A DNA stretch of 64,000 nucleotides, from positions 1 through 64,000 of the forward strand of contig JAHBWH010000018.1 of assembly GCA_019637115.1 (NCBI GenBank), written 5' to 3'. Within the stretch, counting starts at the first letter, position 1; every line of letters begins with the position of its first letter. The notes under the pieces were generated by a model. It did no database searches. It was given only the letters and a program-made list of their open reading frames with translations, and was not told where the DNA came from. A program made the translations under genes and the position numbers. Positions 1 through 64,000 of this stretch are shown here, in pieces. This DNA comes from Myxococcales bacterium (GTDB lineage: Bacteria > Myxococcota_A > Polyangia > Polyangiales > Houyiibacteriaceae).

Positions 1-1
1 C

Positions 2-1303
2 TTGGGGGGGGAGGGGCTTGGGCGCGAGGGGCTTGGGCGCGAGGGGCTTGGGCGTGAGGACGAGGATGCGCACGCGCACATGCACGTGGACGGGGACGTG
101 GACGTGGACGTGCACGAGGACATGCACGTGGACGTGGATGGGGGCGGGGGCGGGGGCGGGGACGACGGGGGGCAGGGGCAGGGGCAGGGGCAGGGGGACG
201 TTTTGCTCTTCGATCCGCCTCGCTGGATCGGCCTGCTCGCCTACGACGCGCTCTGGGCTGGGGCGCTCGATGGGCGCTCGCCTCGGGTCGGGTCGCGGCA
301 CGCGCATGAGCGCGCGGTGATGCGTTTCGGGCGCTATGACGCGTTGATCGGCGTCGATCACGTGCAGGGGCGCGCTTGGGTGGTGGCCGATGACGAGGCC
401 GCCGCGCGGCGTCTGCGGGTGGCGCTCGACGCGCCCTGCCCTGCCCCGTCGGCGCGCGTCGAGGCGCTCGAGGTGACGGACGCCGAGGCGCACGTGCGCG
501 CGATCGAGGAGGCGCGCGCGGCGATCGCGCGCGGCGAGCTCTACCAGGTGAACCTGGCGCGGCGCTGGCGCGGGCGGTTCGAGGGGGCGCCGCTCGCGCT
601 GGCGCTCGCGATGCGCGAGGCGAGCCCGGTGCCCTTCGGGTTCTTCCTGCATGAGGGGGAGCGCGCGTGGATCGCCCGGAGCATGGAGCGCTTCCTCGCG
701 TGGTCACCCGACGCGCGGGGGCGAGGGGTGCTCGAGACCCGGCCGATCAAGGGGACGGTCCCGCGAGACCCCGACGACCGAGACGACGCCGTGGACCGGC
801 TGCGGGCCGATCCGAAGGAGCTCGCGGAGCACGCGATGATCGTCGATCTGCTGCGCAACGACCTGGCGCGGGTCGCCGAGACGGGCAGCGTCGAGGTGGT
901 CGCGCCCATGGTGGTCGAGGCCTACGCGAAGCTTCACCACCTGGTCAGCACCGTCCGCTGCACGACGCGCGAAGGGACCCGCCTGCGCCACGTGCTCGCC
1001 GCGACCTTCCCTCCCGGCAGTGTGACGGGCGCGCCGAAGGCGGCCGCGGTGGCGCTCATCGACGCGCTCGAGCCCTTCGCGCGGGGCAGCTATTGCGGCG
1101 CGCACGGCTACGTGAGCCGGCGGGGGGCGCTGTCGCTCTCGGTGTCGATCCGCACGGCCGAGATCGAGGACGACGAGGTGTCGTACTTCGCGGGCGGCGG
1201 GATCGTCTGGCCGTCGGACGCGCGGCGCGAGGTGGCCGAGACCGAGCTGAAGGCGCGGGTCTTCTTGGACGCGGTCGAGGCGCTGGCGAGGTCTGCGGGC
1301 TGA
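2..1303 (+). CDS. pabB: Aminodeoxychorismate synthase component I (5'-partial)
   Basis: Chorismate-binding enzyme that aminates chorismate to 4-amino-4-deoxychorismate in folate synthesis. The last ~270 residues hold the family blocks: ARGELYQVNLARR, ETRPIKGT, HAMIVDLLRNDL, FPPGSVTGAPK and the closing YFAGGGIV strand. The Lys in PIKGT is the PabB signature; anthranilate synthase TrpE usually has PIAGT there, so PabB is favoured. The piece WIGLLAYDAL belongs to the N-terminal domain. The gene starts upstream of the window: the TTG at base 2 is only where the open frame meets the edge. Residues ~1-65 are low-complexity (Gly/Glu/Arg, then His/Val/Asp, then Gly and Gln-Gly), encoded by simple DNA repeats inserted in the N-terminal half. 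No PabA or PabC is visible here. Confidence 0.85.
   Translation: MGGEGLGREGLGREGLGREDEDAHAHMHVDGDVDVDVHEDMHVDVDGGGGGGGDDGGQGQGQGQGDVLLFDPPRWIGLLAYDALWAGALDGRSPRVGSRHAHERAVMRFGRYDALIGVDHVQGRAWVVADDEAAARRLRVALDAPCPAPSARVEALEVTDAEAHVRAIEEARAAIARGELYQVNLARRWRGRFEGAPLALALAMREASPVPFGFFLHEGERAWIARSMERFLAWSPDARGRGVLETRPIKGTVPRDPDDRDDAVDRLRADPKELAEHAMIVDLLRNDLARVAETGSVEVVAPMVVEAYAKLHHLVSTVRCTTREGTRLRHVLAATFPPGSVTGAPKAAAVALIDALEPFARGSYCGAHGYVSRRGALSLSVSIRTAEIEDDEVSYFAGGGIVWPSDARREVAETELKARVFLDAVEALARSAG
12..198 (+). repeat. Simple-sequence repeats inside pabB
   Basis: Four kinds of short repeat follow one another in frame: three copies of a 15-mer (GAGGGGCTTGGGCGC), a run of GTGGAC/GTGCAC hexamers, a GGGGGC run and a GGCAGG run. 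They encode a low-complexity linker rather than conserved PabB sequence. Similar G-rich hexamers recur elsewhere in the window (13.3, 19.0 and 55.0 kb). Confidence 0.8.
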
Positions 1304-1625
1304 CCTCCTCGGGTCGCCTCGGACGCAGCCCGCGTGCGCTCGCCTGGCGGACCCGGACCGGACGCCATCGAACGCGACACGGACCGGACCTCCGTGACTG
1401 GCTCCACGGGGCCCGCATGCAGCACCTCGCAGACGACGAGCGGATCGCCGAGCGGGTCACCCCCCGCTGAGTGTATCTACGGGAACCTAATGGTTCCGGA
1501 TATTTGCGTTATGGGGTGGTCAAGTTGGGGGACACGGCCCTCGGACACGGACCCGGCCCTCGGACACGGACACGGACCCGCCACTAGACCCGACCATCGG
1601 ACCGGGCCCGCGAAGCCGTCGGCGA
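1304..1625. other. Intergenic region with GGACACGGAC-type repeats
   Basis: No gene is seen between the pabB stop and the convergent membrane-protein gene. Near 1535-1580 lie short direct repeats built from CGGACACGGAC and CGGCCCTC. No T-tract terminator is obvious. Confidence 0.5.
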
Positions 1626-2147
1626 TCACCCCTCGGGGGTCTCTTTCGACTTCTTCGCGACCTCCGCGGCGGCCTCGCGAGCGGCCTTCGCGGCCGCCTT
1701 GGCCTGCGCGACCGCGGTGTGCGCGTGGCGCCACGTGAACGCGCCGCCGACGACCGCGAGCAGCGCCCCTCCGATGCTCAGCCACAGGCCCCAGAACGTC
1801 TGCGCATAGAGGAAACGCCCGACCTCGAAGAGCCCCCAGCCGACCAGGATGGCCCCCGTCAGAGAGCCGAGCATGGACGCGATGCTGGGCTTCTTCACGG
1901 CGGTGGCGCCCATCCCGATCGCGAGCAGCGGGAGGAGGTAGACGAGCGCGTACGCGCCGCCGAGGCCCGCGATCTCGAAGCCGGCGAGGACCACGAAGCC
2001 CTCGTCTCCGCGATGGATCCGCACCCAGGGGACGACGAATCCGATGAGGAGCAGCCCGGCCGCCCCGAGCATCAACCAGTTCACCTTCTTCCAGTCCACC
2101 TCTTCTTCGTGCCACGAAAGCGCGCGCGTCGCGAGTGTGGAGGTCAA
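1626..2147 (-). CDS. Small multi-pass membrane protein of unknown function
   Basis: A 173-residue protein that I do not recognise. About four hydrophobic segments are visible (around residues 28-46, 52-78, 88-108 and 118-140), with Trp-Lys-Lys and other charged residues at the membrane edges. A soluble Ala/Lys/Glu-rich C-terminal helix (AKAAAKAAREAAAEVAKKSK) could form a coiled coil or lie on the membrane. It is transcribed on the same strand as the lipoprotein gene just upstream (stop at 2167), with about 20 bases between them, so the two may form an operon. Codon use is typical of the window. Confidence 0.6.
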   Translation of the reverse strand: MTSTLATRALSWHEEEVDWKKVNWLMLGAAGLLLIGFVVPWVRIHRGDEGFVVLAGFEIAGLGGAYALVYLLPLLAIGMGATAVKKPSIASMLGSLTGAILVGWGLFEVGRFLYAQTFWGLWLSIGGALLAVVGGAFTWRHAHTAVAQAKAAAKAAREAAAEVAKKSKETPEG

Positions 2148-2166
2148 GGGAGGGCGAGCGCGGCGT

Positions 2167-2787
2167 TCACTCTGGCGACGACGGGGACGGCTCGTTCGGC
2201 GCCGCGAGGCCCATTCGTCGCCGGTAGATCTCGACGTTGCGCTCGATGTGTCGAAGATCGCGGTTCGCGCGGGAGCGCTCCCGGTCGAGCGCCTCGGTCT
2301 CCCACACGAAGCCCCACCAATGACCGGGCTGGGCGCGGTAGAGCCGCACGGTGCCGCCGCGCGAGGTGGTGACGACCCGCTCGTCCCCTTCGTCCCGCTC
2401 GGAGGTGGGGGGCCCGAGGCGCTCGCCCAGCGCCTGTCGGCAGGCGGCGCCGCAGCGGAGCGCGAAGAGGGCCGCGGCGGTCTCGACGGTCGCGGCGTCG
2501 CCGAGCTCTTCGAGCGCGTCGTCCTTCACCTCCGGGGGGTATGCGGCGCGGATGAGCGCGGCGGCGGCGCGCCGGTCGGCCACGATGGAGATCATCGCGT
2601 GCCGGGCGCGCTCGTCGACGACCCGAAAGAGCGCCGCTGGGTCGTCGTGCTCGATGGCGCGGGCCATGTAGGCGACGGCCCCCTCGACCTCTTGTGGGTT
2701 GGGGGTGCTGTCGCAGGCCCCCAGACAGAGGGCCCAGATCAACGTGGACGCCAACGTGGCGGTCCGCAGGCACACATGCCTTGACAT
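2167..2787 (-). CDS. Putative lipoprotein of unknown function
   Basis: A 206-residue protein with a signal peptide ending in a lipobox (LCLGAC, Cys about residue 25), so probably a lipid-anchored envelope protein. The mature part is mostly helical and charged with no family I recognise. The ATG at 2787 places the hydrophobic signal directly at the N-terminus; a longer open frame upstream is antisense to the PP2C gene and was rejected. It is divergent from the PP2C gene with only 43 bases between the start codons, so both promoters must lie in or near that gap. Confidence 0.6.
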   Translation of the reverse strand: MSRHVCLRTATLASTLIWALCLGACDSTPNPQEVEGAVAYMARAIEHDDPAALFRVVDERARHAMISIVADRRAAAALIRAAYPPEVKDDALEELGDAATVETAAALFALRCGAACRQALGERLGPPTSERDEGDERVVTTSRGGTVRLYRAQPGHWWGFVWETEALDRERSRANRDLRHIERNVEIYRRRMGLAAPNEPSPSSPE

Positions 2788-2830
2788 TCGCCCCCGGGAC
2801 GGCGGAACCTGCGGCCTGCTCCGGACGCCC

Positions 2831-3598
2831 ATGAACTTCATCGCGGCAGGTCTATCGGACGTCGGGCTCCAACGCGAGCACAACGAAGATGCTTTCGTAA
2901 TCGTGGCGGAGCACCGGCTCTTCATCGTCGCCGACGGGATGGGTGGCCATCGCGCGGGGGACGTCGCCAGCAAGATGGCGACCCACGCGATCGCGTCGTT
3001 CTTCCAGGCGACCGCCAGCGAGGACGCGACCTGGCCCTTCAGCTTCGACCCGCACCTCTCGGTGGACGAGAACCGCCTGGTGACCGGGATCAAGCTGGCG
3101 AACCGGAAGATCTTCGAGGCCTCGGTGAAGCACCGCGAGGTCCACGGGATGGGCACCACGGTGGTCGGCGCGCTCTTCTCGAAGGAGCGCTCGAGGCTCT
3201 ACGTCGCGCACGTCGGCGACAGCCGCGCGTATCGAGTGCGAGACGGAGAGATCACCCAGCTGACGCGCGACCACTCGCTGGTCAACGACTACCTGCTCGT
3301 CATGCCCGACATGACCGAAGAGCAGCGCGACGAGCTGCCGAAGAACGTCATCACCCGCGCCCTCGGGATGCAGGACTCGGTGGCGGTGGACATGGTGCCC
3401 GACGAGCCGAAGGTGGGGGACGTCTACGTGCTCTGCACGGACGGCTTGAGTGGCATGGTGACGGACGACGAGATCTGCCGGCTGGTGAACGAGGCGGGCG
3501 ACGACATGGAGAAGGTCGTCAAGGACCTCGTGACGATGGCCAACCAGAACGGCGGCGACGACAACACGACCGTCGTCGCGATCCAGTTCACCGAGTGA
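2831..3598 (+). CDS. PP2C-family Ser/Thr protein phosphatase
   Basis: Metal-dependent phosphatase expected to remove phosphate from Ser/Thr residues and oppose Hanks-type kinases such as the one at 8292-9095. At 255 residues it has the length of bacterial Stp/PrpC enzymes. Motifs in order: REHNED (metal Asp20), VADGMGGH (Asp35, Gly36), HGMGTTVV, VGDSRAY, TRDHSLV, CTDGLSGMV and GGDDNTTVV, so all expected metal ligands are present. The ATG at 2831 fits the family N-terminus; upstream in-frame sequence is antisense to the divergent lipoprotein. No transmembrane segment is seen, so it is probably cytoplasmic. Confidence 0.92.
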   Translation: MNFIAAGLSDVGLQREHNEDAFVIVAEHRLFIVADGMGGHRAGDVASKMATHAIASFFQATASEDATWPFSFDPHLSVDENRLVTGIKLANRKIFEASVKHREVHGMGTTVVGALFSKERSRLYVAHVGDSRAYRVRDGEITQLTRDHSLVNDYLLVMPDMTEEQRDELPKNVITRALGMQDSVAVDMVPDEPKVGDVYVLCTDGLSGMVTDDEICRLVNEAGDDMEKVVKDLVTMANQNGGDDNTTVVAIQFTE

Positions 3599-3621
3599 GC
3601 CAGACCGGGCCGCGCCCCGGC

Positions 3622-4779
3622 CTACACGTCGGGGCAGTCGATGATTCCGTCGACCAGGCCCCCCCCAGCGGTCGCCTCGCAGGCCGAGCCGAAGAGCCCG
3701 ATCTGGGTGCGGTTCGGCACGAGGAAATCCCAGCCGTCGGTCTGGCTGGGGTCGCGGGGGACCGGGACGCCGCCGACTCGGATCTCCACCTCGGCGTCGG
3801 CGGTGGGCGCGGGGCGGATCGTGTACACGCAGCGCGCGATCGCGTCCGTGATCTCGCCGAGCGCGTCGCGGAGGTCGTCGACACGACGCACCGAGTAGTA
3901 GCGATGTGGCGCGCCGGGCGGCAGCGGGCGCCCGCCCGCGACGGCCATGCGGTCGAGCACCGCGGAGAGGTCGGGGCGGTTGGGGTCGTCGATGCCGACG
4001 ACGAAGACGGGCACCCCGAGGTCGTCGTAGAGCTCCGAGATGACGTCGAGGGTCCGCCGCTGGTCGATGCAGTTGTAGCCGGCGATGGGGCTGGTCCGCG
4101 GGTCGCAGAAGCTGGGGTCGGGCCCCGTGCAGAGGCAGGTCGGCGGCGGAGGGCTCGGCGCGCCATTGCAGTTGGGCCCGCCGTCGGTGGCGAGCAGCAC
4201 GAAGCGCGGGAGGTCGCCTGGGTCGGTGCGGTAGAAGTCCCGCACGTCCCAGAGGGCCGTCGCGGTGGGGGTGCCACCGCCCGGCTCGGTGGTCGCGAAG
4301 ATGTCGAGCAGGCGCGAGACGTTCCGCGTCGCGGGGCGCAGGTCGAGCCCCGGCGCGCTCGAGCAGACCAGGTCGATGGTGGCGGGCTCGTCGGGTCGGA
4401 GCGGGCGTGGGAAGAACTTCGCCCCGACCTCGACCCGTCGATCGATGTCAGCGGTCAGCGCCCCACGCAGCGCGTCCCGCAAGAGGGTCCAGCGGTCGGG
4501 GCCACGCGGGGGATCGTTGCCGACGAGGTCGTATCGCATCGAGCTCGAGCGATCGACGGCGATGACGACCTGAGAGCCGCGTGTCATGAGCTCGAAGGTG
4601 CGCGGGACGCAGATCGGCGCGTCTTCGGGCACGTCGAGGGGTGTGTCGGTCGGCACGTCGAGCGGGGCGTCGATGGGCGCGTCCACCCCGCCGTCGAGCT
4701 CCGGCTCGGGGATGAGTAGGCCGGTCTTCGCGCCGCAGCCGGCGATGATGAGCGCGACGAGCGCGGATGCTCCCCTCAT
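3622..4779 (-). CDS. VWA-domain lipoprotein
   Basis: A 385-residue predicted lipoprotein: short hydrophobic N-terminus with lipobox LIIAGC, then a linker rich in Asp, Ala and Pro (repeats like DAPIDAPLDVP), then a von Willebrand A domain. The metal-adhesion site is visible as DRSSS (VVIAVDRSSSM) with a later ATDGGP strand. A Cys-rich loop follows that strand (NCNG, CLCTG, FCDP). The ATG at 4779 puts the signal peptide first; earlier in-frame Met residues give a non-hydrophobic N-terminus. Convergent with the PP2C gene (23 bases between stops, containing a short CCGGG/CCCGG hairpin). Role probably surface binding or matrix; ligand unknown. Confidence 0.75.
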   Translation of the reverse strand: MRGASALVALIIAGCGAKTGLLIPEPELDGGVDAPIDAPLDVPTDTPLDVPEDAPICVPRTFELMTRGSQVVIAVDRSSSMRYDLVGNDPPRGPDRWTLLRDALRGALTADIDRRVEVGAKFFPRPLRPDEPATIDLVCSSAPGLDLRPATRNVSRLLDIFATTEPGGGTPTATALWDVRDFYRTDPGDLPRFVLLATDGGPNCNGAPSPPPPTCLCTGPDPSFCDPRTSPIAGYNCIDQRRTLDVISELYDDLGVPVFVVGIDDPNRPDLSAVLDRMAVAGGRPLPPGAPHRYYSVRRVDDLRDALGEITDAIARCVYTIRPAPTADAEVEIRVGGVPVPRDPSQTDGWDFLVPNRTQIGLFGSACEATAGGGLVDGIIDCPDV

Positions 4780-4866
4780 GGGTCCCAAGCGTTCCGCCGA
4801 ATTGGACTCGCGTCCACCCCGATCGTCGCCGTGAGTTCCGTCCCCGAGGGAGCAGGGGGCAGCTGA

Positions 4867-4872
4867 TAGGGT
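4867..4872 (+). promoter_or_regulatory. -10-like TAGGGT, 7 bases before the start
   Basis: TAGGGT preceded by TGA sits 7 bases before the ATG at 4880, with no Shine-Dalgarno site between. This geometry would start transcription at or next to the ATG (leaderless). Confidence 0.45.
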
Positions 4873-4879
4873 CCGCGCC

Positions 4880-5944
4880 ATGACGAAGAAGGTCGCGGTC
4901 ATCGGTGGGGACGGCATCGGTCCCGAGGTCGTCGCCGAGGGCGTGAAGGTGCTCGAGGCGCTGAAGGAGCTTCGCGGCTGGGCGATCGAGCTGCATCCCT
5001 TCGAGCTCGGGGCCGAGCGCTACCTGAAGGACGGCACGACCTTCCCCGCCGAGGTCTCGGACTTCATCGCGAAGGAGTGCGACGCCGTGCTCCTCGGCGC
5101 GCTCGGCGATCCGCGCGTGCCGGACATGAAGCACGCGCGCGACATCCTCTTCGGTCTGCGCTTCGGGCTCGACCTCTTCGTGAACCTCCGCCCGATCCAG
5201 TGCCTCCACGAGCGCCTGATGCCGCTCAAGGGTGTCCGCCCCGACGAAGTCGACATCATCGTGCTGCGGGAGAACACCGAGGGCATCTACGTCGGCATGG
5301 GCGGCACCTTCAAGCAAGGCACGCCCGACGAGGTCGCGACCCAGGTCGACCTGAACACCCGCAAGGGGGTCGAGCGCATCATCCGCGAGGCCTTCGAGAT
5401 CGCGCGACGCACCGGGCGAAAGTCGGTGCACATGGCCGACAAGCACAACGCCATGCCCGACGCGCACGGCCTCTGGCTGCGCACCTTCCGCGAGGTCGCC
5501 ACCGAATACCCCGAGATCGCCGCCCACCACGTCTTCGTCGACGCGCTCTGCCTCTACCTGGTCCAGGACCCTCGCCCCTTCGAGGTGATCGTCTCCTGCA
5601 ACCTCTTCGGCGACATCATCACGGACCTCGGCGCGGCGCTCCAAGGCGGCCTCGGGATGGCGGCGAGCGGGAACGTGCACCCGGGGCGGGTGAGCATGTT
5701 CGAGCCCGTCCACGGCAGCGCCCCTCCCCTCGCGGGCAAGGACGTCGCGAACCCGCTCGCCACCGTGCTCACGGTCGGCATGTTGCTCACGCACCTCGGC
5801 TTCGAGGGCGAAGAGGCGCTGCTGACGCGGCTCGTCCGCGAGGCGATCGAGACCGGACATTGCACGCGCGAGGTCGGCGGCGACCTCGGCACGCGCGCGA
5901 CCGGCGACTGGATCGTCCGGCGCTTGCGCGAAGAGGCGAAGTGA
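4880..5944 (+). CDS. Isocitrate/isopropylmalate dehydrogenase-family enzyme
   Basis: NAD(P)-dependent beta-decarboxylating dehydrogenase, 354 residues, the usual length of 3-isopropylmalate dehydrogenase. Visible motifs: GGDGIGPEV at the N-terminus, LLGALGDP, LRFGLDLFVNLRPIQ (Arg residues that hold the malate part), ENTEGIYVG, MADKHNAM (the DK pair holding the catalytic Lys), the metal-binding NLFGDIITDLGAAL block and EPVHGSAP. LeuB is the most likely role, but homoisocitrate, isocitrate or tartrate dehydrogenase cannot be excluded from sequence alone, so no symbol is given. No leuC or leuD is nearby. Divergent from the VWA lipoprotein. Confidence 0.85.
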   Translation: MTKKVAVIGGDGIGPEVVAEGVKVLEALKELRGWAIELHPFELGAERYLKDGTTFPAEVSDFIAKECDAVLLGALGDPRVPDMKHARDILFGLRFGLDLFVNLRPIQCLHERLMPLKGVRPDEVDIIVLRENTEGIYVGMGGTFKQGTPDEVATQVDLNTRKGVERIIREAFEIARRTGRKSVHMADKHNAMPDAHGLWLRTFREVATEYPEIAAHHVFVDALCLYLVQDPRPFEVIVSCNLFGDIITDLGAALQGGLGMAASGNVHPGRVSMFEPVHGSAPPLAGKDVANPLATVLTVGMLLTHLGFEGEEALLTRLVREAIETGHCTREVGGDLGTRATGDWIVRRLREEAK

Positions 5945-6072
5945 TTGGAGCCGCAGGGACGCGCGGACTCACGGACGCGCGGCTCGGCGGCGCGCGGCTC
6001 GACGACACGCGGCGTTGCGAGGCAGGCGTGGGGTCGTAAGCTGCGCGCTCCGATCACCCACGAGGAGGAACG

Positions 6073-6426
6073 ATGAAGCTCTCCGAGCTCGACACCGACG
6101 AAACGACCTGCCTGATGGGCCTCCTGCGCGAGGTCGTGCAGGCCGACGGGGAGTACAGCGTCGAGGAGCAGGCGCTGATGGACGAGATCCGAGCGGCCCT
6201 CGGCCCGGCGCGCTTCGACGCCGCGATCGCGGCCGCCAAGGACCGCTACCGCAGCCGCGCCGCCCTGCAGGAGCACGCGCAGACGCTGACGCGCGCAGAG
6301 GCGAAGACGCTCATCGTCGACACGCTCGTGCGGATCGCCGCGGTCGATGGCGTGGCGGAGGACGAGACGCGCCCGCTGCGTTGGCTGATGCGGACCTGGG
6401 GCCTCGAGCGGACCTCGCTGAGCTGA
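6073..6426 (+). CDS. TerB-like small protein
   Basis: A 117-residue all-helical acidic protein. Two similar halves are visible, each with the pattern hydrophobic helix, then ADGEYS or VDGVAEDE, then a helix (LREVVQADGEYSVEEQALM and LVRIAAVDGVAEDETRPL). This resembles the TerB/tellurite-resistance domain, a possible metal-binding helical bundle. A clear Shine-Dalgarno site (GAGGAGG) precedes the ATG, unlike several neighbours. It lies 18 bases before tlyA on the same strand, so co-transcription is likely. Confidence 0.6.
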   Translation: MKLSELDTDETTCLMGLLREVVQADGEYSVEEQALMDEIRAALGPARFDAAIAAAKDRYRSRAALQEHAQTLTRAEAKTLIVDTLVRIAAVDGVAEDETRPLRWLMRTWGLERTSLS

Positions 6427-6444
6427 GCTGAGCTCAGCGTCATC

Positions 6445-7188
6445 ATGGCCAAGGTCCGGGTCGACCAGCTCCTCGTCGAGCGAGGCCTCGCGCCGACGCG
6501 GGCGCGCGCGCGCGCGCTGGTGCTCGCGGGGCTGGTCTATTCGGGCGAGCGGCGCGTCGACAAGGCCGGTGACGCGCTGCCGTCGGAGGCTCCCCTCACC
6601 GTGCGAGGCGACGACAACCCCTTCGTCTCGCGCGGTGGCCTGAAGCTCGAGGGGGCCCTCGACGCGTTCGGCTACGACCCGGCCGGGAAGGTCGCCGCGG
6701 ACTTCGGCGCCTCGACGGGTGGTTTCACCGACTGCCTCCTGCAGCGCGGCGCGCTCCGCGTCTACGCGATCGACGTCGGCTACGGACAGCTCCACCCGAA
6801 GCTGCGGGGCGACGCGCGGGTGGTCGTGATGGAGCGCACCAACGCGCGACACCTCGACGCCCAGAGCCTGCCCGAGCCCGTCGACGTCGTCGTGATCGAC
6901 GCGAGCTTCATCTCGCTGGGCAAGCTCTTGCCCGCCGCGTGCGCCGTGACGCGCCCCGGCGGCGACGTGCTCGCGATGGTCAAACCGCAGTTCGAGGTCG
7001 GGCGGGCGCAGCTCGGAAAGGGCGGCGTCGTCCGTGACGAGGAGGCGCGCGCCGCCGCGATCGACGGGGTGGCCGCGGAGGCCGCGCTCCTTGGGCTCAC
7101 CGAGCGCGCCCGCGCGGACGCCGCGCTCAAGGGACCCAAGGGCAACCACGAGGCGTTCCTCTGGCTGCAGCGCCCTCTCGAGACTTGA
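6445..7188 (+). CDS. tlyA: TlyA-family rRNA 2'-O-methyltransferase
   Basis: TlyA/hemolysin-A family, which methylates 2'-OH groups of rRNA cytidines using S-adenosylmethionine; in actinobacteria this determines capreomycin sensitivity. An S4 RNA-binding domain fills residues ~1-60 (RVDQLLVERGLAPTRARARA). It is followed by SRGGLKLEGAL and an FtsJ-like Rossmann methyltransferase: DFGASTGGFTDCLLQ (SAM loop), YAIDVGYGQL, VVIDASFISL and the KPQFE motif. At 247 residues the length is normal. The short palindrome GCTGAGCTCAGC precedes the start. The older label hemolysin is misleading; the rRNA role is the better supported one. Confidence 0.88.
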   Translation: MAKVRVDQLLVERGLAPTRARARALVLAGLVYSGERRVDKAGDALPSEAPLTVRGDDNPFVSRGGLKLEGALDAFGYDPAGKVAADFGASTGGFTDCLLQRGALRVYAIDVGYGQLHPKLRGDARVVVMERTNARHLDAQSLPEPVDVVVIDASFISLGKLLPAACAVTRPGGDVLAMVKPQFEVGRAQLGKGGVVRDEEARAAAIDGVAAEAALLGLTERARADAALKGPKGNHEAFLWLQRPLET

Positions 7189-7274
7189 CCCCTCGAGGAG
7201 GGTGAGCATCTTCCAGGCCCCGCGGGCGATCCTTCCGTGCGAAGGCGCCCGCGACGTGTTATCGAGACCCCCGA

Positions 7275-7348
7275 TCCGGCGTCGTTCAAGGGTAGGACAG
7301 CGGACTTTGAATCCGCGAATCGTGGTTCGAATCCACGCGCCGGAACCA
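7275..7348 (+). tRNA. tRNA-Gln (anticodon TTG)
   Basis: Complete cloverleaf: acceptor stem TCCGGCG/CGCCGGA (7 bp), D stem GTTC/GGAC, anticodon stem GCGGA/TCCGC with loop CTTTGAA (anticodon TTG), T stem CGTGG/CCACG with loop TTCGAAT, discriminator A and an encoded CCA at 7346-7348. It lies between tlyA and the gene at 7445 on the same strand. Confidence 0.95.
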
Positions 7349-7352
7349 AGCC

Positions 7353-7375
7353 CAGCCCCGCTCCCCGCGGGGCTG
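7353..7375 (+). terminator. Hairpin after tRNA-Gln
   Basis: A perfect 9-bp stem (CAGCCCCGC/GCGGGGCTG) with a 5-base loop begins 5 bases after the tRNA CCA. There is no T tract, so it may be a weak terminator or processing signal. Confidence 0.5.
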
Positions 7376-7430
7376 TGGTCGTTCGGACGCGAGGGCGACG
7401 AAAGCCCGCCGCGAATCGCCCCGGAGTCGC

Positions 7431-7436
7431 TATGCT
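7431..7436 (+). promoter_or_regulatory. -10-like TATGCT, 8 bases before the start
   Basis: TATGCT lies 8 bases before the ATG at 7445, with no Shine-Dalgarno site between. The same hexamer in a similar position occurs at 38044, 38892 and 51309. Confidence 0.5.
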
Positions 7437-7444
7437 CCGGCCCG

Positions 7445-8110
7445 ATGGAGACCATACGCACCCTCGAGCTGCCCGTGCCCTTACGCCGGCGCTTGCTTCA
7501 CCTGCGGGGGCTCTGCGGCAACCACGCCGAGCCCTCGCTGGAGCTTCGCCAGCTCGCCGAGGTCGAGCGGGCCGTGGGCGCCCGGCTCGGCGATGGGCTG
7601 CTCGCGCTCTTGGCCTCCCGCGCGGGCGCGCTCGACGCGCTGGACGTCAGCCTCGAGAACATCCCGGCGCACACGCGGGAGCTCCACGCCGCGGGTGGCC
7701 CGCGGGGGATGCTCGGCCTCGGGCGCCACCCCGAGGGGCGTATGCTCTATGGGGTCACGGCGCTCGGCAGCCAGATCTGCCTCTACGACTCCGAGACGCG
7801 CTCGTCGACGATGCTGCCCGTCGAGCAATGGCTCGACCGCCTCATCGACGCCGAGAAGGAAGCGCTCCGCGAGATCGAGAGCGAGGAGAAGGCCCGCACG
7901 TTCAAGACGCTCTCGGACGAGGAGGTCGCCGCCTTCCAGCCACACGTGGTCGACAGCCCGCGCCCGGCGACCCGCTTCGTCCACCACCCCAAGTTCGGAC
8001 GCGGCGAGGTCCTCCGAGAGATCGACTCCGGCGCGAAGCTGGAGATCCGCTTCCCCGGAGAAGAGAAGCCGAAGGTGCTGCTCGCGAGCTTCGTGCGCGC
8101 GGACGATTAG
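7445..8110 (+). CDS. Possible SMI1/KNR4 (SUKH)-like protein with HPKFG tail
   Basis: A 221-residue soluble protein. The N-terminal ~140 residues have the helical start and later beta strands seen in SUKH-fold proteins (LAEVERAVGARLGDGLLALL, then LYGVTALGSQICLYDSET), though the match is weak and made by eye. SUKH proteins often act as immunity partners to toxins, but no toxin gene is beside it. The C-terminal ~45 residues (HPKFGRGEVL, then LEIRFPGEEKPKVLLASFV) look like the small beta domain that ends UvrD-type helicases and other proteins. A highly charged stretch (DAEKEALREIESEEKAR) links the two. The start at 7445 is chosen because the frame upstream runs through the tRNA. Confidence 0.55.
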   Translation: METIRTLELPVPLRRRLLHLRGLCGNHAEPSLELRQLAEVERAVGARLGDGLLALLASRAGALDALDVSLENIPAHTRELHAAGGPRGMLGLGRHPEGRMLYGVTALGSQICLYDSETRSSTMLPVEQWLDRLIDAEKEALREIESEEKARTFKTLSDEEVAAFQPHVVDSPRPATRFVHHPKFGRGEVLREIDSGAKLEIRFPGEEKPKVLLASFVRADD

Positions 8111-8291
8111 CCGTACCGGCGAGGATTCGGCGTCGCTCGGCGGTCCGAATCGACGAAGGACATGCAGAGCATGTTCGAGGAGATAGGCCGAAGGCCGGTC
8201 GAGCCGCCAAGCGGCGCCGAGGACAGGCGCAAACGGATCGTCAAATCCGCCGAGCACCTCTAGCCTGCGACTCGAACGAGCTGCGCCATTC

Positions 8292-9095
8292 TCAGCGGAG
8301 CGCGTCGTCGACGAGCTCGTCGAAGGCTTGCTTCATGCGGCCCGCGTCGCGGAAGCGCCGCCGTTCTTCGACGGTCAGCGCTTTGCGGAGGAAGGCGATG
8401 AAGTCTGGCGTCACCTTCCGGCGCACGCGGTCGAGGCCGGGCAGGGGCCACTCGTAGGGCCAGCGCGGGAGCTGACCGGCCAACATCCGATAGGTGAGCA
8501 GGCCGAGGCTGAACACGTCGCTGCGGAACGAGGGATGACCCATCGCCTGCTCGGGGGCGACGTAGCCGAGCGTGCCCGAGCCCGAGCCCGCGACACGCGT
8601 GCGCATCGCGAAGCGCGCGATGCCGAAGTCGATCAGCTTCGCCGACGGCCCCGGGAAGAGGATCACGTTGTCCGGGTTGATGTCGCAGTGGATGATCCGC
8701 CGCGCGTGCGCGTACGCGACCGCGTCGAGGATCTGAGACGTGAAGTCGAGCACCGTCGCGGCCGAGATCCGGTGGCGGAGGCGCGTCGCGAGGCTCCGCT
8801 CGCCGAGGGGATATGCGATGACGAGGCGGTTGCCGACGAACATCGCGTTGCGGATCTGCAGGATGTTCGGGTGGTCGAGCCCGCCCGTGATGCGCACCTC
8901 GCGGAGGAGCTCCTTGAGGCCGTCCTTGAGGAGGTGCTCGTGAGGGACCTTGAGCGCGACGTCGCGCCCCTCGACGGTGTCGTGGGCGCGATAGACCCGC
9001 GCGAAACCGCCCTTCCCGAGCAGCGCGAGGATCTTGTACTTCCCGAGCTCGAAGCCCTTCGGATACTCGTCCGGGCTCGGACTGCGCCTAGGCAT
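8292..9095 (-). CDS. Hanks-type Ser/Thr protein kinase
   Basis: A compact 267-residue kinase consisting of little more than the catalytic domain. Motifs: glycine loop LGKGGFARVYRA, VALKVP (ATP-anchoring Lys), HCDINPDNVIL (catalytic Asp and Asn), IDFGIAR (Mg-binding Asp), GTLGYVAPEQ (activation-loop end) and FSLGLLTYRMLAGQLP. The usual HRD Arg is Cys, so it is a non-RD kinase and may not need activation-loop phosphorylation. No transmembrane helix or sensor domain is present, unlike many PknB-type kinases, so it is probably cytoplasmic. The start at 9095 (MPRRSPSPDEY) is favoured by a TACTAT box 8 bases before it. The PP2C at 2831 could be a partner, but this is inference. Confidence 0.88.
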   Translation of the reverse strand: MPRRSPSPDEYPKGFELGKYKILALLGKGGFARVYRAHDTVEGRDVALKVPHEHLLKDGLKELLREVRITGGLDHPNILQIRNAMFVGNRLVIAYPLGERSLATRLRHRISAATVLDFTSQILDAVAYAHARRIIHCDINPDNVILFPGPSAKLIDFGIARFAMRTRVAGSGSGTLGYVAPEQAMGHPSFRSDVFSLGLLTYRMLAGQLPRWPYEWPLPGLDRVRRKVTPDFIAFLRKALTVEERRRFRDAGRMKQAFDELVDDALR

Positions 9096-9103
9096 CGAGA
9101 CGC

Positions 9104-9109
9104 ATAGTA
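9104..9109 (-). promoter_or_regulatory. -10-like TACTAT before the kinase start
   Basis: On the minus strand TACTAT lies 8 bases before the kinase ATG, with no Shine-Dalgarno site. Confidence 0.45.
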
Positions 9110-9120
9110 CACGCGCCAGG

Positions 9121-9154
9121 GGGTTCGAGTCGGGTATCCGCGGCCAAGGGCGCG
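9121..9154. repeat. Dispersed ~35-bp motif, copy A
   Basis: Reads GGGTTCGAGTCGGGTATCCG followed by CGGCCAAGGGCGCG. The reverse strand of 38820-38857 gives nearly the same sequence, and 61250-61276 is related. It lies 26-59 bases upstream of the kinase start. Confidence 0.55.
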
Positions 9155-9323
9155 ATTCTCGCGCGACGCCTCGAGCGAGCGCTGATCCCAACGACGACCA
9201 CTCACCCGCAGCCGACGTGGCGAGGCCTCCGTCGCGGCGACTCGCGGCGCCCATCGACGAGGTCCAGGCCTATGCGGAGGCGACGTGGCCCGGTCGCGCG
9301 CGCCGTGGGCCACGGGGCCACGG

Positions 9324-9378
9324 GTGGCGCACGACGCGGTGGCGCACGACGCGTCGTGCACGGGTGGCGCACGACGCG
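9324..9378. repeat. GTGGCGCACGACGCG repeats with a 16-bp palindrome
   Basis: Three copies of GTGGCGCACGACGCG (9324, 9339, 9364) in the 355-bp gap between the kinase and the beta-helix gene. The perfect palindrome GCACGACGCGTCGTGC spans 9344-9359. Apart from this and the motif at 9121, nothing else is seen in the gap. Confidence 0.6.
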
Positions 9379-9450
9379 GTGGACGACGCGGTGGACCTCG
9401 TCCCTCGGACCTGTTATGCGAACGCCGTTCACTTCCTGGGGAGACGGCTG

Positions 9451-11034
9451 ATGCGCGCGTGGATGACCGCGGTGTTGCTCTTGGCTTGTGGGGCGGCTTG
9501 TGGGGCGACGGCGAGCGGCGTCGATGACGGAGGTTCGCTCGGCGATGGGGGCGGGCGTGACGCGGCGCGAGCTCGTGACGCCGCCGCGGATGGGGAGGTC
9601 GACGAGGACGGCGGAGCGCCTCGAGATGGCGGTGAGCCCGTCGACGGCGGCGCGCCCCGCGATGGTGGCGAGCCGCCGCGCGACGCGAGCCCGCTCCGCT
9701 GCGCGCCGCCCGAGCGACCCGCCGCCGACCTCTACGTCGCCCCCGACGGTCGCCCCACCGCCGCGGGGACCCGCGAGGATCCGCTCGACCTCGCGACCGC
9801 GCTCTCGAGCGCCGGGCCCGTCCGACCGGGCCACCGCGTGGAGGTCGCGGGCGGCACGTACGTGGGGCGCTTCGCGAGCCGGGTGTCGGGGACGATGGCC
9901 GCGCCGATCGTGATCGCCGCGGCACCGGGCGCGCGCGTCACGCTCGACGGCAACGTCGCGGGCAGCGGGAGCGTGCTGCTCTTCGAGGGCTCCTGGGTCG
10001 AGCTGCACGGCCTCGAGCTGACGTGCTCGGGCCCGAGCGCGGACCGATGCGGGGACGGCGCCGAGATCTACGCGCGCAACTCCAAGCTGGTGAACTGCGC
10101 CATCCACGACACCTCGCAGGGCATCGGCTTCTGGTCGACCGCGGTGGACTCCGAGCTCTACGGGAACATCATCTACAACAACGGCTTCGAGGGCCCGACG
10201 CGTGGGCACGGGCACGCGATCTACACCCAGAACGCGACCGGCACGAAGCGCATCGCGCGCAACGTGATGTTCTTCGGCTACGGCTACGGCGTGCACGCCT
10301 ACACCGAGGGCGGCTCGATCCGAGGGTTCGACTTCGTCGAGAACGTCTGGTTCCGGGCGGGCGCCTCGCGCCCTGGCAGCTCGACGATGGGGACGTCGGA
10401 CGGCTTTCAGATCGGCGGCCTGACGCCCGTCGCCCGCGCACGCATCGTCGCCAACGAGAGCTTCGGTCCCACCGTCGGCGCCCGCAGCATGCAGCTCGGC
10501 TGGGGGGGCAGCGTGATGAACGAGGACATCACGCTGCTCGACAACTACATCGTGGGGCGGGTCGCCGCGAATGGGATGTGGGCGAGCGGCACGCTCGAGG
10601 GCAACGTCTTCCACAGCAGCCTCTCGGGCGTCGACCCGGCCGACTACCCCGCGAACGAGTGGCGCTCGTCGCTGCCCACCGGCAAGCGCGTGGTCGTCTG
10701 GGCGAATGCCCACGACACGACGCGGGCTGACCTCGTCCTCTACGACTGGGACGAGTCCGGCTCGGTGACCTTCGACGCCGACGACTTCCTCCCGGTGGGC
10801 GCGAGCTACGAGATCTTCAGCGTCTACGATCTCTGGGGTAGCCCGGTCGCGTCGGGCACCTACGAGGGCGGCGCGCTCAGCGTGCCGATGGGGGCCAAGC
10901 CCCCGCCGCAACCCCTGAACGCCGCGAGCGGCATCACGGGCGCCGACGATCCGGGGCGCGCCTTCGGCGTCTTCGTGCTCCGCTCCACCTGCGCAATCGG
11001 CACGCCGACCACGCCGGCGCGGGCGGGTCGTTAG
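9451..11034 (+). CDS. Right-handed beta-helix lipoprotein
   Basis: A 527-residue predicted lipoprotein. The signal (MRAWMTAVLLLACGAACG) is followed by an Asp/Gly/Ala-rich linker (residues ~22-75, PRDGGEP repeats). Then comes ADLYVAPDGRPTAAGTREDP, the typical opening of DUF1565/pectate-lyase-like beta-helix proteins. The repeated short strands with Asn/Gly turns (SWVELHGLELTC, NSKLVNCAIHD, SELYGNIIYNN, KRIARNVMFFG) are PbH1 coils. Such proteins are often polysaccharide lyases or surface adhesins; no catalytic residues can be assigned by eye. The start at 9451 gives the signal peptide; the frame upstream is antisense to the kinase. Convergent with the sigma54 regulator. Confidence 0.75.
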   Translation: MRAWMTAVLLLACGAACGATASGVDDGGSLGDGGGRDAARARDAAADGEVDEDGGAPRDGGEPVDGGAPRDGGEPPRDASPLRCAPPERPAADLYVAPDGRPTAAGTREDPLDLATALSSAGPVRPGHRVEVAGGTYVGRFASRVSGTMAAPIVIAAAPGARVTLDGNVAGSGSVLLFEGSWVELHGLELTCSGPSADRCGDGAEIYARNSKLVNCAIHDTSQGIGFWSTAVDSELYGNIIYNNGFEGPTRGHGHAIYTQNATGTKRIARNVMFFGYGYGVHAYTEGGSIRGFDFVENVWFRAGASRPGSSTMGTSDGFQIGGLTPVARARIVANESFGPTVGARSMQLGWGGSVMNEDITLLDNYIVGRVAANGMWASGTLEGNVFHSSLSGVDPADYPANEWRSSLPTGKRVVVWANAHDTTRADLVLYDWDESGSVTFDADDFLPVGASYEIFSVYDLWGSPVASGTYEGGALSVPMGAKPPPQPLNAASGITGADDPGRAFGVFVLRSTCAIGTPTTPARAGR

Positions 11035-11206
11035 AAGTCGCGAGAAGCAAGCTCAGTCTTCGCAGGCCGCTCGGCGGTGGGCAGCGAGCAAAGCGAGGCG
11101 CTCGTGGGAACCGGGGCGTCACGCCCCGTGCAGAGGCGCTGGCGACCAGGCGACAGCCCCCGTCGCGATCGGGGCGATCCCGAACAACGTCTCGGTCTCC
11201 CCTGTA

Positions 11207-11230
11207 GAGAGGCGCTGGCGACAGCCTCTC
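11207..11230 (-). terminator. Hairpin downstream of the FHA-sigma54 gene
   Basis: A 7-bp stem (GAGAGGC/GCCTCTC) lies 12 bases beyond the stop of the minus-strand regulator. A second hairpin, CGGGGCG-TCA-CGCCCCG, sits at 11112-11128. Neither has a T tract. Together they may serve the two convergent genes. Confidence 0.4.
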
Positions 11231-11241
11231 GGAGGAGGAGC

Positions 11242-12627
11242 TCAGTCGTCGTCGTCGTCGTCTCGCCGGCTCGGGTGCACGCCGTGCTTCTTCGCGAGCT
11301 TGTGCAGGTATTTGCGGTCCATCTCGACCGCGCGGGCGGCGGCGGAGATGTTGCCGGCGTGCTGCTCGAGCAGCCACGCGACGTAGCGCTTCTCGAAGGC
11401 CTCCTCGAAGCGCGCCTTCGTCTCGCGGTACGAGAGCGAGAGCTCGAAGACGCTCCCCATCGGCTCGTCCGAGCCGCCGAGCGCGCTGCCCATCGGGACG
11501 TGGCCGAGTCGAATCTCGGGATCGCCCGCGGCGCGGGCGAGGTAGGCCGCACGGGCGAGCACGTTGCGGAGCTCGCGCACGTTGCCCGGCCAGTCGTGTC
11601 CGCCGAGCGCGTCGATCGCGCCCCGCGAGATCACGAGCGGCGGGTCGCTCGGTTGCTCGGCGCTGAGGGTCGTGAGCAAGTTGTCGACGAGCATCGGGAG
11701 GTCGTCGAGGCGCTCACGGAGCGGCGGGAGCTCGATCGGGACGACGGCGAGCCGGAAGTAGAGGTCCTCGCGGAACTTCCCGCGTTGCACCTCGAGCTGG
11801 AGGTTGCGCTTGGTCGCCGCGATGACGCGGATGTCGACGCGGTGCTCGCGGCTCCCACCCACGCGCCGGAACGAGCGCTGCTCGAGGGCGCGGAGCAGCT
11901 TCGGCTGGAGGTCCAGGGGGAGCTCGCCGATCTCGTCGAGGAAGAGCGTGCCTCCGTCCGCCAGCTCGAACGCGCCCTGGCGGGCGGCCGAGGCGCCGGT
12001 GAACGAGCCCTTCTCGTGCCCGAAGAGCTCGCTCTCGATCAGGTTTGCCACGACCGCGCCGCAGTCGACGATGACGAAGGGCCGATCCCGCCGCGGGCTC
12101 GATTGGTGGATCGAGCGGGCGAGCACGTCCTTGCCCGTGCCGGTCTCGCCGCCGAGGAGCACGGTGGCGTCGCTCGGCGCGAGCCGCTCGAGGAGGCCGA
12201 AGATCTGACGCATCGGGATCGAACGCCCGACCGCCTCGCCGAAGCGATCCCGGTCCGAGGGCAGCATCTCGATGCGCTCGGAGAAGGTGCGGACCTTCAG
12301 CTCGATCTTGCCGACCGTGAGGATCGCGCCGGGCCGCAAGAAGGCCTCGCGGATCTCGGCGCCGTCGAGGAGGGTGCCGTTGGTCGAGCCGAGGTCTCGC
12401 AAGACGTAGCCGCGCGCCTCGCGGATGATCTCGCAGTGGTTGCGCGAGACGGTCTGGTCGCGGAGCACGAGGTCGTTGTCGACGGTCTTGCCGATCCGGC
12501 AGATGTCGCCCGAGACGATGTGCTCGACGCCCTTCTGGTCGCCCGCGAGGACCACGAGCGAGAGGCGCGGGAGCTCGACGACGCCGACCCGCCCGAGCTC
12601 CGTGCGGACGCTGGTGCCTTGGCTCAT
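11242..12627 (-). CDS. FHA-domain sigma54-dependent transcriptional activator
   Basis: A 461-residue enhancer-binding protein. An N-terminal FHA phosphothreonine-binding domain (~25-112: [34 protein letters not shown]) replaces the usual receiver. The AAA+ domain follows: Walker [12 protein letters not shown], the sigma54 contact loop GSFTGA, Walker [30 protein letters not shown] and [11 protein letters not shown] Fis-type helix-turn-helix ends the protein ([25 protein letters not shown]). The architecture suggests activation by a phosphorylated kinase or substrate, common in myxobacteria. A poly-Asp tail comes from a GTC repeat. It overlaps the upstream membrane gene by 4 bases, so the two are translationally coupled. 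Confidence 0.92.
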
Positions 12628-13067
12628 TGGAGCCCTCCGATGGCGGCGCGGCCGCCCCAGGACGGCTCGAAGAGGTCGAGGGAGACGACGCCGTCGGTCG
12701 GGACCCGGAGGCCGCGCGCGAGGTGGCGCGCGCCCTGGTCGTCGCGGAGGGTCACCTGGACCTCGTAGCGGCCTGGCATGAGGCTGAGCTCGTGATCGAG
12801 CCCGGCTGGGAAGCCAGAAGGCCGGGAGAAGCGGGCGGATTGCTCTTCCTCGCCGTCCCTCACGAAGGTGACGTGGGCCTCGCGCACGGTGGCGTGGCTG
12901 GGGCCGAACCGGTAGCGGAGATGGACGTCGCGCGGGAAGGACTCGCTGAGCGTGGAGCCCACGACCAGCAAGCCCACGAGGAGCACGAAGGCCCCGAGCC
13001 GACGGCGGTTCGTCTGGACGAATCGGAGCAGCCGCTGCCCACGGGGCGGGTCGACGGGGTCGAGCAC
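12624..13067 (-). CDS. Single-pass membrane protein coupled to the FHA regulator
   Basis: A 147-residue protein: short basic cytoplasmic N-terminus ([13 protein letters not shown]), one transmembrane helix (~24-42, [15 protein letters not shown]) and an outside domain of beta strands ([36 protein letters not shown]) that looks like a small Ig-like sandwich. I do not recognise the family. Its stop overlaps the start of the FHA-sigma54 activator, so it may be a membrane partner for that pathway (inference). It begins with GTG at 13067, with a TAGCCT box 6 bases before. Confidence 0.6.
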
Positions 13068-13073
13068 GCGCCC

Positions 13074-13079
13074 AGGCTA
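13074..13079 (-). promoter_or_regulatory. -10-like TAGCCT before the GTG at 13067
   Basis: TAGCCT on the minus strand, 6 bases before the GTG start, with no Shine-Dalgarno site. It would drive the two-gene unit 13067-11242. Confidence 0.4.
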
Positions 13080-13277
13080 TCGCCGTCGACGTTGGGTGAC
13101 CAGCGATTTTGGGGGCCGCGGCCCCCTCCGAACGAGAAGGTCGGCCGGTTCGCGAGCTGGCGGCTTGGAGGGGGGTGCCCGATCGGGCTGTGGCGACCGG
13201 CTGGCGAACCGCACCTCGAACGGTGGCTGTCCGAGGCCGTCGGCTGGGTCTTGGCGACTGGGGCTCGCTCGAGGGTA

Positions 13278-13335
13278 ACGCGCAGGGGCAGGGGCACGAG
13301 CGAGAGCAGGGGCAGGGGCAGGGGAAGGGGACTGC
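13278..13335 (+). repeat. GGGCAG hexamer array ending in GGGGACTGCTT
   Basis: In the ~500-bp gap before rel lies a run of GGGCAG/GGGCAC hexamers, interrupted by GAGCGAGA, ending in GGGGACTGCTT. The same array and end recur at 18983-19285. The rest of the gap shows only a possible distant TAGGTT box near 13391. Confidence 0.7.
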
Positions 13336-13569
13336 TTCACCTCTTCCCGCCTTCCCGCCGTTTCTTGTCCGCTTCCGCGCGAGGGTGCTAGGTTACTTCG
13401 TCGTCAGGCGCGAATGCACTTCGCTGGACACTGCTGTCACGTCTCTGGCTCCCACGGTCGACGCCCCCGCCGCCAAGGTGAGCGTGCGCCTTCGCGCGCT
13501 CGCGGCGCCGATCCCCTTCCAAGCGCCTCCCACGAGCCCCATCTTTCTCGGCAGAGGCCCCTCTAGACC

Positions 13570-15717
13570 ATGCTGCCGCTTCCCGAGCTCGTATCCAAAG
13601 TCCGCGCCTATCACCCGCAGGCGGACGTCGAGCTCATCGAGAAGGCGTATCGCTACAGCGAGCGCATGCACGAGGGGCAGAAGCGGAAGTCCGGCGACCC
13701 GTACTTCATCCACCCGACCCACGTCGCGGGCATCATCACCGAGCTCCGGCTCGACACCTCGAGCCTCTGCGCGGCGCTCCTGCACGACGTCGTCGAGGAC
13801 ACCGACGTCACCGAGAAGGACATCGCCCAACAGTTCGGCGAGGAGGTCGCCTTCCTCGTCGACGGCGTGACCAAGCTCGGCAAGGTGAACTTCGCCTCCA
13901 AGGAGGATCGGCAGGCGGAGAGCTTCCGCAAGATGCTCATCGCGATGGCGCGCGACATCCGCGTGCTGCTCGTGAAGCTGGCCGACCGCCTCGACAACAT
14001 GCGCACGCTCGAGCACATGAACGTCGACTCACAAGAGCGCATCGCCAGCGAGACGATGGAGATCTACGCGCCGCTCGCCGGTCGCCTCGGCATCCATTGG
14101 ATCAAGGCCGAGCTCGAGGACCTCGCGTTCCAATACCTGCACCCCGACGCGAGCGAGGACCTGCGCCGCAAGGTGGGCGAGACGTCGATCGAGACCGACC
14201 GCTACGTCGACGAGGTCACGACGCAGCTGCTCAAGATGCTCGTCTCGCGGGGCTTCGCGCTCGACGTGAGCGGTCGCCAGAAGCACCTCTACTCGATCCA
14301 CAAGAAGATGCGCCGGCAGGGCATCGAGTTCGAGCAGGTCCAAGACCAGGTCGCCTTCCGCTGCATCATGGAGACGGTCGCGGATTGCTACGCCGCGCTC
14401 GGCGTGGTGCACAGCGAGTGGACGCCCATCCCCGGCCGCTTCAAGGACTACATCGCGCTGCCGAAGCCGAACATGTACCAGTCGCTGCATACGACCGTGA
14501 TCGGTCCGCGCGGGCGGCGCATCGAGGTGCAGATCCGGACACACGAGATGCACCGCACCGCCGAGCTCGGCATCGCGGCGCACTGGAAGTACAAAGAGCG
14601 CTCGGCCGGGCTCGAGCGCCGCGACGCCGAGCGCTTCGCGTGGCTCCGGCAGCTCATGGAGTGGCAGAAGGAGCTCGAGGATCCGACCGAGTTCCTCGAG
14701 TCCGTGAAGGTCGACCTCTTCCCGGAGGACGTCTACGTCTTCACCCCGAAGGGCGACGTAAAGACCTTCCCGCGCGACGCGACGCCCATCGACTTCGCCT
14801 ACTCGATCCACTCCGAGGTCGGCTCGCATTGCACGGGCGCGCGCGTGAACGGCGTGATGGTCCCGCTCCGCCACAAGCTCCGCAACGGCGACGTCGTCGA
14901 GATCCTCACGAGCAAGAACCAGCAGCCCTCCAAGGACTGGCTCGACTTCGTCGTCACCGGACGCGCGCGCTCGCGCATCCGCACGCACTTCCGCACGAAG
15001 GAGCGCGCCCGCTCGATGAAGCTCGGTCGCGACCTGCTCGAGCGCGCCCTCCACAAGCACAACCTCTCGTTCTCGCGCTGGCTGAAGACCGGCGAAGTGA
15101 AGAAGACGCTGGAGGAGCTCGGGCTCCAGAGCGAAGAGGACCTCTTCGCGCACATCGGCTACGGCAAGGTGGACGTCTCGAAGGTCCTCGACATCGCCGA
15201 CCCGAAGGAGCCCGAGAGCAAGAAGCAGCTCGCGCCGAGCTTCTTCGAGAAGACGGTCCGCAAGGTCACCCGCAAGGACGCCGACGCCACCATCCGCATC
15301 GACGGCCTCGACGACGTGCTCGTCCGCTTCGGGAAGTGCTGCACGCCGGTGCCGGGTGACCCGGTCGTCGGCTGGATCACACGCGGTCGCGGCGTGACCA
15401 TCCACCGTCGAGGTTGCCCGCGCTCGATGGAGCTCGACCCCCAGCGCCGCATCGAGGTGAGCTGGTCGAGCGACACGAAGATGGAGCTGCCGGTCTCGCT
15501 GCGCGTCACGACGAACAACAGCCCCGGCATCCTCTCGAAGGTCTCGAGCGTGTTCACCGAGAACGGCCTGAACATCAACGAGGCCATCTGCCGCACCCAG
15601 GACGACGGCCGGGCGGTCAACACCTTCCTCTTCACCGTGGACGACCTCGCGCGGCTGCGGAACGTCATGCGGGGCATCGCGAAGATCACCGGCGTGCAGG
15701 ACGTCGAGCGCGTGTAA
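13570..15717 (+). CDS. rel: RelA/SpoT-family (p)ppGpp synthetase/hydrolase
   Basis: Long-form Rel enzyme, 715 residues, that makes and probably degrades the stringent-response alarmone (p)ppGpp. Hydrolase HD domain: YFIHPTHVAGI, LLHDVVEDTDV (HDxxED) and VKLADRLDNMRTL, so hydrolase activity looks intact. Synthetase domain: SIHKKMRRQGIEFEQVQDQVAFR, FKDYIALPKPNMYQSLHT and VQIRTHEMHRTAELGIAAHW. Then TGS (VYVFTPKGDVKTFPRDATPI) and a C-terminal ACT domain (VTTNNSPGILSKVSSVFTEN). MLPLPELVSKVRAYHP matches other Rel N-termini, supporting this start. A BamA-type gene follows at once on the same strand. Confidence 0.95.
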   Translation: MLPLPELVSKVRAYHPQADVELIEKAYRYSERMHEGQKRKSGDPYFIHPTHVAGIITELRLDTSSLCAALLHDVVEDTDVTEKDIAQQFGEEVAFLVDGVTKLGKVNFASKEDRQAESFRKMLIAMARDIRVLLVKLADRLDNMRTLEHMNVDSQERIASETMEIYAPLAGRLGIHWIKAELEDLAFQYLHPDASEDLRRKVGETSIETDRYVDEVTTQLLKMLVSRGFALDVSGRQKHLYSIHKKMRRQGIEFEQVQDQVAFRCIMETVADCYAALGVVHSEWTPIPGRFKDYIALPKPNMYQSLHTTVIGPRGRRIEVQIRTHEMHRTAELGIAAHWKYKERSAGLERRDAERFAWLRQLMEWQKELEDPTEFLESVKVDLFPEDVYVFTPKGDVKTFPRDATPIDFAYSIHSEVGSHCTGARVNGVMVPLRHKLRNGDVVEILTSKNQQPSKDWLDFVVTGRARSRIRTHFRTKERARSMKLGRDLLERALHKHNLSFSRWLKTGEVKKTLEELGLQSEEDLFAHIGYGKVDVSKVLDIADPKEPESKKQLAPSFFEKTVRKVTRKDADATIRIDGLDDVLVRFGKCCTPVPGDPVVGWITRGRGVTIHRRGCPRSMELDPQRRIEVSWSSDTKMELPVSLRVTTNNSPGILSKVSSVFTENGLNINEAICRTQDDGRAVNTFLFTVDDLARLRNVMRGIAKITGVQDVERV

Positions 15718-15805
15718 GGGCGTGGGCGACGGAACCGCGCCCGGGGCGCTCCCGACGCCCCCGGAAAAGGCGACGAAACCCGCCTCGCGCGGTACACCTC
15801 GGCCC

Positions 15806-18800
15806 GTGCGCCCCCCCGCGCCCAGAGGTCCTCGCGGAAGGAAGCGCACCGCTTTCTTCGCCGCCGCCGCGCTCGTGCTCGCGGCGGCGCCGTCGCGCGC
15901 GCAGATCCCGGGCGAGCTGGACCGGCGTCCGCTCGCCTCGATCGTGATCGACGGCGACGGAGGGGTGCTCGATCCGAGCGCGCTCGAGCTCCCGGTCGGC
16001 GCCCCCGTCGATCGCGCCGCCTTGCGCGCCCTCGTCCAGCGCCTGCTCGCGAGCGGACGCTGGGCCGACGTGCAGGTCGAGGTCGCGCCGGAGGGGCGCG
16101 GGGTGCGTGTCTTCGTCCGCCTGACGCCGCGCGCGCTGCTCACGCGGATCGACGTCTTCGGCAACTCCGTGGTCGACACGAGCGATCTGCTGCGGGAGCT
16201 CCACCTCTCGGCGGGCATGGAGCTCGACCCGGGCGCGCTCGGCACGTTCGACGCGAAGGCGCGCGCGCTCTACGCCGAGCGCGGCTACGAGCAGGCGCGG
16301 CTCGAGCACGAGCTGCGCGACACGGACGACCCGGCGCGCAAGGTGCTCATCCTGCGGATCGCCGAGGGCGCCCCCACCCGCATCCGGCGCGTGGTGCTCG
16401 ACGGCGACCCGCTCCCCGCGCGCTGGTCGACGCGGCGCACGCTCGGCGTCGCCGAGGGCGACGTGCTCGAGGCCCGCACCCTCGAGGACGCGCTGCAGGC
16501 GGGAGAGGCCGAGCTCCGCGCCGAGGGCTGGCTCGAGGCGGCGCTTGGCCCCTTCGAGATCCGGCGGAGCGAGGCAGGCGTCGACGTCGTCGTTCGTAGC
16601 CGCATCGGCCCTCGCTACGAGCTGGCCATCCGCGGCAACGAGCCCTTCTCCCGCTCGGCCATCGAGGAGACCCTCTCGCTCGGCGACGAGCGCCTCGTGG
16701 CGGGCGCGGAGGCGACTTTGGCGGCCCGCGTCGAGGACTTCTACCGTCGGCGCGGGTTTCCGGACGCGCGAGTCCGGGTCTGGCGCGGCGCCCCCGACGA
16801 GGCCGCGACGGATCGGGAGGCCTTCGACCCCACCCTCCTCGGGCAGCGCCGCCGCGGGCGGGTGACCACCGCGTACGCGCCCGAGCGCGCGGCCCTGCGG
16901 GTCGAGATCCGTCCGGGCGTCCCGCTCGTCGTCCTCTCGCGCCGCTACCCCGGCGCCGCGCACTTCGAGGGCAGCTTCCTCGACAACCAGATCGCGACCT
17001 ATCTGCAGGAGATCGTCGACGAGAGCGGGCTCTTCGATCCGGTCGACGTCTTCGACGCCGACCAGCTCCTCGGGCCGCGGAGCGTGCCGCGCATTCAAGC
17101 GCCGCCGCTCGACGTCGACCCGAAGAGCATCTGGTTCGAGTCCGCCTACGAGCGCGCGGTCGAGCACATCCGCGAGCTCTACGAAGCGGAGGGTTTCCTC
17201 GACGCGCGCGTGGGGCCGGCGCGGCTGCAGATCGTGGCCGCCGCGGACGCCCGCCCGAGCGCCGATCCGCGCGCGCGGCGTACCCGCGCGATCGTCGAGG
17301 TCCCCGTCGTCGAGGGGCCGCGGACGATGCTCCACGGGCTCGAGCTCCGAGGCGAGCGCGCCCTGGACGCGCGCACGATCGCGGAGGCCTCGCGGCTCGT
17401 CGACGGGCAACCCTTCAGCTACCTCGCGCTCGAGCGGGCGAAGGGCCGCATCGAGGCGCTCTACCGCGACCGCGGCTACTTCTACGCGCGGCTCACGTCC
17501 GAGGTGCGCTTCAGCCGCGACCGGACCCGCGCCACCGTCCTGCTCCGCATCGAAGAGCGCTACGAGGTGCACGTCGGGGAGATCCTGGTGCGCGGCGCGA
17601 CCCAGACGCGCGAGCGCCTCATCCGCCGGATGATCCCGATGGCCGAGGGCGACCTGCTCACGCCGGGGATCCTGCGCGCGACCCAGGAGCGGCTGCTCGC
17701 CTTGGGCGTGTTCAACGGCGTGAACGTCGCGCCGCAGGACGAGGATCTCCCGGGGGTGGTCAAGCCGATCGAGATCACGATCAGCGAGCGCCGCCCGCAG
17801 TACATCGACTTCCGCGCGGGCATCTCGACCGGTCAGGGTCTGCGCTTCGGCGCCGAGTACGGCTACCGAAACCTCTTCGGCACGGGCCTCTCGCTGACGC
17901 TCGGCGCGCGCTTCGGCTATCAGTTCATCTTCCTCGACGAGATCGTCGAGCGTCGATACAAGGCGCTCGCGCTCGAGGACCGGCTCGAGCGGCGCGTGAA
18001 CGTGACGCTCGGCATCCCGTACATCGGCCTGCCGAACGTGCGGGCGAGCCTCACGGTCGCCCACATCCGCGAGAACGCACGTAACTTCGGCATGGACCGG
18101 AACGCGATCGATCTGAGCTTCTGGTGGCGCCCCATCCGTCCGCTGAGCTTCCAGTGGATCAACGGCGTGGAGAACAACGACGTCGACATCCTCGATGGGC
18201 TCGATTACCAGCGCTTGCTCGAAGAGGTCGTCGACAACGTGCGACTGCGCAACCTGCTCCGCGTCCCCGAGGGCTCGAGCACGTTGATCGCCTCGCAGCT
18301 CGTGGTGGGCCTCGACCGTCGCGACAACCCCTTCAACCCCACGCGCGGCTACCTCCTCACCGGCAGCGCCGAGTGGGCGCGCACGCTGCGCACCGAGGTG
18401 ATCACCAACGCGATGGGGGAGGAGACGCAGTTCTTCAGCCACCACCTGCGCATTCAGGGCAGCGCGAGCGGCTACGTCCCGCTCGGCGCCCAGAAGCGCT
18501 TCGTGGTGGCGATGCAGCTCAAGCTCGGCCGGGTGATTCACCTCGAACGCGGGAGCGACACCTACCCCAACCGGCAGTTCTACTTGGGCGGCGTCGACAC
18601 GATCCGCGGGTACTTGCAGGACGCGCTGATCCCCCAAGACGTGGCCGACGAGCTCGCCCGGGATCCGGACTTGAGCGCCGGGCCCCGCGGCGCGATCCAG
18701 GGCGGCGACGTGTTCATGGTGCTCCGGGGCGAGCTCCGCTTCCCGATCACCAGCAGCCTGAGCGGCGGCGCCTTCGTCGACCTGGGCAACTCATGGCGCG

Positions 18801-18973
18801 ACGCGCGTCCAGGCACGCTCGAGCCTTGGAACTTGCGCCCGACCGCGGGCCTCGGCCTGCGCATCGGGACGCCCGTCGGCCCGATCTCCCTCGACTACGG
18901 CATCTTGCTCTTGCGCCGAGAGGAGCTCGCGGAGCCCTTCGGGAGCTTTCACTTCAGCATCGGGCTGTTCTAG
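15806..18973 (+). CDS. BamA/Omp85-family outer-membrane protein with extra POTRA domains
   Basis: About 1055 residues. A signal peptide (KRTAFFAAAALVLAAAPSRAQ) is followed by several POTRA-like modules with recurring patterns (LLTRIDVFGNSVVDTSDLLREL, TRIRRVVLDGDPLP, YELAIRGNEPFSRSAIEETL, TMLHGLELRGERALDARTI, VHVGEILVRGATQTRERLIRR). A 16-strand-type barrel occupies the last ~390 residues, with FYLGGVDTIRGY and a final Phe (FSIGLF), the usual outer-membrane protein end. It probably inserts or assembles outer-membrane proteins (BamA- or TamA-like). The frame is open from a GTG at 15722, four bases after rel, but the GTG at 15806 gives a normal signal peptide; the start is uncertain. BamA usually has five POTRA domains; here the periplasmic part is larger (~650 residues). 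Confidence 0.85.
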   Translation: MRPPAPRGPRGRKRTAFFAAAALVLAAAPSRAQIPGELDRRPLASIVIDGDGGVLDPSALELPVGAPVDRAALRALVQRLLASGRWADVQVEVAPEGRGVRVFVRLTPRALLTRIDVFGNSVVDTSDLLRELHLSAGMELDPGALGTFDAKARALYAERGYEQARLEHELRDTDDPARKVLILRIAEGAPTRIRRVVLDGDPLPARWSTRRTLGVAEGDVLEARTLEDALQAGEAELRAEGWLEAALGPFEIRRSEAGVDVVVRSRIGPRYELAIRGNEPFSRSAIEETLSLGDERLVAGAEATLAARVEDFYRRRGFPDARVRVWRGAPDEAATDREAFDPTLLGQRRRGRVTTAYAPERAALRVEIRPGVPLVVLSRRYPGAAHFEGSFLDNQIATYLQEIVDESGLFDPVDVFDADQLLGPRSVPRIQAPPLDVDPKSIWFESAYERAVEHIRELYEAEGFLDARVGPARLQIVAAADARPSADPRARRTRAIVEVPVVEGPRTMLHGLELRGERALDARTIAEASRLVDGQPFSYLALERAKGRIEALYRDRGYFYARLTSEVRFSRDRTRATVLLRIEERYEVHVGEILVRGATQTRERLIRRMIPMAEGDLLTPGILRATQERLLALGVFNGVNVAPQDEDLPGVVKPIEITISERRPQYIDFRAGISTGQGLRFGAEYGYRNLFGTGLSLTLGARFGYQFIFLDEIVERRYKALALEDRLERRVNVTLGIPYIGLPNVRASLTVAHIRENARNFGMDRNAIDLSFWWRPIRPLSFQWINGVENNDVDILDGLDYQRLLEEVVDNVRLRNLLRVPEGSSTLIASQLVVGLDRRDNPFNPTRGYLLTGSAEWARTLRTEVITNAMGEETQFFSHHLRIQGSASGYVPLGAQKRFVVAMQLKLGRVIHLERGSDTYPNRQFYLGGVDTIRGYLQDALIPQDVADELARDPDLSAGPRGAIQGGDVFMVLRGELRFPITSSLSGGAFVDLGNSWRDARPGTLEPWNLRPTAGLGLRIGTPVGPISLDYGILLLRREELAEPFGSFHFSIGLF

Positions 18974-18982
18974 AAGCGCAAG

Positions 18983-19285
18983 CAGTCCCCTGCCCGTGCC
19001 CCTGCCCATGCCCCTGCCCGGACCTCATCGTTCCGAGCTTCCCCAAACCGCCGCAGGGGCAGGGGCACGGGACTACTTCGACTTCGGTTCCTCGCCGGTT
19101 CCTCATCACGGGCCCCTCATCACGGCCCCTTCTGTTCCTTCTTTCGAACCGCCGCAGGGCAGGGGCACGGGCAGGGGCAGGGGACTGCTTGGACTTCGGT
19201 TCGCCTCACGCCCCTTCTGCTCCTTCTTTCGAACCGCCACAGGGCAAGGGCACGGGCAAGGGCGTGGGCAGGGGACAGTTTCTAC
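18983..19285. repeat. Cluster of GGGCAS hexamer arrays with conserved GGGGACTGCTT ends
   Basis: The gap between the BamA-type gene and the GlcD gene is almost entirely repeats. One array points left (AGCAGTCCCCTGCCCGTGCC at 18984) and three point right, with ends near 19069, 19186 and 19276. CCTTCTTTCGAACCGCC precedes two of them as a direct repeat about 82 bases apart. The first and second arrays are inverted and could fold into a long hairpin at the 3' end of the Omp85 transcript. Confidence 0.75.
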
Positions 19286-20689
19286 TCAACATCCGCCGTG
19301 GAAGCGGCGGGCGGCGGTGGGGAAGATCTTCCCCGGGTTGAGGATCCCGCGCGGGTCGAAGACTTCCTTGATGCGCTCTTGGAGCGCGATCAGCGGCGCG
19401 GGCTGCTCGATCGGCAGATAGGGGGCCTTGAGCACGCCGATGCCGTGCTCGCCGCTGAGGGTGCCGCCGAGCGCGATGGTCCGCTCGAAGAGGCCGCGGA
19501 TGGCGGCGTCGACGCGGGGGCGGTCGTCGGGGTCGTCCCAGAGGAGGTTCACGTGCAGGTTGCCGTCGCCCGCGTGGCCGTACGTCATCACGCGGACGCC
19601 GTGGCGCTCCGAGAGCTCGGCGCACGTCGCGAGGAGGTCCGCGATGCGGCTGCGCGGGACGACGACGTCCTCGCTCAGCTTGAACCGCGCCTGCGCGCGC
19701 ATCGTGTAGCTCATCTCGCGGCGCGCGCTCCAGAGGCGCTCGCGCTCGGGGCCGCTCTTGGCGATGAGCACGTCGAGCGCGCCCGCGCCGAGCATGGTGC
19801 TCCCGACCCGGTCGACCAGCCCGTCGAGGTCGGCTTCGTCGCCGTCGACCTCCACGAGGAGCATCGCGCCAGCCTCCGTCGGCACGTCCAGACCCATGCG
19901 CGGTCGGAGCACGTCGAGCGCGAAGGAGTCGAGGAACTCGAGGCAGCGTGGCATCACACGCGCGCGGAGCGTCGCGGTGATCGCCTGCCCGAGCGTGCGC
20001 GCGTCCGGCAAGAAGACGAGCAGCGTCGCCACCGCCTCGGGCCGAGGGACGAGCCGCAGCGTCGCCTCGGTGATCACCGCGAGCGTGCCCTCGCTGCCGA
20101 CGATGAGGCTCGCGAGGTCGTAGCCCGTGACGCCCTTGGCGGTCGGCTTGCCGACGCGGAGGATGGTGCCGTCCGCCGTCACGACCTCCATGCCGAGCAC
20201 CCAATCGCGGGTGACCCCATAGCGGAACGCGCGAGGCCCGCCGGCGTTGCACGCGAGGTTGCCCCCGATGCGGCAGCTCGCGAGGCTGTTGGGATCGGGG
20301 CCGTAGAAGAGCCCCTCAGCCTCGACCGCCGCGTGCAGGTCGCCGAGGATCATCCCCGGCTGCACGACGACGCGCAGATCGTCCGCCTCGACGCCGCGTA
20401 GATCCGCCATGCCTTCGAGCGCGAGCACGAGCCCGCCCGGCACCGGCACCGCGCCACCGACGCGGCCCGTGCCACCCGCGCGCGGCGTGATGGGGACGCG
20501 GTGCTCGTGGCAGGCGCGTAGGATGGCCGAGACCTCCCGCGCGCTCCGCGCGTGGATCACGGCCTCGGGCACGACCGGGGTCGTCTCGCTCTCGTCCCGC
20601 GCGTACGCCTCGCGCCGCTCGAGCTCGCGCACGACGGCGCCGCTCGCGCAGGCGCGGTCGATCGCGAGGAGCGCCGCGTCGAGGCTCAT
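19286..20689 (-). CDS. GlcD/D-lactate dehydrogenase-type FAD-linked oxidase
   Basis: A 467-residue flavoprotein that oxidises a 2-hydroxy acid such as glycolate or D-lactate. FAD-binding PCMH domain: VVPEAVIHARSAREVSAIL, ITPRAGGTGRVGGAVP, VVVQPGMILGDLH, SLASCRIGGNLACNAGG, GYDLASLIVGSEGTLAVITE. C-terminal FAD-oxidase domain: GHAGDGNLHVN, SGEHGIGVLK and VFDPRGILNPGKIFP. This is the single-chain GlcD/DLD form; no GlcE or GlcF is beside it, so the electron acceptor is unknown. The start at 20689 (MSLDAALLAID) precedes the first conserved segment. A strongly structured 368-bp gap lies upstream. Confidence 0.88.
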   Translation of the reverse strand: MSLDAALLAIDRACASGAVVRELERREAYARDESETTPVVPEAVIHARSAREVSAILRACHEHRVPITPRAGGTGRVGGAVPVPGGLVLALEGMADLRGVEADDLRVVVQPGMILGDLHAAVEAEGLFYGPDPNSLASCRIGGNLACNAGGPRAFRYGVTRDWVLGMEVVTADGTILRVGKPTAKGVTGYDLASLIVGSEGTLAVITEATLRLVPRPEAVATLLVFLPDARTLGQAITATLRARVMPRCLEFLDSFALDVLRPRMGLDVPTEAGAMLLVEVDGDEADLDGLVDRVGSTMLGAGALDVLIAKSGPERERLWSARREMSYTMRAQARFKLSEDVVVPRSRIADLLATCAELSERHGVRVMTYGHAGDGNLHVNLLWDDPDDRPRVDAAIRGLFERTIALGGTLSGEHGIGVLKAPYLPIEQPAPLIALQERIKEVFDPRGILNPGKIFPTAARRFHGGC

Positions 20690-20812
20690 GAGGGGAACCT
20701 TGCGCTGAGCGCGGGGTGGGTCAACCACGCGCACGGACCTGAAAAGGACGCTCAGCCGATTCGCAAGCCGCCGTACTGGACGGCGCGCAGCGAGCGGAGC
20801 GAGCGCTTCGAA

Positions 20813-20900
20813 GTGGAATCGTTCGAAGCGGAGTGGACGAAGTCCACGGATCCGAACGATTCCACGAGAGTGTCGGGCCACGCGCGAGCGTGGACCCGAC
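20813..20900. other. Nested inverted repeats, possible structured RNA
   Basis: In the gene-free gap 20690-21057. Outer perfect 13-bp arms GTGGAATCGTTCG (20813-20825) and CGAACGATTCCAC (20853-20865) enclose an inner 6-bp hairpin GTGGAC-GAA-GTCCAC (20833-20847). Seven bases later a second hairpin pairs GTCGGG-CCACGC with GCGTGG-CCCGAC (20872-20900), with one bulged A and, on the plus strand, a GCGA (GNRA-type) loop. It lies upstream of the GlcD gene and downstream of the lipoprotein gene, both minus strand. Confidence 0.6.
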
Positions 20901-21057
20901 CCAGGCTCGTGGGAGTCGGCCTCGCGGGGCATCAGGCCCCCGTAGGGGGGCGACGCTCCTAAGGACGTGCCTGGCTCGGGTGCACGTTCCCGGACGGGTG
21001 GCGTCGCGGATCTCACCTCTGCTCGGCTGGTTGGCGGGCGAAACCGATCGAGCTTCG

Positions 21058-21627
21058 TCAGCGCACGATGATCTCGCGCTCATCCTGGACCGACAGCCCG
21101 CCCGGCTCGCGCACGACTGCGCGGACCCGCACCCGACGCCCGACGATGGTGGACGGATCGAAGGTATCGAAGACCAAGAAGTCGCCGACCCGCGTCCAGC
21201 ACCCACCGTCGTCGTCGTAGAGGACACGGCGAATGGTGAGGATGCGCTCGAGCTCTTCGGAGACCTGCCCCCCGGTCTCAGCGTCATGGCCCCAGACCTG
21301 CAGGCGAGCGTCCATCGCCTCGATGGCGCACGCGCGAAAGGTGACGTCGATATGGTACCCCCCCTGTGGCCCCATCACGAGCGGAAGCTCGGCCCCGTCC
21401 TCGAGCGGGACGTGCTCGGTGACGCCCGTGCCGATCGCAAGACTCGGTGGGGGCGGCCCCGTGTCCTCCGGCCGAAGGACATCGACAGGCACCGCGTCCG
21501 GCGGAGGGGAGATGCCCGCATCGGGGATGGTCGCGTCGGGGCTCGAGGCCGCGTCGGGGACATCACCCTCCAGTGCTGGGCAGGCGCTGGTGAGCGCAAG
21601 CAAGAGGAGGCGAGCGGGCGAGGCCAC
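21058..21627 (-). CDS. Putative lipoprotein of unknown function
   Basis: A 189-residue predicted lipoprotein. From the GTG at 21627 the product begins ASPARLLLLALTSACPAL, with a hydrophobic stretch and a lipobox-like TSAC, followed by an Asp/Pro/Ala-rich linker (~25-60). The C-terminal domain is beta-rich (YHIDVTFRACAIEAMDARLQVW, RRVRVRAVVREPGGLSV) and may be a small sandwich fold. The frame is open to 21774, but the extra N-terminus is made of a 24-bp repeat and lacks a signal, so the shorter form is preferred. Codon bias is weaker than in housekeeping neighbours. Confidence 0.5.
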   Translation of the reverse strand: MASPARLLLLALTSACPALEGDVPDAASSPDATIPDAGISPPPDAVPVDVLRPEDTGPPPPSLAIGTGVTEHVPLEDGAELPLVMGPQGGYHIDVTFRACAIEAMDARLQVWGHDAETGGQVSEELERILTIRRVLYDDDGGCWTRVGDFLVFDTFDPSTIVGRRVRVRAVVREPGGLSVQDEREIIVR

Positions 21628-21730
21628 CTGGGAAGCTTCGCAACGTGGAGCGTCCCGGGCAATGGCGCTCCGGCCTCGATCGCGTCCCGGCCTCCGCAGC
21701 CGAAAGGTAGGTGTGCGTTCGCGGCCACCA

Positions 21731-21777
21731 GGCGCCCCAAACTGCACCACCCAAGGCGCCACAAACTGCACCACCCA
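21731..21777. repeat. 24-bp tandem duplication
   Basis: GGCGCCCCAAACTGCACCAC and GGCGCCACAAACTGCACCAC, each followed by CCA, occur in tandem between the divergent lipoprotein genes. The duplication may flank or contain their promoters. Confidence 0.6.
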
Positions 21778-21805
21778 CTGGCGGTAAATCCGGCATCACT
21801 GCATC

Positions 21806-23137
21806 ATGCTGGGCGTGCTGAACGCTTCGCTTCGCGTGGTGCTCCCGACGACCGTGTTCGCCCTCGTGCTCCCCACGTTCGGGTGTGGCGACGACGACGT
21901 GTCCCCGCCCATCATGTTCGATGCCGGGCCGCGTCGCGATGCGGGCGCCGACGCGGGCATGGACGACGGTGGCCCAGAGGAGGACGCGGGCGAGCGCCCA
22001 GACTCGGGGCCGATCGAGCCTGGTGACTGCTCGACGACGCCCGAGGACCGCGTCGTGCTCGTCGATGATGTCCGGATCCGGGACCGCCGCGTGGCGCTCG
22101 CCGCGGGCAGCGAGGGCATCCTCGCCGCGTGGGTCCACAGCACGGGCGGCTTCGACGAGCTCTTCAGTCGGCTGATCCCGCGCGACGGCGAGCCCGAGCC
22201 GAGGGTGCAGCTCACGACCTCGTTCGCCCAAGATCGCGCCCCCGCGCTGCTCTGGACGGGGTCGGGGTATCTCGTCGGCTGGCATGACAACGACGGCCGC
22301 GGCTTCGAGGTCGTCACCCGCGCCTTGAACGCGCGGGGCGAGCCGACGGCCGACGCGCGCACCCTGACGACCGTCCGCGAGGGCCACGTCCACGACTCGG
22401 TCGCGTTCGCGCGCACCGAGTCGGGGATCGTCGCGACCTTCGTCGAGGAGCAGATCGCAGCCGCCGCGCGGCGTCTGCAAGCCGTGGCGATCTCGAGCGC
22501 GGGTGTACCGATGGGCACGGTCCGTGCTGTCGCGGATCCACCCGTGAGCGCGCCGAGCGCGGCGGGCCGCGGCGAGGGAAGCGTCGTCGTCTGGGTGCGC
22601 TCGGGCGCGACCGAGTCGTCGGTCCGGAGCCGCGCGCTGGCCGCGGACCTGACGACGGTCGGTGGGGTCGGCGACGTGAGCGTCGCGATGGCGGCGGCGG
22701 GCACGGTGGACGTCGCCCAGACGCCGGGGGGCCAGCTCGGCGCCGTCTACGACGTGGACGTCGGCGGCGGCGGGTCTCGGCTCGAGGTGCGCTTTCGCGC
22801 GCTCGACGGCTCGACCGGCGCCGGGACCGGGCTCGAGCAGCTCGTCACCGCGGGGACGGATACGGGTCGCGACCCTGGGCTCGCGGCGTTCTCGGGCGGC
22901 TTCGCGGTCGGCTACCGCGGGCTCTCTGGGGCGGGCCTCGAAGGGCCCCGCATCCGCTTGGCGCTGGTGGACGCGCGCGGCGCCCTGGTCGAGACCCTGG
23001 ATCTCGACGAGACGACCCCGACCGGCGGCCCGGTGCGGGTGGCCGTCGGCTTCGACGGGACCGTCGTCGTCGCCTGGGCGGAGCTCGGCGAGATGGGGAC
23101 GCGCGTGGTGGCGAGGAGGATTCGATGTCGAGAGTGA
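21806..23137 (+). CDS. Predicted beta-propeller-like lipoprotein
   Basis: A 443-residue predicted lipoprotein. The signal peptide ends at LPTFGC, followed by acidic DAG-type repeats (DAGPRRDAGADAGMDDGG) to ~residue 72. The rest is a series of similar beta blades, each with a pattern like SEGILAAWVHS, GSGYLVGWHDND, ESGIVATFVEE, GEGSVVVWVRS, SGGFAVGYRG and FDGTVVVAWAEL. This regular spacing suggests a beta-propeller on the cell surface. No catalytic motif is visible and I cannot name a function. Its last 13 bases overlap the start of the next gene, so the two are coupled. Confidence 0.6.
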   Translation: MLGVLNASLRVVLPTTVFALVLPTFGCGDDDVSPPIMFDAGPRRDAGADAGMDDGGPEEDAGERPDSGPIEPGDCSTTPEDRVVLVDDVRIRDRRVALAAGSEGILAAWVHSTGGFDELFSRLIPRDGEPEPRVQLTTSFAQDRAPALLWTGSGYLVGWHDNDGRGFEVVTRALNARGEPTADARTLTTVREGHVHDSVAFARTESGIVATFVEEQIAAAARRLQAVAISSAGVPMGTVRAVADPPVSAPSAAGRGEGSVVVWVRSGATESSVRSRALAADLTTVGGVGDVSVAMAAAGTVDVAQTPGGQLGAVYDVDVGGGGSRLEVRFRALDGSTGAGTGLEQLVTAGTDTGRDPGLAAFSGGFAVGYRGLSGAGLEGPRIRLALVDARGALVETLDLDETTPTGGPVRVAVGFDGTVVVAWAELGEMGTRVVARRIRCRE

Positions 23138-24141
23138 GCGCGTTCGGGGCCCTCGCCCTGTTGTTGGTCTTCGGTTGCGGTGGTGATGACACGCCGCCCC
23201 CGATCGGGCGTGACGCGGGGCCGCGCGACGCGGGCTCCGCGGACTCGGGCGACCCGAGCGCCGTCGACGGGAGCTCACCCCAAGATGCCTCACCAGACCA
23301 CGACGGCTCGACGCCGCTCGATGACGGTGGTCGTCCCGACTCCGAAGGCAGCACGGATGGGTCGGTGGCGCCGGGCGGCGACTGCTTCGACGACGCTGGC
23401 GTCTACGATCTCTGTCGATGCACGGTCGAGACCTGCGATCCGAGCGCGGACACCTGCGCCGAAGGGTTGCGGTGCTTGCCGGACGGTTGTGGTCGTTCGA
23501 CCTGCCAGCCGGGGGGCCTAGGATGTGTCACGGCCAGCGACTGCCCAACCGGGAGCACGTGCCGTTCGGTACGAGGATACGATGGAGCCCCGACCGACGT
23601 CTGCGATCGCCCCGGACCGGGATGCGCCGACTCCCGCGACTGTGCGCCTGGGCAGTCGTGCTCAGCGGCTGGGGTTTGTGAGCTTCGCCGCGTCCCGTGC
23701 GCGAGCGATGCCGACTGCGGTTTTGGCTTCTTCTGCAACGTACGAGACAATTACAGCCTCCCCTACTGCCAGCGCATCGCGCGTCGTTGCGAGACGATCT
23801 TTGGCGCATGCCCTCCATTCTTCAGCTGCGTCGACGTCGACCGCGACGGGGTCTTCGAGTGCCGCGCGGGCGGCGCGGGCTGCGACACGAACGACGACTG
23901 CGTCGGCGACATTTGCGGCTACGACCCCACCATGGAGGATCTCGTCTGCGGCAACCACGGCCCCTGTCGCTTCGCGGCGGACTGCGGACCCGGCTTCACC
24001 TGCGCCGACACCTGGGGCGACGGCGTGACCGAGTGCGTGCCGACGGCAGGCACCTGCACGAGGACCGCCGATTGCGCCAGCCCGGCGATCTGCACGACCC
24101 TCGCAGCGGGCGGCGCACTTGGCTGTCACGATGGAACCTGA
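23125..24141 (+). CDS. Cys-rich lipoprotein
   Basis: A 338-residue predicted lipoprotein: lipobox VFGC, a long Asp/Ser/Gly-rich linker (~20-85), then a Cys-rich region of repeated CxxxxDCxxGxxC units (CVTASDCPTGSTC, CADSRDCAPGQSC, CASDADCGFGFFC, CDTNDDCVGDIC, CRFAADCGPGFTC, CTRTADCASPAIC). The paired cysteines suggest disulfide-stabilised extracellular modules like those in the giant protein at 47055. Bases ~23520-23800 use noticeably more A/T-ending codons than the flanks although the repeat pattern continues. It overlaps the preceding lipoprotein gene by 13 bases. Confidence 0.6.
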   Translation: MSRVSAFGALALLLVFGCGGDDTPPPIGRDAGPRDAGSADSGDPSAVDGSSPQDASPDHDGSTPLDDGGRPDSEGSTDGSVAPGGDCFDDAGVYDLCRCTVETCDPSADTCAEGLRCLPDGCGRSTCQPGGLGCVTASDCPTGSTCRSVRGYDGAPTDVCDRPGPGCADSRDCAPGQSCSAAGVCELRRVPCASDADCGFGFFCNVRDNYSLPYCQRIARRCETIFGACPPFFSCVDVDRDGVFECRAGGAGCDTNDDCVGDICGYDPTMEDLVCGNHGPCRFAADCGPGFTCADTWGDGVTECVPTAGTCTRTADCASPAICTTLAAGGALGCHDGT

Positions 24142-24264
24142 ACGGACTCCGCACTTTTTTCCGATCGCACAGAAATTTCGCCGGATCCAAGTGTCTGTTT
24201 TCCAAGTGATTTCCAGTACGCCACCGCGGCGCACATCCTGCATCCCTCCACCGGAGGAGACGCG

Positions 24265-27200
24265 ATGAGAAGATATCTCGCTCTGACCATCTGGGCCGTG
24301 GGTCTCGCCTCCTGTGATGGCGTCGAGGCGGTCCCGCCGAGCCCGGACCGCTCCCCACCGATCACGCTCTCCTCCGACGCCGGCGCGTTCTGCGCCGAGC
24401 CCGAGGCTGGCTGCCCGTGCGCGATGAACGCGGAGCCGACCCCCTGCTACGTCGAGCCCCACAACCGCGCCGACGGCCAGCTCGTCTGCGGTGCGGGCAC
24501 CCGCTACTGCGAGGGCGGCGTCTGGGGCGAGTGCGCCCACGTCCAGACCTACGAGATCACCGGGCCGCTCCTGCTCACCTTCTCGAGCGGCACGTGCAAC
24601 CCCTGCAACCCCGACTGCACCGCGACGATCGATCGACCGACGGCCGGAGACCTCGACGACACGAACAGCTCGGGCGTCGAGTACGACCCGGGCGCCGGCG
24701 GCATTCGACTGCCCCCGAGCACGACCGGGATGCCGACCAGCCCAGACCGGGACCGGGACGGAATCCCCGACATCGCCGATGACTGCCCCGACACCCCGGG
24801 GCCGCCCGAATACTTCGGCTGCCCCCCAGGCAGTCGCGACCCCGGCATCTTCCACGAGCTGCCCTTCGGCGGCCCGACGGTCGTCGACCCCTGCATCATC
24901 GACGTGCAGGTCCGAACCGTCGACGTCTACTTCCTCATCGACACGACGGGATCGATGGGCGGCGAGATCGACAACCTTCGAACAGGGCTGACCAGTGGGA
25001 CGCTCATCCCGGGGTGCTCGGGTGGCATCATTGGAGCGATCCGCTGTGAGATCCCCGACGCATGGTTCGGCGTAGGGTACTTCGATGACATCCCGGTCTC
25101 ACCGTTTGGCGGCGCAGGTGATGACGTCTATCGCAACCTCCTCAGCATCACGGACAACGTGGCGGCAGCACAGGCTGGCGTGAACGCACTAACGCTGCAT
25201 TGGGGCAACGATTGGCCCGAATCGCAGACGCAAGCGCTGTATGCGGTCGCGACGGGGCAAGGACAGGGGACTTACCTTCCCACGGGTCCGACCTGCCCTG
25301 CTGGGCGCTTCGGGTACCCGTGCTTCCGACCCGACTCGATCCCGGTCGTCATTCTCTTCACCGACGCCCCTGCGCACAACGGACCGAGCTACCCACCCGA
25401 AGCAGGTCGCTCCATCGGGGGCGGTGGATACCGGCGCGTTGGGTGTGACTCGGCGGGATGGTGCTGGGCCTTCTGGCAAGGGAACGCTTCATTCAATCCC
25501 GGCTGGATCCAATGTACGAGCAGCACCTACGGGACCTGCTACTACGCAGGGCAAGGCCCGTATACGGGAGTGACACCGACTCGGAGTTGGGATCAGGTGG
25601 TCACGGCGCTGGTCGACCGAGGGATCAAGGTCATTGGCATCGACTCGTCGGGCAACGGCACGCTCGCTGGTGCGAACCCTGCCGTCGTGTCGGACCTCCG
25701 CGCGCTGGGCTTGGCCACGAACTCGGTCAACGCCGCTGGTGACCCTTTCGTCTTCCACATCCCCTCTAACGGGACTGGGCTCTCGACGGCGGTGGTTGAG
25801 GCTGTGCGTGAGCTCGCCGATTACTCTCGCTTGGACGTCAGCGCGATCGCCATCGACAACCCCGCGACCCCCGGCTTCGACGAGCGGACCTTCGTCCAGA
25901 ACATCGTGGCCGCGAGCTGGGGCCCCCGCGGGAGCTGCCAGTCGCGGAGCGGCAATCGCTTCAACGGCTGTCTGCCCGGCACCGACACGAACTTCGAGGT
26001 CTCCTTCCGCAACGACGTCGTCCCGCCAGCGGCGACGGCGCAGACCTTCACCTTCTGGATCCGGGTCCTCTTCAACGACTCGACGATCGCCTTCGAGAAG
26101 GAGGTCCGCATCGTGGTGCCGCCCGGCGTGCCCGCCTGCGCCACGGTCGAGGTCGGCGCGACGCGGGTCACCCCGAACATCATGTTCGTCGTGGATCGCT
26201 CGGGCTCGATGGACCTCAACTTCGGGCCGGGGATCACCCGTTGGCAGGCCGCAAAGGACGCGATCATCGGCCGCACGGGGACGGGCGCCGACCGTGGTGT
26301 CGTCGGCGAGCTCGAGTCCACCGTCCGTTTCGGCCTCCAGACCTACCCTGGCGGCGCGAGCGCGTGCCTCCCGCTCCGCGGGACGGCGGGCTCACGATCG
26401 ATGACGCTGAACAACTACACGGCGATCAACGCCTTCTTCCGCCCGGAGACGGCGAGTGGAGGGACCCCGACGCACGCCGCGCTCCGGCAGGCGTACGACC
26501 AGATCGTCGCCTCGCCCCCGCCCGATGGGCCCCCGTTCATCGTCCTCGTGACCGACGGTGAGCCAAATGGGTGCACCACCGGCTGCACCTGCGTCGGTGG
26601 AAACGCCCGTGCGCAGGTCGTCCAGGAGGTCCAGCGAGGCTTCACGCTCGGGATCCGGACATTCGTCGTCAGCGTCGGGACCGACGTCGCGACGACTCAC
26701 CTGCAGGACGTGGCGAACGCGGGCGTCGGCGCGGCGGGCGCGCCCTTCTGGGTCGCCACCAACCCGGCGGGCCTCACGAGCGCCATCCGAGAGATCATCG
26801 GCGGCGCACGCTCGTGCGAGATGGACGTCTCGGGCGCGATCGACGCCGACGTCGCGTGCATGGGCGAGGTGCGCCTCGGCACGCGCTTGTTGATGTGCAA
26901 CGAGCCAGCGACGACGATGTCGTGTGCGGGCCGCACCGGCTGGCGTCGGGTGAGCTCGAGCGCGATCGAGCTCTGCGGCTCGGATTGCGACGCCCTCCTC
27001 GCCGACCCGGACGCCGTGCTGACGGGGCAGTTCCCCTGCGCGCCGATCACCGGCCGTTATTGGCGGACCTACGACGCCACCGAGACGTGCGCGATCCCGC
27101 CCAACCGCCCGCGATGGGGCGCGCTGGGCTGGATCGCCGACCTCCCCGTCGGCACCGCCATCACCTTCGAGATCCGCGCCGCGGGCACCCTCGCCGCGCT

Positions 27201-27408
27201 CGACGGCGCGACGCCAGCGCGCGTCCGCGTGACGAGCGCGGGCCCGATGCCGCCCATCGATGTGGACACGATCCTCAACGCCGCCGGCCTCACCGCCGAC
27301 CACCCCTACGTACGGATCACCGCGGTCCTCGAGGGGAGCCTCGACCGGACGAGCTCGCCCGTCCTGACTGAGATGCAGCTGGCCTACACCTGCACCCCCG
27401 CAGAGTGA
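24265..27408 (+). CDS. Large lipoprotein with two VWA domains
   Basis: A 1047-residue surface lipoprotein. Lipobox GLASC; a Cys-rich N-terminal part (CPCAMNAEPTPC, CNPCNPDC) with a DRDRDGIPDIADDCP thrombospondin-type-3-like calcium repeat (~165-180). First VWA domain with metal site DTTGS at ~226; second with DRSGS at ~644 (VVDRSGSMDLNFG) and IVLVTDGEPNG. A beta-rich C-terminal part contains two Cys pairs. VWA domains bind proteins or matrix with a metal ion. Bases ~24990-25840 (first VWA domain) have weaker G/C third-position bias than the rest, suggesting a recombined segment. A GGAGGAG ribosome site precedes the ATG. Confidence 0.75.
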   Translation: MRRYLALTIWAVGLASCDGVEAVPPSPDRSPPITLSSDAGAFCAEPEAGCPCAMNAEPTPCYVEPHNRADGQLVCGAGTRYCEGGVWGECAHVQTYEITGPLLLTFSSGTCNPCNPDCTATIDRPTAGDLDDTNSSGVEYDPGAGGIRLPPSTTGMPTSPDRDRDGIPDIADDCPDTPGPPEYFGCPPGSRDPGIFHELPFGGPTVVDPCIIDVQVRTVDVYFLIDTTGSMGGEIDNLRTGLTSGTLIPGCSGGIIGAIRCEIPDAWFGVGYFDDIPVSPFGGAGDDVYRNLLSITDNVAAAQAGVNALTLHWGNDWPESQTQALYAVATGQGQGTYLPTGPTCPAGRFGYPCFRPDSIPVVILFTDAPAHNGPSYPPEAGRSIGGGGYRRVGCDSAGWCWAFWQGNASFNPGWIQCTSSTYGTCYYAGQGPYTGVTPTRSWDQVVTALVDRGIKVIGIDSSGNGTLAGANPAVVSDLRALGLATNSVNAAGDPFVFHIPSNGTGLSTAVVEAVRELADYSRLDVSAIAIDNPATPGFDERTFVQNIVAASWGPRGSCQSRSGNRFNGCLPGTDTNFEVSFRNDVVPPAATAQTFTFWIRVLFNDSTIAFEKEVRIVVPPGVPACATVEVGATRVTPNIMFVVDRSGSMDLNFGPGITRWQAAKDAIIGRTGTGADRGVVGELESTVRFGLQTYPGGASACLPLRGTAGSRSMTLNNYTAINAFFRPETASGGTPTHAALRQAYDQIVASPPPDGPPFIVLVTDGEPNGCTTGCTCVGGNARAQVVQEVQRGFTLGIRTFVVSVGTDVATTHLQDVANAGVGAAGAPFWVATNPAGLTSAIREIIGGARSCEMDVSGAIDADVACMGEVRLGTRLLMCNEPATTMSCAGRTGWRRVSSSAIELCGSDCDALLADPDAVLTGQFPCAPITGRYWRTYDATETCAIPPNRPRWGALGWIADLPVGTAITFEIRAAGTLAALDGATPARVRVTSAGPMPPIDVDTILNAAGLTADHPYVRITAVLEGSLDRTSSPVLTEMQLAYTCTPAE

Positions 27409-27500
27409 GGCCTCTTCCGTGGACTCGCGGTTCGACGCTCACGGCCCCGTCGTGACGATGTACCGCAAGGACTGAGCGGCGCGTGTAGGTGCGACCGCGA

Positions 27501-27688
27501 CGACGGGCGCGCCCTCGAGGCGCCGGAAGGCGCTCGGGTCGACGCCGACTACGCGCCGACGGCCCGCACCCCGTCTGTCGAGGTCGAGTCGCACGACGGG
27601 CGCGCGCCCTCGAGGCGCCGGAAGGCGCTCGGGTCGACGCCGACTACGCGCCGACGGCCCGCACCCCGTCTGTCGAGGTCGAGTCGCA
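27501..27688. repeat. ~94-bp tandem duplication between convergent genes
   Basis: Two nearly identical copies, 27501-27593 and 27594-27688, differing by a CG insertion in the second. Each contains GCGCC-CTCGA-GGCGC, which can form a hairpin. It lies in the 315-bp gap between the convergent VWA lipoprotein and tssG; nothing else is seen there. Confidence 0.85.
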
Positions 27689-27723
27689 CTCCCGCCGGCA
27701 GTGCCGCGCTGAGGGCGCCCGGG

Positions 27724-28821
27724 TCAGCCGAGCCGCGCGTCCTCGCCCAGCCGCGCCTCGCCGAGTCGGCAGACGAGGTCCGCCTCGTCGACGTGGACCT
27801 CGAGCGTGAGCGCGTCCGGGGCGAGCACGAGCGTGAGCTCGTGGAGCGCGCGCGCCAAATCTCCGCCGGGCCGGAGGCGAGCGCGATCCGCGACCGCCAC
27901 CCCGCCGACCACGAGCCGCACGCCGCCCGAGGGGTCCGGCGCCTCCTCGCCGAGCATGGTGTCGACGCCGAGCCGGCAGGACACGCCCAGCTTGGCGCGG
28001 TCCTCGTCGGCGATCGGGATCGCCCCGCCCTGGAGCTCTTCGAAGGTGACGCGCGCGCTCGGGAGCTCGTCTCGCACCGCGTGGGCGAGCGCGTCGCGGA
28101 GCGAGCGGGCGCTCTGAGGCCCGAGCAGCAGCGGCATGAGCCGCATCCAGGTCGCTTCCGCGAGGGTCGACGTCTCCGGCACCCCCGCGAGGTGGCGGAG
28201 CCGCGCGGCCCATGGGCCCGTGCCCACCATCAGCGGGTCGAAGCGGTCGTGCCGCCAGGTCCGGTGGAGCAGGGCGAGGCCCCGGTGGTGGAAGAGGTCG
28301 AGGAGCTGGCCAGCGAGCCGGTCGTCGTCGTCGAGGACCTCCTCGGCGAGGTGGAGCGGCAGCGGGGTGCCCGCGCCGACCAGGCCGAGGAAGGTCGTCA
28401 CGAGCTCAGGGCGCGCCCCCGCCTCCGAGAAGGACTCGACGTCGCCCGCTTGAAACGCAAAGGACGGGCTGTGCCGGAAGCGGAGGCGCTCCTCGTCGGG
28501 ACGTGCGGCGAAGCCGGTGGGCGGCCCGCCGAGGTGATCGTCCAGCGCCGCGACGAGCTCGAAGAAACCGTGGCGAGACGCATGCTGGGCGAGGTACGCA
28601 GGGAGCGCGTCGCTCTCCCCTGGCCGGGCGCCCGTCCCGTCCACAGCGATCGAGCCGACCGATCCAACCGAGTCGACGGCCCCATCCGCCCCGTCCGCCC
28701 GAGCCGCCCCGTCCACCCCGACCGGTGCGGGCTCGCGGGCCAGCGCGTCGAGGGTGCTCGGGCGAGGCGCCTCGGGCGCGCGGGTCAGAGGCTCGGTCGA
28801 GTGCCCGTGCGCGGCGTCCAC
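27724..28821 (-). CDS. tssG: Type VI secretion baseplate protein TssG
   Basis: TssG (ImpH/VasB), a wedge subunit of the T6SS baseplate that pairs with TssF and TssE. The conserved part begins ~residue 75 (HASRHGFFELVAALDDHLG), followed by LRFRHSPSFAFQAGDVESF, VTTFLGLVGAGTPLPLHLAEEV, LLDLFHHRGLALLHRTWRH and LGVSCRLGVDTMLGEEAPDP, all typical of the family. At 365 residues it has an extra low-complexity N-terminus (Ala/Asp/Gly/Val, ~20-65). It overlaps the end of tssF by 37 bases, so expression is coupled. It is the last gene of the T6SS run on this strand. Confidence 0.88.
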   Translation of the reverse strand: MDAAHGHSTEPLTRAPEAPRPSTLDALAREPAPVGVDGAARADGADGAVDSVGSVGSIAVDGTGARPGESDALPAYLAQHASRHGFFELVAALDDHLGGPPTGFAARPDEERLRFRHSPSFAFQAGDVESFSEAGARPELVTTFLGLVGAGTPLPLHLAEEVLDDDDRLAGQLLDLFHHRGLALLHRTWRHDRFDPLMVGTGPWAARLRHLAGVPETSTLAEATWMRLMPLLLGPQSARSLRDALAHAVRDELPSARVTFEELQGGAIPIADEDRAKLGVSCRLGVDTMLGEEAPDPSGGVRLVVGGVAVADRARLRPGGDLARALHELTLVLAPDALTLEVHVDEADLVCRLGEARLGEDARLG

Positions 28822-30581
28822 GTGATCTCTCCGTCGGTGGGGTGAAGGTGGACCTTCAGGCGATGGAAGGTGTTGACCGGGACCTGCGCGGCGAAGAGCG
28901 AGTCCAGCGCGCAGCCGAAGACGAAGGCGTCACCCGGCCCCGAGAAGCCGCCGAGGTCGAGCTCGACCGTCGTCTCGGTACCGCGGAGGACCGCGCCGCC
29001 GACGGGGCGCGCCACCGTGCGCGAAGAGATCGCCCGGATCGCCTCGACGCGGCGGTCGTTCGCGGCCGAGAGCGGCTCGTCGACGGCGCGCTGTCGGTTC
29101 TGATCGTGCAAGAGCGCGCGCAGGGCGGGGAGCTCGGAGAGCGAGCGGCGGCCGAGCGCGAGGTGGCGCAGCAGCCGCCACTGCAGCTCGTCGCCGACGG
29201 CCGCGCTGACAGGCTTGCTGACGGGGGTCACGTTTCGGATCGCCATGCCGCTCGGCGACCCCGCGACGCCGACGCAGACGTCACCGGTGCGGAGCGCAGC
29301 GGGCAACCAGCGGTGCGTGCAGGTGAGCTCGGCGGAGAGGGTCTCCTCCGGCGCGCCGGGGAGCGGGGTCGCGCCCAGGAGCTCGACGTGGGTGTCGACG
29401 CCGCCGTCAAGCGGGCTCGGCATCCGCCGCAGGCGGTAACGCGACTCCTCGTTGCGCGGGTCTCGGCGGGCCTGCCAGGACTCGTAGCTCGGGTCGGCGA
29501 GCTCGCCTGCGTAGAGCGGCGCGTAGCGCACGCGCCCGCCGCGCTGGGCGCGGATGCCGACGAGCGAGCGGAGCTCGAAGATCTCCGCGTGGTCGGGCGC
29601 GAGCCCGGCAGCGCGGAGCCAGTGATCCCGCCGCAGGGGCTCTCGGCGCATCGGCTCGGCGTCCACGTCGAAGAGGTTCACGGCGGCGACGCAGTGGGTG
29701 CGGACGAAGTCGCTCGGCGGCGCCTCCGGTAGCGGGGGGGCGCTCGCGGTGAAGACGAAGCGCAGCGCCATCGACTCCGAGAGGTGCACGTCCTCGAGGC
29801 CATCGAGGTCGAGCTCGAAGAAGAGGTGCGCCGCGGGGAGCTGGAAGTGCTCGCGCAGGCGGCGCGTTCCGTCGGGGCAGAGCGCAGGCCAGGGGGTCAG
29901 ACCGAGCGCGTCGCTCGCGTCCTCGCGCGCCTCCGCGCGGGGGTGGAGCTTCACGCGCTCGGGGCCGAGCACGAGCGGCGTCGCCCCCTCCCCTTCGAGC
30001 CGCACGGCGGCGAGGTGGCGATCGAGCCAGAGCAGCGCGGCGCTCGCGGTCGCCCATGGTCCCGCGAGGAAGAAGCGCAGGCGACGCACGTCGAGGAGCG
30101 GGCCGCGGCCGTGCTCGCTGAGGTGCACGGCGACGCGGAGCTCCGGCGCGCTCGCGCGCGAGAGATCGACCGTGGTCGCGCCAAGCTCGAGCGGCAGCAC
30201 GTCGATGGGCTCGACGCTCCGGAAGAGGCAGCGCACTCCGTCGACCTCGCGCGAGCCGAAGGGAGTCCCTGCGGCGATGCGCGCGCCGGCCCGCATGCCG
30301 AGGAGCTGCGGGCGCAGCTCGATGACGGTCGCAGCCGGGACGGGGCGCACGAGCAGGGGCGCGACGAGATCCGCGATGGCGTCGACGAGCTCGGGGTGCC
30401 CGGCTTCGGTGCGCTCGCGGATGCGCGCGGTCAGGAACGCGAAGCCCTCGAGCAGGCGCTCGACGTCCGGGTCGCCGCTGCCGTCGGCGAGCACGGTCGC
30501 GAGGCTGGGGTTCACGCGGGCGAGCTCGCGGCCCATCTCGCGGAGGTGGGCGAGCTCTGCAGCGTAGTGACGGTTGAACAT
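28785..30581 (-). CDS. tssF: Type VI secretion baseplate protein TssF
   Basis: TssF (ImpG/VasA), the large baseplate wedge protein, 598 residues as usual. It starts with the family hallmark MFNRHYAAELAHLREMGREL, followed by LLEGFAFLTARIRERT, ELVDAIADLVAPLLVRPVPA, LLDVRRLRFFLAG, FELRSLVGIRAQRGGR and CTHRWLPAALRTGD, and ends in the VPVNTFHRLKVHLHPTDGEI region. It begins 8 bases after the tssE stop with a modest GAGAGG ribosome site and overlaps tssG. The earlier in-frame sequence upstream of 30581 is antisense or noncoding and was excluded. Confidence 0.92.
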   Translation of the reverse strand: MFNRHYAAELAHLREMGRELARVNPSLATVLADGSGDPDVERLLEGFAFLTARIRERTEAGHPELVDAIADLVAPLLVRPVPAATVIELRPQLLGMRAGARIAAGTPFGSREVDGVRCLFRSVEPIDVLPLELGATTVDLSRASAPELRVAVHLSEHGRGPLLDVRRLRFFLAGPWATASAALLWLDRHLAAVRLEGEGATPLVLGPERVKLHPRAEAREDASDALGLTPWPALCPDGTRRLREHFQLPAAHLFFELDLDGLEDVHLSESMALRFVFTASAPPLPEAPPSDFVRTHCVAAVNLFDVDAEPMRREPLRRDHWLRAAGLAPDHAEIFELRSLVGIRAQRGGRVRYAPLYAGELADPSYESWQARRDPRNEESRYRLRRMPSPLDGGVDTHVELLGATPLPGAPEETLSAELTCTHRWLPAALRTGDVCVGVAGSPSGMAIRNVTPVSKPVSAAVGDELQWRLLRHLALGRRSLSELPALRALLHDQNRQRAVDEPLSAANDRRVEAIRAISSRTVARPVGGAVLRGTETTVELDLGGFSGPGDAFVFGCALDSLFAAQVPVNTFHRLKVHLHPTDGEITWTPRTGTRPSL

Positions 30582-30589
30582 GGGGCCTC

Positions 30590-30967
30590 TCAGCCGTCGA
30601 CGTCGAAGTGTCCCGACGAGTCGACGAAGGTGGTGAGCCGCAGGGCCCGTTGGGGGTTGGACGCGAGGCGCCCGTGGATCTGGAAGTGCAGCTCGAGGGA
30701 GGCGTCGACCGGGACGTGCCGGACGCGGACCTGGGCGAGGCGAGGCTCGTAGCGCTCGATCGCGTCTCGGAGCTGGCGCTCGAGCGCCGCGATGGCGTCG
30801 GGCAGGCTGAGCCACAGATCCGTCAGATCCGCGACGCCGTACTCGGGGGCGCACGGGGAGTCGCCGCAGCGCGTGTTCAGCAGCACGCGCAGGTGCGCGA
30901 TGATGCTCTCGACCTCGTCGAGGTCGCGCTCTCCGTGCGTGAGCCGTGCAATCAGACCGCGGGCCAT
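30590..30967 (-). CDS. tssE: Type VI secretion baseplate protein TssE (gp25-like)
   Basis: TssE, a 125-residue homologue of phage T4 gp25 that links the baseplate to the contractile sheath. Family features: SIIAHLRVLLNTRCGDSPCAPEYGV near the N-terminus, LTDLWLSLPDAIAALERQLRDAIERYEPRLAQVRV, and a beta-rich end (LELHFQIHGRLA). The ATG at 30967 is chosen because the frame upstream runs into 36-bp tandem repeats. It sits directly upstream of tssF. Confidence 0.9.
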   Translation of the reverse strand: MARGLIARLTHGERDLDEVESIIAHLRVLLNTRCGDSPCAPEYGVADLTDLWLSLPDAIAALERQLRDAIERYEPRLAQVRVRHVPVDASLELHFQIHGRLASNPQRALRLTTFVDSSGHFDVDG

Positions 30968-31087
30968 GGGGACCTCGAAGACGAAAGAGAAAATGCGGTG
31001 GGGTGAGGGCGCCGAGTCGAATCGAGCCGAGTCGAGACGACGCCCCCACCCCCCGCGCGCGTGTGGTGTGGTGTGAGAGGCTGGACC

Positions 31088-31200
31088 TCGCTGGTGAGGC
31101 GCGAGGACCGGAGAGGGTGCTCGCGGTGGTGAAGGCGCGAGGACCGGAGAGGGGGTCCGCGCTGGTGAAGGCGCGAGAACCGGAGAGGGGACCCACGCTG
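31088..31200. repeat. Three 36-bp tandem repeats between hcp and tssE
   Basis: GGCGCGAGGACCGGAGAGGG and its variants recur every 36 bases (start of AGGACCG at 31104 and 31140, AGAACCG at 31176). They lie in the 486-bp gap between hcp and tssE. Translated they give meaningless Pro/Ser/Ala repeats, so I treat the gap as noncoding. Confidence 0.75.
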
Positions 31201-31453
31201 GTGAGGACCCGAAGAAGGTGCCCGCGCCGCCTCGATCGACCCGGGGGGAGAAGAGTCGAGGCGGGCGAGCGATCACACGATGAGCTGCCGGGGGGACCGC
31301 TCGGTGTGACGGGGTGGGCGAGCGCGCGCGGTGACGGCGCGCTTTGGGCCGAGCCATCGGGCCTCGCGGAGGGCTCGTCGGCCCCCCTCGGAGCGCTCCG
31401 AAGGCCCATCGCTCAGGCGGCGCGCGCCTCCTCGCGCGCGCCCTCGAGCTGGC

Positions 31454-31942
31454 TCAGCTGCGCTCGCCCCAGTTGTCGGTGTGCTCCGTCGACGCGGTCA
31501 TGTGCTTCCACGTGATCTTGCCGAAGACGATCTCGACGGCCTCCTTCACGGGCGCCGTCTGCTCGCCCTCGGGGACGAAGCGGCGGATGCGGCTGACGCG
31601 CGCGTCCTCGAGCGTGACCTGGAAGAAGTGCTCGAGGCCGGCGCCGCGGGGGACCGGGCGGAAGAACTTCAGCTCGGCCTTGCAGGGCGCCGACGTCGTC
31701 GCCGCGTTCGCGAGGACCGGGGACGCGCGGTCGACCCACTTCGTGACCCGGATGGGGTCGAAGGTGCGGTCGCCGGTGGGCGTGCCGGAACGCGAGTCGT
31801 AGCCGACCGAGAGCGCCTCCTCGTAGGAGAGGCACTCGATGTCCTTGGAGACGTCGAGCCCGGCGATGGTGGCGATCGACGAGTCGCCGTCGATCTTGCC
31901 CTGGTCGGTCTCGAGGTGGAGGAAGACGCTGATCTGCGACAT
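31454..31942 (-). CDS. hcp: Type VI secretion tube protein Hcp
   Basis: Hcp, the ring-forming inner tube protein and secreted marker of T6SS, 162 residues. Typical order of strands: MSQISVFLHLETDQGKIDG, DIECLSYEEALSVGYDSRSG, FDPIRVTKWVDRASPVLANAA, CKAELKFFRPVPRGAGLEHFF, VTLEDARVSRIRRFVPEG and the ending VEIVFGKITWKHMTASTEHTD. It is separated from tssE by 486 bases of repeats, so it may have its own transcript. The start at 31942 matches other Hcp N-termini. Confidence 0.93.
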   Translation of the reverse strand: MSQISVFLHLETDQGKIDGDSSIATIAGLDVSKDIECLSYEEALSVGYDSRSGTPTGDRTFDPIRVTKWVDRASPVLANAATTSAPCKAELKFFRPVPRGAGLEHFFQVTLEDARVSRIRRFVPEGEQTAPVKEAVEIVFGKITWKHMTASTEHTDNWGERS

Positions 31943-32537
31943 GGGAGGTGCTCCGCTTGGCCCTTGTGGGCGGTTCGTACTTGGGTTGGTTGGGGCCGCG
32001 AAGGGCGGCGAACGCACCCCTCCTCGGCGGGCCGCGGCGCCAGTTGCGGAAAAAAGATCGGGCGGCGAAAAAAAGATCGCGTGCCGGCGCCCCACGAATG
32101 CGAGCTGCGCTCGCGAGCGCCGGCCCGGTTGGCCCGTACGGTCACACCCCCGACCCCCTTCGGATGATCGTTGAGGCAACCGATCCAGAGGGCGGCGAGG
32201 GGCGGCGCCGCCTCGTCCGGTCACGCACGGGGTAGCTCGCGTGGGGAAACCGCCCACAGCGCCCCGAGCTGGGCCGCCGACCTGTCGAACGTTCGACCCG
32301 CCGACGCGAGGCCCGACGGGGACGCGGCGGCCTGGCCACGTCGGTGGATCCGAGGGTCCGCGCCTCGACGACGAAAATCCGACACCCCAGACGACGAATC
32401 TTCGTCGATTGAGATTCGCGATTCGTTTCGATAAAGATGCGCGCTCACGCTGAATGCGACGATAGGCTCCACGTCGACTCGTGACGCCCATGGGGCGAAG
32501 CGGCCGCCGCGAGCGCGGCCGGAGGGGAGGTCATCCG
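31943..32537. other. Divergent promoter region between hcp and a secreted-protein gene
   Basis: No gene is seen. The last ~150 bases are relatively A/T-rich for this genome and hold the palindrome CGACGAA-TC-TTCGTCG (32392-32407) and a sigma70-like promoter. The rest shows no clear signal. Confidence 0.5.
32409..32437 (+). promoter_or_regulatory. Sigma70-like promoter TTGAGA-N17-TAAAGA
   Basis: TTGAGA at 32409-32414 and TAAAGA at 32432-32437 with 17-base spacing, just after the palindrome at 32392. It would give a ~95-base leader for the gene at 32538, which has a Shine-Dalgarno site, in contrast to the leaderless-type genes. Confidence 0.45.
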
Positions 32538-33803
32538 ATGAGACGATGGGTGGTATTTCTGTGCGTGTTGTGGGCGACGAGCGCGTCGGCGCAGCTTCCG
32601 GAGGGAGCCGTCGTCGACGATGCCTTCACCTTCTTCGACCTCGAGAACTTCGACGAGGCGGTGAACGGTCAGCCGATCCACCGCGGATGGGCCTTGAGCT
32701 CGAGCTTCCGCGTCTTCGGCATCGCGCCGCCGCGCAGCTCGTTCAAGTTCGTCATCAAGCAGGGCAACCGAACGCTCGGCGAGACGATCTGCGAGATCGG
32801 TCGCTTCAACGAGCATCGCAACCACGCCAACGGCCCCGCGACCTTCTTCGTCCGCGACTGCAAGGATCGAAACCAGCGCGTCGACGCCGACGGCGCGATC
32901 ACCGTCGAGGTCCACTTCATCAACGACGCGACCGATCAGGTCACGCACGTCCGTACCCACACCATCCAGGTCCGCACCACGAGCACCGTCCGCGGCAACG
33001 GAGAGCCTGGCGCGGCGCTGCGCTACGTCGACCGCAACTCGGAGGTGCTGCTCTCGATGATGCACCTGCAGAACCAAGAGGCGGCCCCGTACTTCGGTGA
33101 TCGCAACAACACGCGCAGCCTCTCGGGATATGGCAACTACAACGGCGTGACCTTGCTCGTGAACTACCACTCGTACGAGCGCAGCAGCACGTCCCGCACC
33201 CGCCTTCGGTGCTCGGTCGACGGCCGCCGCATCGAGCTCCCGCAGGACGACGTCTCGGGGACCGAGACCCGGCGCGTCGCCGTGACGCACACCTTCGGGC
33301 GCGGCGGGCAGGACGAGCGGCAGCACATCTACTACCGGCAGGTGGTGCTGCAGCTCCCGCTCGGCTTCGACTCGAGCATCGTGGAGCAGACCCACGATCG
33401 GTGGCGCACACCGTCCGAGCGCGACCATCGACGCGCCTACCTCAACGACCACCCGGGACGCTGGGAGTGCGAGTGGCGGGACGGCCAGACCGTCCTGCGC
33501 ACCTTCCGCTGGACGGTGGGCGCGGACGGCAAGGTGCAGCCGCACCCCGAGCAGGCCGCGGGGCTGAGCCTCGGCGTGAACGCCTTCCTCGTGGAGACGG
33601 TCGTTCCGAGCAACGGGATCGACACGCGGCTGCACCGCGACTCGGTCGTCAACCAAGCCTTCCATGGCCTCGGCTGGCGCTCGAGCGAGGGGCGCGCGAT
33701 GGCCCAGCAAGTGCCGAACGTGGGCGACGCCGTGCTACCGAACCTCCGCGCAGGCCGAGGTGCTGCCCGCGCGCCCGCGAAGGCGCCCCGGCGTCGTCGC
33801 TGA
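32538..33803 (+). CDS. Secreted protein of unknown function
   Basis: A 421-residue protein with a clear signal peptide (MRRWVVFLCVLWATSASAQ) and a GGAGGGGAGG ribosome site 7 bases before the ATG at 32538, which decides this start over an earlier in-frame ATG. The mature part is beta-rich with no family I recognise (SSSFRVFGIAPPRSSFKFVIKQGN, GAITVEVHFINDATD, YYRQVVLQLPLGFD), contains few cysteines and ends in a basic Arg-rich tail (ARAPAKAPRRRR). It is divergent from hcp; a T6SS link is possible but not supported by sequence. Confidence 0.6.
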   Translation: MRRWVVFLCVLWATSASAQLPEGAVVDDAFTFFDLENFDEAVNGQPIHRGWALSSSFRVFGIAPPRSSFKFVIKQGNRTLGETICEIGRFNEHRNHANGPATFFVRDCKDRNQRVDADGAITVEVHFINDATDQVTHVRTHTIQVRTTSTVRGNGEPGAALRYVDRNSEVLLSMMHLQNQEAAPYFGDRNNTRSLSGYGNYNGVTLLVNYHSYERSSTSRTRLRCSVDGRRIELPQDDVSGTETRRVAVTHTFGRGGQDERQHIYYRQVVLQLPLGFDSSIVEQTHDRWRTPSERDHRRAYLNDHPGRWECEWRDGQTVLRTFRWTVGADGKVQPHPEQAAGLSLGVNAFLVETVVPSNGIDTRLHRDSVVNQAFHGLGWRSSEGRAMAQQVPNVGDAVLPNLRAGRGAARAPAKAPRRRR

Positions 33804-33876
33804 TCCCACACCGGGGAGCCGAGCACCATCCTCGACACGTGAACGCTTCTCGCGTGCACGACGGGCGCGCTGCCAG

Positions 33877-33882
33877 TAGCTT
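33877..33882 (+). promoter_or_regulatory. -10-like TAGCTT, 8 bases before the start
   Basis: TAGCTT lies 8 bases before the ATG at 33891, with no Shine-Dalgarno site between. Confidence 0.4.
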
Positions 33883-33890
33883 GGGCACGC

Positions 33891-34463
33891 ATGAAGGGGA
33901 TGACGCTCGGCATCTGCCTGTGCGTGGCGCAGCTCTCGGCGGTCGCCGCGCAGCCCGCGGAGCCCACCGAGAGTGGGCGAGACGCACGCGACGAGGAGGC
34001 CAGGACGCTCTTCGACGCGGCTCAGATCGCGATGGGAGACGGCCGATACGAGGACGCGCGGGACTACTTCCGCCGCGCCTACGGCCTCAGCCCGCGCCCA
34101 GGGTTGCTCTTCAACCTCGCGGTCGTCGAGGAGCGGCTTCGCAACGACGAGGCCGCGCTCGATGCCTACCGCGGCTACCTCGAGGCGATGCCGGACGCGG
34201 ACAACCGCGTCGAGGTCACGAGGCGCATCGCGATCCTCGAGGCGGCGCTCGAGCGCGCCCGGGCCAGCGAGCCGGTGCGAGAGCCTGCTCCGATCGAGCG
34301 CTCGACGAGTCGACGGCCGTGGGTGATCGCGTTGAGCGTCGTGGGGGCCGCCCTCGTGATCGGCGCGGCGGTTGGGCTCGGGGTGGGGTTGTCGCGGGAC
34401 CGCGAGCAGGCGCCGCTCGAGGGTTACGGCGGCGTGATCTCGACGTTGAGGATCGGGCGATGA
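33891..34463 (+). CDS. TPR protein with C-terminal membrane anchor
   Basis: A 190-residue exported protein: signal peptide (GICLCVAQLSAVAAQP), one to two TPR motifs (ARTLFDAAQIAMGDGRYEDARDYFRRAYGLSP, LLFNLAVVEERLRNDEAALDAYRGYL) and a C-terminal transmembrane helix (WVIALSVVGAALVIGAAVGLGVGL). It probably displays a TPR protein-interaction module in the periplasm. Its stop overlaps the start of the next lipoprotein gene (ATGA), so the two are translationally coupled and may form a complex. Myxobacterial genomes carry many such small TPR-anchor proteins. Confidence 0.65.
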   Translation: MKGMTLGICLCVAQLSAVAAQPAEPTESGRDARDEEARTLFDAAQIAMGDGRYEDARDYFRRAYGLSPRPGLLFNLAVVEERLRNDEAALDAYRGYLEAMPDADNRVEVTRRIAILEAALERARASEPVREPAPIERSTSRRPWVIALSVVGAALVIGAAVGLGVGLSRDREQAPLEGYGGVISTLRIGR

Positions 34464-35647
34464 CGCCGCGAGCGCCTGAAGGTTCGGACGGTGCCCGCGC
34501 GCGTCTCATTGCGCGCTGGCCTACTCGATTGGGGTCCACCAAGGCCGACGCGTTCACGCGCGGTGGTGCGGGTCGTCGGCCGCGCTGGAGGCGGGCGACG
34601 ACGCTCGCTCCCCTCGCGGTCCTGGTCGCCTGCAGCGCGACGCCGCGGACTCAGACGATGGTCGTGGTCGACGCCGACGCCGCCCTTCGAGCCGAGGCGA
34701 CCGAGCTTCGCTTCAGCGTCGTCCGTGTGCCGAGCGGCGAGCTCGTCACCGAGCGAGTCGTCCCCCGAGGCGACCTCCGCTGGCCGATCGTCTTCGCCCT
34801 CGTCCCGGCCGGAGACGCCGCTCGACGGTTCCGCGTCCGCGCCGAAGCGCACTCGGACGCGCGACGGCTCGCGTTCGCCGAGACGGAGTCTGGCTACGTG
34901 GCGCAGCGCACGCTGGAGCTTCGTCTCGTGCTGCGGCCAGACTGCGCAGGGAGCTGCAGCCCGGCCCTCGTGGAGCCCGACACGCTGCCCGCCTACCCCG
35001 CGCCCGAAGTGGACGGCGGCCCGGCGGACGCGGGGCCGGGTGACGCGCAGCCCGACGCGCCCGCAGCGGAGTGCGAGGCGGACGAGGATTGCGACGACGG
35101 GCTGGCGTGCAACGGCGTCGAAACGTGCGTCGACGACGTCTGCCGCGTGGGGACGCCGGTCGCATGCGCCATCTCGGAAGACGCCTGCGTCGAGCTCGTC
35201 TGTGACGTGGCGGCGGGCCTCGACTGCGAGCCTCGGGCGCGCGAAGGCGACTGTGACGACGACGATCCGTGCACGGTCGAGACCCGCTGCGTCGACGGGG
35301 TCTGCGCGGGTCGAGAGCTCGCGTGCGACGACGGCCGCGTCTGCGAGGGCGGTGAGTGCGTGTGCCCAACCGACCGACCGGTCGCGTGCCCGGACGGTTG
35401 CTTCGCGACGTGTTGCCCCGGGGCCCGAAGGAGCCCGGCCGAGCGCTGCGGATGGTGCGGATACCGCACCTGTAACGGCACCGGGACAGGGTTCACCGCC
35501 TGCTCCGACCAGAACCAGGCGGGGAGCAACTGCTGCCTCGGGGGCTGCGGCGGCGACCCTGCGCCGACGTGTCCAGGTGGGCAGCGCAGCGAATGCGGAC
35601 CCCGAGTCTCGGACCCGACCAGCTGCGCGTGGTCGGGCTGTTTCTAG
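34460..35647 (+). CDS. Cys-rich lipoprotein coupled to the TPR protein
   Basis: A 395-residue protein. The N-terminus has ~45 charged residues, then a hydrophobic segment with lipobox-like LVAC (LAPLAVLVACSAT), so the true start may be further in. A beta-rich domain (MVVVDADAALRAEATELRFSVVRVPSGELV) is followed by an Asp/Pro/Ala linker and a Cys-rich end (CEADEDCDDGLACNGVETC, CAISEDACVELVC, CDDDDPCTVETRC, CVCPTDRPVACPDGC). The Cys spacing resembles the repeats in the 23125 and 47055 proteins, suggesting disulfide-rich surface modules. It begins inside the stop of the TPR gene. Confidence 0.6.
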   Translation: MTPRAPEGSDGARARLIARWPTRLGSTKADAFTRGGAGRRPRWRRATTLAPLAVLVACSATPRTQTMVVVDADAALRAEATELRFSVVRVPSGELVTERVVPRGDLRWPIVFALVPAGDAARRFRVRAEAHSDARRLAFAETESGYVAQRTLELRLVLRPDCAGSCSPALVEPDTLPAYPAPEVDGGPADAGPGDAQPDAPAAECEADEDCDDGLACNGVETCVDDVCRVGTPVACAISEDACVELVCDVAAGLDCEPRAREGDCDDDDPCTVETRCVDGVCAGRELACDDGRVCEGGECVCPTDRPVACPDGCFATCCPGARRSPAERCGWCGYRTCNGTGTGFTACSDQNQAGSNCCLGGCGGDPAPTCPGGQRSECGPRVSDPTSCAWSGCF

Positions 35648-35771
35648 CGCGTCGCGCTCGCTTGGGGCCTGGACGACGGGAGCAAGCTTCTTCACCCCCA
35701 ACGTGCGCCTTCGACGCGGTTAGCCCCCAAGACACGGCACCTCACGGAGCCTCTCGTCGGGTCCAGGTCGC

Positions 35772-36359
35772 CTAACCCGCGAGGGCGCGCTCGACCAGGA
35801 CGCGCTCGGGACCGAGCGGGAGCGCGAGGGCGGCCTCGTGGCCGCGCTCGCTCATTTTTCCCCACGTCTTGCGGAGGATGTCGACGACCTTCTCGTCCGC
35901 GTGCCGAGCCGCGAAGTCCGCGAAGTAGTGGCGCAAGAAGACGAGGCAGATCACGTCCTCGAGGAGCTGCACGTCGGGGTCGGTCCCGAGGCCCTTCTTG
36001 CGTAGTAGTGTGCCGACTCGCTCGACCATCGTGTCGTCGTAGCCGACCTCGTGGAGGATTGCGCCTGCGAGCTCGGCGTGTTGGTCGTGGAGCGCTCGGC
36101 GCCACTTCAGGTAACCGACGCGGTCCATCGGGTAGTCGGCGCGGGGGATGATCCAGCGCTGGATGTGCTGCGCGCGCGCCGCCAGCTTCACCGCTTCGGG
36201 TGCGTCGGGCGCGTAGGCGTCGAGCGTCTCGGTCATGCGCCGGCCATAGAGGAGCTCCTTGGGCTCGTCGCGACCCGTCGCGGCGTCGCGCTCGAGGTTC
36301 GGATCTTGGGCGTTGGCCTCGTCGATTCGGCGGAAGGCCTCCACGAGCCGGTCGGACAT
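35772..36359 (-). CDS. DUF4202-family protein
   Basis: A 195-residue soluble protein matching my memory of the DUF4202 family in LVEAFRRIDEANAQDPN, AARAQHIQRWIIPRADYPMDR, GYLKWRRALHDQHAELAGAIL, LLEDVICLVFLRHYFADFA and the end ILRKTWGKMSERGHEAAL. The His-rich pattern (RAQHIQRW, LHDQHAE) suggests a metal or HD-like helical fold, but no activity is established. It starts at 36359 with a TACAGT box 6 bases upstream and no Shine-Dalgarno site. The 158-bp gap before it on this strand holds the palindrome CTTTGC-TCA-GCAAAG (36423-36437). Confidence 0.75.
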   Translation of the reverse strand: MSDRLVEAFRRIDEANAQDPNLERDAATGRDEPKELLYGRRMTETLDAYAPDAPEAVKLAARAQHIQRWIIPRADYPMDRVGYLKWRRALHDQHAELAGAILHEVGYDDTMVERVGTLLRKKGLGTDPDVQLLEDVICLVFLRHYFADFAARHADEKVVDILRKTWGKMSERGHEAALALPLGPERVLVERALAG

Positions 36360-36365
36360 GAGGGG

Positions 36366-36371
36366 ACTGTA
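36366..36371 (-). promoter_or_regulatory. -10-like TACAGT before the DUF4202 gene
   Basis: TACAGT on the minus strand, 6 bases before the ATG, with no Shine-Dalgarno site. Confidence 0.4.
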
Positions 36372-36517
36372 GCGCCCGTCGAGATGCGCTTCGAGTCTTT
36401 CGGTTGTCGCTCGTCCTTCGAGCTTTGCTCAGCAAAGGCCGCGGGCAGCCCAAGCACTCGCTGCTCACCCCCAAAGGGGTCGAGCTGCGGGGTCGCGCCG
36501 CAGGGTCGAGCCGCGGA

Positions 36518-37945
36518 TCATCCCGAGCTGCTGGCGGCGCGCGCGACGGCGGGCGCAGGGGCGCGGGGCTCCCTCGGGCTCGTAGGCCGGATCCGCATGC
36601 GCATGCCGTGCGCGGGGCGGAGGGTGACGCCGGGCTCGAGGATGACACGGTGGCCAGGCTCGAGCTCGAGGTGGTGGCGCTCGGCGATCATCGCGAGCAC
36701 GAGCTTCGCCTCCTGGAGCGCGAAGTGTGCGCCGAGGCAGACGCGGGGCCCCGCGCCGAAGGGCAAGTACGCGAATTTGTGACGCCCCGCCGAGCGCTCG
36801 GGCAAGAAGCGGTCGGGGTCGAAGCGCTCGGGGCTCTCCCAGAGCGTCGGCATGCGGTGCAGGGCGTAGGTCGCGATGCTCACCGTCTGTCCCTTCGGCA
36901 ACCGCGCGCCTCCCGAGAGCTCGTCGTCCTCCAGGTTCTCGCGCTCCACACCCCAGACGGGCGGGTAGAGGCGCATCGACTCCTTCACCACGCGCTCGGT
37001 GAGCTCGAGCCGCGCGAGGCTCTCGACCGTGACTGGACCGTCGGCGAGCACCTCGCGCGCCTCGGCCTCCACCGCGCGCGCGATCTCTGGGTGCCGGGCG
37101 AGCAGGTAGAAGGTCCAGGTCAGCGCGTTGGCCGTCGTCTCGTGGCCGGCGGTGATCAGCGTGAGCACCTCGTCGCGGAGCTGACGGTCGCTCATCGCGC
37201 CCTTTTGGTCGGCCGCGACCACGAGCGCGTCGAGCAGATCGCGCGGCGTCTCGGAGGTGGGCCGCGCGCGGTGCTCGGCGACGAGCCGGTGGACGAGCGC
37301 GTCGAGGCGCGCGAGGTCGCGCTTGAACCGGACGCGCGCCGGCAGCGGGAGCCACATCGGGAGCTTCACGACCTCGGCGAAGTAGTCGTTGAGGAACTCG
37401 ACGATGCCGTCGAGCGCGCCGCCGAGCTCGCGCGCCTCGCCGTCGAGATCGACGCTCGCGATCGCGTGACCGATGATGCGCAGCGTGACGCGCATCATCT
37501 CGGCGTGGAGGTCGAAGACCACGCCGCGGGAGAGGCCTTCGCTCTCCCAACGATCGAGCATCGCGTGGGTGCACTCGGCCATGAGGGGCACGAAGGCGTC
37601 GACGCTCCGCGGCTGGAAGGCGGGCTGCGCGAGCTTGCGCTGCCGCTTCCAATGCCCCCCCTCGCTCGTCACGAGGCCCTCGCCGAGCACCAGCTTGAGG
37701 CCGTCGTAGCTCTTGCTCTTCACGTAGTTGTCGGCGCGCGTGACGAGCACGTGCCGGATGTCCTCCGGCCCCACGAGCGATCGGTACTCGAAGCGCTCGA
37801 AGAAGCGCATGAGCACGCGGTCGCCGTGCGCGGCGTGGGCCCGCAAGAAGAGCCCCGGCCCGTCGTCGACGGCCTCGAGGAAGTTCCCGACGAAGGGCGC
37901 GCCCCGCACCTCGACGAACCCGTCCACGTTCTTGATCCGCGTCAT
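36518..37945 (-). CDS. Cytochrome P450
   Basis: Heme-thiolate monooxygenase, 475 residues. Hallmarks: I-helix AGHETTANALTW (oxygen activation), ExxR in VKESMRLYPPVWG, PERFDPDRFLPE, and the heme-binding loop FGAGPRVCLGAHFA with the Cys ligand. Sequence near the N-terminus (GDRVLMRFFERFEYRSLVGP) and the overall shape resemble bacterial CYP102/fatty-acid-like class E enzymes, but the substrate cannot be told. No ferredoxin or reductase is fused or adjacent. A GAGGAG ribosome site precedes the ATG. It is divergent from a TetR gene whose twin operators lie between them, so expression is probably inducible. Confidence 0.93.
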   Translation of the reverse strand: MTRIKNVDGFVEVRGAPFVGNFLEAVDDGPGLFLRAHAAHGDRVLMRFFERFEYRSLVGPEDIRHVLVTRADNYVKSKSYDGLKLVLGEGLVTSEGGHWKRQRKLAQPAFQPRSVDAFVPLMAECTHAMLDRWESEGLSRGVVFDLHAEMMRVTLRIIGHAIASVDLDGEARELGGALDGIVEFLNDYFAEVVKLPMWLPLPARVRFKRDLARLDALVHRLVAEHRARPTSETPRDLLDALVVAADQKGAMSDRQLRDEVLTLITAGHETTANALTWTFYLLARHPEIARAVEAEAREVLADGPVTVESLARLELTERVVKESMRLYPPVWGVERENLEDDELSGGARLPKGQTVSIATYALHRMPTLWESPERFDPDRFLPERSAGRHKFAYLPFGAGPRVCLGAHFALQEAKLVLAMIAERHHLELEPGHRVILEPGVTLRPAHGMRMRIRPTSPREPRAPAPAVARAASSSG

Positions 37946-37983
37946 GTCGGCTCCTCTGCCCCGCTCGGCGACCCGCTCGAACA

Positions 37984-38025
37984 TGAGGACAACCTCACGT
38001 TCCAAGCATGTGAGGGAAGCCTCAC
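37984..38025. promoter_or_regulatory. Two TetR-type operator palindromes
   Basis: TGAGG-ACAA-CCTCA (37984-37997) and GTGAGG-GAAG-CCTCAC (38010-38025), centres 27 bp apart, in the 111-bp region between the divergent P450 and TetR genes. The half-site TGAGG/CCTCA and 4-base centre are the same in both. Best explanation: dimers of the TetR product repress both promoters. Confidence 0.75.
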
Positions 38026-38043
38026 GTTCGTCAATGGCTCTGC

Positions 38044-38049
38044 TATGCT
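38044..38049 (+). promoter_or_regulatory. -10-like TATGCT before the TetR gene
   Basis: TGC-TATGCT (extended -10 form) ends 7 bases before the ATG at 38057. The nearer operator ends 18 bases upstream, where a bound repressor would block polymerase. Confidence 0.5.
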
Positions 38050-38056
38050 TTTCTCG

Positions 38057-38689
38057 ATGGAGCTGGCCGACCGCCCCCGACGCATCCCGACGCAGGCGCG
38101 AAGCCGGCGCCGCTACGAGGCGATCTTGGACGCTGCGGCCGCGGTCTTCGCAGAGGTCGGCTTCGACGCCGCGACGACCGAGGCGATCGCGGCGCGAGCG
38201 GACACCTCGATCGGCAGCCTCTATCAGTTTTTCCCCAACAAGCGGGCGCTCTTCACCGGGGTCGCCGAGCGGCTCATGGCGCGCGAGACCGCGCTCTTCG
38301 ACGCGGTCACCGCGGAACGCGCGGGCGCGCCGTGGCCGGAGCTGCTCGACGCAGTCGTGGGCGCGTTCGTCGAGCTGCGCGAGACCGAGCCGGCGTGGCA
38401 CGCGGTCTGGTCCTCGGCGCTCGCCCTCGAGGGCGAGGTGAAGGATACGGCCGAGCGGTGCCACCAGCACATCGTCTCGCGCACCGCCGCGATCCTCGCG
38501 GGCTACGCGCCGGGGCTCCCCCCCGCGCGTGTGGAGATCGTCGCCGCGCTGCTCGTCGAGACGGTGGCCGCGATGCTCTTCGCCTCTTTGCGCTACGACG
38601 CCACCCGAGCGCGCGCGCTCCTCGACGAGACGACGCGGATGGTGCGGGCGTACGCAGCCGAGATCCTCGCGCCGATCGACGCAAAGTGA
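38057..38689 (+). CDS. TetR-family transcriptional repressor
   Basis: A 210-residue regulator. N-terminal helix-turn-helix domain: RRRYEAILDAAAAVFAEVGFDAATTEAIAARADTSIGSLYQFFPNKRALF is a textbook TetR signature, given here only as its span, residues ~15-64. The C-terminal helical domain would bind a small ligand and form the dimer. Divergent from the P450 with twin palindromes between, so it very likely controls that gene and itself; the ligand may be a P450 substrate. An ATG at 38045 is also in frame, but it overlaps the TATGCT box. Confidence 0.9.
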   Translation: MELADRPRRIPTQARSRRRYEAILDAAAAVFAEVGFDAATTEAIAARADTSIGSLYQFFPNKRALFTGVAERLMARETALFDAVTAERAGAPWPELLDAVVGAFVELRETEPAWHAVWSSALALEGEVKDTAERCHQHIVSRTAAILAGYAPGLPPARVEIVAALLVETVAAMLFASLRYDATRARALLDETTRMVRAYAAEILAPIDAK

Positions 38690-38718
38690 ACACCAATCGC
38701 ACCTGACCACCCCAACCT

Positions 38719-38862
38719 GAAGCTCGTTCCGGGTTGCCGTGGATGATCGGCGTCGAGATCGTTTGCCGCGCAGGCGTTGGACGGGCCAAGCTACTTCGAG
38801 GAGGTCGGCGAGCGAGATCCGCGCCCTTGGCCGCGGGTACCCGGAACGAACTTCGGGTTGGA
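38719..38862. repeat. Dispersed motif, copy B (two arms)
   Basis: GAAGCTCGTTCCGGGTTGCC at 38719-38738 (forward) and, reversed, GAAGTTCGTTCCGGGTACCC then GCGGCCAAGGGCGCG at 38820-38857. The two arms are inverted relative to each other. Related copies lie at 9121 and 61207. It is the main content of the 214-bp gap before 38904. Confidence 0.55.
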
Positions 38863-38891
38863 GCTCCTCGTCGAAGGGTTGCGCTACCCGC

Positions 38892-38897
38892 TATGCT
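38892..38897 (+). promoter_or_regulatory. -10-like TATGCT, 6 bases before the GTG at 38904
   Basis: TATGCT followed by TGGGTG and the GTG start, with no Shine-Dalgarno site. The position favours the second of two tandem GTG codons. Confidence 0.4.
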
Positions 38898-38903
38898 TGG
38901 GTG

Positions 38904-39575
38904 GTGAGCCCCCTGCTCGAGAGACCGGGACGATTCCTCGCTGCGCTCGAAGCGCTGGCCTTCTGGCCACCCTGGATCGGCCTCGCGCTCACGCTCTCGC
39001 TCGCGTGGGAAGGCTGCGCGGCCCAGCCGGTGCTCGGCGGAGCCGTGACGGCGGTGGCCCTCGCGGGGCTCGTGGCGTTCATCGCGCTCTCGCCCTCCTT
39101 CCTCCCGCACCACGCCCGCCGCGGGTCGGGGTTCTGGATGGGGCACGCCGCGTTCGCGCTCTTCGGCCTCGCGGTGGGAGTGCGTTGGTACGGCTGGCAG
39201 GACCTGGTCATGCTCGCCAGCGCGACCATCGCGCTCGCGGCGGCGCTCGTCACCGCGGCGATCGCGTGGCGCGTCGAGCGGCTCCCCTCGGGCCCGCTCT
39301 GTGTCGACGCGGACGGCGTGCGCCTCGAGACCGCGGACGCGACGTACCTGCTCGGCTCGCTTCCCCCCGGCTGCGACGAGGGCGACGTGCTGACCCTGCT
39401 CGAGCTGCGCGACGAGGAGAGCGCGGGCGACGGCCCTTATCGCCGTGGGCGGTCGGTGCTGCACGCGACGCGCTCGTGGCGGGTGGACGGCGCTGAGCTC
39501 TCCTCGCAGCTCCGTGAGCGCGCGACGGGTCTGCTCGCGTGGGCGATGGCGAGCGCGCTCTGGGCGCTCGTCTGA
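38904..39575 (+). CDS. Membrane protein of unknown function
   Basis: A 223-residue protein with about four hydrophobic segments (WPPWIGLALTLSLAW, AVTAVALAGLVAFIAL, FWMGHAAFALFGLAVGV, LVMLASATIALAAALVTAAIAW), then a cytoplasmic domain (~120-205) of alternating strands (GPLCVDADGVRLETADATYLLG) and a last weak helix. I do not recognise it. The GTG start at 38904 (or 38901) is preferred because upstream in-frame sequence is the dispersed motif. Convergent with the YcxB-like gene, only 15 bases between stops. Confidence 0.5.
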   Translation: MSPLLERPGRFLAALEALAFWPPWIGLALTLSLAWEGCAAQPVLGGAVTAVALAGLVAFIALSPSFLPHHARRGSGFWMGHAAFALFGLAVGVRWYGWQDLVMLASATIALAAALVTAAIAWRVERLPSGPLCVDADGVRLETADATYLLGSLPPGCDEGDVLTLLELRDEESAGDGPYRRGRSVLHATRSWRVDGAELSSQLRERATGLLAWAMASALWALV

Positions 39576-39590
39576 GATCCTCTCGTCGGC

Positions 39591-40190
39591 TCAGCCTCGG
39601 ACCGACAGCACGATCGCGAGCACCAAGAGCATGAGGACGAGGCTCATGCTCGGGCTCAACCACGCGACGATCTCCACCGCCCGCCTCGGCCGCGCCCGCG
39701 CGAGCCACGCGCGCACGCCCTCGAGCTCGGCGGCGGCGAGCCCGCGCTTGGGCAGGACGTGGAAGACCGAGGGCTTCGTCAGCACGTAGAACGCGCGCGG
39801 CGTCTCGTAGGTCCGGTAGAGCTCTTCCCAACGGAGGCTGGTCAGCGCCTCGCCGGAGCGGATCTGCACGCCCTGCTCTCGGAGGCGCCAGGTGGCCTTC
39901 TTGACCGGGACGCTCCGGTAGAGGCGCGCGGCGAGGCGACGCAGCGAGAGGGGGACGAAGCCGAGGAAGCCGACGCAGGCGGTCGCGAAGAGCACCTCCT
40001 GCACCGAGAAGGACCGACCCGTGGCGGCGAGGTAGACCCCGAGCCCGAGCATCGCGATCGCGAAGGCCACGAAGAAGGGCAAGAACCTCAGCCCCGGGCT
40101 GTGGCGCACCATCGTGAAGAAGAGGCCGTGGCGGACGTCCTCCTCCGTCAGATCGACCTCGAGCGCGACCGGCTCCATCGGGCCCGACAT
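39591..40190 (-). CDS. YcxB-like membrane protein
   Basis: A 199-residue protein: N-terminal strand region (VALEVDLTEEDVRHGLFFTMVRHSPG), two transmembrane helices (FLPFFVAFAIAMLGLGVYLAATG, VLFATACVGFLGFVPLSLRRL), a beta-rich PH-like part (ATWRLREQGVQIRSGEALTSLRWEELYRTYETPRAFYVLT, residues ~100-145) and a C-terminal hydrophobic tail. This arrangement matches YcxB-family proteins; PKRGL is their typical loop. Function unknown. The start at 40190 is chosen; the frame continues upstream into the next gene's 3' end. It may be co-transcribed with the membrane protein at 40231. Confidence 0.6.
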   Translation of the reverse strand: MSGPMEPVALEVDLTEEDVRHGLFFTMVRHSPGLRFLPFFVAFAIAMLGLGVYLAATGRSFSVQEVLFATACVGFLGFVPLSLRRLAARLYRSVPVKKATWRLREQGVQIRSGEALTSLRWEELYRTYETPRAFYVLTKPSVFHVLPKRGLAAAELEGVRAWLARARPRRAVEIVAWLSPSMSLVLMLLVLAIVLSVRG

Positions 40191-40230
40191 GCGCGCTCGG
40201 CGCGACGGAGGCAAGCGGTCGCCCGGGCCC

Positions 40231-41109
40231 TCAGGCCGAGCGGATCGCGCGCAGCACCCACGCCACGAGGGCCGCAGCGAGCCCGCTGAGCGCGAGGAAG
40301 GGGGCGACGTAGAGGGCGAGCTCACCGACGCCGAGCACGATGCCCGCGCGCCATTGCATCACGGTCTGGCCTGCGACGACGGCGCCGATGAACGCGAGCA
40401 GCACGAGGATCGAGGCCGCGATGGGGTACGCGAGAGGCCGACGGCGGAGCGCCAGGACGGCGCCGAAGCACGCGGCGGGCGCGATGACGCCGATGTCGAG
40501 CACGTGCGTCACGTCCGTCGTGTTGAGGCCGAGGTGATGAGGCCCGCGTCCCTCCACGACCGCGGCGACGCTCTCGGGCAACCAGACGAGCGCGGCGAGC
40601 GCGGCGAGCGCGAGGAAGGCGGCGAGCGCACGGCGCGGCGCGCGGTCGCCAATCGCATCCGCCAACACGCCGAGGTCGAGGCTCGCGAAGGTCAGCACGA
40701 AGGCGTAGAGGGCCGCCGAGAGGTACGCGACGTAGACGAGGTGGAGCGCGTTGAAGGCGACCCCGAGGGCGAGCGACGCCGCGTTGTAGAGGAGGCAGGT
40801 CAACGCGCCGAGGAGGAAGAGCCCCGCGCGCAGGCCGCCTCGCCGCGTCCAGGCGAGCGCCACCAGCAGCATCGGGACGCCGAGGAAGAGCACGACCGCG
40901 TCGGTCCCGCGCAGGATCGGGGCCTTGAACGCCGAGTCGTGGCGGTAGAGGCCGCGCCCGTAGAGTTCGACCGCGTCCCCGTACGCGTTGAAGAGCTCGC
41001 GGTCGATCATGGGCTCGGCGTCCGGCCAGAAGAGCCCCGCGGCCGCCGAGATGGCGGCGAAGGCGGCCGTCAACAGGCCGAGCCAGAGGCGCTGTCGCTC
41101 CGTGGGCAT
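40231..41109 (-). CDS. Multi-pass membrane protein (about eight helices)
   Basis: A 292-residue protein with roughly eight transmembrane helices spread along its length, e.g. LWLGLLTAAFAAISAAAGLF, VVLFLGVPMLLVALAW, GLFLLGALTCLLYNAASLAL, LAAFLALAALAALVWLP, YPIAASILVLLAFIGAVVAG and LALYVAPFLALSGLAAALVAW. No family is recognised. The ATG at 41109 is preferred over 41148 because a TATCGT box lies 10 bases before it. Its stop is 41 bases before the YcxB-like start on the same strand. Divergent from the proline-rich TPR gene. Confidence 0.55.
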   Translation of the reverse strand: MPTERQRLWLGLLTAAFAAISAAAGLFWPDAEPMIDRELFNAYGDAVELYGRGLYRHDSAFKAPILRGTDAVVLFLGVPMLLVALAWTRRGGLRAGLFLLGALTCLLYNAASLALGVAFNALHLVYVAYLSAALYAFVLTFASLDLGVLADAIGDRAPRRALAAFLALAALAALVWLPESVAAVVEGRGPHHLGLNTTDVTHVLDIGVIAPAACFGAVLALRRRPLAYPIAASILVLLAFIGAVVAGQTVMQWRAGIVLGVGELALYVAPFLALSGLAAALVAWVLRAIRSA

Positions 41110-41241
41110 CGCTCGGCGGACGATACCAGCACCAAGAATCGAGAACACAATTCACCACGAATTGCGATCGATCCTCACCTCAATCGACATCGGCCGACTG
41201 GATGAGCGCGCGGAGGCATGATACAACGTGACCAACCGGTC

Positions 41242-42888
41242 ATGAATCGTCCTCCCTTCGACAGCGCGAACGAGACAGGGCCGACGACGATTCGTCCGGT
41301 CCTGCCCGTGGAGCTGGAGCGCGAGGATCCGACGTGGGGGCGGATGGTCAGCCCTACGCCGAGCCCGCTTCCGCCCGACCGCTCGTGGGAGGACGAGACG
41401 ACGGGGTACGGGCCCGACGTCACCGCGGATCTGCGCTCGAAGATGGTCAACCCGGAGGACCTGCCGCTGGTCGACGGCGCCGCGTGGGATGACGAGACGA
41501 CCTGCCATCGGCAGGTCTCGGTGCCGCGTCGGGCCTTCCGAGACTCACGCCCCGAGCCGGCGGTCGAGCTGGCGCCGAGCGAGCTGCTCCCCGAAGACAC
41601 CGCGCCCGCCGACCGCACCACGCGGAGGCCCCCCGCCCGCCTCGCCGCGCCGAGCGCCGACCCGCGCGCGCCGGGCCGGCGGCCATCCCACCCCTACCGG
41701 CGCTTCCCAGCGCCGCCACGCGTCCCGACCCTCGCCCCTCCGACGTCTGCGCCCCCGACTCCCATGGCGCCGGTCGCCACGAAGGTTGCGGCTCCCATCG
41801 CGCCGGTCGCCGCGAAGGTGGCTGCACCGCCCAGGCCATATGTCTCCCCGCACGCGGCGGCGGTCCCGAGGCCCGCTGCGCCGAGGCCTCACGTCGCCCC
41901 CGCGTCGCCGGTCCAGACCCCCCCAGCGGCGCAGGCGTTGCCGTCGACGCCTCCGCGAGATGCCGACAAGCGCGGCTCCCACCCTCCAGTCCGTGTCTCC
42001 GCGTCGGGGCGGCTGCTGCAATGGACCGTCCTCGCGCTGGCGGCGATCGGCAGCGTGTGCGTGGGTTGGTTGCTCGCCAACCTCTGGGACGGGCAGACGC
42101 CCGTGCTCGCGCCAGCGACGCTCGCGCGCACGGCGGACTCGCCGGGAGGTGAACGGAGCGACGTCGAGATCTCGGCGCTCGGCGCGCAGGGCGCGCCGAG
42201 CGCAACGGCGGGCGCACCGGGCGCACCGAGCGCAACGGCGGGCGCACCGGGCGCACCGAGCGCAGTAGTCGCGGGGCCGGCGGGGGTCGCACCGAGCGAT
42301 GAGCCAGCGGCCGACGTCGAGCCGGCGGAGGTCGCGCCGAGCGTCGAGTCCGCCGCCGACGTCGCGCTGGCCAACGGCGCCGCGAACGACGCGCTCGCCC
42401 CCAACGGCCCCGAGGACGTCGAGCACGAGCACGACCTCGCGCGCGATGACGCGGCGCACGCGCGAGAGACCGCCAGGCGCGACGACGCCGCGGTCGAGGC
42501 CTCGACTCGCGACGCTTCGGCCCGCGCCACGACCGGGAGCCACCGCCGAAGCGCGGGGCCCGAGGAGTCGTGGGCCGCAACCCCCGTCCCCGCCCGCGTG
42601 TGGCCGAGCACCGTCGGGGGCGGTGACCACGATCGCGCGCGCTCCGACCACCTCGTCGCCTTGGCCCGCCAGGCGCGAGGCAGCGAGCGCCGACAGCTCC
42701 TCTGGGAGGCCGCGCACGCGCACCCGCGCAACCCGCAGGTCGCCTTCCTCTTCGCGCGAGACGCCTACTACGAGGGCGATCTCGAGGTCGCGGAGGCCTG
42801 GGCGCGCGCGGCCGTGTCCATGCGGCGCCGGCACCCCGACTTCAGGGCGCTGCTCGGACGGATCCTCGAGGCGCGCGCGGCCCAGTAG
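41242..42888 (+). CDS. Single-pass membrane protein with disordered arms and TPR-like tail
   Basis: A 548-residue protein. The first ~255 residues are disordered and rich in Pro, Ala and Arg. They hold two similar acidic motifs, WEDETTGYGPDVTADLRSKM and WDDETTCHRQ. One transmembrane helix follows (~262-282, LLQWTVLALAAIGSVCVGWLLA). An Ala/Gly/Pro repeat zone follows (GAPGAPSATA units, bases ~42180-42270). The last ~75 residues are helical and TPR-like (RRQLLWEAAHAHPRNPQVAFLFARDAYYEGDLEVAEAWARAAV). This layout resembles myxobacterial kinase-substrate or scaffold proteins, but no function is assigned. An ATG at 41218 is in frame, but its ATA/CAA codons are atypical here. Confidence 0.55.
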   Translation: MNRPPFDSANETGPTTIRPVLPVELEREDPTWGRMVSPTPSPLPPDRSWEDETTGYGPDVTADLRSKMVNPEDLPLVDGAAWDDETTCHRQVSVPRRAFRDSRPEPAVELAPSELLPEDTAPADRTTRRPPARLAAPSADPRAPGRRPSHPYRRFPAPPRVPTLAPPTSAPPTPMAPVATKVAAPIAPVAAKVAAPPRPYVSPHAAAVPRPAAPRPHVAPASPVQTPPAAQALPSTPPRDADKRGSHPPVRVSASGRLLQWTVLALAAIGSVCVGWLLANLWDGQTPVLAPATLARTADSPGGERSDVEISALGAQGAPSATAGAPGAPSATAGAPGAPSAVVAGPAGVAPSDEPAADVEPAEVAPSVESAADVALANGAANDALAPNGPEDVEHEHDLARDDAAHARETARRDDAAVEASTRDASARATTGSHRRSAGPEESWAATPVPARVWPSTVGGGDHDRARSDHLVALARQARGSERRQLLWEAAHAHPRNPQVAFLFARDAYYEGDLEVAEAWARAAVSMRRRHPDFRALLGRILEARAAQ

Positions 42889-42922
42889 CAAGCCGCGCTC
42901 GACCCGCGACCCCTCGCCGACC

Positions 42923-42928
42923 TACCCT
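42923..42928 (+). promoter_or_regulatory. -10-like TACCCT before the acyl-CoA dehydrogenase gene
   Basis: TACCCT lies 7 bases before the ATG at 42936, with no Shine-Dalgarno site. Confidence 0.4.
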
Positions 42929-42935
42929 CGGCCGC

Positions 42936-44147
42936 ATGGACTTCGCACTCTCTCCCTCGCTCGAGGCCCTGCTCGCGCGCACGCGCGAGCTCATGGACGC
43001 GCACGTCTACCCGCTCGAGCCCGTCGTCGCCGAGAAGGGGTTCGTCGGCGCTCGCGCCGAGCTGCTCGCGGCGCGCGAGGCGTGTCGGCGCGCGGGGCTC
43101 TGGCTCCCGCAGATGCCTGAGGAGCTGGGGGGCATGGGCCTGCCCTTCCTCGAGCACGCGCACATGAGCGAGGTGCTGGGCCGCTCCTTGCTCGGCCACT
43201 ACGTCTTCAACTGCCAAGCCCCCGACGCCGGCAACATGGAGCTGCTCCTCGAGCAAGGCACGGAGGAGCAGAAGGACCGCTTCTTGAAGCCGCTCTGCGC
43301 CGGACAGATCCGCAGCTGCTTTTCCATGACGGAGCCCGACCGCGCGGGCTCGAACCCGACCTGGCTCGACACCACGGCAACGCTCGAGGACGGGATGTGG
43401 GTCATCAACGGCCGCAAATGGTTCACGACCGCGGCGGATGGCGCCGACTTCGCGATCGTGATGGCGGTCACCGAGCCCGACGCGCTCCCGCATCAACGCG
43501 CGTCGATGATCCTCGTGCCCACCTCGACCCCCGGCTTCGAGCACACGCGGCGGATCCCGATCATGGGCGAAGAGGGCTCGGGCTGGATGAGCCACTCGGA
43601 GATCACCTACCGCGACTGCCGCGTCCCGGAGGGGAACCTCCTCGGCGGCCGCGGGCAGGGCTTCTTGCTGGCGCAGCATCGCCTCGGGCCGGGCCGAATC
43701 CACCACTGCATGCGGTGGATCGGCCTGTGCGAGCGGGCGTTCGACCTGATGTGCGCGCGGGCGGCCACCCGCGAGCTCGCGCCGGGCAAGCCGCTCGGCA
43801 CGCGGCAGATGGTGCAAGACTGGATCGCGACGAGCCGCGCCGAGATCGACGCCGCGCGCCTCTACGTGCAGAAGGCCGCTTGGACGATCGACCAGAAGGG
43901 GCTCTACGCCGCGCGCACGGAGATCAGCTGCATCAAGTTCTTCGTCGCGAACGTGCTGCAGCAGGTCGTCGACCGCGCGATCCAAACGCATGGCGCGCTT
44001 GGCATCACCGAGGACACCCCGCTCAGCGCGATCTTCCGCCACGAGCGCGGCGCTCGCATCTACGACGGGCCCGACGAGGTCCACAAATACGTCGTCGCGC
44101 GGCGCGCGCTCAAGGCGCACGGGCTCGAGCTCGGCGGTGGCGGCTGA
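42936..44147 (+). CDS. Acyl-CoA dehydrogenase
   Basis: FAD-dependent acyl-CoA dehydrogenase, 403 residues, that oxidises acyl-CoA to the trans-2-enoyl form in beta-oxidation or amino-acid breakdown. Motifs: GLWLPQMPEELGGMGL, CFSMTEPDRAGSNPTWLDTTA (FAD/substrate strand), INGRKWFTTAADGADFAIVM, RVPEGNLLGGRGQGF, GTRQMVQDWIATS, IQTHGALGITEDTPL and the C-terminal IYDGPDEVHKYVVARRAL. The YDGPDEVH end resembles the ACAD10/11 branch rather than short-chain enzymes. The sigma54 activator starts 16 bases downstream and may be in the same unit. No ETF genes are nearby. Confidence 0.9.
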   Translation: MDFALSPSLEALLARTRELMDAHVYPLEPVVAEKGFVGARAELLAAREACRRAGLWLPQMPEELGGMGLPFLEHAHMSEVLGRSLLGHYVFNCQAPDAGNMELLLEQGTEEQKDRFLKPLCAGQIRSCFSMTEPDRAGSNPTWLDTTATLEDGMWVINGRKWFTTAADGADFAIVMAVTEPDALPHQRASMILVPTSTPGFEHTRRIPIMGEEGSGWMSHSEITYRDCRVPEGNLLGGRGQGFLLAQHRLGPGRIHHCMRWIGLCERAFDLMCARAATRELAPGKPLGTRQMVQDWIATSRAEIDAARLYVQKAAWTIDQKGLYAARTEISCIKFFVANVLQQVVDRAIQTHGALGITEDTPLSAIFRHERGARIYDGPDEVHKYVVARRALKAHGLELGGGG

Positions 44148-44163
44148 AGACGTGACAGGCTCC

Positions 44164-45468
44164 ATGCAGATGAGCACGCCGCTCCTCCTCCGCGCGCTCG
44201 GCACTGTCGCCGGCCCCGCGCTCGTGCTCGACGGCGACCTCCGGCTCGTCGCGTGGACCGACGGCGCCGAGGCGCTGACCGGTCCGCTCGAGGCGGGCGT
44301 CTCGACGCCGCGCTTGCTCTGCGGCGACGGGCTGGAGCGACCGGTCGCCGAAGCCCTCGCGGCCGGACGCGCGACGACGGCGACCGTGCCACGCCCGGGG
44401 CCCGATGGGCGCCTGCGCGCGCTTCGTGTCCGCGCGACCCCCCTCGGCCCGACCGAAGCCGACGGGTGGCTGCTCGTGCTCTCGGAGGCGCCCGACACGG
44501 GTGGAGAGGGCGAGGGCGCGTGCGAGCGCTGGGGGATGCTCACCCGCTCGCCCGTGATGCGCGCGCTCTTCCGCGACATCGCGAAGGTCGCGCGGCGCGA
44601 CGTCACGGTCCTCGTCCGCGGAGAGTCCGGCGCCGGCAAGGAGCTCGTCGCCCGCGCCATCCACGACGCCTCGCGCCGCGCGAGCGGCCCCTTTCGCGCG
44701 ATCAACTGCGCGGCGCTCCCTCCGACCTTGCTCGAGAGCGAGCTCTTCGGCCACGTCCGCGGCGCCTTCACGGGCGCGGTCCGCGACGCGCCGGGTCATT
44801 TCCGCGCCGCCGACGGCGGCACGCTCTTCCTCGACGAGATCGGCGAGCTCCCGCTCGAGCTCCAGGCGAAGCTCCTGCGGGTGATCCAGGAGCGCACGGT
44901 CATCCCCGTCGGTGGCCGTGACTCCGTGCCGGTCGACGTGCGCATCGTCTCCGCGACCAACCGCGCCCTGCGCGAAGAGGTCGCCCAGGGCCGCTTCCGC
45001 GCCGACCTCATGTACCGCCTGCGCGTGGTGCCGCTCTTCCTCCCGCCGCTGCGCGCCCGCCGCGAGGACGTGTCGCTCCTCACCCACCACTTCCTCGCGC
45101 AGCTCGGCGACGACGAGCGACGGATCGAGCACGTCTCGTCGGGCGCGATGGCGATGCTCGAGTCGTACGATTGGCCGGGCAACGTGCGTGAGCTGCAAAA
45201 CGTGCTCGAGCACGCCTTCGTGATGGGCGATGGGCCGGTGCTCCTCGAGTCGGATCTGCCCCCGGAGCTACGCGGCGAGGAGAGCGGCGCGCCGCGCGCC
45301 AACGTGCCGCCGCCGCAGCGCGCGGCCTCGCCCGAAGAGCAGCGCATCCGTCGCGCGCTCGAGCGCGCAGGGGGCCACCGCGGGCGCGCGGCGACGATCC
45401 TGGGCATGAGCCGCAGCACCCTCTGGCGACGGATGCGGGCGCTCGGCATCGACGAAGAGGGGTCCTGA
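44164..45468 (+). CDS. Sigma54-dependent activator with PAS-like sensor domain
   Basis: A 434-residue enhancer-binding protein. The N-terminal ~110 residues resemble a PAS fold (PALVLDGDLRLVAWTDGAEALTG, RALRVRATPLGPTEADGWLLVLSE) and may sense a small molecule. AAA+ domain: GESGAGKELVARAIH (Walker A), ESELFGHVRGAFTGAVRD with intact [19 protein letters not shown] (Walker B), MYRLRVVPLFLPPLRAR and [19 protein letters not shown] Fis-type helix-turn-helix ends it (GGHRGRAATILGMSRSTLWRRM). It follows the acyl-CoA dehydrogenase by 16 bases, so it could regulate acyl-CoA metabolism (inference). An ATG at 44170 or GTG at 44152 could also be used. Confidence 0.88.
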   Translation: MQMSTPLLLRALGTVAGPALVLDGDLRLVAWTDGAEALTGPLEAGVSTPRLLCGDGLERPVAEALAAGRATTATVPRPGPDGRLRALRVRATPLGPTEADGWLLVLSEAPDTGGEGEGACERWGMLTRSPVMRALFRDIAKVARRDVTVLVRGESGAGKELVARAIHDASRRASGPFRAINCAALPPTLLESELFGHVRGAFTGAVRDAPGHFRAADGGTLFLDEIGELPLELQAKLLRVIQERTVIPVGGRDSVPVDVRIVSATNRALREEVAQGRFRADLMYRLRVVPLFLPPLRARREDVSLLTHHFLAQLGDDERRIEHVSSGAMAMLESYDWPGNVRELQNVLEHAFVMGDGPVLLESDLPPELRGEESGAPRANVPPPQRAASPEEQRIRRALERAGGHRGRAATILGMSRSTLWRRMRALGIDEEGS

Positions 45469-45628
45469 GCACTGCCCATCGAACGCCCGACCGCCCGCTC
45501 GATCTCGCTCGATCTCCCGCTCGGTCTCCCGCTCGGTCTCGAGCCGGCCGTGGAGCGCTCACGGCCGAGGCTGCCGATCGAGGTGCCCGCCGCTGGACGC
45601 AAGGCGCCGTCGGCATCAGAGAGTGATC

Positions 45629-45814
45629 ATGCGTCGACCCTGGCTGACCATCGCGCTGCCCCTCGCGATCGCGTGTGGCGCGTCCTCGAGCGAACGCCGC
45701 GAGCCCTCGCCGGTGCCCGTGCCCATCACCGAAGCGGAGGGTAACGAGGACTGGGGCGGTCGGCCGGGCCCGCACATCAGCGATCCCGAGATGGACGACG
45801 GCTGGCAGCAATAG
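45629..45814 (+). CDS. Small putative lipoprotein
   Basis: A 61-residue product with a short hydrophobic signal and lipobox (LTIALPLAIACGAS), then a polar tail with no recognisable domain (EDWGGRPGPHISDPEMDDGWQQ). Size and composition suit a small envelope lipoprotein. It ends 22 bases before the likely alanine racemase start on the same strand. Short-repeat DNA (CTCGGTCTCC) lies just upstream at 45500-45540. Confidence 0.5.
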   Translation: MRRPWLTIALPLAIACGASSSERREPSPVPVPITEAEGNEDWGGRPGPHISDPEMDDGWQQ

Positions 45815-45836
45815 CGCGCGGGCGCTACCGCTCGGC

Positions 45837-46988
45837 GTGATCCACGCGCCCACGATCTCCGGAGCCACCGCGCGGCCGACCGCGCTCGAGGTCGACCTCG
45901 GGCAGCTCGCGGCGAACTATGCGGCCATCGCGGCGCACGTAGGGCCCGACGTGAAGGTGATGCCGATCCTCAAGGCCAACGCCTACGGGCACGGCCTCGT
46001 GGAGGTCGGCCGGCTGCTCGATGGACTCGGCGCGCCGATGGTAGGCGTCGCCTACCTCGAGGAGGGGTTGCGCCTCCGCGAAGAGGGCGTCCGGTCGCCG
46101 ATCCTCGTGCTGGGCGGCATCGTCGGCGAGCAGATCCCCGACTTCCTCGATCACGATCTCACGCTGACCGCGTCCTCGATCGACAAGCTGCGCGCCATCG
46201 AGGATTGCGCGTCGGTCATGGGGAAGCGCGCCAAGGTACACCTCAAGATCGACACCGGCATGGAGCGAATCGGCGTGCATTGGCATGGCGCCGAGCGCCT
46301 GCTCGAGGCCTCGCTCGCGTGCACGCACGTGGACGTGGACGGGATCTTCACCCACTTCGCGAACGCCGACGAGGCCGACCTCTCGCACGCGCGTCTGCAG
46401 CTCGAGCGCTTCGAGGAGGTCTGCCGCTTCTACGAGCGCCGGTCCTTGCCGACGCCCCTGCGGCACGCGGCAAACAGCGGGGCGACCCTCCAGCTCCCCG
46501 AGAGCCACCTGGACCTCGTGCGTCCGGGGATCCTCTTCTACGGCGCCTCCCCCGCGCCCTGCGTCGCGAAGACGATCCCCGTGCGCGGGGCGCTCCGCTG
46601 GGTCACGCGCGTCGTGTACTTCAAGGTCGTCGCCGCCGGCAGCCCCGTCAGCTACGGCTCGACGTGGTCACCGACGACGCAGACGCGGGTCGTCACGTTG
46701 CCCGTGGGTTACGGTGACGGATACCCACGCGCGCTCTCGAACCGCGCCGAGGTCCTCCTGCGTGGCGCGCGTCATCCCGTCGTCGGGCGCGTCTGCATGG
46801 ACCAGCTAATGGTCGATCTCGGCCCGGCAGGCACCGGCTACAACGGCGACGAGGTCGTGCTGCTGGGGCGCCAAGGGGATCTGGAGATCACGGTCGAAGA
46901 GCTCGCCGCGTGGGCGGGGACGATCCCCCACGAGATCCTGGTCGCGATCAACACGCGCGTGCCGCGGGTCTATCGGGGTCACGAGTAG
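45837..46988 (+). CDS. alr: Alanine racemase
   Basis: PLP-dependent enzyme that interconverts L- and D-alanine, supplying D-Ala for peptidoglycan. At 383 residues the length is normal. The PLP-binding Lys lies in MPILKANAYGHG. Other marks: HLKIDTGMERIGVH, IFTHFANADEAD, RHAANSGATLQLPE, RPGILFYGASP, the catalytic Tyr in SYGSTW, VVTLPVGYGDGYPRAL and GRVCMDQLMVDLG. The start is a GTG at 45837 (VIHAPTISGATARP); longer in-frame forms would overlap the small lipoprotein. A strong hairpin after the stop ends the transcript. Confidence 0.92.
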   Translation: MIHAPTISGATARPTALEVDLGQLAANYAAIAAHVGPDVKVMPILKANAYGHGLVEVGRLLDGLGAPMVGVAYLEEGLRLREEGVRSPILVLGGIVGEQIPDFLDHDLTLTASSIDKLRAIEDCASVMGKRAKVHLKIDTGMERIGVHWHGAERLLEASLACTHVDVDGIFTHFANADEADLSHARLQLERFEEVCRFYERRSLPTPLRHAANSGATLQLPESHLDLVRPGILFYGASPAPCVAKTIPVRGALRWVTRVVYFKVVAAGSPVSYGSTWSPTTQTRVVTLPVGYGDGYPRALSNRAEVLLRGARHPVVGRVCMDQLMVDLGPAGTGYNGDEVVLLGRQGDLEITVEELAAWAGTIPHEILVAINTRVPRVYRGHE

Positions 46989-47002
46989 GCGCGGAGCCAA
47001 AA

Positions 47003-47039
47003 AGGCCGAAGGCCCCCGCGTGGCGGGGGCCTTCGGCCT
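47003..47039 (-). terminator. Intrinsic terminator between alr and the Cys-repeat gene
   Basis: Perfect 17-bp stem with a 3-base loop. Read on the minus strand it is followed by TTTTT, so it is a canonical terminator for the gene at 47055-50953, whose stop lies 16 bases before it. It may also stop alr transcripts from the other side. Confidence 0.88.
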
Positions 47040-47054
47040 CGTCGAGGTCTCAGC

Positions 47055-50000
47055 TCATCGGCGGCGACGGATCGCGACCATCACGAGGCCCATGAGGAGC
47101 GCCATCGGCGCTGGCGTCGGCCCACCGGCCGAGCAGCCCCCGCCGCCGCGGATCGTCCCGGGCTCGGGCTCGGGCACGGGCTCGACGTAGACGCAGATCG
47201 GGCAGTGCCCGCCGCAGTCGATGCCGGTCTCGGCCCCGTTCTGGACGCCGTCGTTGCAGCTCGCCGCCACGCACACCCCCGCCGCGCACACCCCGCTCGC
47301 GCAATCCGCGCTGGCGAGGCAGCTCGCGCCGGCCGCGCAGGCGCCGCACGGGCCACCGCAGTCGACGTCGGTCTCGGCGCCGTTCTGCACGCCGTCGGCG
47401 CAGCTCGTCGCGAGACAGACGCCGTCCGTGCACACCCGGCTCGCGCAGTCCATGCGCGACTCACAGCGCGCCCCGTCGACGCAGGCGCCGCAGGGGCCCC
47501 CGCAGTCGACGTCGGACTCGCCGCCGTTTCGGACGCCGTCGTGGCAGCTCGCTGCCGCGCAGACGCCGCTCGCGCAGATGCCGCTCGTGCAATCGCTCGC
47601 CGTCACGCACGCCTGGCTCGCTCCGCACGCGCGGCACGCCCCGCCGCAGTCGACGTCGGACTCGCCGCCGTTCTGCACGCCGTCCGCGCACGTGGCCGCG
47701 GCGCAGGCACCCTCGAGGCAGACCCCGCTCGCGCAGTCGCCCGGGAAGCCACACGCCGCCGCGTCCGCGCAGGGCGCGCACGCCCCGCCGCAGTCGACGT
47801 CGGACTCCATGCCGTTGCGCACGCCGTCCTCGCAGGTCGCCGCGGCGCACACGCCCTCACCGCACACGCCGCTCGCGCAATCGGCCGGGCCGACGCAGTC
47901 GCGACCGTCGGTGCACGCGGCGCACGCGCCGCCGCAGTCCACGTCCGTCTCGGTGCCGTTGAGGACGCCGTCCTCACACGTCGCCGCCAGGCAGAGCCCA
48001 TCGGCGCAGACGCTCGATCCGCAGTCGCTCGCCGCAGCGCACGCCCGACCGTCCGCGCAGGACGCGCACGCGCCGCCGCAGTCCACGTCGGTCTCCGAGC
48101 CGTTGCGCACCCCGTCGTCGCAGGCCGGCGCGAGGCAGAAGCCGTCGTCGCAGACGCCGCTCGCGCAGTCGAGGCTCGCGCCACACGCGGCACCGGCCTC
48201 GCACGACGCGCACTCCGGTCCGCCGCAGTCCACGTCCGTCTCGGACCCGTTGGCGACGCCGTCGTCGCATTGGGCAGAGAGGCAGCGATCGGCGACGCAG
48301 ACGAGGCTCGCGCAGTCCCCCGCCTCAGCGCAGAGCGCGCCGTTGGCGCAGGGCGCGCACGGTCCGCCGCAGTCGACGTCCGTCTCGCTCCCGTTGCGCA
48401 CCCCGTCGTCGCACGTCGGGACGGCGCAGAGGAGCGCCTTGCAGACGCCGCTCGCGCAATCCGCCGCCGCGTTGCAGGCCTCTCCGTCCGCGCAGCCCGC
48501 GCACCCGCCGCCGCAGTCCACGCCCGCCTCGAGGCCGTTCTGCACGCCATCGGTGCAGGTCGGGATCTGGCAGACCCCGCCCGCGCAGACGTGGCTCGCG
48601 CAATCACCCGCAACCGCGCAGAGGTCGCCGTCGACGCACGGCCCGCAGGCACCACCGCAGTCTACGTCCGTCTCGCTCCCGTTGCGGACGCCGTCCGTGC
48701 ACATCGGCGTCGCGCACGCGCCGCCCGCGCAGACCTGGCTCGCGCAGTCGTTCGCGAGCGCGCACTGCCCGCCGTCCGCGCACGCCCCGCAGGCACCGCC
48801 GCAGTCGACGTCCGTCTCGCTCCCGTTGCGCACGCCGTCCGTGCACGTCGGCGCCTGGCAGACCGAGCCGAAGCACACACCGCTCGTGCACTCGGCCGCG
48901 AGGTTGCAAGCCCCGCCGACGCCGCAAGGCCCACAGGCACCGCCGCAGTCGACGTCGGTCTCGCTCCCGTTGCGGACGCCGTCCATGCACGTCGGCGTCT
49001 GACAGAGGCCGTCTTGGCAGACGAGGCTCGCGCAGTCGGGGGCGCCGCCGCAGAGCGCGCCCGCAGCGCAGGGACCACAGGCCCCGCCGCAGTCGACGTC
49101 CGTCTCCGCGCCGTTGCGGACGCCGTCGACGCAGCTCGGGACGGCGCAGAGGCCCCCAGCGCAGACGAAGCTCGCGCAGTCGAGCGCCGCGCCACAGGTC
49201 GCGCCCGCCGCGCACGGACCACACGCGCCGCCGCAGTCGACGTCCGTCTCCGCGCCGTTGCGCACGCCGTCGTCGCAACGCGGCGCCGCGCAGGCTCCGC
49301 TCGCGCACACGCCGCTGCCACAGTCGGTGGCGATCACACAGACCGAGCCGTCGGCGCACGGTCCGCACGCCCCGCCGCAGTCGACGTCCGTCTCGCTCCC
49401 GTTGCGGACGCGGTCATCGCACGCGGCGACCTGGCAGACGCCCCCGGCGCAGACGGCGCTCGCGCAGTCCGCCCCCACGCCGCACGCGAGCCCGTCCGCG
49501 CACGGACCGCAGCTCCCGCCGCAGTCCGTGGAGGTCTCGTCGCCGTTGCGGACGCCGTCGTCGCAGCGGGGCGCCCGGCAGAGGCCGCCCTCGCAGACGC
49601 CGCTCGCGCATCCGGCCGCGGACGCGCAGCCCTCGCCGTCGAGGCACGCGCCGCCGCAGGATCCGCCGCAGTCGACGCCGAGCTCGGTCCCGTTGCGGAC
49701 CCCGTCGTCGCAGGTGGGCAGCGCGCAGACACCCGCCGCGCAGACGCCGCTCGCGCACTCCGCCCCGGACGTGCAGGGCCGACACACGCCGGCGTCGCAG
49801 AGCCGGCTCACGCAATCGTTGTCGACCAGGCACTCGTCCGCGTCGGGGCAGGCGCCGCAGAAGAGTCCGCCGCAGTCGACGTCGGTCTCGGCGCCGTTCT
49901 TGATGCCATCGAAGCAGTTCGGCAGAGCCGCGAGCGCGTCTGTGATCGCGGCGGCCGAGAGCACGTAGGCGTAGTCGAACGCGACGGTCTCGCCGGGGGC

Positions 50001-50953
50001 GATCGAGGGGACGTGGAAGGCGATGAAGATGGCTTCGTCGGCGGTCCGCGTCGCGCCGACGGCTTGGTGGAAGCCCGTCCCGAGGAAGGCGTCGCGCGCG
50101 CTGCGGTTCGAGAAGCCGCCGTGGCCGACGCGCGCCCGCGGGTCGGCGCTCACGAGGCCGAGCGAGGTGCCCGTTTGCTGGGCGGTCACGTAGGCGACCG
50201 TCGAGGTGCCGAGCGGCTCACGCTGGCTGACGATGGTGTTCGTCGTGACGAACCCGAGCCCGCGCGTCTGGTTGTTGTCGGGGTCGACGTTTCGGAGGTA
50301 GTAGACATCGCTCATCACGGCGTCGGAGGTGTTCGTCATCTCGACGTGGATGAGCATCCAGAGCGCGTCGTTGCCGACGAGCACCGTCTGCGCGACGTCG
50401 AGCCCGGGCTTGGACCCGATCCAACGGGCGAGGGCGCCGCCACGGTTCCCCGTGCGCCCGACGCCGGTCGCGAGGCACTCGGGCGCCTCGAGCGTGCCCG
50501 GGAGGTTCGTCGTACCGGTGCGGTTGTTGTTGTAGTTGACGCCGCCGACCGAGACGCCCCAACCCTCCTCGGGGGAGCCCGGCAGGAAGAAGTCGCCGTC
50601 GTAGACGGCCCAGCCGTTGTCCTGAGGGTTGGCGACGAAGCCGAGCGCCTGACCCCACCCCCCGAGCGCGGGTGATACCCCGCGGGGGCGCCAGCGTCCG
50701 AGCCGAACGCGCCGTTGTGGAAGAGGCCCATCTCCGCGAGCTGGGTGCGCGCGAAAGAGTCCGCGCCGACCAGCGACGCCTCGCAGAACGAGCGGCAGCC
50801 CGCGCCGTCGACCGACGCGCCGGCCGCCGTCCCTGGACATTCGTCGACTGCGTCGGGCACGCCGTCCCCATCGGCGTCTTGCGCCGCCGCGGGGAGCGCG
50901 AGCCCGAGCACCCCGAGACAACAGAGCCACCACACGCGCTTTCGATCCTTCAT
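47055..50953 (-). CDS. Giant Cys-repeat surface protein with MYXO-CTERM-like anchor (apparent frameshift)
   Basis: About 1300 residues. A GGAGG ribosome site precedes the ATG at 50953; the signal peptide (VWWLCCLGVLGLALPAAAQ) is followed by a type-3 calcium-like motif (DADGDGVPDAVDECPG). Then comes a beta-rich domain (~residues 100-340: LGFVANPQDNGWAVYDGDF, ALWMLIHVEMTNTSDAVMSD, YVTAQQTGTSLGLVSADP). Nineteen repeats of ~48 residues follow, each like CxDGVRNGxETDVDCGGxC. The end is GGGGCSAGG, a hydrophobic stretch and RRRR, a MYXO-CTERM-like sorting signal that would be anchored after cleavage near Cys. The N-terminal frame and the rest do not match: a shift is needed near 50655-50685, in a G run. 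Sequencing error and real frameshift are both possible. Confidence 0.75.
47185..49918 (-). repeat. Nineteen ~144-bp Cys-rich repeats
   Basis: Coding tandem repeats of ~48 residues with pattern CxDGVRNGxETDVDCGGxCGxCxxGxxC...DCxSxVCxxGxC. The first and last are atypical; the middle ones are most alike (several differ only at a few sites). Eight Cys per unit are nearly invariant. This is a protein repeat, not a CRISPR array. Confidence 0.9.
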
Positions 50954-51323
50954 CGTCGCCTCCTTGGCTGTCCGGCGCGCGCACGAGTGCCGTCGCACGT
51001 GTCGACGGCACACGCGCAAAGACCCTCAGGGGCGCAAAGGGCGCGCCGGCTCCCTGCCAACGCGGGCCGCCACCGCCACGGCTCCGGCCACCCCTCGCCT
51101 GAGCAACGCCCGTGCCACGTCCGTTGTCGGCGGATCATTGCATCAAAACCCGCTTCGATCGGCCGTTCCACCACTCGGAGGTCACGAGCTCCGATCGTCG
51201 GATCCACCACCCGGAGGTCGCGTCACCCACTCTCGCTTCCGACGAGCGGTGCACTCAGGACAGCGCTTGGTCGCGACGACTGGAGGGAGACTCTCGGTCG
51301 GACCTTGATATGCTCCGCCGCAC
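50954..51323. other. Divergent gap between Cys-repeat gene and hemE
   Basis: No gene is seen in these 370 bases. A short direct repeat, CCACCACTCGGAGGTCACG near 51170 and CCACCACCCGGAGGTCGCG near 51208, is the only structure noticed apart from the hemE promoter box. Confidence 0.5.
51309..51314 (+). promoter_or_regulatory. -10-like TATGCT before hemE
   Basis: TTGATATGCT ends 9 bases before the hemE ATG, with no Shine-Dalgarno site; the TGA before TATGCT fits an extended -10. Confidence 0.5.
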
Positions 51324-52343
51324 ATGTCCGTCTTCCTCGACGCGCTCGCGCGCAAGCCGACCCCCTACACCCCGATCTGGCTCATGCGGCAGGCCGGCCG
51401 CTATCAAGAGAGCTACCGCGCCATCCGCTCCAAGGTGAGCTTCCTCGAGCTCTGCAAGACCCCAGAGCTCGCCTGCCAGGTCACGGTCGACGCGGTCGAC
51501 CAGATCGGCGCCGACGCCGCGATCATCTTCGCCGACATCCTGCTGCTGCTCGAGCCGCTCGACGTCGGGTTCTCGTTCGAGAAGGACCACGGGCCGAAGA
51601 TCCACGAGCCCGTGCGCACACGCGCCAAGGTGGAGGCGATGAGCGAGTCGATCGATCCGATCGCGTCCCTCGGGTACGTGATGGACGCCATCCGGCTCGC
51701 GCGGCGCGCATTGAAGGTCCCGCTCATCGGCTTCGCGGCCGCCCCCTTCACCCTCGCGAGCTACGCGGTCGAGGGCGGCGGCAGCAAGACCTGGAACCAC
51801 ACCAAGGCGTTCATGGTGGGGGACGAGGGGCTGTGGCACGAGCTGATGCGCAAGATTGCGCGGGCGACGACCGCCTACCTGGATGCGCAGATCGACGCGG
51901 GCGCCCAAGCGGTGCAGCTCTTCGACAGCTGGGTCGGGATCCTCTCGCCGAGCGCCTACCGCCGCTTCGTGCTCCCCCACTCGAAGGCCATCATCGACTC
52001 GCTCGGCGCGCGCGTGCCCGTGATCCACTTCGGCACCGGGAACCCCGAGCTGTACCCGCTCATGAAGGAGGCGGGTGGCGACGTCATCGGGATCGACTGG
52101 CGTCTCGGCATCGACACCGCCTGGGATCGCCTCGGCGACGACGTCGGCATCCAGGGCAACCTCGACCCGTCCTTCCTGCTCGGCCCCCGAGAGTCGCTCT
52201 TCGCCGAGGCCAGCCGCATCCTCGCCGAGGCCGCGGGCCGACCAGGCCACATCTTCAACCTCGGGCACGGGATCATGCCCGAGGCCAGCGTCGAGGGCGC
52301 CCGCGCGCTCATCGATCACGTACACGAGGCCTCGGCGCGATGA
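51324..52343 (+). CDS. hemE: Uroporphyrinogen decarboxylase
   Basis: Converts uroporphyrinogen III to coproporphyrinogen III in heme synthesis; cytoplasmic, no cofactor. At 339 residues the length is normal. Signature TPIWLMRQAGRYQESYRAIR at the start contains the substrate-binding Arg; also IIFADILLLLEPLDVGFSFEK (catalytic Asp), GFAAAPFTLASYAVEGGGSK, QAVQLFDSWVGILSP, HFGTGNPELYPLMKEAGGDVIGIDW and FNLGHGIMPEASVE. Its stop overlaps the start of hemY (ATGA), so the two are coupled. Confidence 0.95.
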   Translation: MSVFLDALARKPTPYTPIWLMRQAGRYQESYRAIRSKVSFLELCKTPELACQVTVDAVDQIGADAAIIFADILLLLEPLDVGFSFEKDHGPKIHEPVRTRAKVEAMSESIDPIASLGYVMDAIRLARRALKVPLIGFAAAPFTLASYAVEGGGSKTWNHTKAFMVGDEGLWHELMRKIARATTAYLDAQIDAGAQAVQLFDSWVGILSPSAYRRFVLPHSKAIIDSLGARVPVIHFGTGNPELYPLMKEAGGDVIGIDWRLGIDTAWDRLGDDVGIQGNLDPSFLLGPRESLFAEASRILAEAAGRPGHIFNLGHGIMPEASVEGARALIDHVHEASAR

Positions 52344-53731
52344 AGCGCGTCGTCGTCGTCGGCGGCGGCGTGACTGGGCTCGCGGCCGCGCACCGCGCGA
52401 CCGAGCTGGATCCCGCCGCCGAGGTGATCGTGCTCGAGGCCGCCGACCACCCCTGCGGCATGCTCGTCAGCGAGCGGACCGACGACGGCTTCGTCATCGA
52501 GCGCGGGCCCGACTCGATCCTGACCACCAAGCCCGCGGCGCTCGGCCTGGCGCAGCGCCTCGGCATCGAGCACCGCGTGGTCCGCACGCGCCCCGAGAAC
52601 CGCGGCGCCTACGTCGTCAGCCGAGGCCGGCTCGTGCGCGTGCCCGAGGGCTTCAACGTCGTCGCGCCGAGCGACGTCTGGGCGCTGGCGCGCTCCCCCG
52701 TGCTGAGCTGGCGGGGCAAAGCGCGAGCGGCGCTCGAGCTCGCGCTGCCGCGCGGCGAGGCGCGCGCGGACGAGAGCCTCGCGCGCTTCGTGAATAGGCG
52801 CTTCGGGGCCGAGCTGCTCGAGCGGCTCGCGCAGCCGATGGCCGGCGGCATCTACGGCGCGCGCCCCGATCGGCTGAGCCTGCGCGCGACGATGCCGCGC
52901 TTCCTCGACGTCGAGCAGGACGCGCGCAGCGTGACCCTCGGCCTGATGCGGCAGATCAAGGACGGCGCGGCCGCGGCGAGCGGCGCGCGCTATGGGCTCT
53001 TCATCAGCTTCGACCGCGGCGTGGCGGTCTTGCCCGAGACCCTCGCCGAGCGGCTCGGCGACCGCGTCCGTCGCTCCACGCGCGCGACGGCCATCGCGCG
53101 CGATGGCGGCCGGTGGCGAGTCGACGTCGAGGGCCCGGGCGGCGCGGCGCGCCTCGACGCCGACGCGCTCGTCTTGGCGATCCCCGCGAGGCCGGCCGCC
53201 GCGCTGCTGGCGCCGCACGCGCCGCTCGCGGCCGCGCACCTCCGCGCGATCCCCTTCGGCTCCGCGGCCACGGCCACGTTCGCGTGGCGGCGCGACCAGA
53301 TCCCCCACCCGATGGGCGCGAGCGGCTTCGTGGTGCCCGCGATCGAGGGGCGGCTCGTGCTCGCGTCCACGTGGGCGAGCGCGAAGTGGCCGGGGCGAGC
53401 GCCCGAGGGCATGGAGCTCATCCGCGTCTTCCTCGGCGGCAACGATCGCGACGAGTGCGTGCGCTACTCGGACCAAGAGCTCGTCCGCGAGGCGCTGCGC
53501 GCGCTCGAGGAGCTCATGGGGATCACCGCGCCCCCGCAGCTCACGCGCGTCGACCGCTACGTGAACGCGATGCCCCGCTACGAGGTCGGGCACCTCGCGC
53601 GAATGGATCAGGTGGACGACGCGCTCTCGGGGCTCTGCCACCTGGCGCTCGCGGGGAGCTCGTACCGCGGCGTCGGCATCCCCGACTCGATCGCGAGCGG
53701 TGAGGCCGCCGCCGCGCGCGTGCTCGCGTGA
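52340..53731 (+). CDS. hemY: Oxygen-dependent protoporphyrinogen oxidase
   Basis: FAD enzyme that oxidises protoporphyrinogen IX to protoporphyrin IX, the penultimate step of heme synthesis; 463 residues. N-terminal dinucleotide motif VVVVGGGVTGLAAAHRA, then VLEAADHPCGMLVSER, FVIERGPDSILTTKP, LAQPMAGGIYGARPDRLSLRA, FDRGVAVLPETLAERLG (monotopic-enzyme core) and the C-terminal LALAGSSYRGVGIPDSIASGEAAAA, which closes the FAD site. It is coupled to hemE. The last bases of the gene form the first of four 27-bp repeats. Confidence 0.93.
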   Translation: MKRVVVVGGGVTGLAAAHRATELDPAAEVIVLEAADHPCGMLVSERTDDGFVIERGPDSILTTKPAALGLAQRLGIEHRVVRTRPENRGAYVVSRGRLVRVPEGFNVVAPSDVWALARSPVLSWRGKARAALELALPRGEARADESLARFVNRRFGAELLERLAQPMAGGIYGARPDRLSLRATMPRFLDVEQDARSVTLGLMRQIKDGAAAASGARYGLFISFDRGVAVLPETLAERLGDRVRRSTRATAIARDGGRWRVDVEGPGGAARLDADALVLAIPARPAAALLAPHAPLAAAHLRAIPFGSAATATFAWRRDQIPHPMGASGFVVPAIEGRLVLASTWASAKWPGRAPEGMELIRVFLGGNDRDECVRYSDQELVREALRALEELMGITAPPQLTRVDRYVNAMPRYEVGHLARMDQVDDALSGLCHLALAGSSYRGVGIPDSIASGEAAAARVLA

Positions 53732-53829
53732 CTACGCGCCACACGCGCGCTCGCGTGACCACGCCTCACACGCGTGCTCGCGTGACCACGCCTTCCGCGC
53801 GTGCTCGCTTGACTACGCTTCGCGCGGCG
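53722..53829 (+). repeat. Four 27-bp repeats spanning the hemY stop and next start
   Basis: Units at 53722, 53749, 53776 and 53803, each beginning GCTCGCGTGACTACG or a variant. The first contains the hemY stop (TGA at 53729) and the next gene's GTG; each later unit repeats an in-frame GTG or TTG. So several alternative starts are possible. Confidence 0.75.
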
Positions 53830-56139
53830 GCGGCCGGCACGCTCGCCTTCGCCGCGCTCGTCGTGCTCAACGCCTGGGTCGCCGACGACGCCTACATCAC
53901 CTTCCGCACCGTCGAGGCGGCGCTGCGCGGAGATGGCTTCGTCTGGAACCCGGGCGAGCGCGTCATGGCCTACACGCATCCGCTCTGGATGCTCGCGATC
54001 CTCGCCGTCGCGGCGACGGGCCTCAGCGTCTACGCGGCGGCCCTGCTGCTCGGGGTGGCCCTCTCGACCGCGAGCGCGTGGCGGCTGCTCGCCCGCGCGC
54101 CGCGGTGGTCGGTCGCGCTGCCCGTGATCGCCGCGCTGACCGCCAGCAAGACGATCCTCCACTTCGCGACGAGCGGCCTCGAGGGCCCGCTCGTCGTCGC
54201 GTTGGTGCTGCTGATCGCCGACCACGCCGAGCGCGACCGGCGCGCGACCGGGCTGCGCCGCCTCTCACTCCTCGCGGCTGCGCTCTTGCTCACGCGCATG
54301 GACGCGGTCTTGCTCATCGCGCCGCTCTTCGCGTACCTCGTCTGGCGCGCGGGGGGCTCGGCAGAGGAGCACCTCGCGGCCGAGCGCGCGACGCTGGCCA
54401 GCGTCGGTCCCCTCGGGCGGCCTCGCGCCGATCGGGTCCACGCGCCGCGCGAGCCCGCGCATCAGCGACTGCGGCGCGGCCTCCGCGTCGCGCTCCGGGT
54501 GAGCCGACCGGCGCTCCTCGTGCTCGTCGGATGGACGATCGTCGCCACCCTTTATTACGGGCACCCGCTGCCGAACACGGCGCTCGCGAAGCTCGGCACG
54601 GGCTTGCCTCGCGACGAGCTGCTCGCCCAGGGCGGCACCTACGTCGCGAGCGCGATGATCTGGGACCCCGTCACGCTCGCGGTCTGCTTCTTCGGCGTCT
54701 TCGTCGGGCTCCGCCAGCTCCGCCGCGCGCCGATCCTCGGCACCCTCGCGCTCGGCGCGCTGCTCTACGTGGTCTACGTGGTGTGGATCGGCGGCGACTT
54801 CATGAACGGTCGCTTCTTCTTGGCGCCGACCTGGGTGGCGCTGTGGATTCTGGTCCGCTCAGCCCCGCCTGAGGACTCGGCGCCCAACGCCGCGCGGGAT
54901 GTGGCCGGATCGGGCGCGGGTACGGGCGCAGGCGCCGTCTCGGGCTCGGACACGGGCTCGGGCTCGGGCTCGGACACGGGCTCGGGCTCGGGCTCGGACA
55001 CGGGCTCGGACGCGGTTTCGGACACGGTTTCGGGCTCGGGCTCGGACTCGGTCTCCGATGCGGACTCGGACTCGGATGCGAACCCGGATGCAGACTCGGA
55101 CTCGCTGAAGGGCAGGGGCAAGGGCGGGGGCAAGGGCAGGGGCAAGGGCAGGGGCAAGGGCGGGGGCAAGGGCAGGGGCAAGGGCAGGGGCAAGGGCAGG
55201 GGCACCGGTACGCGTACGATGAGCGCCGCGATCCTCACGCTCCTCGCCCTCGGCTACCTCGTCCCCGAGCGCAACCCACTCGACGTGCTCTTCCCGCGCG
55301 TCCCCTGGGGACCGCAGGCGATGGGCTCGCTCTCCGGGATCGGCGACGAGCAGCGCTACTACCTCCCCGCGACTGGGCTCTGGCACGGAGCCCACCCCCC
55401 CCGCCGCGACGACTACCTCGTCGGTCGTGCGCTCGGCCCACGCGAGCCACGACGAGCGATCGCGGTCGGGTTCCTCGGCTACGGCGCAGCGGAGCGAGGG
55501 ATCATCGTCGATCCGATCGCGCTCACCGATCCCTTCTTGGCCCGCTTTCCGGTCGAGAGAGATCGCGGATGGCGCGTCGGCCACGCGGCACGCGCCGTCC
55601 CGGACGGCTACGAGTCTTCGCTTCGCGAGGGCGCATGCCGCATGAGCGACGACGCGCTCTGCCGCGCGTGGCGCGACGTCTGGTCGGTCACACACGACCC
55701 ACTCCTCTCGGAGGCGCGCTGGCGCGCGTGGTGGCGCGTGATCACGGGGAGCTTCGCGGACGGGGTCGATGTCGAGGGTGTCTTCGAGCGCCCGACGCTC
55801 ACCCACGCGACGCGCCTCCCCGCGCTCTTCGGCGACGCGGGCGTGGAGCTGCGGCTCGCCGACCTGGGTGACGACGTGCGCGCCGTGCGTCTCACGCTCG
55901 ACGCGGCGCGATATCGCGTGCACTGCCGACGCGCGGGTCGGTCGATCGCTGTGCACGAGCTCACACCCCAGGTCCCCCCAACCGAGGAACCGCGCTCGAC
56001 TGTCGAGCGAACGACCGGCGAGCAGACGACCGTCGAGCACACCGCCCGCTGCGAGGGTGACGCCCTGCTGATCGATCCGACCGAGCGGCATCATCGCCGA
56101 GACCACTTCGTGCTCCACGCCGCGCAGCCGCACCCCTGA
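53728..56139 (+). CDS. AftB-like GT-C membrane glycosyltransferase
   Basis: An 803-residue membrane protein with ~10 transmembrane helices. The first outside loop has DDAYITFRTVEAALRGDGF, then WNPGERVMAYTHPLWML, close to my memory of arabinofuranosyltransferase AftB and related GT-C enzymes; the DD pair is the expected catalytic site. Further family pieces: YYGHPLPNTALAKLGTG and VVWIGGDFMNGRFFL. It probably transfers a sugar from a polyprenyl phosphate donor to an envelope glycan; acceptor unknown. Residues ~390-495 are a low-complexity insertion (Ser/Asp/Gly then Lys/Gly/Arg) from DNA repeats. GTG at 53728 is one of several possible starts. A hairpin lies 8 bases after the stop. Confidence 0.75.
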   Translation: MTTRHTRARVTTPHTRARVTTPSARARLTTLRAAAAGTLAFAALVVLNAWVADDAYITFRTVEAALRGDGFVWNPGERVMAYTHPLWMLAILAVAATGLSVYAAALLLGVALSTASAWRLLARAPRWSVALPVIAALTASKTILHFATSGLEGPLVVALVLLIADHAERDRRATGLRRLSLLAAALLLTRMDAVLLIAPLFAYLVWRAGGSAEEHLAAERATLASVGPLGRPRADRVHAPREPAHQRLRRGLRVALRVSRPALLVLVGWTIVATLYYGHPLPNTALAKLGTGLPRDELLAQGGTYVASAMIWDPVTLAVCFFGVFVGLRQLRRAPILGTLALGALLYVVYVVWIGGDFMNGRFFLAPTWVALWILVRSAPPEDSAPNAARDVAGSGAGTGAGAVSGSDTGSGSGSDTGSGSGSDTGSDAVSDTVSGSGSDSVSDADSDSDANPDADSDSLKGRGKGGGKGRGKGRGKGGGKGRGKGRGKGRGTGTRTMSAAILTLLALGYLVPERNPLDVLFPRVPWGPQAMGSLSGIGDEQRYYLPATGLWHGAHPPRRDDYLVGRALGPREPRRAIAVGFLGYGAAERGIIVDPIALTDPFLARFPVERDRGWRVGHAARAVPDGYESSLREGACRMSDDALCRAWRDVWSVTHDPLLSEARWRAWWRVITGSFADGVDVEGVFERPTLTHATRLPALFGDAGVELRLADLGDDVRAVRLTLDAARYRVHCRRAGRSIAVHELTPQVPPTEEPRSTVERTTGEQTTVEHTARCEGDALLIDPTERHHRRDHFVLHAAQPHP
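54896..55207 (+). repeat. In-frame hexamer repeats inside the glycosyltransferase
   Basis: First ~210 bases of GGCTCGGGCTCGGACACG-type units (Ser/Gly/Asp), then ~100 bases of GGCAAGGGCAGGG-type units (Lys/Gly/Arg). They insert ~100 low-complexity residues into a loop between predicted membrane helices. The second part uses the same GGGCAR hexamers as the intergenic arrays. Confidence 0.8.
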
Positions 56140-56147
56140 AATCGTTC

Positions 56148-56193
56148 GTCCCCGAGGTCGACGCGGGATTCGGGACGCATCGACCTCGGGGAC
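56148..56193 (+). terminator. Hairpin after the glycosyltransferase gene
   Basis: A perfect 14-bp stem (GTCCCCGAGGTCGA/TCGACCTCGGGGAC) with an 18-base loop, starting 8 bases after the stop at 56139. No T tract. Confidence 0.5.
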
Positions 56194-56347
56194 TACGGGA
56201 AAGCCAAGTAAGTATGTGCGGAATGCGTGTCGAGAGCGGGGCTCGGTCGCCCGCGGCGCCCCACCTCGCGGTGGGACGCCTTGCGGGCTCGTCGGGTCGG
56301 AGAGATTCGGGATCGGGATGATGTGTGCGGGTGACCCAGGACGCCGA

Positions 56348-56376
56348 GCGAGTTGGAAGTTCGACTTCCAGCTCGC
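56348..56376. other. 13-bp hairpin in a 570-bp gene-free gap
   Basis: GCGAGTTGGAAGT-TCG-ACTTCCAGCTCGC, a 13-bp stem with one G-T pair. It sits in the gap 56140-56712 where no gene is supported. Apart from this and the terminator hairpin, nothing else is clear there. Confidence 0.5.
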
Positions 56377-56712
56377 GACTTAAGTAGCGCCTGTGTACCC
56401 CGTGCGCATTGAGAGCGCTCACTTGGCGAACGCCGCTCACGCCAAGGGCGCCCGGCTCTTGCCTCTGCTCGGGGGATGAAGCCCCCGCCAGCACCACGAG
56501 GCGCCCTCGAATTCTCCGCGCGCTCGCGCCCTCGAGGGCTCGGCGCGGGGTTTGCTTTTCGAGAACCCGACCAGCCTGGAGGTCCGAAACGAAGCTCAGC
56601 CGTGTTCACGAGCACCCGGACGGCGCGCAGCGAGCACCGAACGCAGGCTCGCGAGGCCCTGCCGGGCTTCATGCTCCGCGACCTGGCGACGATCCCTCGA
56701 AGGAAGCAGACC

Positions 56713-57330
56713 ATGCGCGCCTTGCCCATCGCCCTCTCGCTCTGCATCGTCCTCGGCTGCGGCGACGACGACACCACGCCCACGACCGACGCGGGTAGCG
56801 GCGGGGGCGACGCGGGGGTGCGGCGAGACGGCGGTGGTGGCGTCGACGGTGGTGGCGTCGAGCCTCCTCCGCCCGAGGGCTGCGAAGGAGGCCCGCTCGC
56901 CGAGCCGATCCCGAGCTGCCGCCCCGCGCCTCTCCCCACGACTGGCGACCTCCGCCAAGACTGCGTCCAGCGCATCAACCAGCTGCGCTGGGAGTGCCAA
57001 TGCCTCGGACCGCTGGCGCGCTGGACCGAAGCGGAGGCCTGCGCCGACGAGCACGCCGCCTACGACGCCGAGGGCGCAGGTCCTCACGGCGGCTTTCGCG
57101 ACGACATCTGCTCGCCTCGAGGCCGCGCGCAGAACGAGTGCCCCGGCTATCGCGACGACGACCAGGTCATCGGCCTCTGCCTCCAGCAGATGTGGGACGA
57201 GGGGCCCGGCGCCGACTTCCAGATGCACGGCCACTACCTGAACATGACGAACCCGGCGCACTCGCGCGTCGCGTGTGGCTTCTACACGACGTCGAGCGGC
57301 CGGGTCTGGGCTGTGCAGAACTTCCAGTAG
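56713..57330 (+). CDS. CAP-domain (SCP/PR-1-like) lipoprotein
   Basis: A 205-residue predicted lipoprotein: lipobox CIVLGC, a Gly/Asp/Thr linker (residues ~18-58), then a CAP-superfamily domain. Visible CAP features: CVQRINQLRWECQCLGPL (first helix), ACADEHAAYDAEGAGPHGGF (a likely site His), NECPGY, LQQMWDEGP and GHYLNMTNPAHSRVACGFY. CAP proteins bind lipids or glycans or act as proteases; this one's partner is unknown. A GGAAG ribosome site precedes the ATG at 56713, which places the signal first. Confidence 0.7.
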   Translation: MRALPIALSLCIVLGCGDDDTTPTTDAGSGGGDAGVRRDGGGGVDGGGVEPPPPEGCEGGPLAEPIPSCRPAPLPTTGDLRQDCVQRINQLRWECQCLGPLARWTEAEACADEHAAYDAEGAGPHGGFRDDICSPRGRAQNECPGYRDDDQVIGLCLQQMWDEGPGADFQMHGHYLNMTNPAHSRVACGFYTTSSGRVWAVQNFQ

Positions 57331-57388
57331 CGCCGAGCGCTCCGAGGCGGGCTCCCCCTCGTGAGGAGAATCCAGCTCTGAGTCGCGC

Positions 57389-57436
57389 AGGCTGGCGCGC
57401 GCGTCGCGGTCGTGAGGCTGGCGCGCGCGTCGTGGT
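57389..57436. repeat. 22-bp direct repeat between convergent genes
   Basis: AGGCTGGCGCGCGCGTCGCG at 57389 and AGGCTGGCGCGCGCGTCGTG at 57415, each followed by GT. Confidence 0.6.
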
Positions 57437-57454
57437 TGGTGCGTTGGGCTCGCC

Positions 57455-57991
57455 TCACTCCGGCAGGAGCACACGATCGATCACGTGGATCACCCCGTTC
57501 GCGCAGACGATGTCCGCCTGGACTACGTTGGCGTCGTTGATACGCACGCCCTCGACGACGTCGATGTTCAACACCCCACCCTGCACCGTGGTCGCCTGCG
57601 CCAGGTTCACGACGTCGGACGCCCGCACGTCACCGCTGACCACGTGATACTTCAGCACGGCGACGAGCTGCTCGCGGTTCTCGGGCCGCAGCAGGCTCTC
57701 GACCGTCCCCGCGGGGAGCGCCGCGAACGCCGCATCCGTAGGCGCGAAGACCGTGAACGGCCCATCTCCGCGGAGGGTCTCGACGAGGCCCGCCGCCTCG
57801 AGCGCGGCGGCGAGGGTGGTGAAGCTGCCAGCGCCGACCGCCGTGTCGACGATGTCCTGAGCGCTCGCGGCGTCATCGGTCGCGAGGTCGTCACCGCTCG
57901 TCGCGGCCGTAGCCGAAGCCGTATCGCTCGAGCTACCGCAAGCCATTCCAGAGATCCCGATCGCCAAGATGAGAGCAAGTCGCGTGAGCAT
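57455..57991 (-). CDS. Fasciclin-domain lipoprotein
   Basis: A 178-residue predicted lipoprotein: signal with lipobox ISGMAC, a short Thr/Ser/Ala/Asp linker, then one fasciclin (FAS1) domain: [59 protein letters not shown] and [25 protein letters not shown]1 domains mediate adhesion to cells or matrix. GGAGG precedes the ATG at 57991; an inverted repeat lies upstream (58019-58036). Convergent with the CAP gene. Confidence 0.85.
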
Positions 57992-58018
57992 GGTTCCTCC
58001 GTGCATTGACCAGAACAT

Positions 58019-58036
58019 GTCTAATCAAATCTAGAC
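58019..58036. promoter_or_regulatory. GTCTA-N8-TAGAC inverted repeat upstream of the fasciclin gene
   Basis: GTCTA-ATCAAATC-TAGAC, 28-45 bases before the fasciclin start and ~60 before the HExxH gene start. It is in the most A/T-rich local stretch, so it could be an operator within a promoter. Confidence 0.45.
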
Positions 58037-58081
58037 AACTTCTGGATACGCGACGAGGGCACGTCAAGGCCAGGGATGCGA

Positions 58082-58087
58082 TATACG
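58082..58087 (+). promoter_or_regulatory. -10-like TATACG before the HExxH gene
   Basis: TATACG lies 7 bases before the ATG at 58095, with no Shine-Dalgarno site. Confidence 0.4.
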
Positions 58088-58094
58088 CAGCCGC

Positions 58095-59855
58095 ATGATC
58101 CGAGTCCCTGCCCTCGGGCGCCCGAGCTCCCGAAGCCTCCCTCGCCGCCGCGCCTCGCTCGCCGAGCAGACCGACGCGGCCCTCGTCGACGTCTTGGTCG
58201 ACTGGATGCTCGCGCTCCGGGCGCCGGGGGCCGAGGGCTGGCAGACGCTCGCGGACGCCGCGGGTCTGCCGCTCGGCGAGGTCGTCGCGTCGCCCTTCGG
58301 CCTACGCGCGGTCGCCCTCGGCGTGCGCGAGGGCGCGACGAGCGTGCGCCGCGAGACGCGCGCGGTCCTCGCTTGGTCCGCCCGCTTCGGGGACGCGGCG
58401 GTCGCCGATCCCACCCACGGGACCTGGACCCTCGGGCGCCTCCGCGTCGGAAAGTACCAATCGTTTCAGACCGACGCGCCGCACGCGACCTACGACCCCG
58501 CGCACATCGCCAAATGGGGCCCGCACGAGCTGATGCACCGCGCGGCGGGCTTCTTCTTTCGCACGGACGCGACCCGCTTCGAGCACTACGTCGGCGCGCG
58601 GCTCAACGAGCTCTTGCCCGTCGTGCTCTGGTACGGTCACGACCAGCTCGCGCGTCTCGACGAGGAGAGCTTCGTGCGCGCCGACGCCTCCCGAGAGGCG
58701 CCCGTGGAGGACGCCCGCTGGTTGGTCGAGAGCGAGGCCAAGCTCCGACGCCGCGCGCGGCGCACCCTCCCCGCGCTCCGCGCCGGCCTCGCCCACCTCG
58801 AGGTCGAGCTCGACGCGATCGATCGCGAGCTCGCGACGGGCCGTCGACACGTGACGGTGCACGAGACGGGCGGCGCCCGCCTCGACGCCGCGAGCGACGC
58901 GCTCGCCTACGTCGTCGGTCATGTCGCGCGCCTGCGCGACCCGATCGTCTCGGCCCTCCTCGAGACCGTGCCGCGCTCCCTCGGACGCTTCGACGATCTC
59001 GTCGCCTACCGAGCGCACATCGAGTCCGTCCACGACGCGCTGCTCTTCGCCCCGCTCGCGCTCGACGACGACGCCATCGCCACCCTGCAATCCCGCCGCA
59101 CCCTCTGGGATTGGCTCCACCGCGCGGCGCTCGCCGGCTTGGACGTGCGCCCCCTGCTCGACGCCGCCGCCAAGGCCCTGGACGACCCCGACGGCGTCGA
59201 CGAGGGCGCGTGGATCGCGCGCCTCGAGGGGAAGCTCGCGTCAGGGCGCGCGAACCGCCGCGACGCACGCCCGCCGCTCGAGCCGGTGCTCGCGGATGGC
59301 GCGGGCGGGCTCGCGCTCGGCCAGCTGCGCGAAGGGCTCGAGAGCGTGGCGCCGCGGACCGCGAGCTTCCTCGACGACGAGGCGCTGCAGAGCTTCGCCA
59401 CGAGCGCGCCCTTCGTCCGGCGCGCGCCGCTCGCCGAGCGGCTCGCGGACTTCCTCGCGCTCGCGGAGGCCCCCACCGCACTCCACGAGCTGCTCGCGCT
59501 CGAGCGATGCATCGCGGAGGCGCGCCCGAGCGACGAGGCGCGCCACCTCGCGGAGTCGCCACCCGCTCGTGGCGCCGATGGCGTCGTCCTCGCCAACGAC
59601 GCCTTCACCCTCTTCGAGGCCACCCACGACGTGGTCGCGCTGCACGCGGGCGGAGAGGCCACGCCTGGCGCCCACGCTTGGCTCATCGGCCTGGCGGACG
59701 ACGAGCACGTCTCGATCCTGCCCTGCGGCCCGGAAGAGCGCGCCTTCTTCGACGCCGCCCGAGCCCGCGCCCTGAGGCTCGCGGGCGCGAAGGTCGAGCC
59801 GGCGTGGCTCCGCGAGGCGCTCGCCGCCACCGCCCTGGTGTGGCGACCGCGCTGA
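58095..59855 (+). CDS. Unrecognised protein with HExxH motif
   Basis: A 586-residue soluble protein I cannot place in a family. Near residue 144 it has HELMHRAAGFFFRTD, which fits the HExxH zinc-metalloprotease motif, followed ~25 residues later by ARLNELLPVVLWYG, where the Glu could be a third ligand. Upstream is a conserved-looking segment (TLGRLRVGKYQSFQTDAPHATYDPAHIAKWGPHE, residues ~112-145) that may form the substrate cleft. The rest is mainly helical with many Ala, Arg and Glu. No signal peptide is seen. Metalloprotease is a guess based on the motif alone; a metal-dependent helical enzyme of another type is possible. Confidence 0.55.
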   Translation: MIRVPALGRPSSRSLPRRRASLAEQTDAALVDVLVDWMLALRAPGAEGWQTLADAAGLPLGEVVASPFGLRAVALGVREGATSVRRETRAVLAWSARFGDAAVADPTHGTWTLGRLRVGKYQSFQTDAPHATYDPAHIAKWGPHELMHRAAGFFFRTDATRFEHYVGARLNELLPVVLWYGHDQLARLDEESFVRADASREAPVEDARWLVESEAKLRRRARRTLPALRAGLAHLEVELDAIDRELATGRRHVTVHETGGARLDAASDALAYVVGHVARLRDPIVSALLETVPRSLGRFDDLVAYRAHIESVHDALLFAPLALDDDAIATLQSRRTLWDWLHRAALAGLDVRPLLDAAAKALDDPDGVDEGAWIARLEGKLASGRANRRDARPPLEPVLADGAGGLALGQLREGLESVAPRTASFLDDEALQSFATSAPFVRRAPLAERLADFLALAEAPTALHELLALERCIAEARPSDEARHLAESPPARGADGVVLANDAFTLFEATHDVVALHAGGEATPGAHAWLIGLADDEHVSILPCGPEERAFFDAARARALRLAGAKVEPAWLREALAATALVWRPR

Positions 59856-59858
59856 AGC

Positions 59859-60686
59859 TCACTCGTCGCCACGCCGTCGGTCGAGCTCCGCCCGCAGGAG
59901 GTTGAGCTCATCCTCGGCCCGCTGCGCCCGCTCCGCCTCGGCGCGCGCCCGCTCCGCCTCGGCGCGCGCCCGCTCCGCCTCGGCGCGCGCCCGCTCCGCC
60001 TCCTCGTCCCGCTCGCGCTCGAGCTGGGCGACCATGCCCTCGAGCCGAGCCGCGAGATCCCGTGGGGTGAGCAGCTCCGCGTTCGCGTGGAAAAAACACA
60101 AGCGTCCGTGCTGCAACGAGAGCTCCAGCCCGAGCACCTCGCTCGGATAGCGGCCCGCCTGCGGCACGATCCGACCGTAGGTCGTCGAGCCCGCCGCGAG
60201 CCGATAGCCGATCAGGTGTTGCCGCGCGCGGTCGTAGATGAAGTACTCGGGGATCCCGAGCCGCGCATAGCGCGCGACGTTCAGCTCGGCGTCCTTCTTG
60301 CGGTCGCCGCCCACGTGGACCTCGAGCACCCAGTCGAGGCCCTTGCCCTCGGCGCTCACCACCCACTTCATCCGGTCGTGGACGGGCACGTCGAAGACGG
60401 CGAGCACGTCCGGCGCGAACCGCGGCTCGCCCGGATAGTAGGTCGTCAGCTCAGCCGCGACGTAGACCTGCTGTCCGCGCCGCCGAAACCACTCCCGCAA
60501 GGTCTCGCGCGCGTCGTTCTTCGCGTCGTAGTGCAGGTCGCCTTCGGGCGGCGACATCTCGGCGTCGGTCATCGAGGCTGGCAGCGCCTCGATCACGGCC
60601 GCGCGCTCGGCGTCGGACAGGCGGTCCCACTCCTCTTGGGTCGGGGCCTGCGGGAAACGGCCCGCGACGTCGGCGCCGGCGGTCAT
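59859..60686 (-). CDS. Uma2-family (DUF820) nuclease-like protein
   Basis: A 275-residue protein with the Uma2/DUF820 restriction-endonuclease-like core: LHYDAKNDARETLREWF, FAPDVLAVFDVPVHDRM (active-site Asp), DWVLEVHVGGDRKKDAELNVARYARLGIPEYFIYDRA (Glu-x-Val, then Lys; residues ~116-152) and LLTPRDLAARLEGM. The C-terminal ~60 residues are a charged coiled coil with heptads ERARAEA, encoded by 21-bp DNA repeats (59930-60000). Such proteins are common in cyanobacteria and myxobacteria; real function unclear. The stop is 3 bases past the end of the HExxH gene, convergent. Confidence 0.75.
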   Translation of the reverse strand: MTAGADVAGRFPQAPTQEEWDRLSDAERAAVIEALPASMTDAEMSPPEGDLHYDAKNDARETLREWFRRRGQQVYVAAELTTYYPGEPRFAPDVLAVFDVPVHDRMKWVVSAEGKGLDWVLEVHVGGDRKKDAELNVARYARLGIPEYFIYDRARQHLIGYRLAAGSTTYGRIVPQAGRYPSEVLGLELSLQHGRLCFFHANAELLTPRDLAARLEGMVAQLERERDEEAERARAEAERARAEAERARAEAERAQRAEDELNLLRAELDRRRGDE

Positions 60687-60714
60687 GCGCCCATCATGCC
60701 AGAGGACGGCCCGA

Positions 60715-61140
60715 TCACCACTCACCGACGTTCGGCATGCTCGTCCAAGGCTCCTCGGGCGGCAGCGGCGCGCCCCGCTGCAAGAGCTCGACGCTGATCC
60801 GATCGGGCGAGCGGACGAAGGCCATGCGCCCGTCCCGTGGAGGCCGCGCGATCGTGACGCCGCCCGCCTGCAGCTCGCGACAGGCCGCGTAGATGTCGTC
60901 GACCTCGAAGGCCAGATGGCCGAAGTTGCGCCCACCGTCGTAGGGCTCTTCTTGATCCCAGTTGTAGGTCAGCTCGATCTCCGCGGCGTCGCCCGGCGCG
61001 CCAGTGGAGAGGAAGACGAGCGTGAAGCGACCCGCCTCGTGCTCCCGCCGACGGACCTCGACGAGGCCCAGCAGGTCGCAGAAGAAGTGGAGCGCCGCGT
61101 CGAGATCGCGGACCCGGATCATGCTGTGCAGGAAGCGCAT
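60715..61140 (-). CDS. gloA: Lactoylglutathione lyase (glyoxalase I)
   Basis: Converts the methylglyoxal-glutathione hemithioacetal to S-lactoylglutathione, a detoxification step. At 141 residues the length matches bacterial GloA. The four metal ligands are visible: His in [12 protein letters not shown], Glu in [13 protein letters not shown], His in [13 protein letters not shown] and Glu in [10 protein letters not shown]. The sequence [10 protein letters not shown] supports this start. Upstream on this strand lies the dispersed motif near 61207-61276. Confidence 0.9.
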
Positions 61141-61206
61141 GCCGCACTTCTACGGTCTCGTCGCGCGGACGGGAAGCCCAGCCTCCCCAAGCAGTGTCCC
61201 CAAGCC

Positions 61207-61276
61207 GAAGCTCGTTCCTGGTTGCCGTCGAGGATCGGAGAGCCCCAACGGGAAGTTCGTTCGGGGTCCGCGGCCG
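61207..61276. repeat. Dispersed motif, copy C (two tandem arms)
   Basis: GAAGCTCGTTCCTGGTTGCC at 61207 and GAAGTTCGTTCGGGGTCCGC at 61252 followed by GGCCG. The same motif as at 38719/38820 and 9121, here with both arms in the same direction, between the divergent gloA and lipoprotein genes. Confidence 0.55.
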
Positions 61277-61352
61277 TCGACGCGGAGCTCGCTCGCTCCT
61301 CGAAGAGGCACTCGCTTGCGGCCATACCCTCGCTCGGGTTACCCAGACGGGC

Positions 61353-61766
61353 ATGCGGCTGTTCACGTTCTGCGTCTGCTTCGCGTTCCTCGGTGCCTGC
61401 GGCGACGACGACGACACCCCGAGGATGGACGGGGGCGCCGACGCCCTGGTGAACGGTTGCCCCTCGCACGAGGATCCGATCGCGATGCCGGGAGACGACG
61501 TCGACGGCGACACCTACGAGACGTTCGCCGCGCCCTTCCTCGAGCGCTTCTGCACGCGCTGCCACAGCTCCACGCTGGAGGGCGACTTCGCGCGCGGCGG
61601 CGCCCCCGAGGGCCTCGACTGGGACCTCGAGGCCGAGGTCCGCGAGAACGCCGAGTACCTCCGCTACGTCATCGGCGTCAGCAACGAGATGCCGCCCATC
61701 GGCACGCGGCCGAGCTGCGACGAGCGACGCCGCTTCGTCCGCTGGGTCGACGTCGGCGCCCCTTGA
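61353..61766 (+). CDS. Lipoprotein with a single CxxCH motif
   Basis: A 137-residue predicted lipoprotein: short signal with lipobox FLGAC, acidic linker (GDDDDTPRMDGGAD), then a domain with CTRCHSS near residue 70, the heme-c attachment motif CxxCH. LRYVIGVSNEMPPIG could supply the Met ligand (NEMPP). So it may be a small monoheme cytochrome c or a domain of the planctomycete-type cytochrome family. Its stop overlaps the next gene's ATG by one base (TGATG), so they are coupled. Confidence 0.6.
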   Translation: MRLFTFCVCFAFLGACGDDDDTPRMDGGADALVNGCPSHEDPIAMPGDDVDGDTYETFAAPFLERFCTRCHSSTLEGDFARGGAPEGLDWDLEAEVRENAEYLRYVIGVSNEMPPIGTRPSCDERRRFVRWVDVGAP

Positions 61767-63144
61767 TGACGATCCGCACCCGCGGCGCCACGCTCACGCT
61801 CATCCGCGCGCTCGCGGTCGCGAACCTCGGGCTCGCGGCGGCGGCGACCGTCCTCCTCGTGGCCGAGCTCCGCGGCCAGGCCTTCGAGGCGGCGATCACG
61901 GAGGGCGGCGCGCTCGCGGTCGGCGTCGCCGTCCTCGGCTTGATGGTGCTCCCCGCCCTCCTCGCGGCCTGGATCGGGGTCGGGCTATGGCGCCTCGATC
62001 GCGCCGCCTGGGTCGCCCAGGTCGCCGCGGGCGTCGCGGTCCCGCTCGCGTGCGTCGCGTTCTGGGCCGTCGGTCTCGCCGAAGGTCCGTGGGCGTGGAT
62101 CCTCCCCGCGCTCGCGGGTCTCTTCGCCGGCTCGCTCCTCGTCCTCACGCGGCGCGCTGGCCGGTGGGCGTTCGGGATCGGCCCCGACGCCGTGCTGGCC
62201 GAGATCCACGCGCGAGGAGAGACCACCACGCGCGACCTCGCGACCACCTTCGCCGTTCCCCTCCCGGTCATCGAGGCGTTGCTCGAACAGACGATCGCGC
62301 ACGGCGCCTTCGCGGGCGCGTGGGATCGCGTGAGCGGGAAGGTCTACTCCGTCGCCACGGTGCTCACGCGCGACGCGCTCCGCCGCTGCCCGCGCTGCGG
62401 CGCCGCGATCGACGCGCTCGGCAACATCGCCCGCTGCGCCTTCTGCGGCACCGAGTTCGCGCAGCTCCGCGGCCTCGACCACCCGATGCCGACGCCGATC
62501 GGGGTCTGTGTGCTCACGGCGTTCGACCGCGTGCTCGCATACGTCGCCGCCTTCCTCGGCCTGACGTGGGCCGCGCTCTTCGTCGCCTCGGGCCTGCGCC
62601 CGACGGGCGCCGAGGGCGAGCCGCTCGTCTGGGGTCTCTTCGTCGTCACGCCGATCGCGCTCGCGATGGCCGCGCTCGCGATCGGCAAGCGCTTGCAGGC
62701 GGGCCGGCGCGGGGCGTGGATCGCCCAGCAGCTCTTGCTCCCACCGGCCGCGCCCTACCTCTTGTCGCGCCGCGTGCGGACGCTCTTCGCGTCCGGCCTC
62801 GAGCCCCTCCGCGATCAGCTCCGCGTCCGCGGCGAGCTACCCTTCCGCGAGCTCGCCACGTTCCTGAAGGTGAAGTCTCGGCACGCGGAGGAGCTCGCGA
62901 TCCACCTCACGGCGACCGGCACGCTCGACTCCGTGCTGGACTGGCACGGCGAGCGGCTCCTGCACCGCGACCAGCTCGGGGTCGACGGCCGAGGCTGGGG
63001 ACCTTCGGCGATCACGAGGCGGCGATCGGCGCGATCGCCCTCGACGCGGGCGGCGCGCTGCTGGTCTCTGGGGACGCGCGCGGCGCCGTGCGCTTCGTCG
63101 ACCTCGCGGCGTCGCGTGGCGGCGAGGCTCCGCAGGGCGAATAG
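61766..63144 (+). CDS. Zinc-ribbon membrane protein with frameshifted 3' end
   Basis: A ~460-residue membrane protein. Three N-terminal hydrophobic segments (residues ~10-35, 47-72, 80-125), a winged-helix-like region (AEIHARGETTTRDLATTFAV), a zinc ribbon with CPRCGAAID then CAFCGTEF (~210-235), two more membrane helices (~255-320) and a second helical region like the first (VRGELPFRELATFLKVKSRHAEELAIHL). From ~63000 this frame stops making sense, while the next frame reads HEAAIGAIALDAGGALLVSG then DARGAVRFVDL, like one WD40 blade, to a TAG at 63142. A one-base deletion near GCTGGGGACC (~62994-63003) would explain it. Without the shift the frame runs on into the RluA gene. Confidence 0.55.
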
Positions 63145-63151
63145 TCCGCCG

Positions 63152-64000
63152 ATGCACGAATGGAAGGTCAGCCCCGACCTCGACGGGGAGCGCCTCGACC
63201 GCGCGCTCGGTCAGCTCGCGGGCCTCAGCCGCGCGCAAGCCAAGCGGCTCACCGAAGAAGGCCAGGTCCGCGTCGACGGCCGCCGCGCGCCCAAGGGCGC
63301 CCGGGTGCGCGCAGGCCAGACCCTCGCGCTCGCCGAGGCCCCCGAGCCCGCGGACTTCGACGCGCTGCCCGAGCCCGACGCGCCGCTCGCGGTCCGCTAC
63401 GAAGACGCGCACGTCGTCGTCGTCGACAAGCCCCCCGGCCAGCCTTCGCACCCGCTCCGTGCGCGGGAGCTCGGCACGCTCGCGAACGCGCTCGTCGCCC
63501 GGTACCCCGAGATGGCCGGCGTCGGCTACCGCCGCCGAGAGCCCGGCCTCGTCCACCGGCTCGATACGGGCACGAGCGGGCTGCTCCTCTGCGCGCGCGA
63601 CGCCGCCACCTTCGAGCGCTTGCGCGACGCGCTCCGCGCGGGCGCCATCGACAAGCGCTACGCGGCCCTCTGCGTCGGCGAGGTGCGCGCCCCTCAGGTC
63701 GTCGATCTCCCCATCGTCCACCGCACGCAGCGGCTGATGGGCACGAGCGACGCGCTCGACGCCCTCGACGCCCGCACCGAGATCCTCGAGCGTCGGCCAG
63801 CGCGCTTCATCATCGACGGCAGGGCCATCGACGGCAGCATCATCGAGGCCCGCGCCACGCACGCGCGGCGTCACCAGGTCCGCGTCCACCTCGCGGCCCT
63901 CGGGCACCCGCTCCTCGGCGACACCGACTACGGCGGCCCCACCCTCGAGGGGCTCGAGCGCCACGCGCTCCACGCCTCTAGGCTGCGCTTCGAGGGCCCC
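63152..64000 (+). CDS. RluA-family pseudouridine synthase (3'-partial)
   Basis: The N-terminal S4 RNA-binding domain (DGERLDRALGQLAGLSRAQAKRLTEEGQVRVDGRRA, ~residues 9-45) is followed by the RluA catalytic core: VRYEDAHVVVVDKPPGQPSHP, then GLVHRLDTGTSGLLLCARD with the catalytic Asp in HRLDTGTSG, KRYAALCVGEV, and near the end HARRHQVRVHLAALGHPLLGDTDYGG. It converts uridine to pseudouridine in rRNA or tRNA; the exact site (RluC or RluD type) cannot be told. The 3' end lies past the window. The start at 63152 (MHEWKVSPDLDG) is 8 bases after the upstream stop in the shifted frame. Confidence 0.88.
   Translation, partial: MHEWKVSPDLDGERLDRALGQLAGLSRAQAKRLTEEGQVRVDGRRAPKGARVRAGQTLALAEAPEPADFDALPEPDAPLAVRYEDAHVVVVDKPPGQPSHPLRARELGTLANALVARYPEMAGVGYRRREPGLVHRLDTGTSGLLLCARDAATFERLRDALRAGAIDKRYAALCVGEVRAPQVVDLPIVHRTQRLMGTSDALDALDARTEILERRPARFIIDGRAIDGSIIEARATHARRHQVRVHLAALGHPLLGDTDYGGPTLEGLERHALHASRLRFEGP

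What the first reader, a model, noticed from the sequence alone, without database searches (positions are those of the whole stretch)
20813..20900. Nested palindrome plus GNRA-loop hairpin upstream of the GlcD gene
A perfect 13-bp stem encloses a 6-bp hairpin, followed by a 12-bp stem with a GCGA loop, all in a gene-free 368-bp gap. Such order is unlikely by chance and is not explained by an intrinsic terminator (no T tract). It could be an untranslated regulatory RNA for the GlcD-type oxidase, a small RNA, or a MITE-like palindromic element.
Basis: seen in the sequence. Interest (0 to 1): 0.6.

Follow-up and report, generated by a model that had tools for sequence, protein, structure and literature searches.

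The report
Two-hairpin mobile repeat of myxobacteria
The folded sequence next to the GlcD gene is not that gene's switch: it is one copy of a roughly 97-letter, two-hairpin repeat that has spread through the genomes of some myxobacteria and their relatives, often beside tRNA genes, and it appears in no RNA-family catalogue searched.

Summary
The structures are real: a 13-bp stem around a 6-bp GAA-loop hairpin, then a 12-bp GCGA-loop hairpin with one bulged A. They are not a GlcD leader; GlcD orthologues in relatives lack them. Together they form one copy of a dispersed two-hairpin unit (~92-98 nt). The unit stands alone, singly or in tandem, at unrelated sites in the congener (at least 112 hits to its first hairpin). 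In the window's genome it is inserted at one site in four IS91-type transposase gene copies, with empty sites in paralogues. It also lies at two sites, in opposite orientations, of a second repeat that starts after CTGA and has at least 72 copies; the window copy is nested in that. A covariance model finds the first hairpin patchily across the order and phylum. In other genera it lies just 3' of tRNA or tmRNA genes, in one orientation, often followed by an exact copy of the RNA's 3' end from the T-loop on. Both hairpins covary strongly; loops follow a GNA/GNNA rule that fits folded single-stranded DNA better than RNA GNRA. Best reading: a non-autonomous mobile element moved in trans by an unidentified enzyme acting on folded ssDNA. 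Mobility is well supported; enzyme and ssDNA step are inferred.

The parts
20810..20900 (+). two-hairpin unit (the finding): GAAG + nested hairpin + GAGAGT linker + GNNA hairpin; stands alone as a ~92-98-nt unit in the congener
20813..20865 (+). nested hairpin; outer stem 20813-20825/20853-20865, 2-nt bulge 20826-20827, GNA/GNA internal loop 20830-20832/20848-20850, inner stem 20833-20838/20842-20847, GAA triloop 20839-20841
   Evidence: model R1 hit, 82.6 bits
20872..20900 (+). second hairpin, 12 bp with bulged A at 20894, GCGA loop closed by C-G
   Evidence: covariation
20743..20967 (+). host repeat ('CTGA element') in which the unit is nested; 3' end decayed in this copy
20739..20742 (+). 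CTGA at the 5' edge of the host repeat
20762..20796 (+). 5' module of the host repeat, at least 72 copies in the genome
   Evidence: reversed-pattern control 0
20902..20967 (+). 3' module of the host repeat (AGGCTCGTGGGAG...), degraded relative to the consensus
19286..20692 (-). GlcD-type FAD-linked oxidase gene whose upstream gap holds the repeat
   Evidence: PF01565, PF02913
21058..21774 (-). upstream gene, no Pfam family, ends before the gap

Best explanation
The feature is one copy of a non-autonomous, dispersed two-hairpin repeat. The unit has a nested hairpin with a GNA/GNA internal loop and a GNA or GNNA loop, followed by a GNNA-loop hairpin. Shown: it occurs many times, singly and in tandem, at unrelated sites; it is nested at two sites and in both orientations in a second repeat; it is inserted cleanly into an IS91-type transposase gene that also has empty paralogues; in other genera it sits 3' of tRNA/tmRNA genes, often followed by a copy of the RNA's 3' end. 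Inferred (about 45%): during replication or transfer the unit folds as single-stranded DNA, and an enzyme supplied in trans, either an HUH transposase of the IS91 (Y2) kind or a tyrosine recombinase, recognises the hairpins and inserts the unit without a target duplication, with a preference in some lineages for the T-loop (TTCGA) of tRNA/tmRNA genes. The window copy then arrived inside, or inserted into, a second repeat that starts after CTGA, and it has no necessary role for GlcD.
For: Own-genome copies. Congener stand-alone and tandem units. R1 hits: G000 36, G008 112, G012 34, 29 of 184 order genomes, 17 of 379 phylum genomes at E <= 1e-6. Filled and empty IS91 sites. Y2_Tnp identity of those genes. 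Covariation: 12 of 19 pairs with double changes, 63 cells, 94% paired against 23-44% when slid, 0/500 shuffles; second hairpin, 53 double-change cells. tRNA/tmRNA linkage. Loop rule: with GNA/GNNA minihairpin stability in PMC4686876. No terminal repeats or target duplication.
Against: No transposition was observed and no enzyme identified. Y1_Tnp is absent in G000 and G008, and Y2_Tnp is absent in G008, which has the most copies. Among 20 Y2-bearing stretches, strong R1 hits outside the window's genome occurred only once, at the G024 tRNA-Leu locus. Covariation fits RNA as well as ssDNA, and GNA triloops also occur in RNA. The copies are related, so loop and pair counts are not independent. 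All genomes are drafts or MAGs.
Confidence: 0.75

Rival explanations
1. A structured RNA (small RNA or 3' RNA element): copies act in transcripts of neighbouring genes or behind tRNA/tmRNA genes, for example in processing or stability, and pairing is kept by selection on the RNA.
For: Strong covariation; fixed orientation and spacing 3' of tRNA/tmRNA genes in 18 genes; the CTGA repeat that hosts some copies often begins at an upstream gene's stop codon (22 of 31).
Against: Units occur inside protein genes, in both orientations inside another repeat, and in tandem; no Rfam family; no promoter-like or terminator-like site at the window copy; several tetraloops are GNYA, not GNRA.
Confidence: 0.2
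2. A cis-regulatory leader for the GlcD-type oxidase, read from the minus strand.
For: Lies in the gap upstream of GlcD; the minus strand folds as well as the plus strand.
Against: Absent upstream of GlcD in G008, G003, G011, G032, G033 and G002; copies elsewhere lie beside unrelated genes; the element itself is repetitive.
Confidence: 0.03
3. A site-specific integration element: the tRNA-linked units are miniature integrative elements moved by a phage- or island-type tyrosine integrase at tRNA/tmRNA 3' ends, and the dispersed copies are a derived off-target amplification.
For: Exact 15-22-nt direct copies of tRNA/tmRNA 3' ends starting at the T-loop flank the unit at ten loci, also at tRNA-Asp and with tmRNA confirmed by Rfam; tandem arrays.
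Against: No integrase was sought or shown to act on them; in G000, G008, G012, G034, G057 and G218 the units are dispersed away from tRNA genes.
Confidence: 0.3

Closest known systems
REP / REPIN elements with RAYT (Y1 HUH) transposases (PMC3733652, PMC8049555)
   Same: Short imperfect-palindrome repeats in many copies, non-autonomous, thought to move as ssDNA, with arrays and dimers.
   Different: Two unlike hairpins rather than one 20-40-bp hairpin; no GTAG or CGTC tag at the unit's edges; no Y1_Tnp gene in the two genomes where it is abundant; tRNA/tmRNA linkage.
Bacterial MITEs
   Same: Dispersed, short, non-coding, inserts into genes and other repeats.
   Different: No terminal inverted repeats and no target-site duplication.
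IS91-family (Y2 HUH) elements such as IS1294
   Same: No terminal inverted repeats and no target duplication; IS1294 prefers GTTC or CTTG (PMC6052338), and the tRNA T-loop contains GTTC.
   Different: No transposase in the unit; Y2_Tnp absent from G008; GTTC is not at the edge of all copies.
Integron attC sites
   Same: Folded single-strand recombination sites recognised by structure rather than sequence (PMC2727003, abstract).
   Different: No cassette genes; the attC box sequences were not tested for.

Membership tests
REP (GTAG/CGTC-tagged) with RAYT | GTAG or CGTC tetranucleotide tag at one end | tested here: not met
   Unit edges are GAAGYGG... and ...CCGAYG; flank composition shows no GTAG or CGTC tag
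REP (GTAG/CGTC-tagged) with RAYT | RAYT (Y1_Tnp, PF01797) gene in the genome | tested here: not met
   0 in G000 and G008, although other genomes with the unit have some
MITE | terminal inverted repeats and target-site duplication | tested here: not met
   Edges are not inverted repeats; no flank k-mer duplication clearly above mismatched pairs in 39 units
IS91-derived element | Y2_Tnp source element in genomes with many copies | tested here: inconclusive
   Present in G000, G057, G059; absent in G008 and G012; weak neighbourhood link
IS91-derived element | no terminal repeats, no target duplication, GTTC/CTTG target | tested here: inconclusive
   First two met; GTTC fits the T-loop and GGTTCGAAG edges but not most stand-alone G008 units
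Integron attC | attC-type core boxes and an IntI integrase | not tested
   not searched
Any Rfam family | score above the family's gathering threshold | tested here: not met
Intrinsic terminator | GC-rich hairpin followed by a T tract | tested here: not met
GlcD cis-regulatory leader | conserved upstream of GlcD orthologues | tested here: not met

The most novel reading that the evidence does not exclude
A phylum-wide class of minimal mobile elements, with no genes of their own, that move as folded single-stranded DNA built on GNA/GNNA mini-hairpins. Their ancestral niche would be the T-loop and 3' end of tRNA and tmRNA genes, with dispersed amplification in some lineages after escaping that target.
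Probability: 0.3. Interest if true: 0.8.

Novelty: new variant of a known kind. Interest (0 to 1): 0.55.

Why it matters
It would give a natural test of how the smallest mobile DNAs spread: a ~97-nt unit with a covarying fold, a sharp loop rule known from DNA chemistry, filled and empty sites in one genome, and a repeated link to tRNA and tmRNA 3' ends. It also warns that covariation in an intergenic hairpin need not mean a regulatory RNA.

Tried and rejected
GlcD leader: rejected from orthologues. RAYT partner: rejected for G000 and G008. IS91 (Y2) partner: tested through 20 Y2-bearing stretches; only the G000 insertions, the G024 tRNA-Leu locus and one weak hit in L327 (21.7 bits) carry the unit, so left open. 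Target duplication around stand-alone units: none found. Rfam in permissive mode: only chance-level matches for the window copy. Literature searches for tRNA-linked miniature palindromic elements, or for such repeats in Sandaracinus, found no description; one search was a malformed query. That library holds open-licence papers only, so absence there is weak evidence of novelty.

Full report
What is there. The 13-bp arms are at 20813-20825 and 20853-20865; the inner hairpin is GTGGAC-GAA-GTCCAC; the second hairpin (20872-20900) has a GCGA loop and 12 pairs, with one bulged A at 20894. Both strands fold far better than shuffles as DNA (z = -5.9) and the plus strand as RNA (z = -6.7). There is no terminator- or promoter-like site and no Rfam family.

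It is repeated. In the window's own genome (G000, 8.88 Mb, 434 contigs) the 166-bp stretch has nine near-full matches (the window copy included) and many partial ones. A 36-nt core of the nested palindrome has eight matches within three mismatches, against none for the reversed control, and the flanking 5' module has 72 within two mismatches, again against none. Aligned copies show a host repeat that starts right after CTGA and ends in ...GGAAGCTGA. Most copies are a short form without the two hairpins; a minority carry the two-hairpin segment of the finding between the 5' and 3' modules; others carry a related two-hairpin segment at a second place and in the opposite orientation (compare L001, L020 and L004). 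The window copy has a decayed 3' end. Where the 5' TGA could be tested, it is the end of the longest open frame in 22 of 31 copies (about 10 expected if frames were equal), so the host repeat favours stop codons; the window copy is an exception.

The two hairpins are one unit that also lives alone. In the congener (G008; its contigs match the record 'Myxococcota bacterium Prado145') the unit stands alone at unrelated sites as T[TC]|GAAGCGGAATCG...CGATTCCGCGAAACTATCGG-hairpin-CCGATG, about 92-98 nt, with tandem copies in L246, L256 and L262. In 39 such units I found no terminal inverted repeat and no flank duplication clearly above mismatched controls. In the own genome it interrupts four copies of a gene for an IS91-type transposase (LCRYVARPPL motif; Y2_Tnp) at one identical site, and three paralogues are empty there: GGTGGGGT-GAATGTCCACGCC (or AAATATCC) against GGTGGGGTC-GTTCGAAGCGG...GCCGAGGC-ACATCCACGCC. 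The shared site means one insertion followed by copying of the gene. The insertion shifts the reading frame.

Structure is conserved. Thirty-four copies from several genera align. Twelve of 19 pairs show changes on both sides, 94% of cells pair (23-44% when slid by 1-3 columns), and 0 of 500 shuffles reach the covariation score. For 58 distinct G000/G008 units both hairpins hold: outer stem 96.1%, inner stem 97.4%, inner part of the second hairpin 95.6% and its outer part 80.8% paired (one of its six proposed pairs fails), with 59, 23, 27 and 26 double-change cells. What is constant in sequence is the GNA pattern: GC-GNA-GYGGAC-GNA-GTCCRC-GNA-GC, with G and A of each GNA (nearly) invariant and N variable. 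In 54 distinct copies read in one orientation, the loop, left free in the search, is GNA in 35 and GNNA in 15 (7 of those GNYA, not GNRA); the second hairpin's loops are mainly GNNA closed by C-G, with GACA, GGCA and GTCA among them. Mini-hairpins with GNA or GNNA loops and G-C pairs are unusually stable in DNA (PMC4686876). This points to single-stranded DNA more than to RNA GNRA loops, but does not prove it, and the copies are related.

Distribution. A covariance model of the nested hairpin (R1) finds it in 21 of 34 genomes of the family, 29 of 184 of the order and 17 of 379 sampled from the phylum at E <= 1e-6: patchy, with large numbers in a few genomes (G008 at least 112, G000 36, G012 34, G057 at least 30). 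Named records are Myxococcota and Sandaracinaceae MAGs.

tRNA and tmRNA linkage. In genomes with few copies the unit lies 59-129 nt 3' of a tRNA gene (Leu, Lys, Asn, Val) or of tmRNA (Rfam-confirmed), in the same orientation in all 18 non-array genes tested. Ten of these loci have a further exact 15-22-nt copy of the RNA's 3' end beyond it, beginning at the T-loop; two tRNA-Asp loci add to this. Tandem units occur at tRNA-Leu, tRNA-Asn and tmRNA. In two genomes units sit within large tRNA gene arrays. This looks like insertion at the T-loop with the tRNA end rebuilt.

Function. GlcD (FAD_binding_4 and FAD-oxidase_C) has orthologues without the element in G008, G003, G011, G032, G033 and G002, so it is not a conserved leader. 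The best reading is a non-autonomous mobile repeat. Shown: dispersal, nesting, filled and empty sites, tandem growth, structural conservation. Inferred: movement as folded ssDNA by an enzyme in trans. RAYT-type Y1 enzymes are absent from G000 and G008. IS91-type Y2 enzymes fit the lack of terminal repeats and target duplications, and their GTTC/CTTG target (PMC6052338) fits the T-loop, but G008 has none detected and is a draft of 89% completeness, and the neighbourhood test was weak. A tRNA-targeting tyrosine recombinase is the other candidate and was not tested.

Novelty. By behaviour it works like REP/MITE-type repeats; by test it is neither (no GTAG/CGTC tag, no RAYT, no inverted ends, no target duplication). 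I therefore call it a new variant of a known kind. No description was found in the open-licence literature searched, which is weak evidence.

Noticed in passing
window 20739-20967; copies in L014, L018, L023, L046, L049 and others: The host repeat starts after (C)TGA and in 22 of 31 testable copies that TGA ends the longest open frame, i.e. a gene's stop codon.
   Followed up: partly
L003, L010, L054, L017: A second, ~94-bp tandem repeat (CTAGAAACTCGACTCGCACGCC...GGTCAGGAGCTGA) also ends in AGCTGA; the host repeat is inserted at its CTGA junction.
   Followed up: partly
L105 about 2412, also L026, L091, L063: A third repeat with inverted ends CTCAGTACAG...CTGTACTCAG, MITE-like, often directly 3' of the host repeat.
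   Followed up: no
L306, L307: Large tRNA gene arrays; by eye, some units appear to interrupt tRNA-like sequences in the D-loop. Not tested.
   Followed up: no
L306:2827-2959: YrlA (Y RNA-like) match, 70.1 bits against a cut-off of 69, inside the tRNA array.
   Followed up: no
L326 (G024:C12:92000-99000): tRNA-Leu with one unit and a repeated tRNA 3' end, followed about 0.3 kb later by an IS91-type transposase gene and, on the other strand, an ORF that looks like a relaxase (by eye).
   Followed up: partly
L206 (Clostridia MAG, goat rumen), 5491-5517: Exact core match at the very end of a short contig, in a phylum without other hits; possibly contamination or misbinning.
   Followed up: no
L248, L251, L259, L208: Another repeat (AATTGACGTTTTTGGAGCCGGCCGCCAGGCCGAGCGACCCGACGTCACG...) lies next to several stand-alone units in G008.
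   Followed up: no
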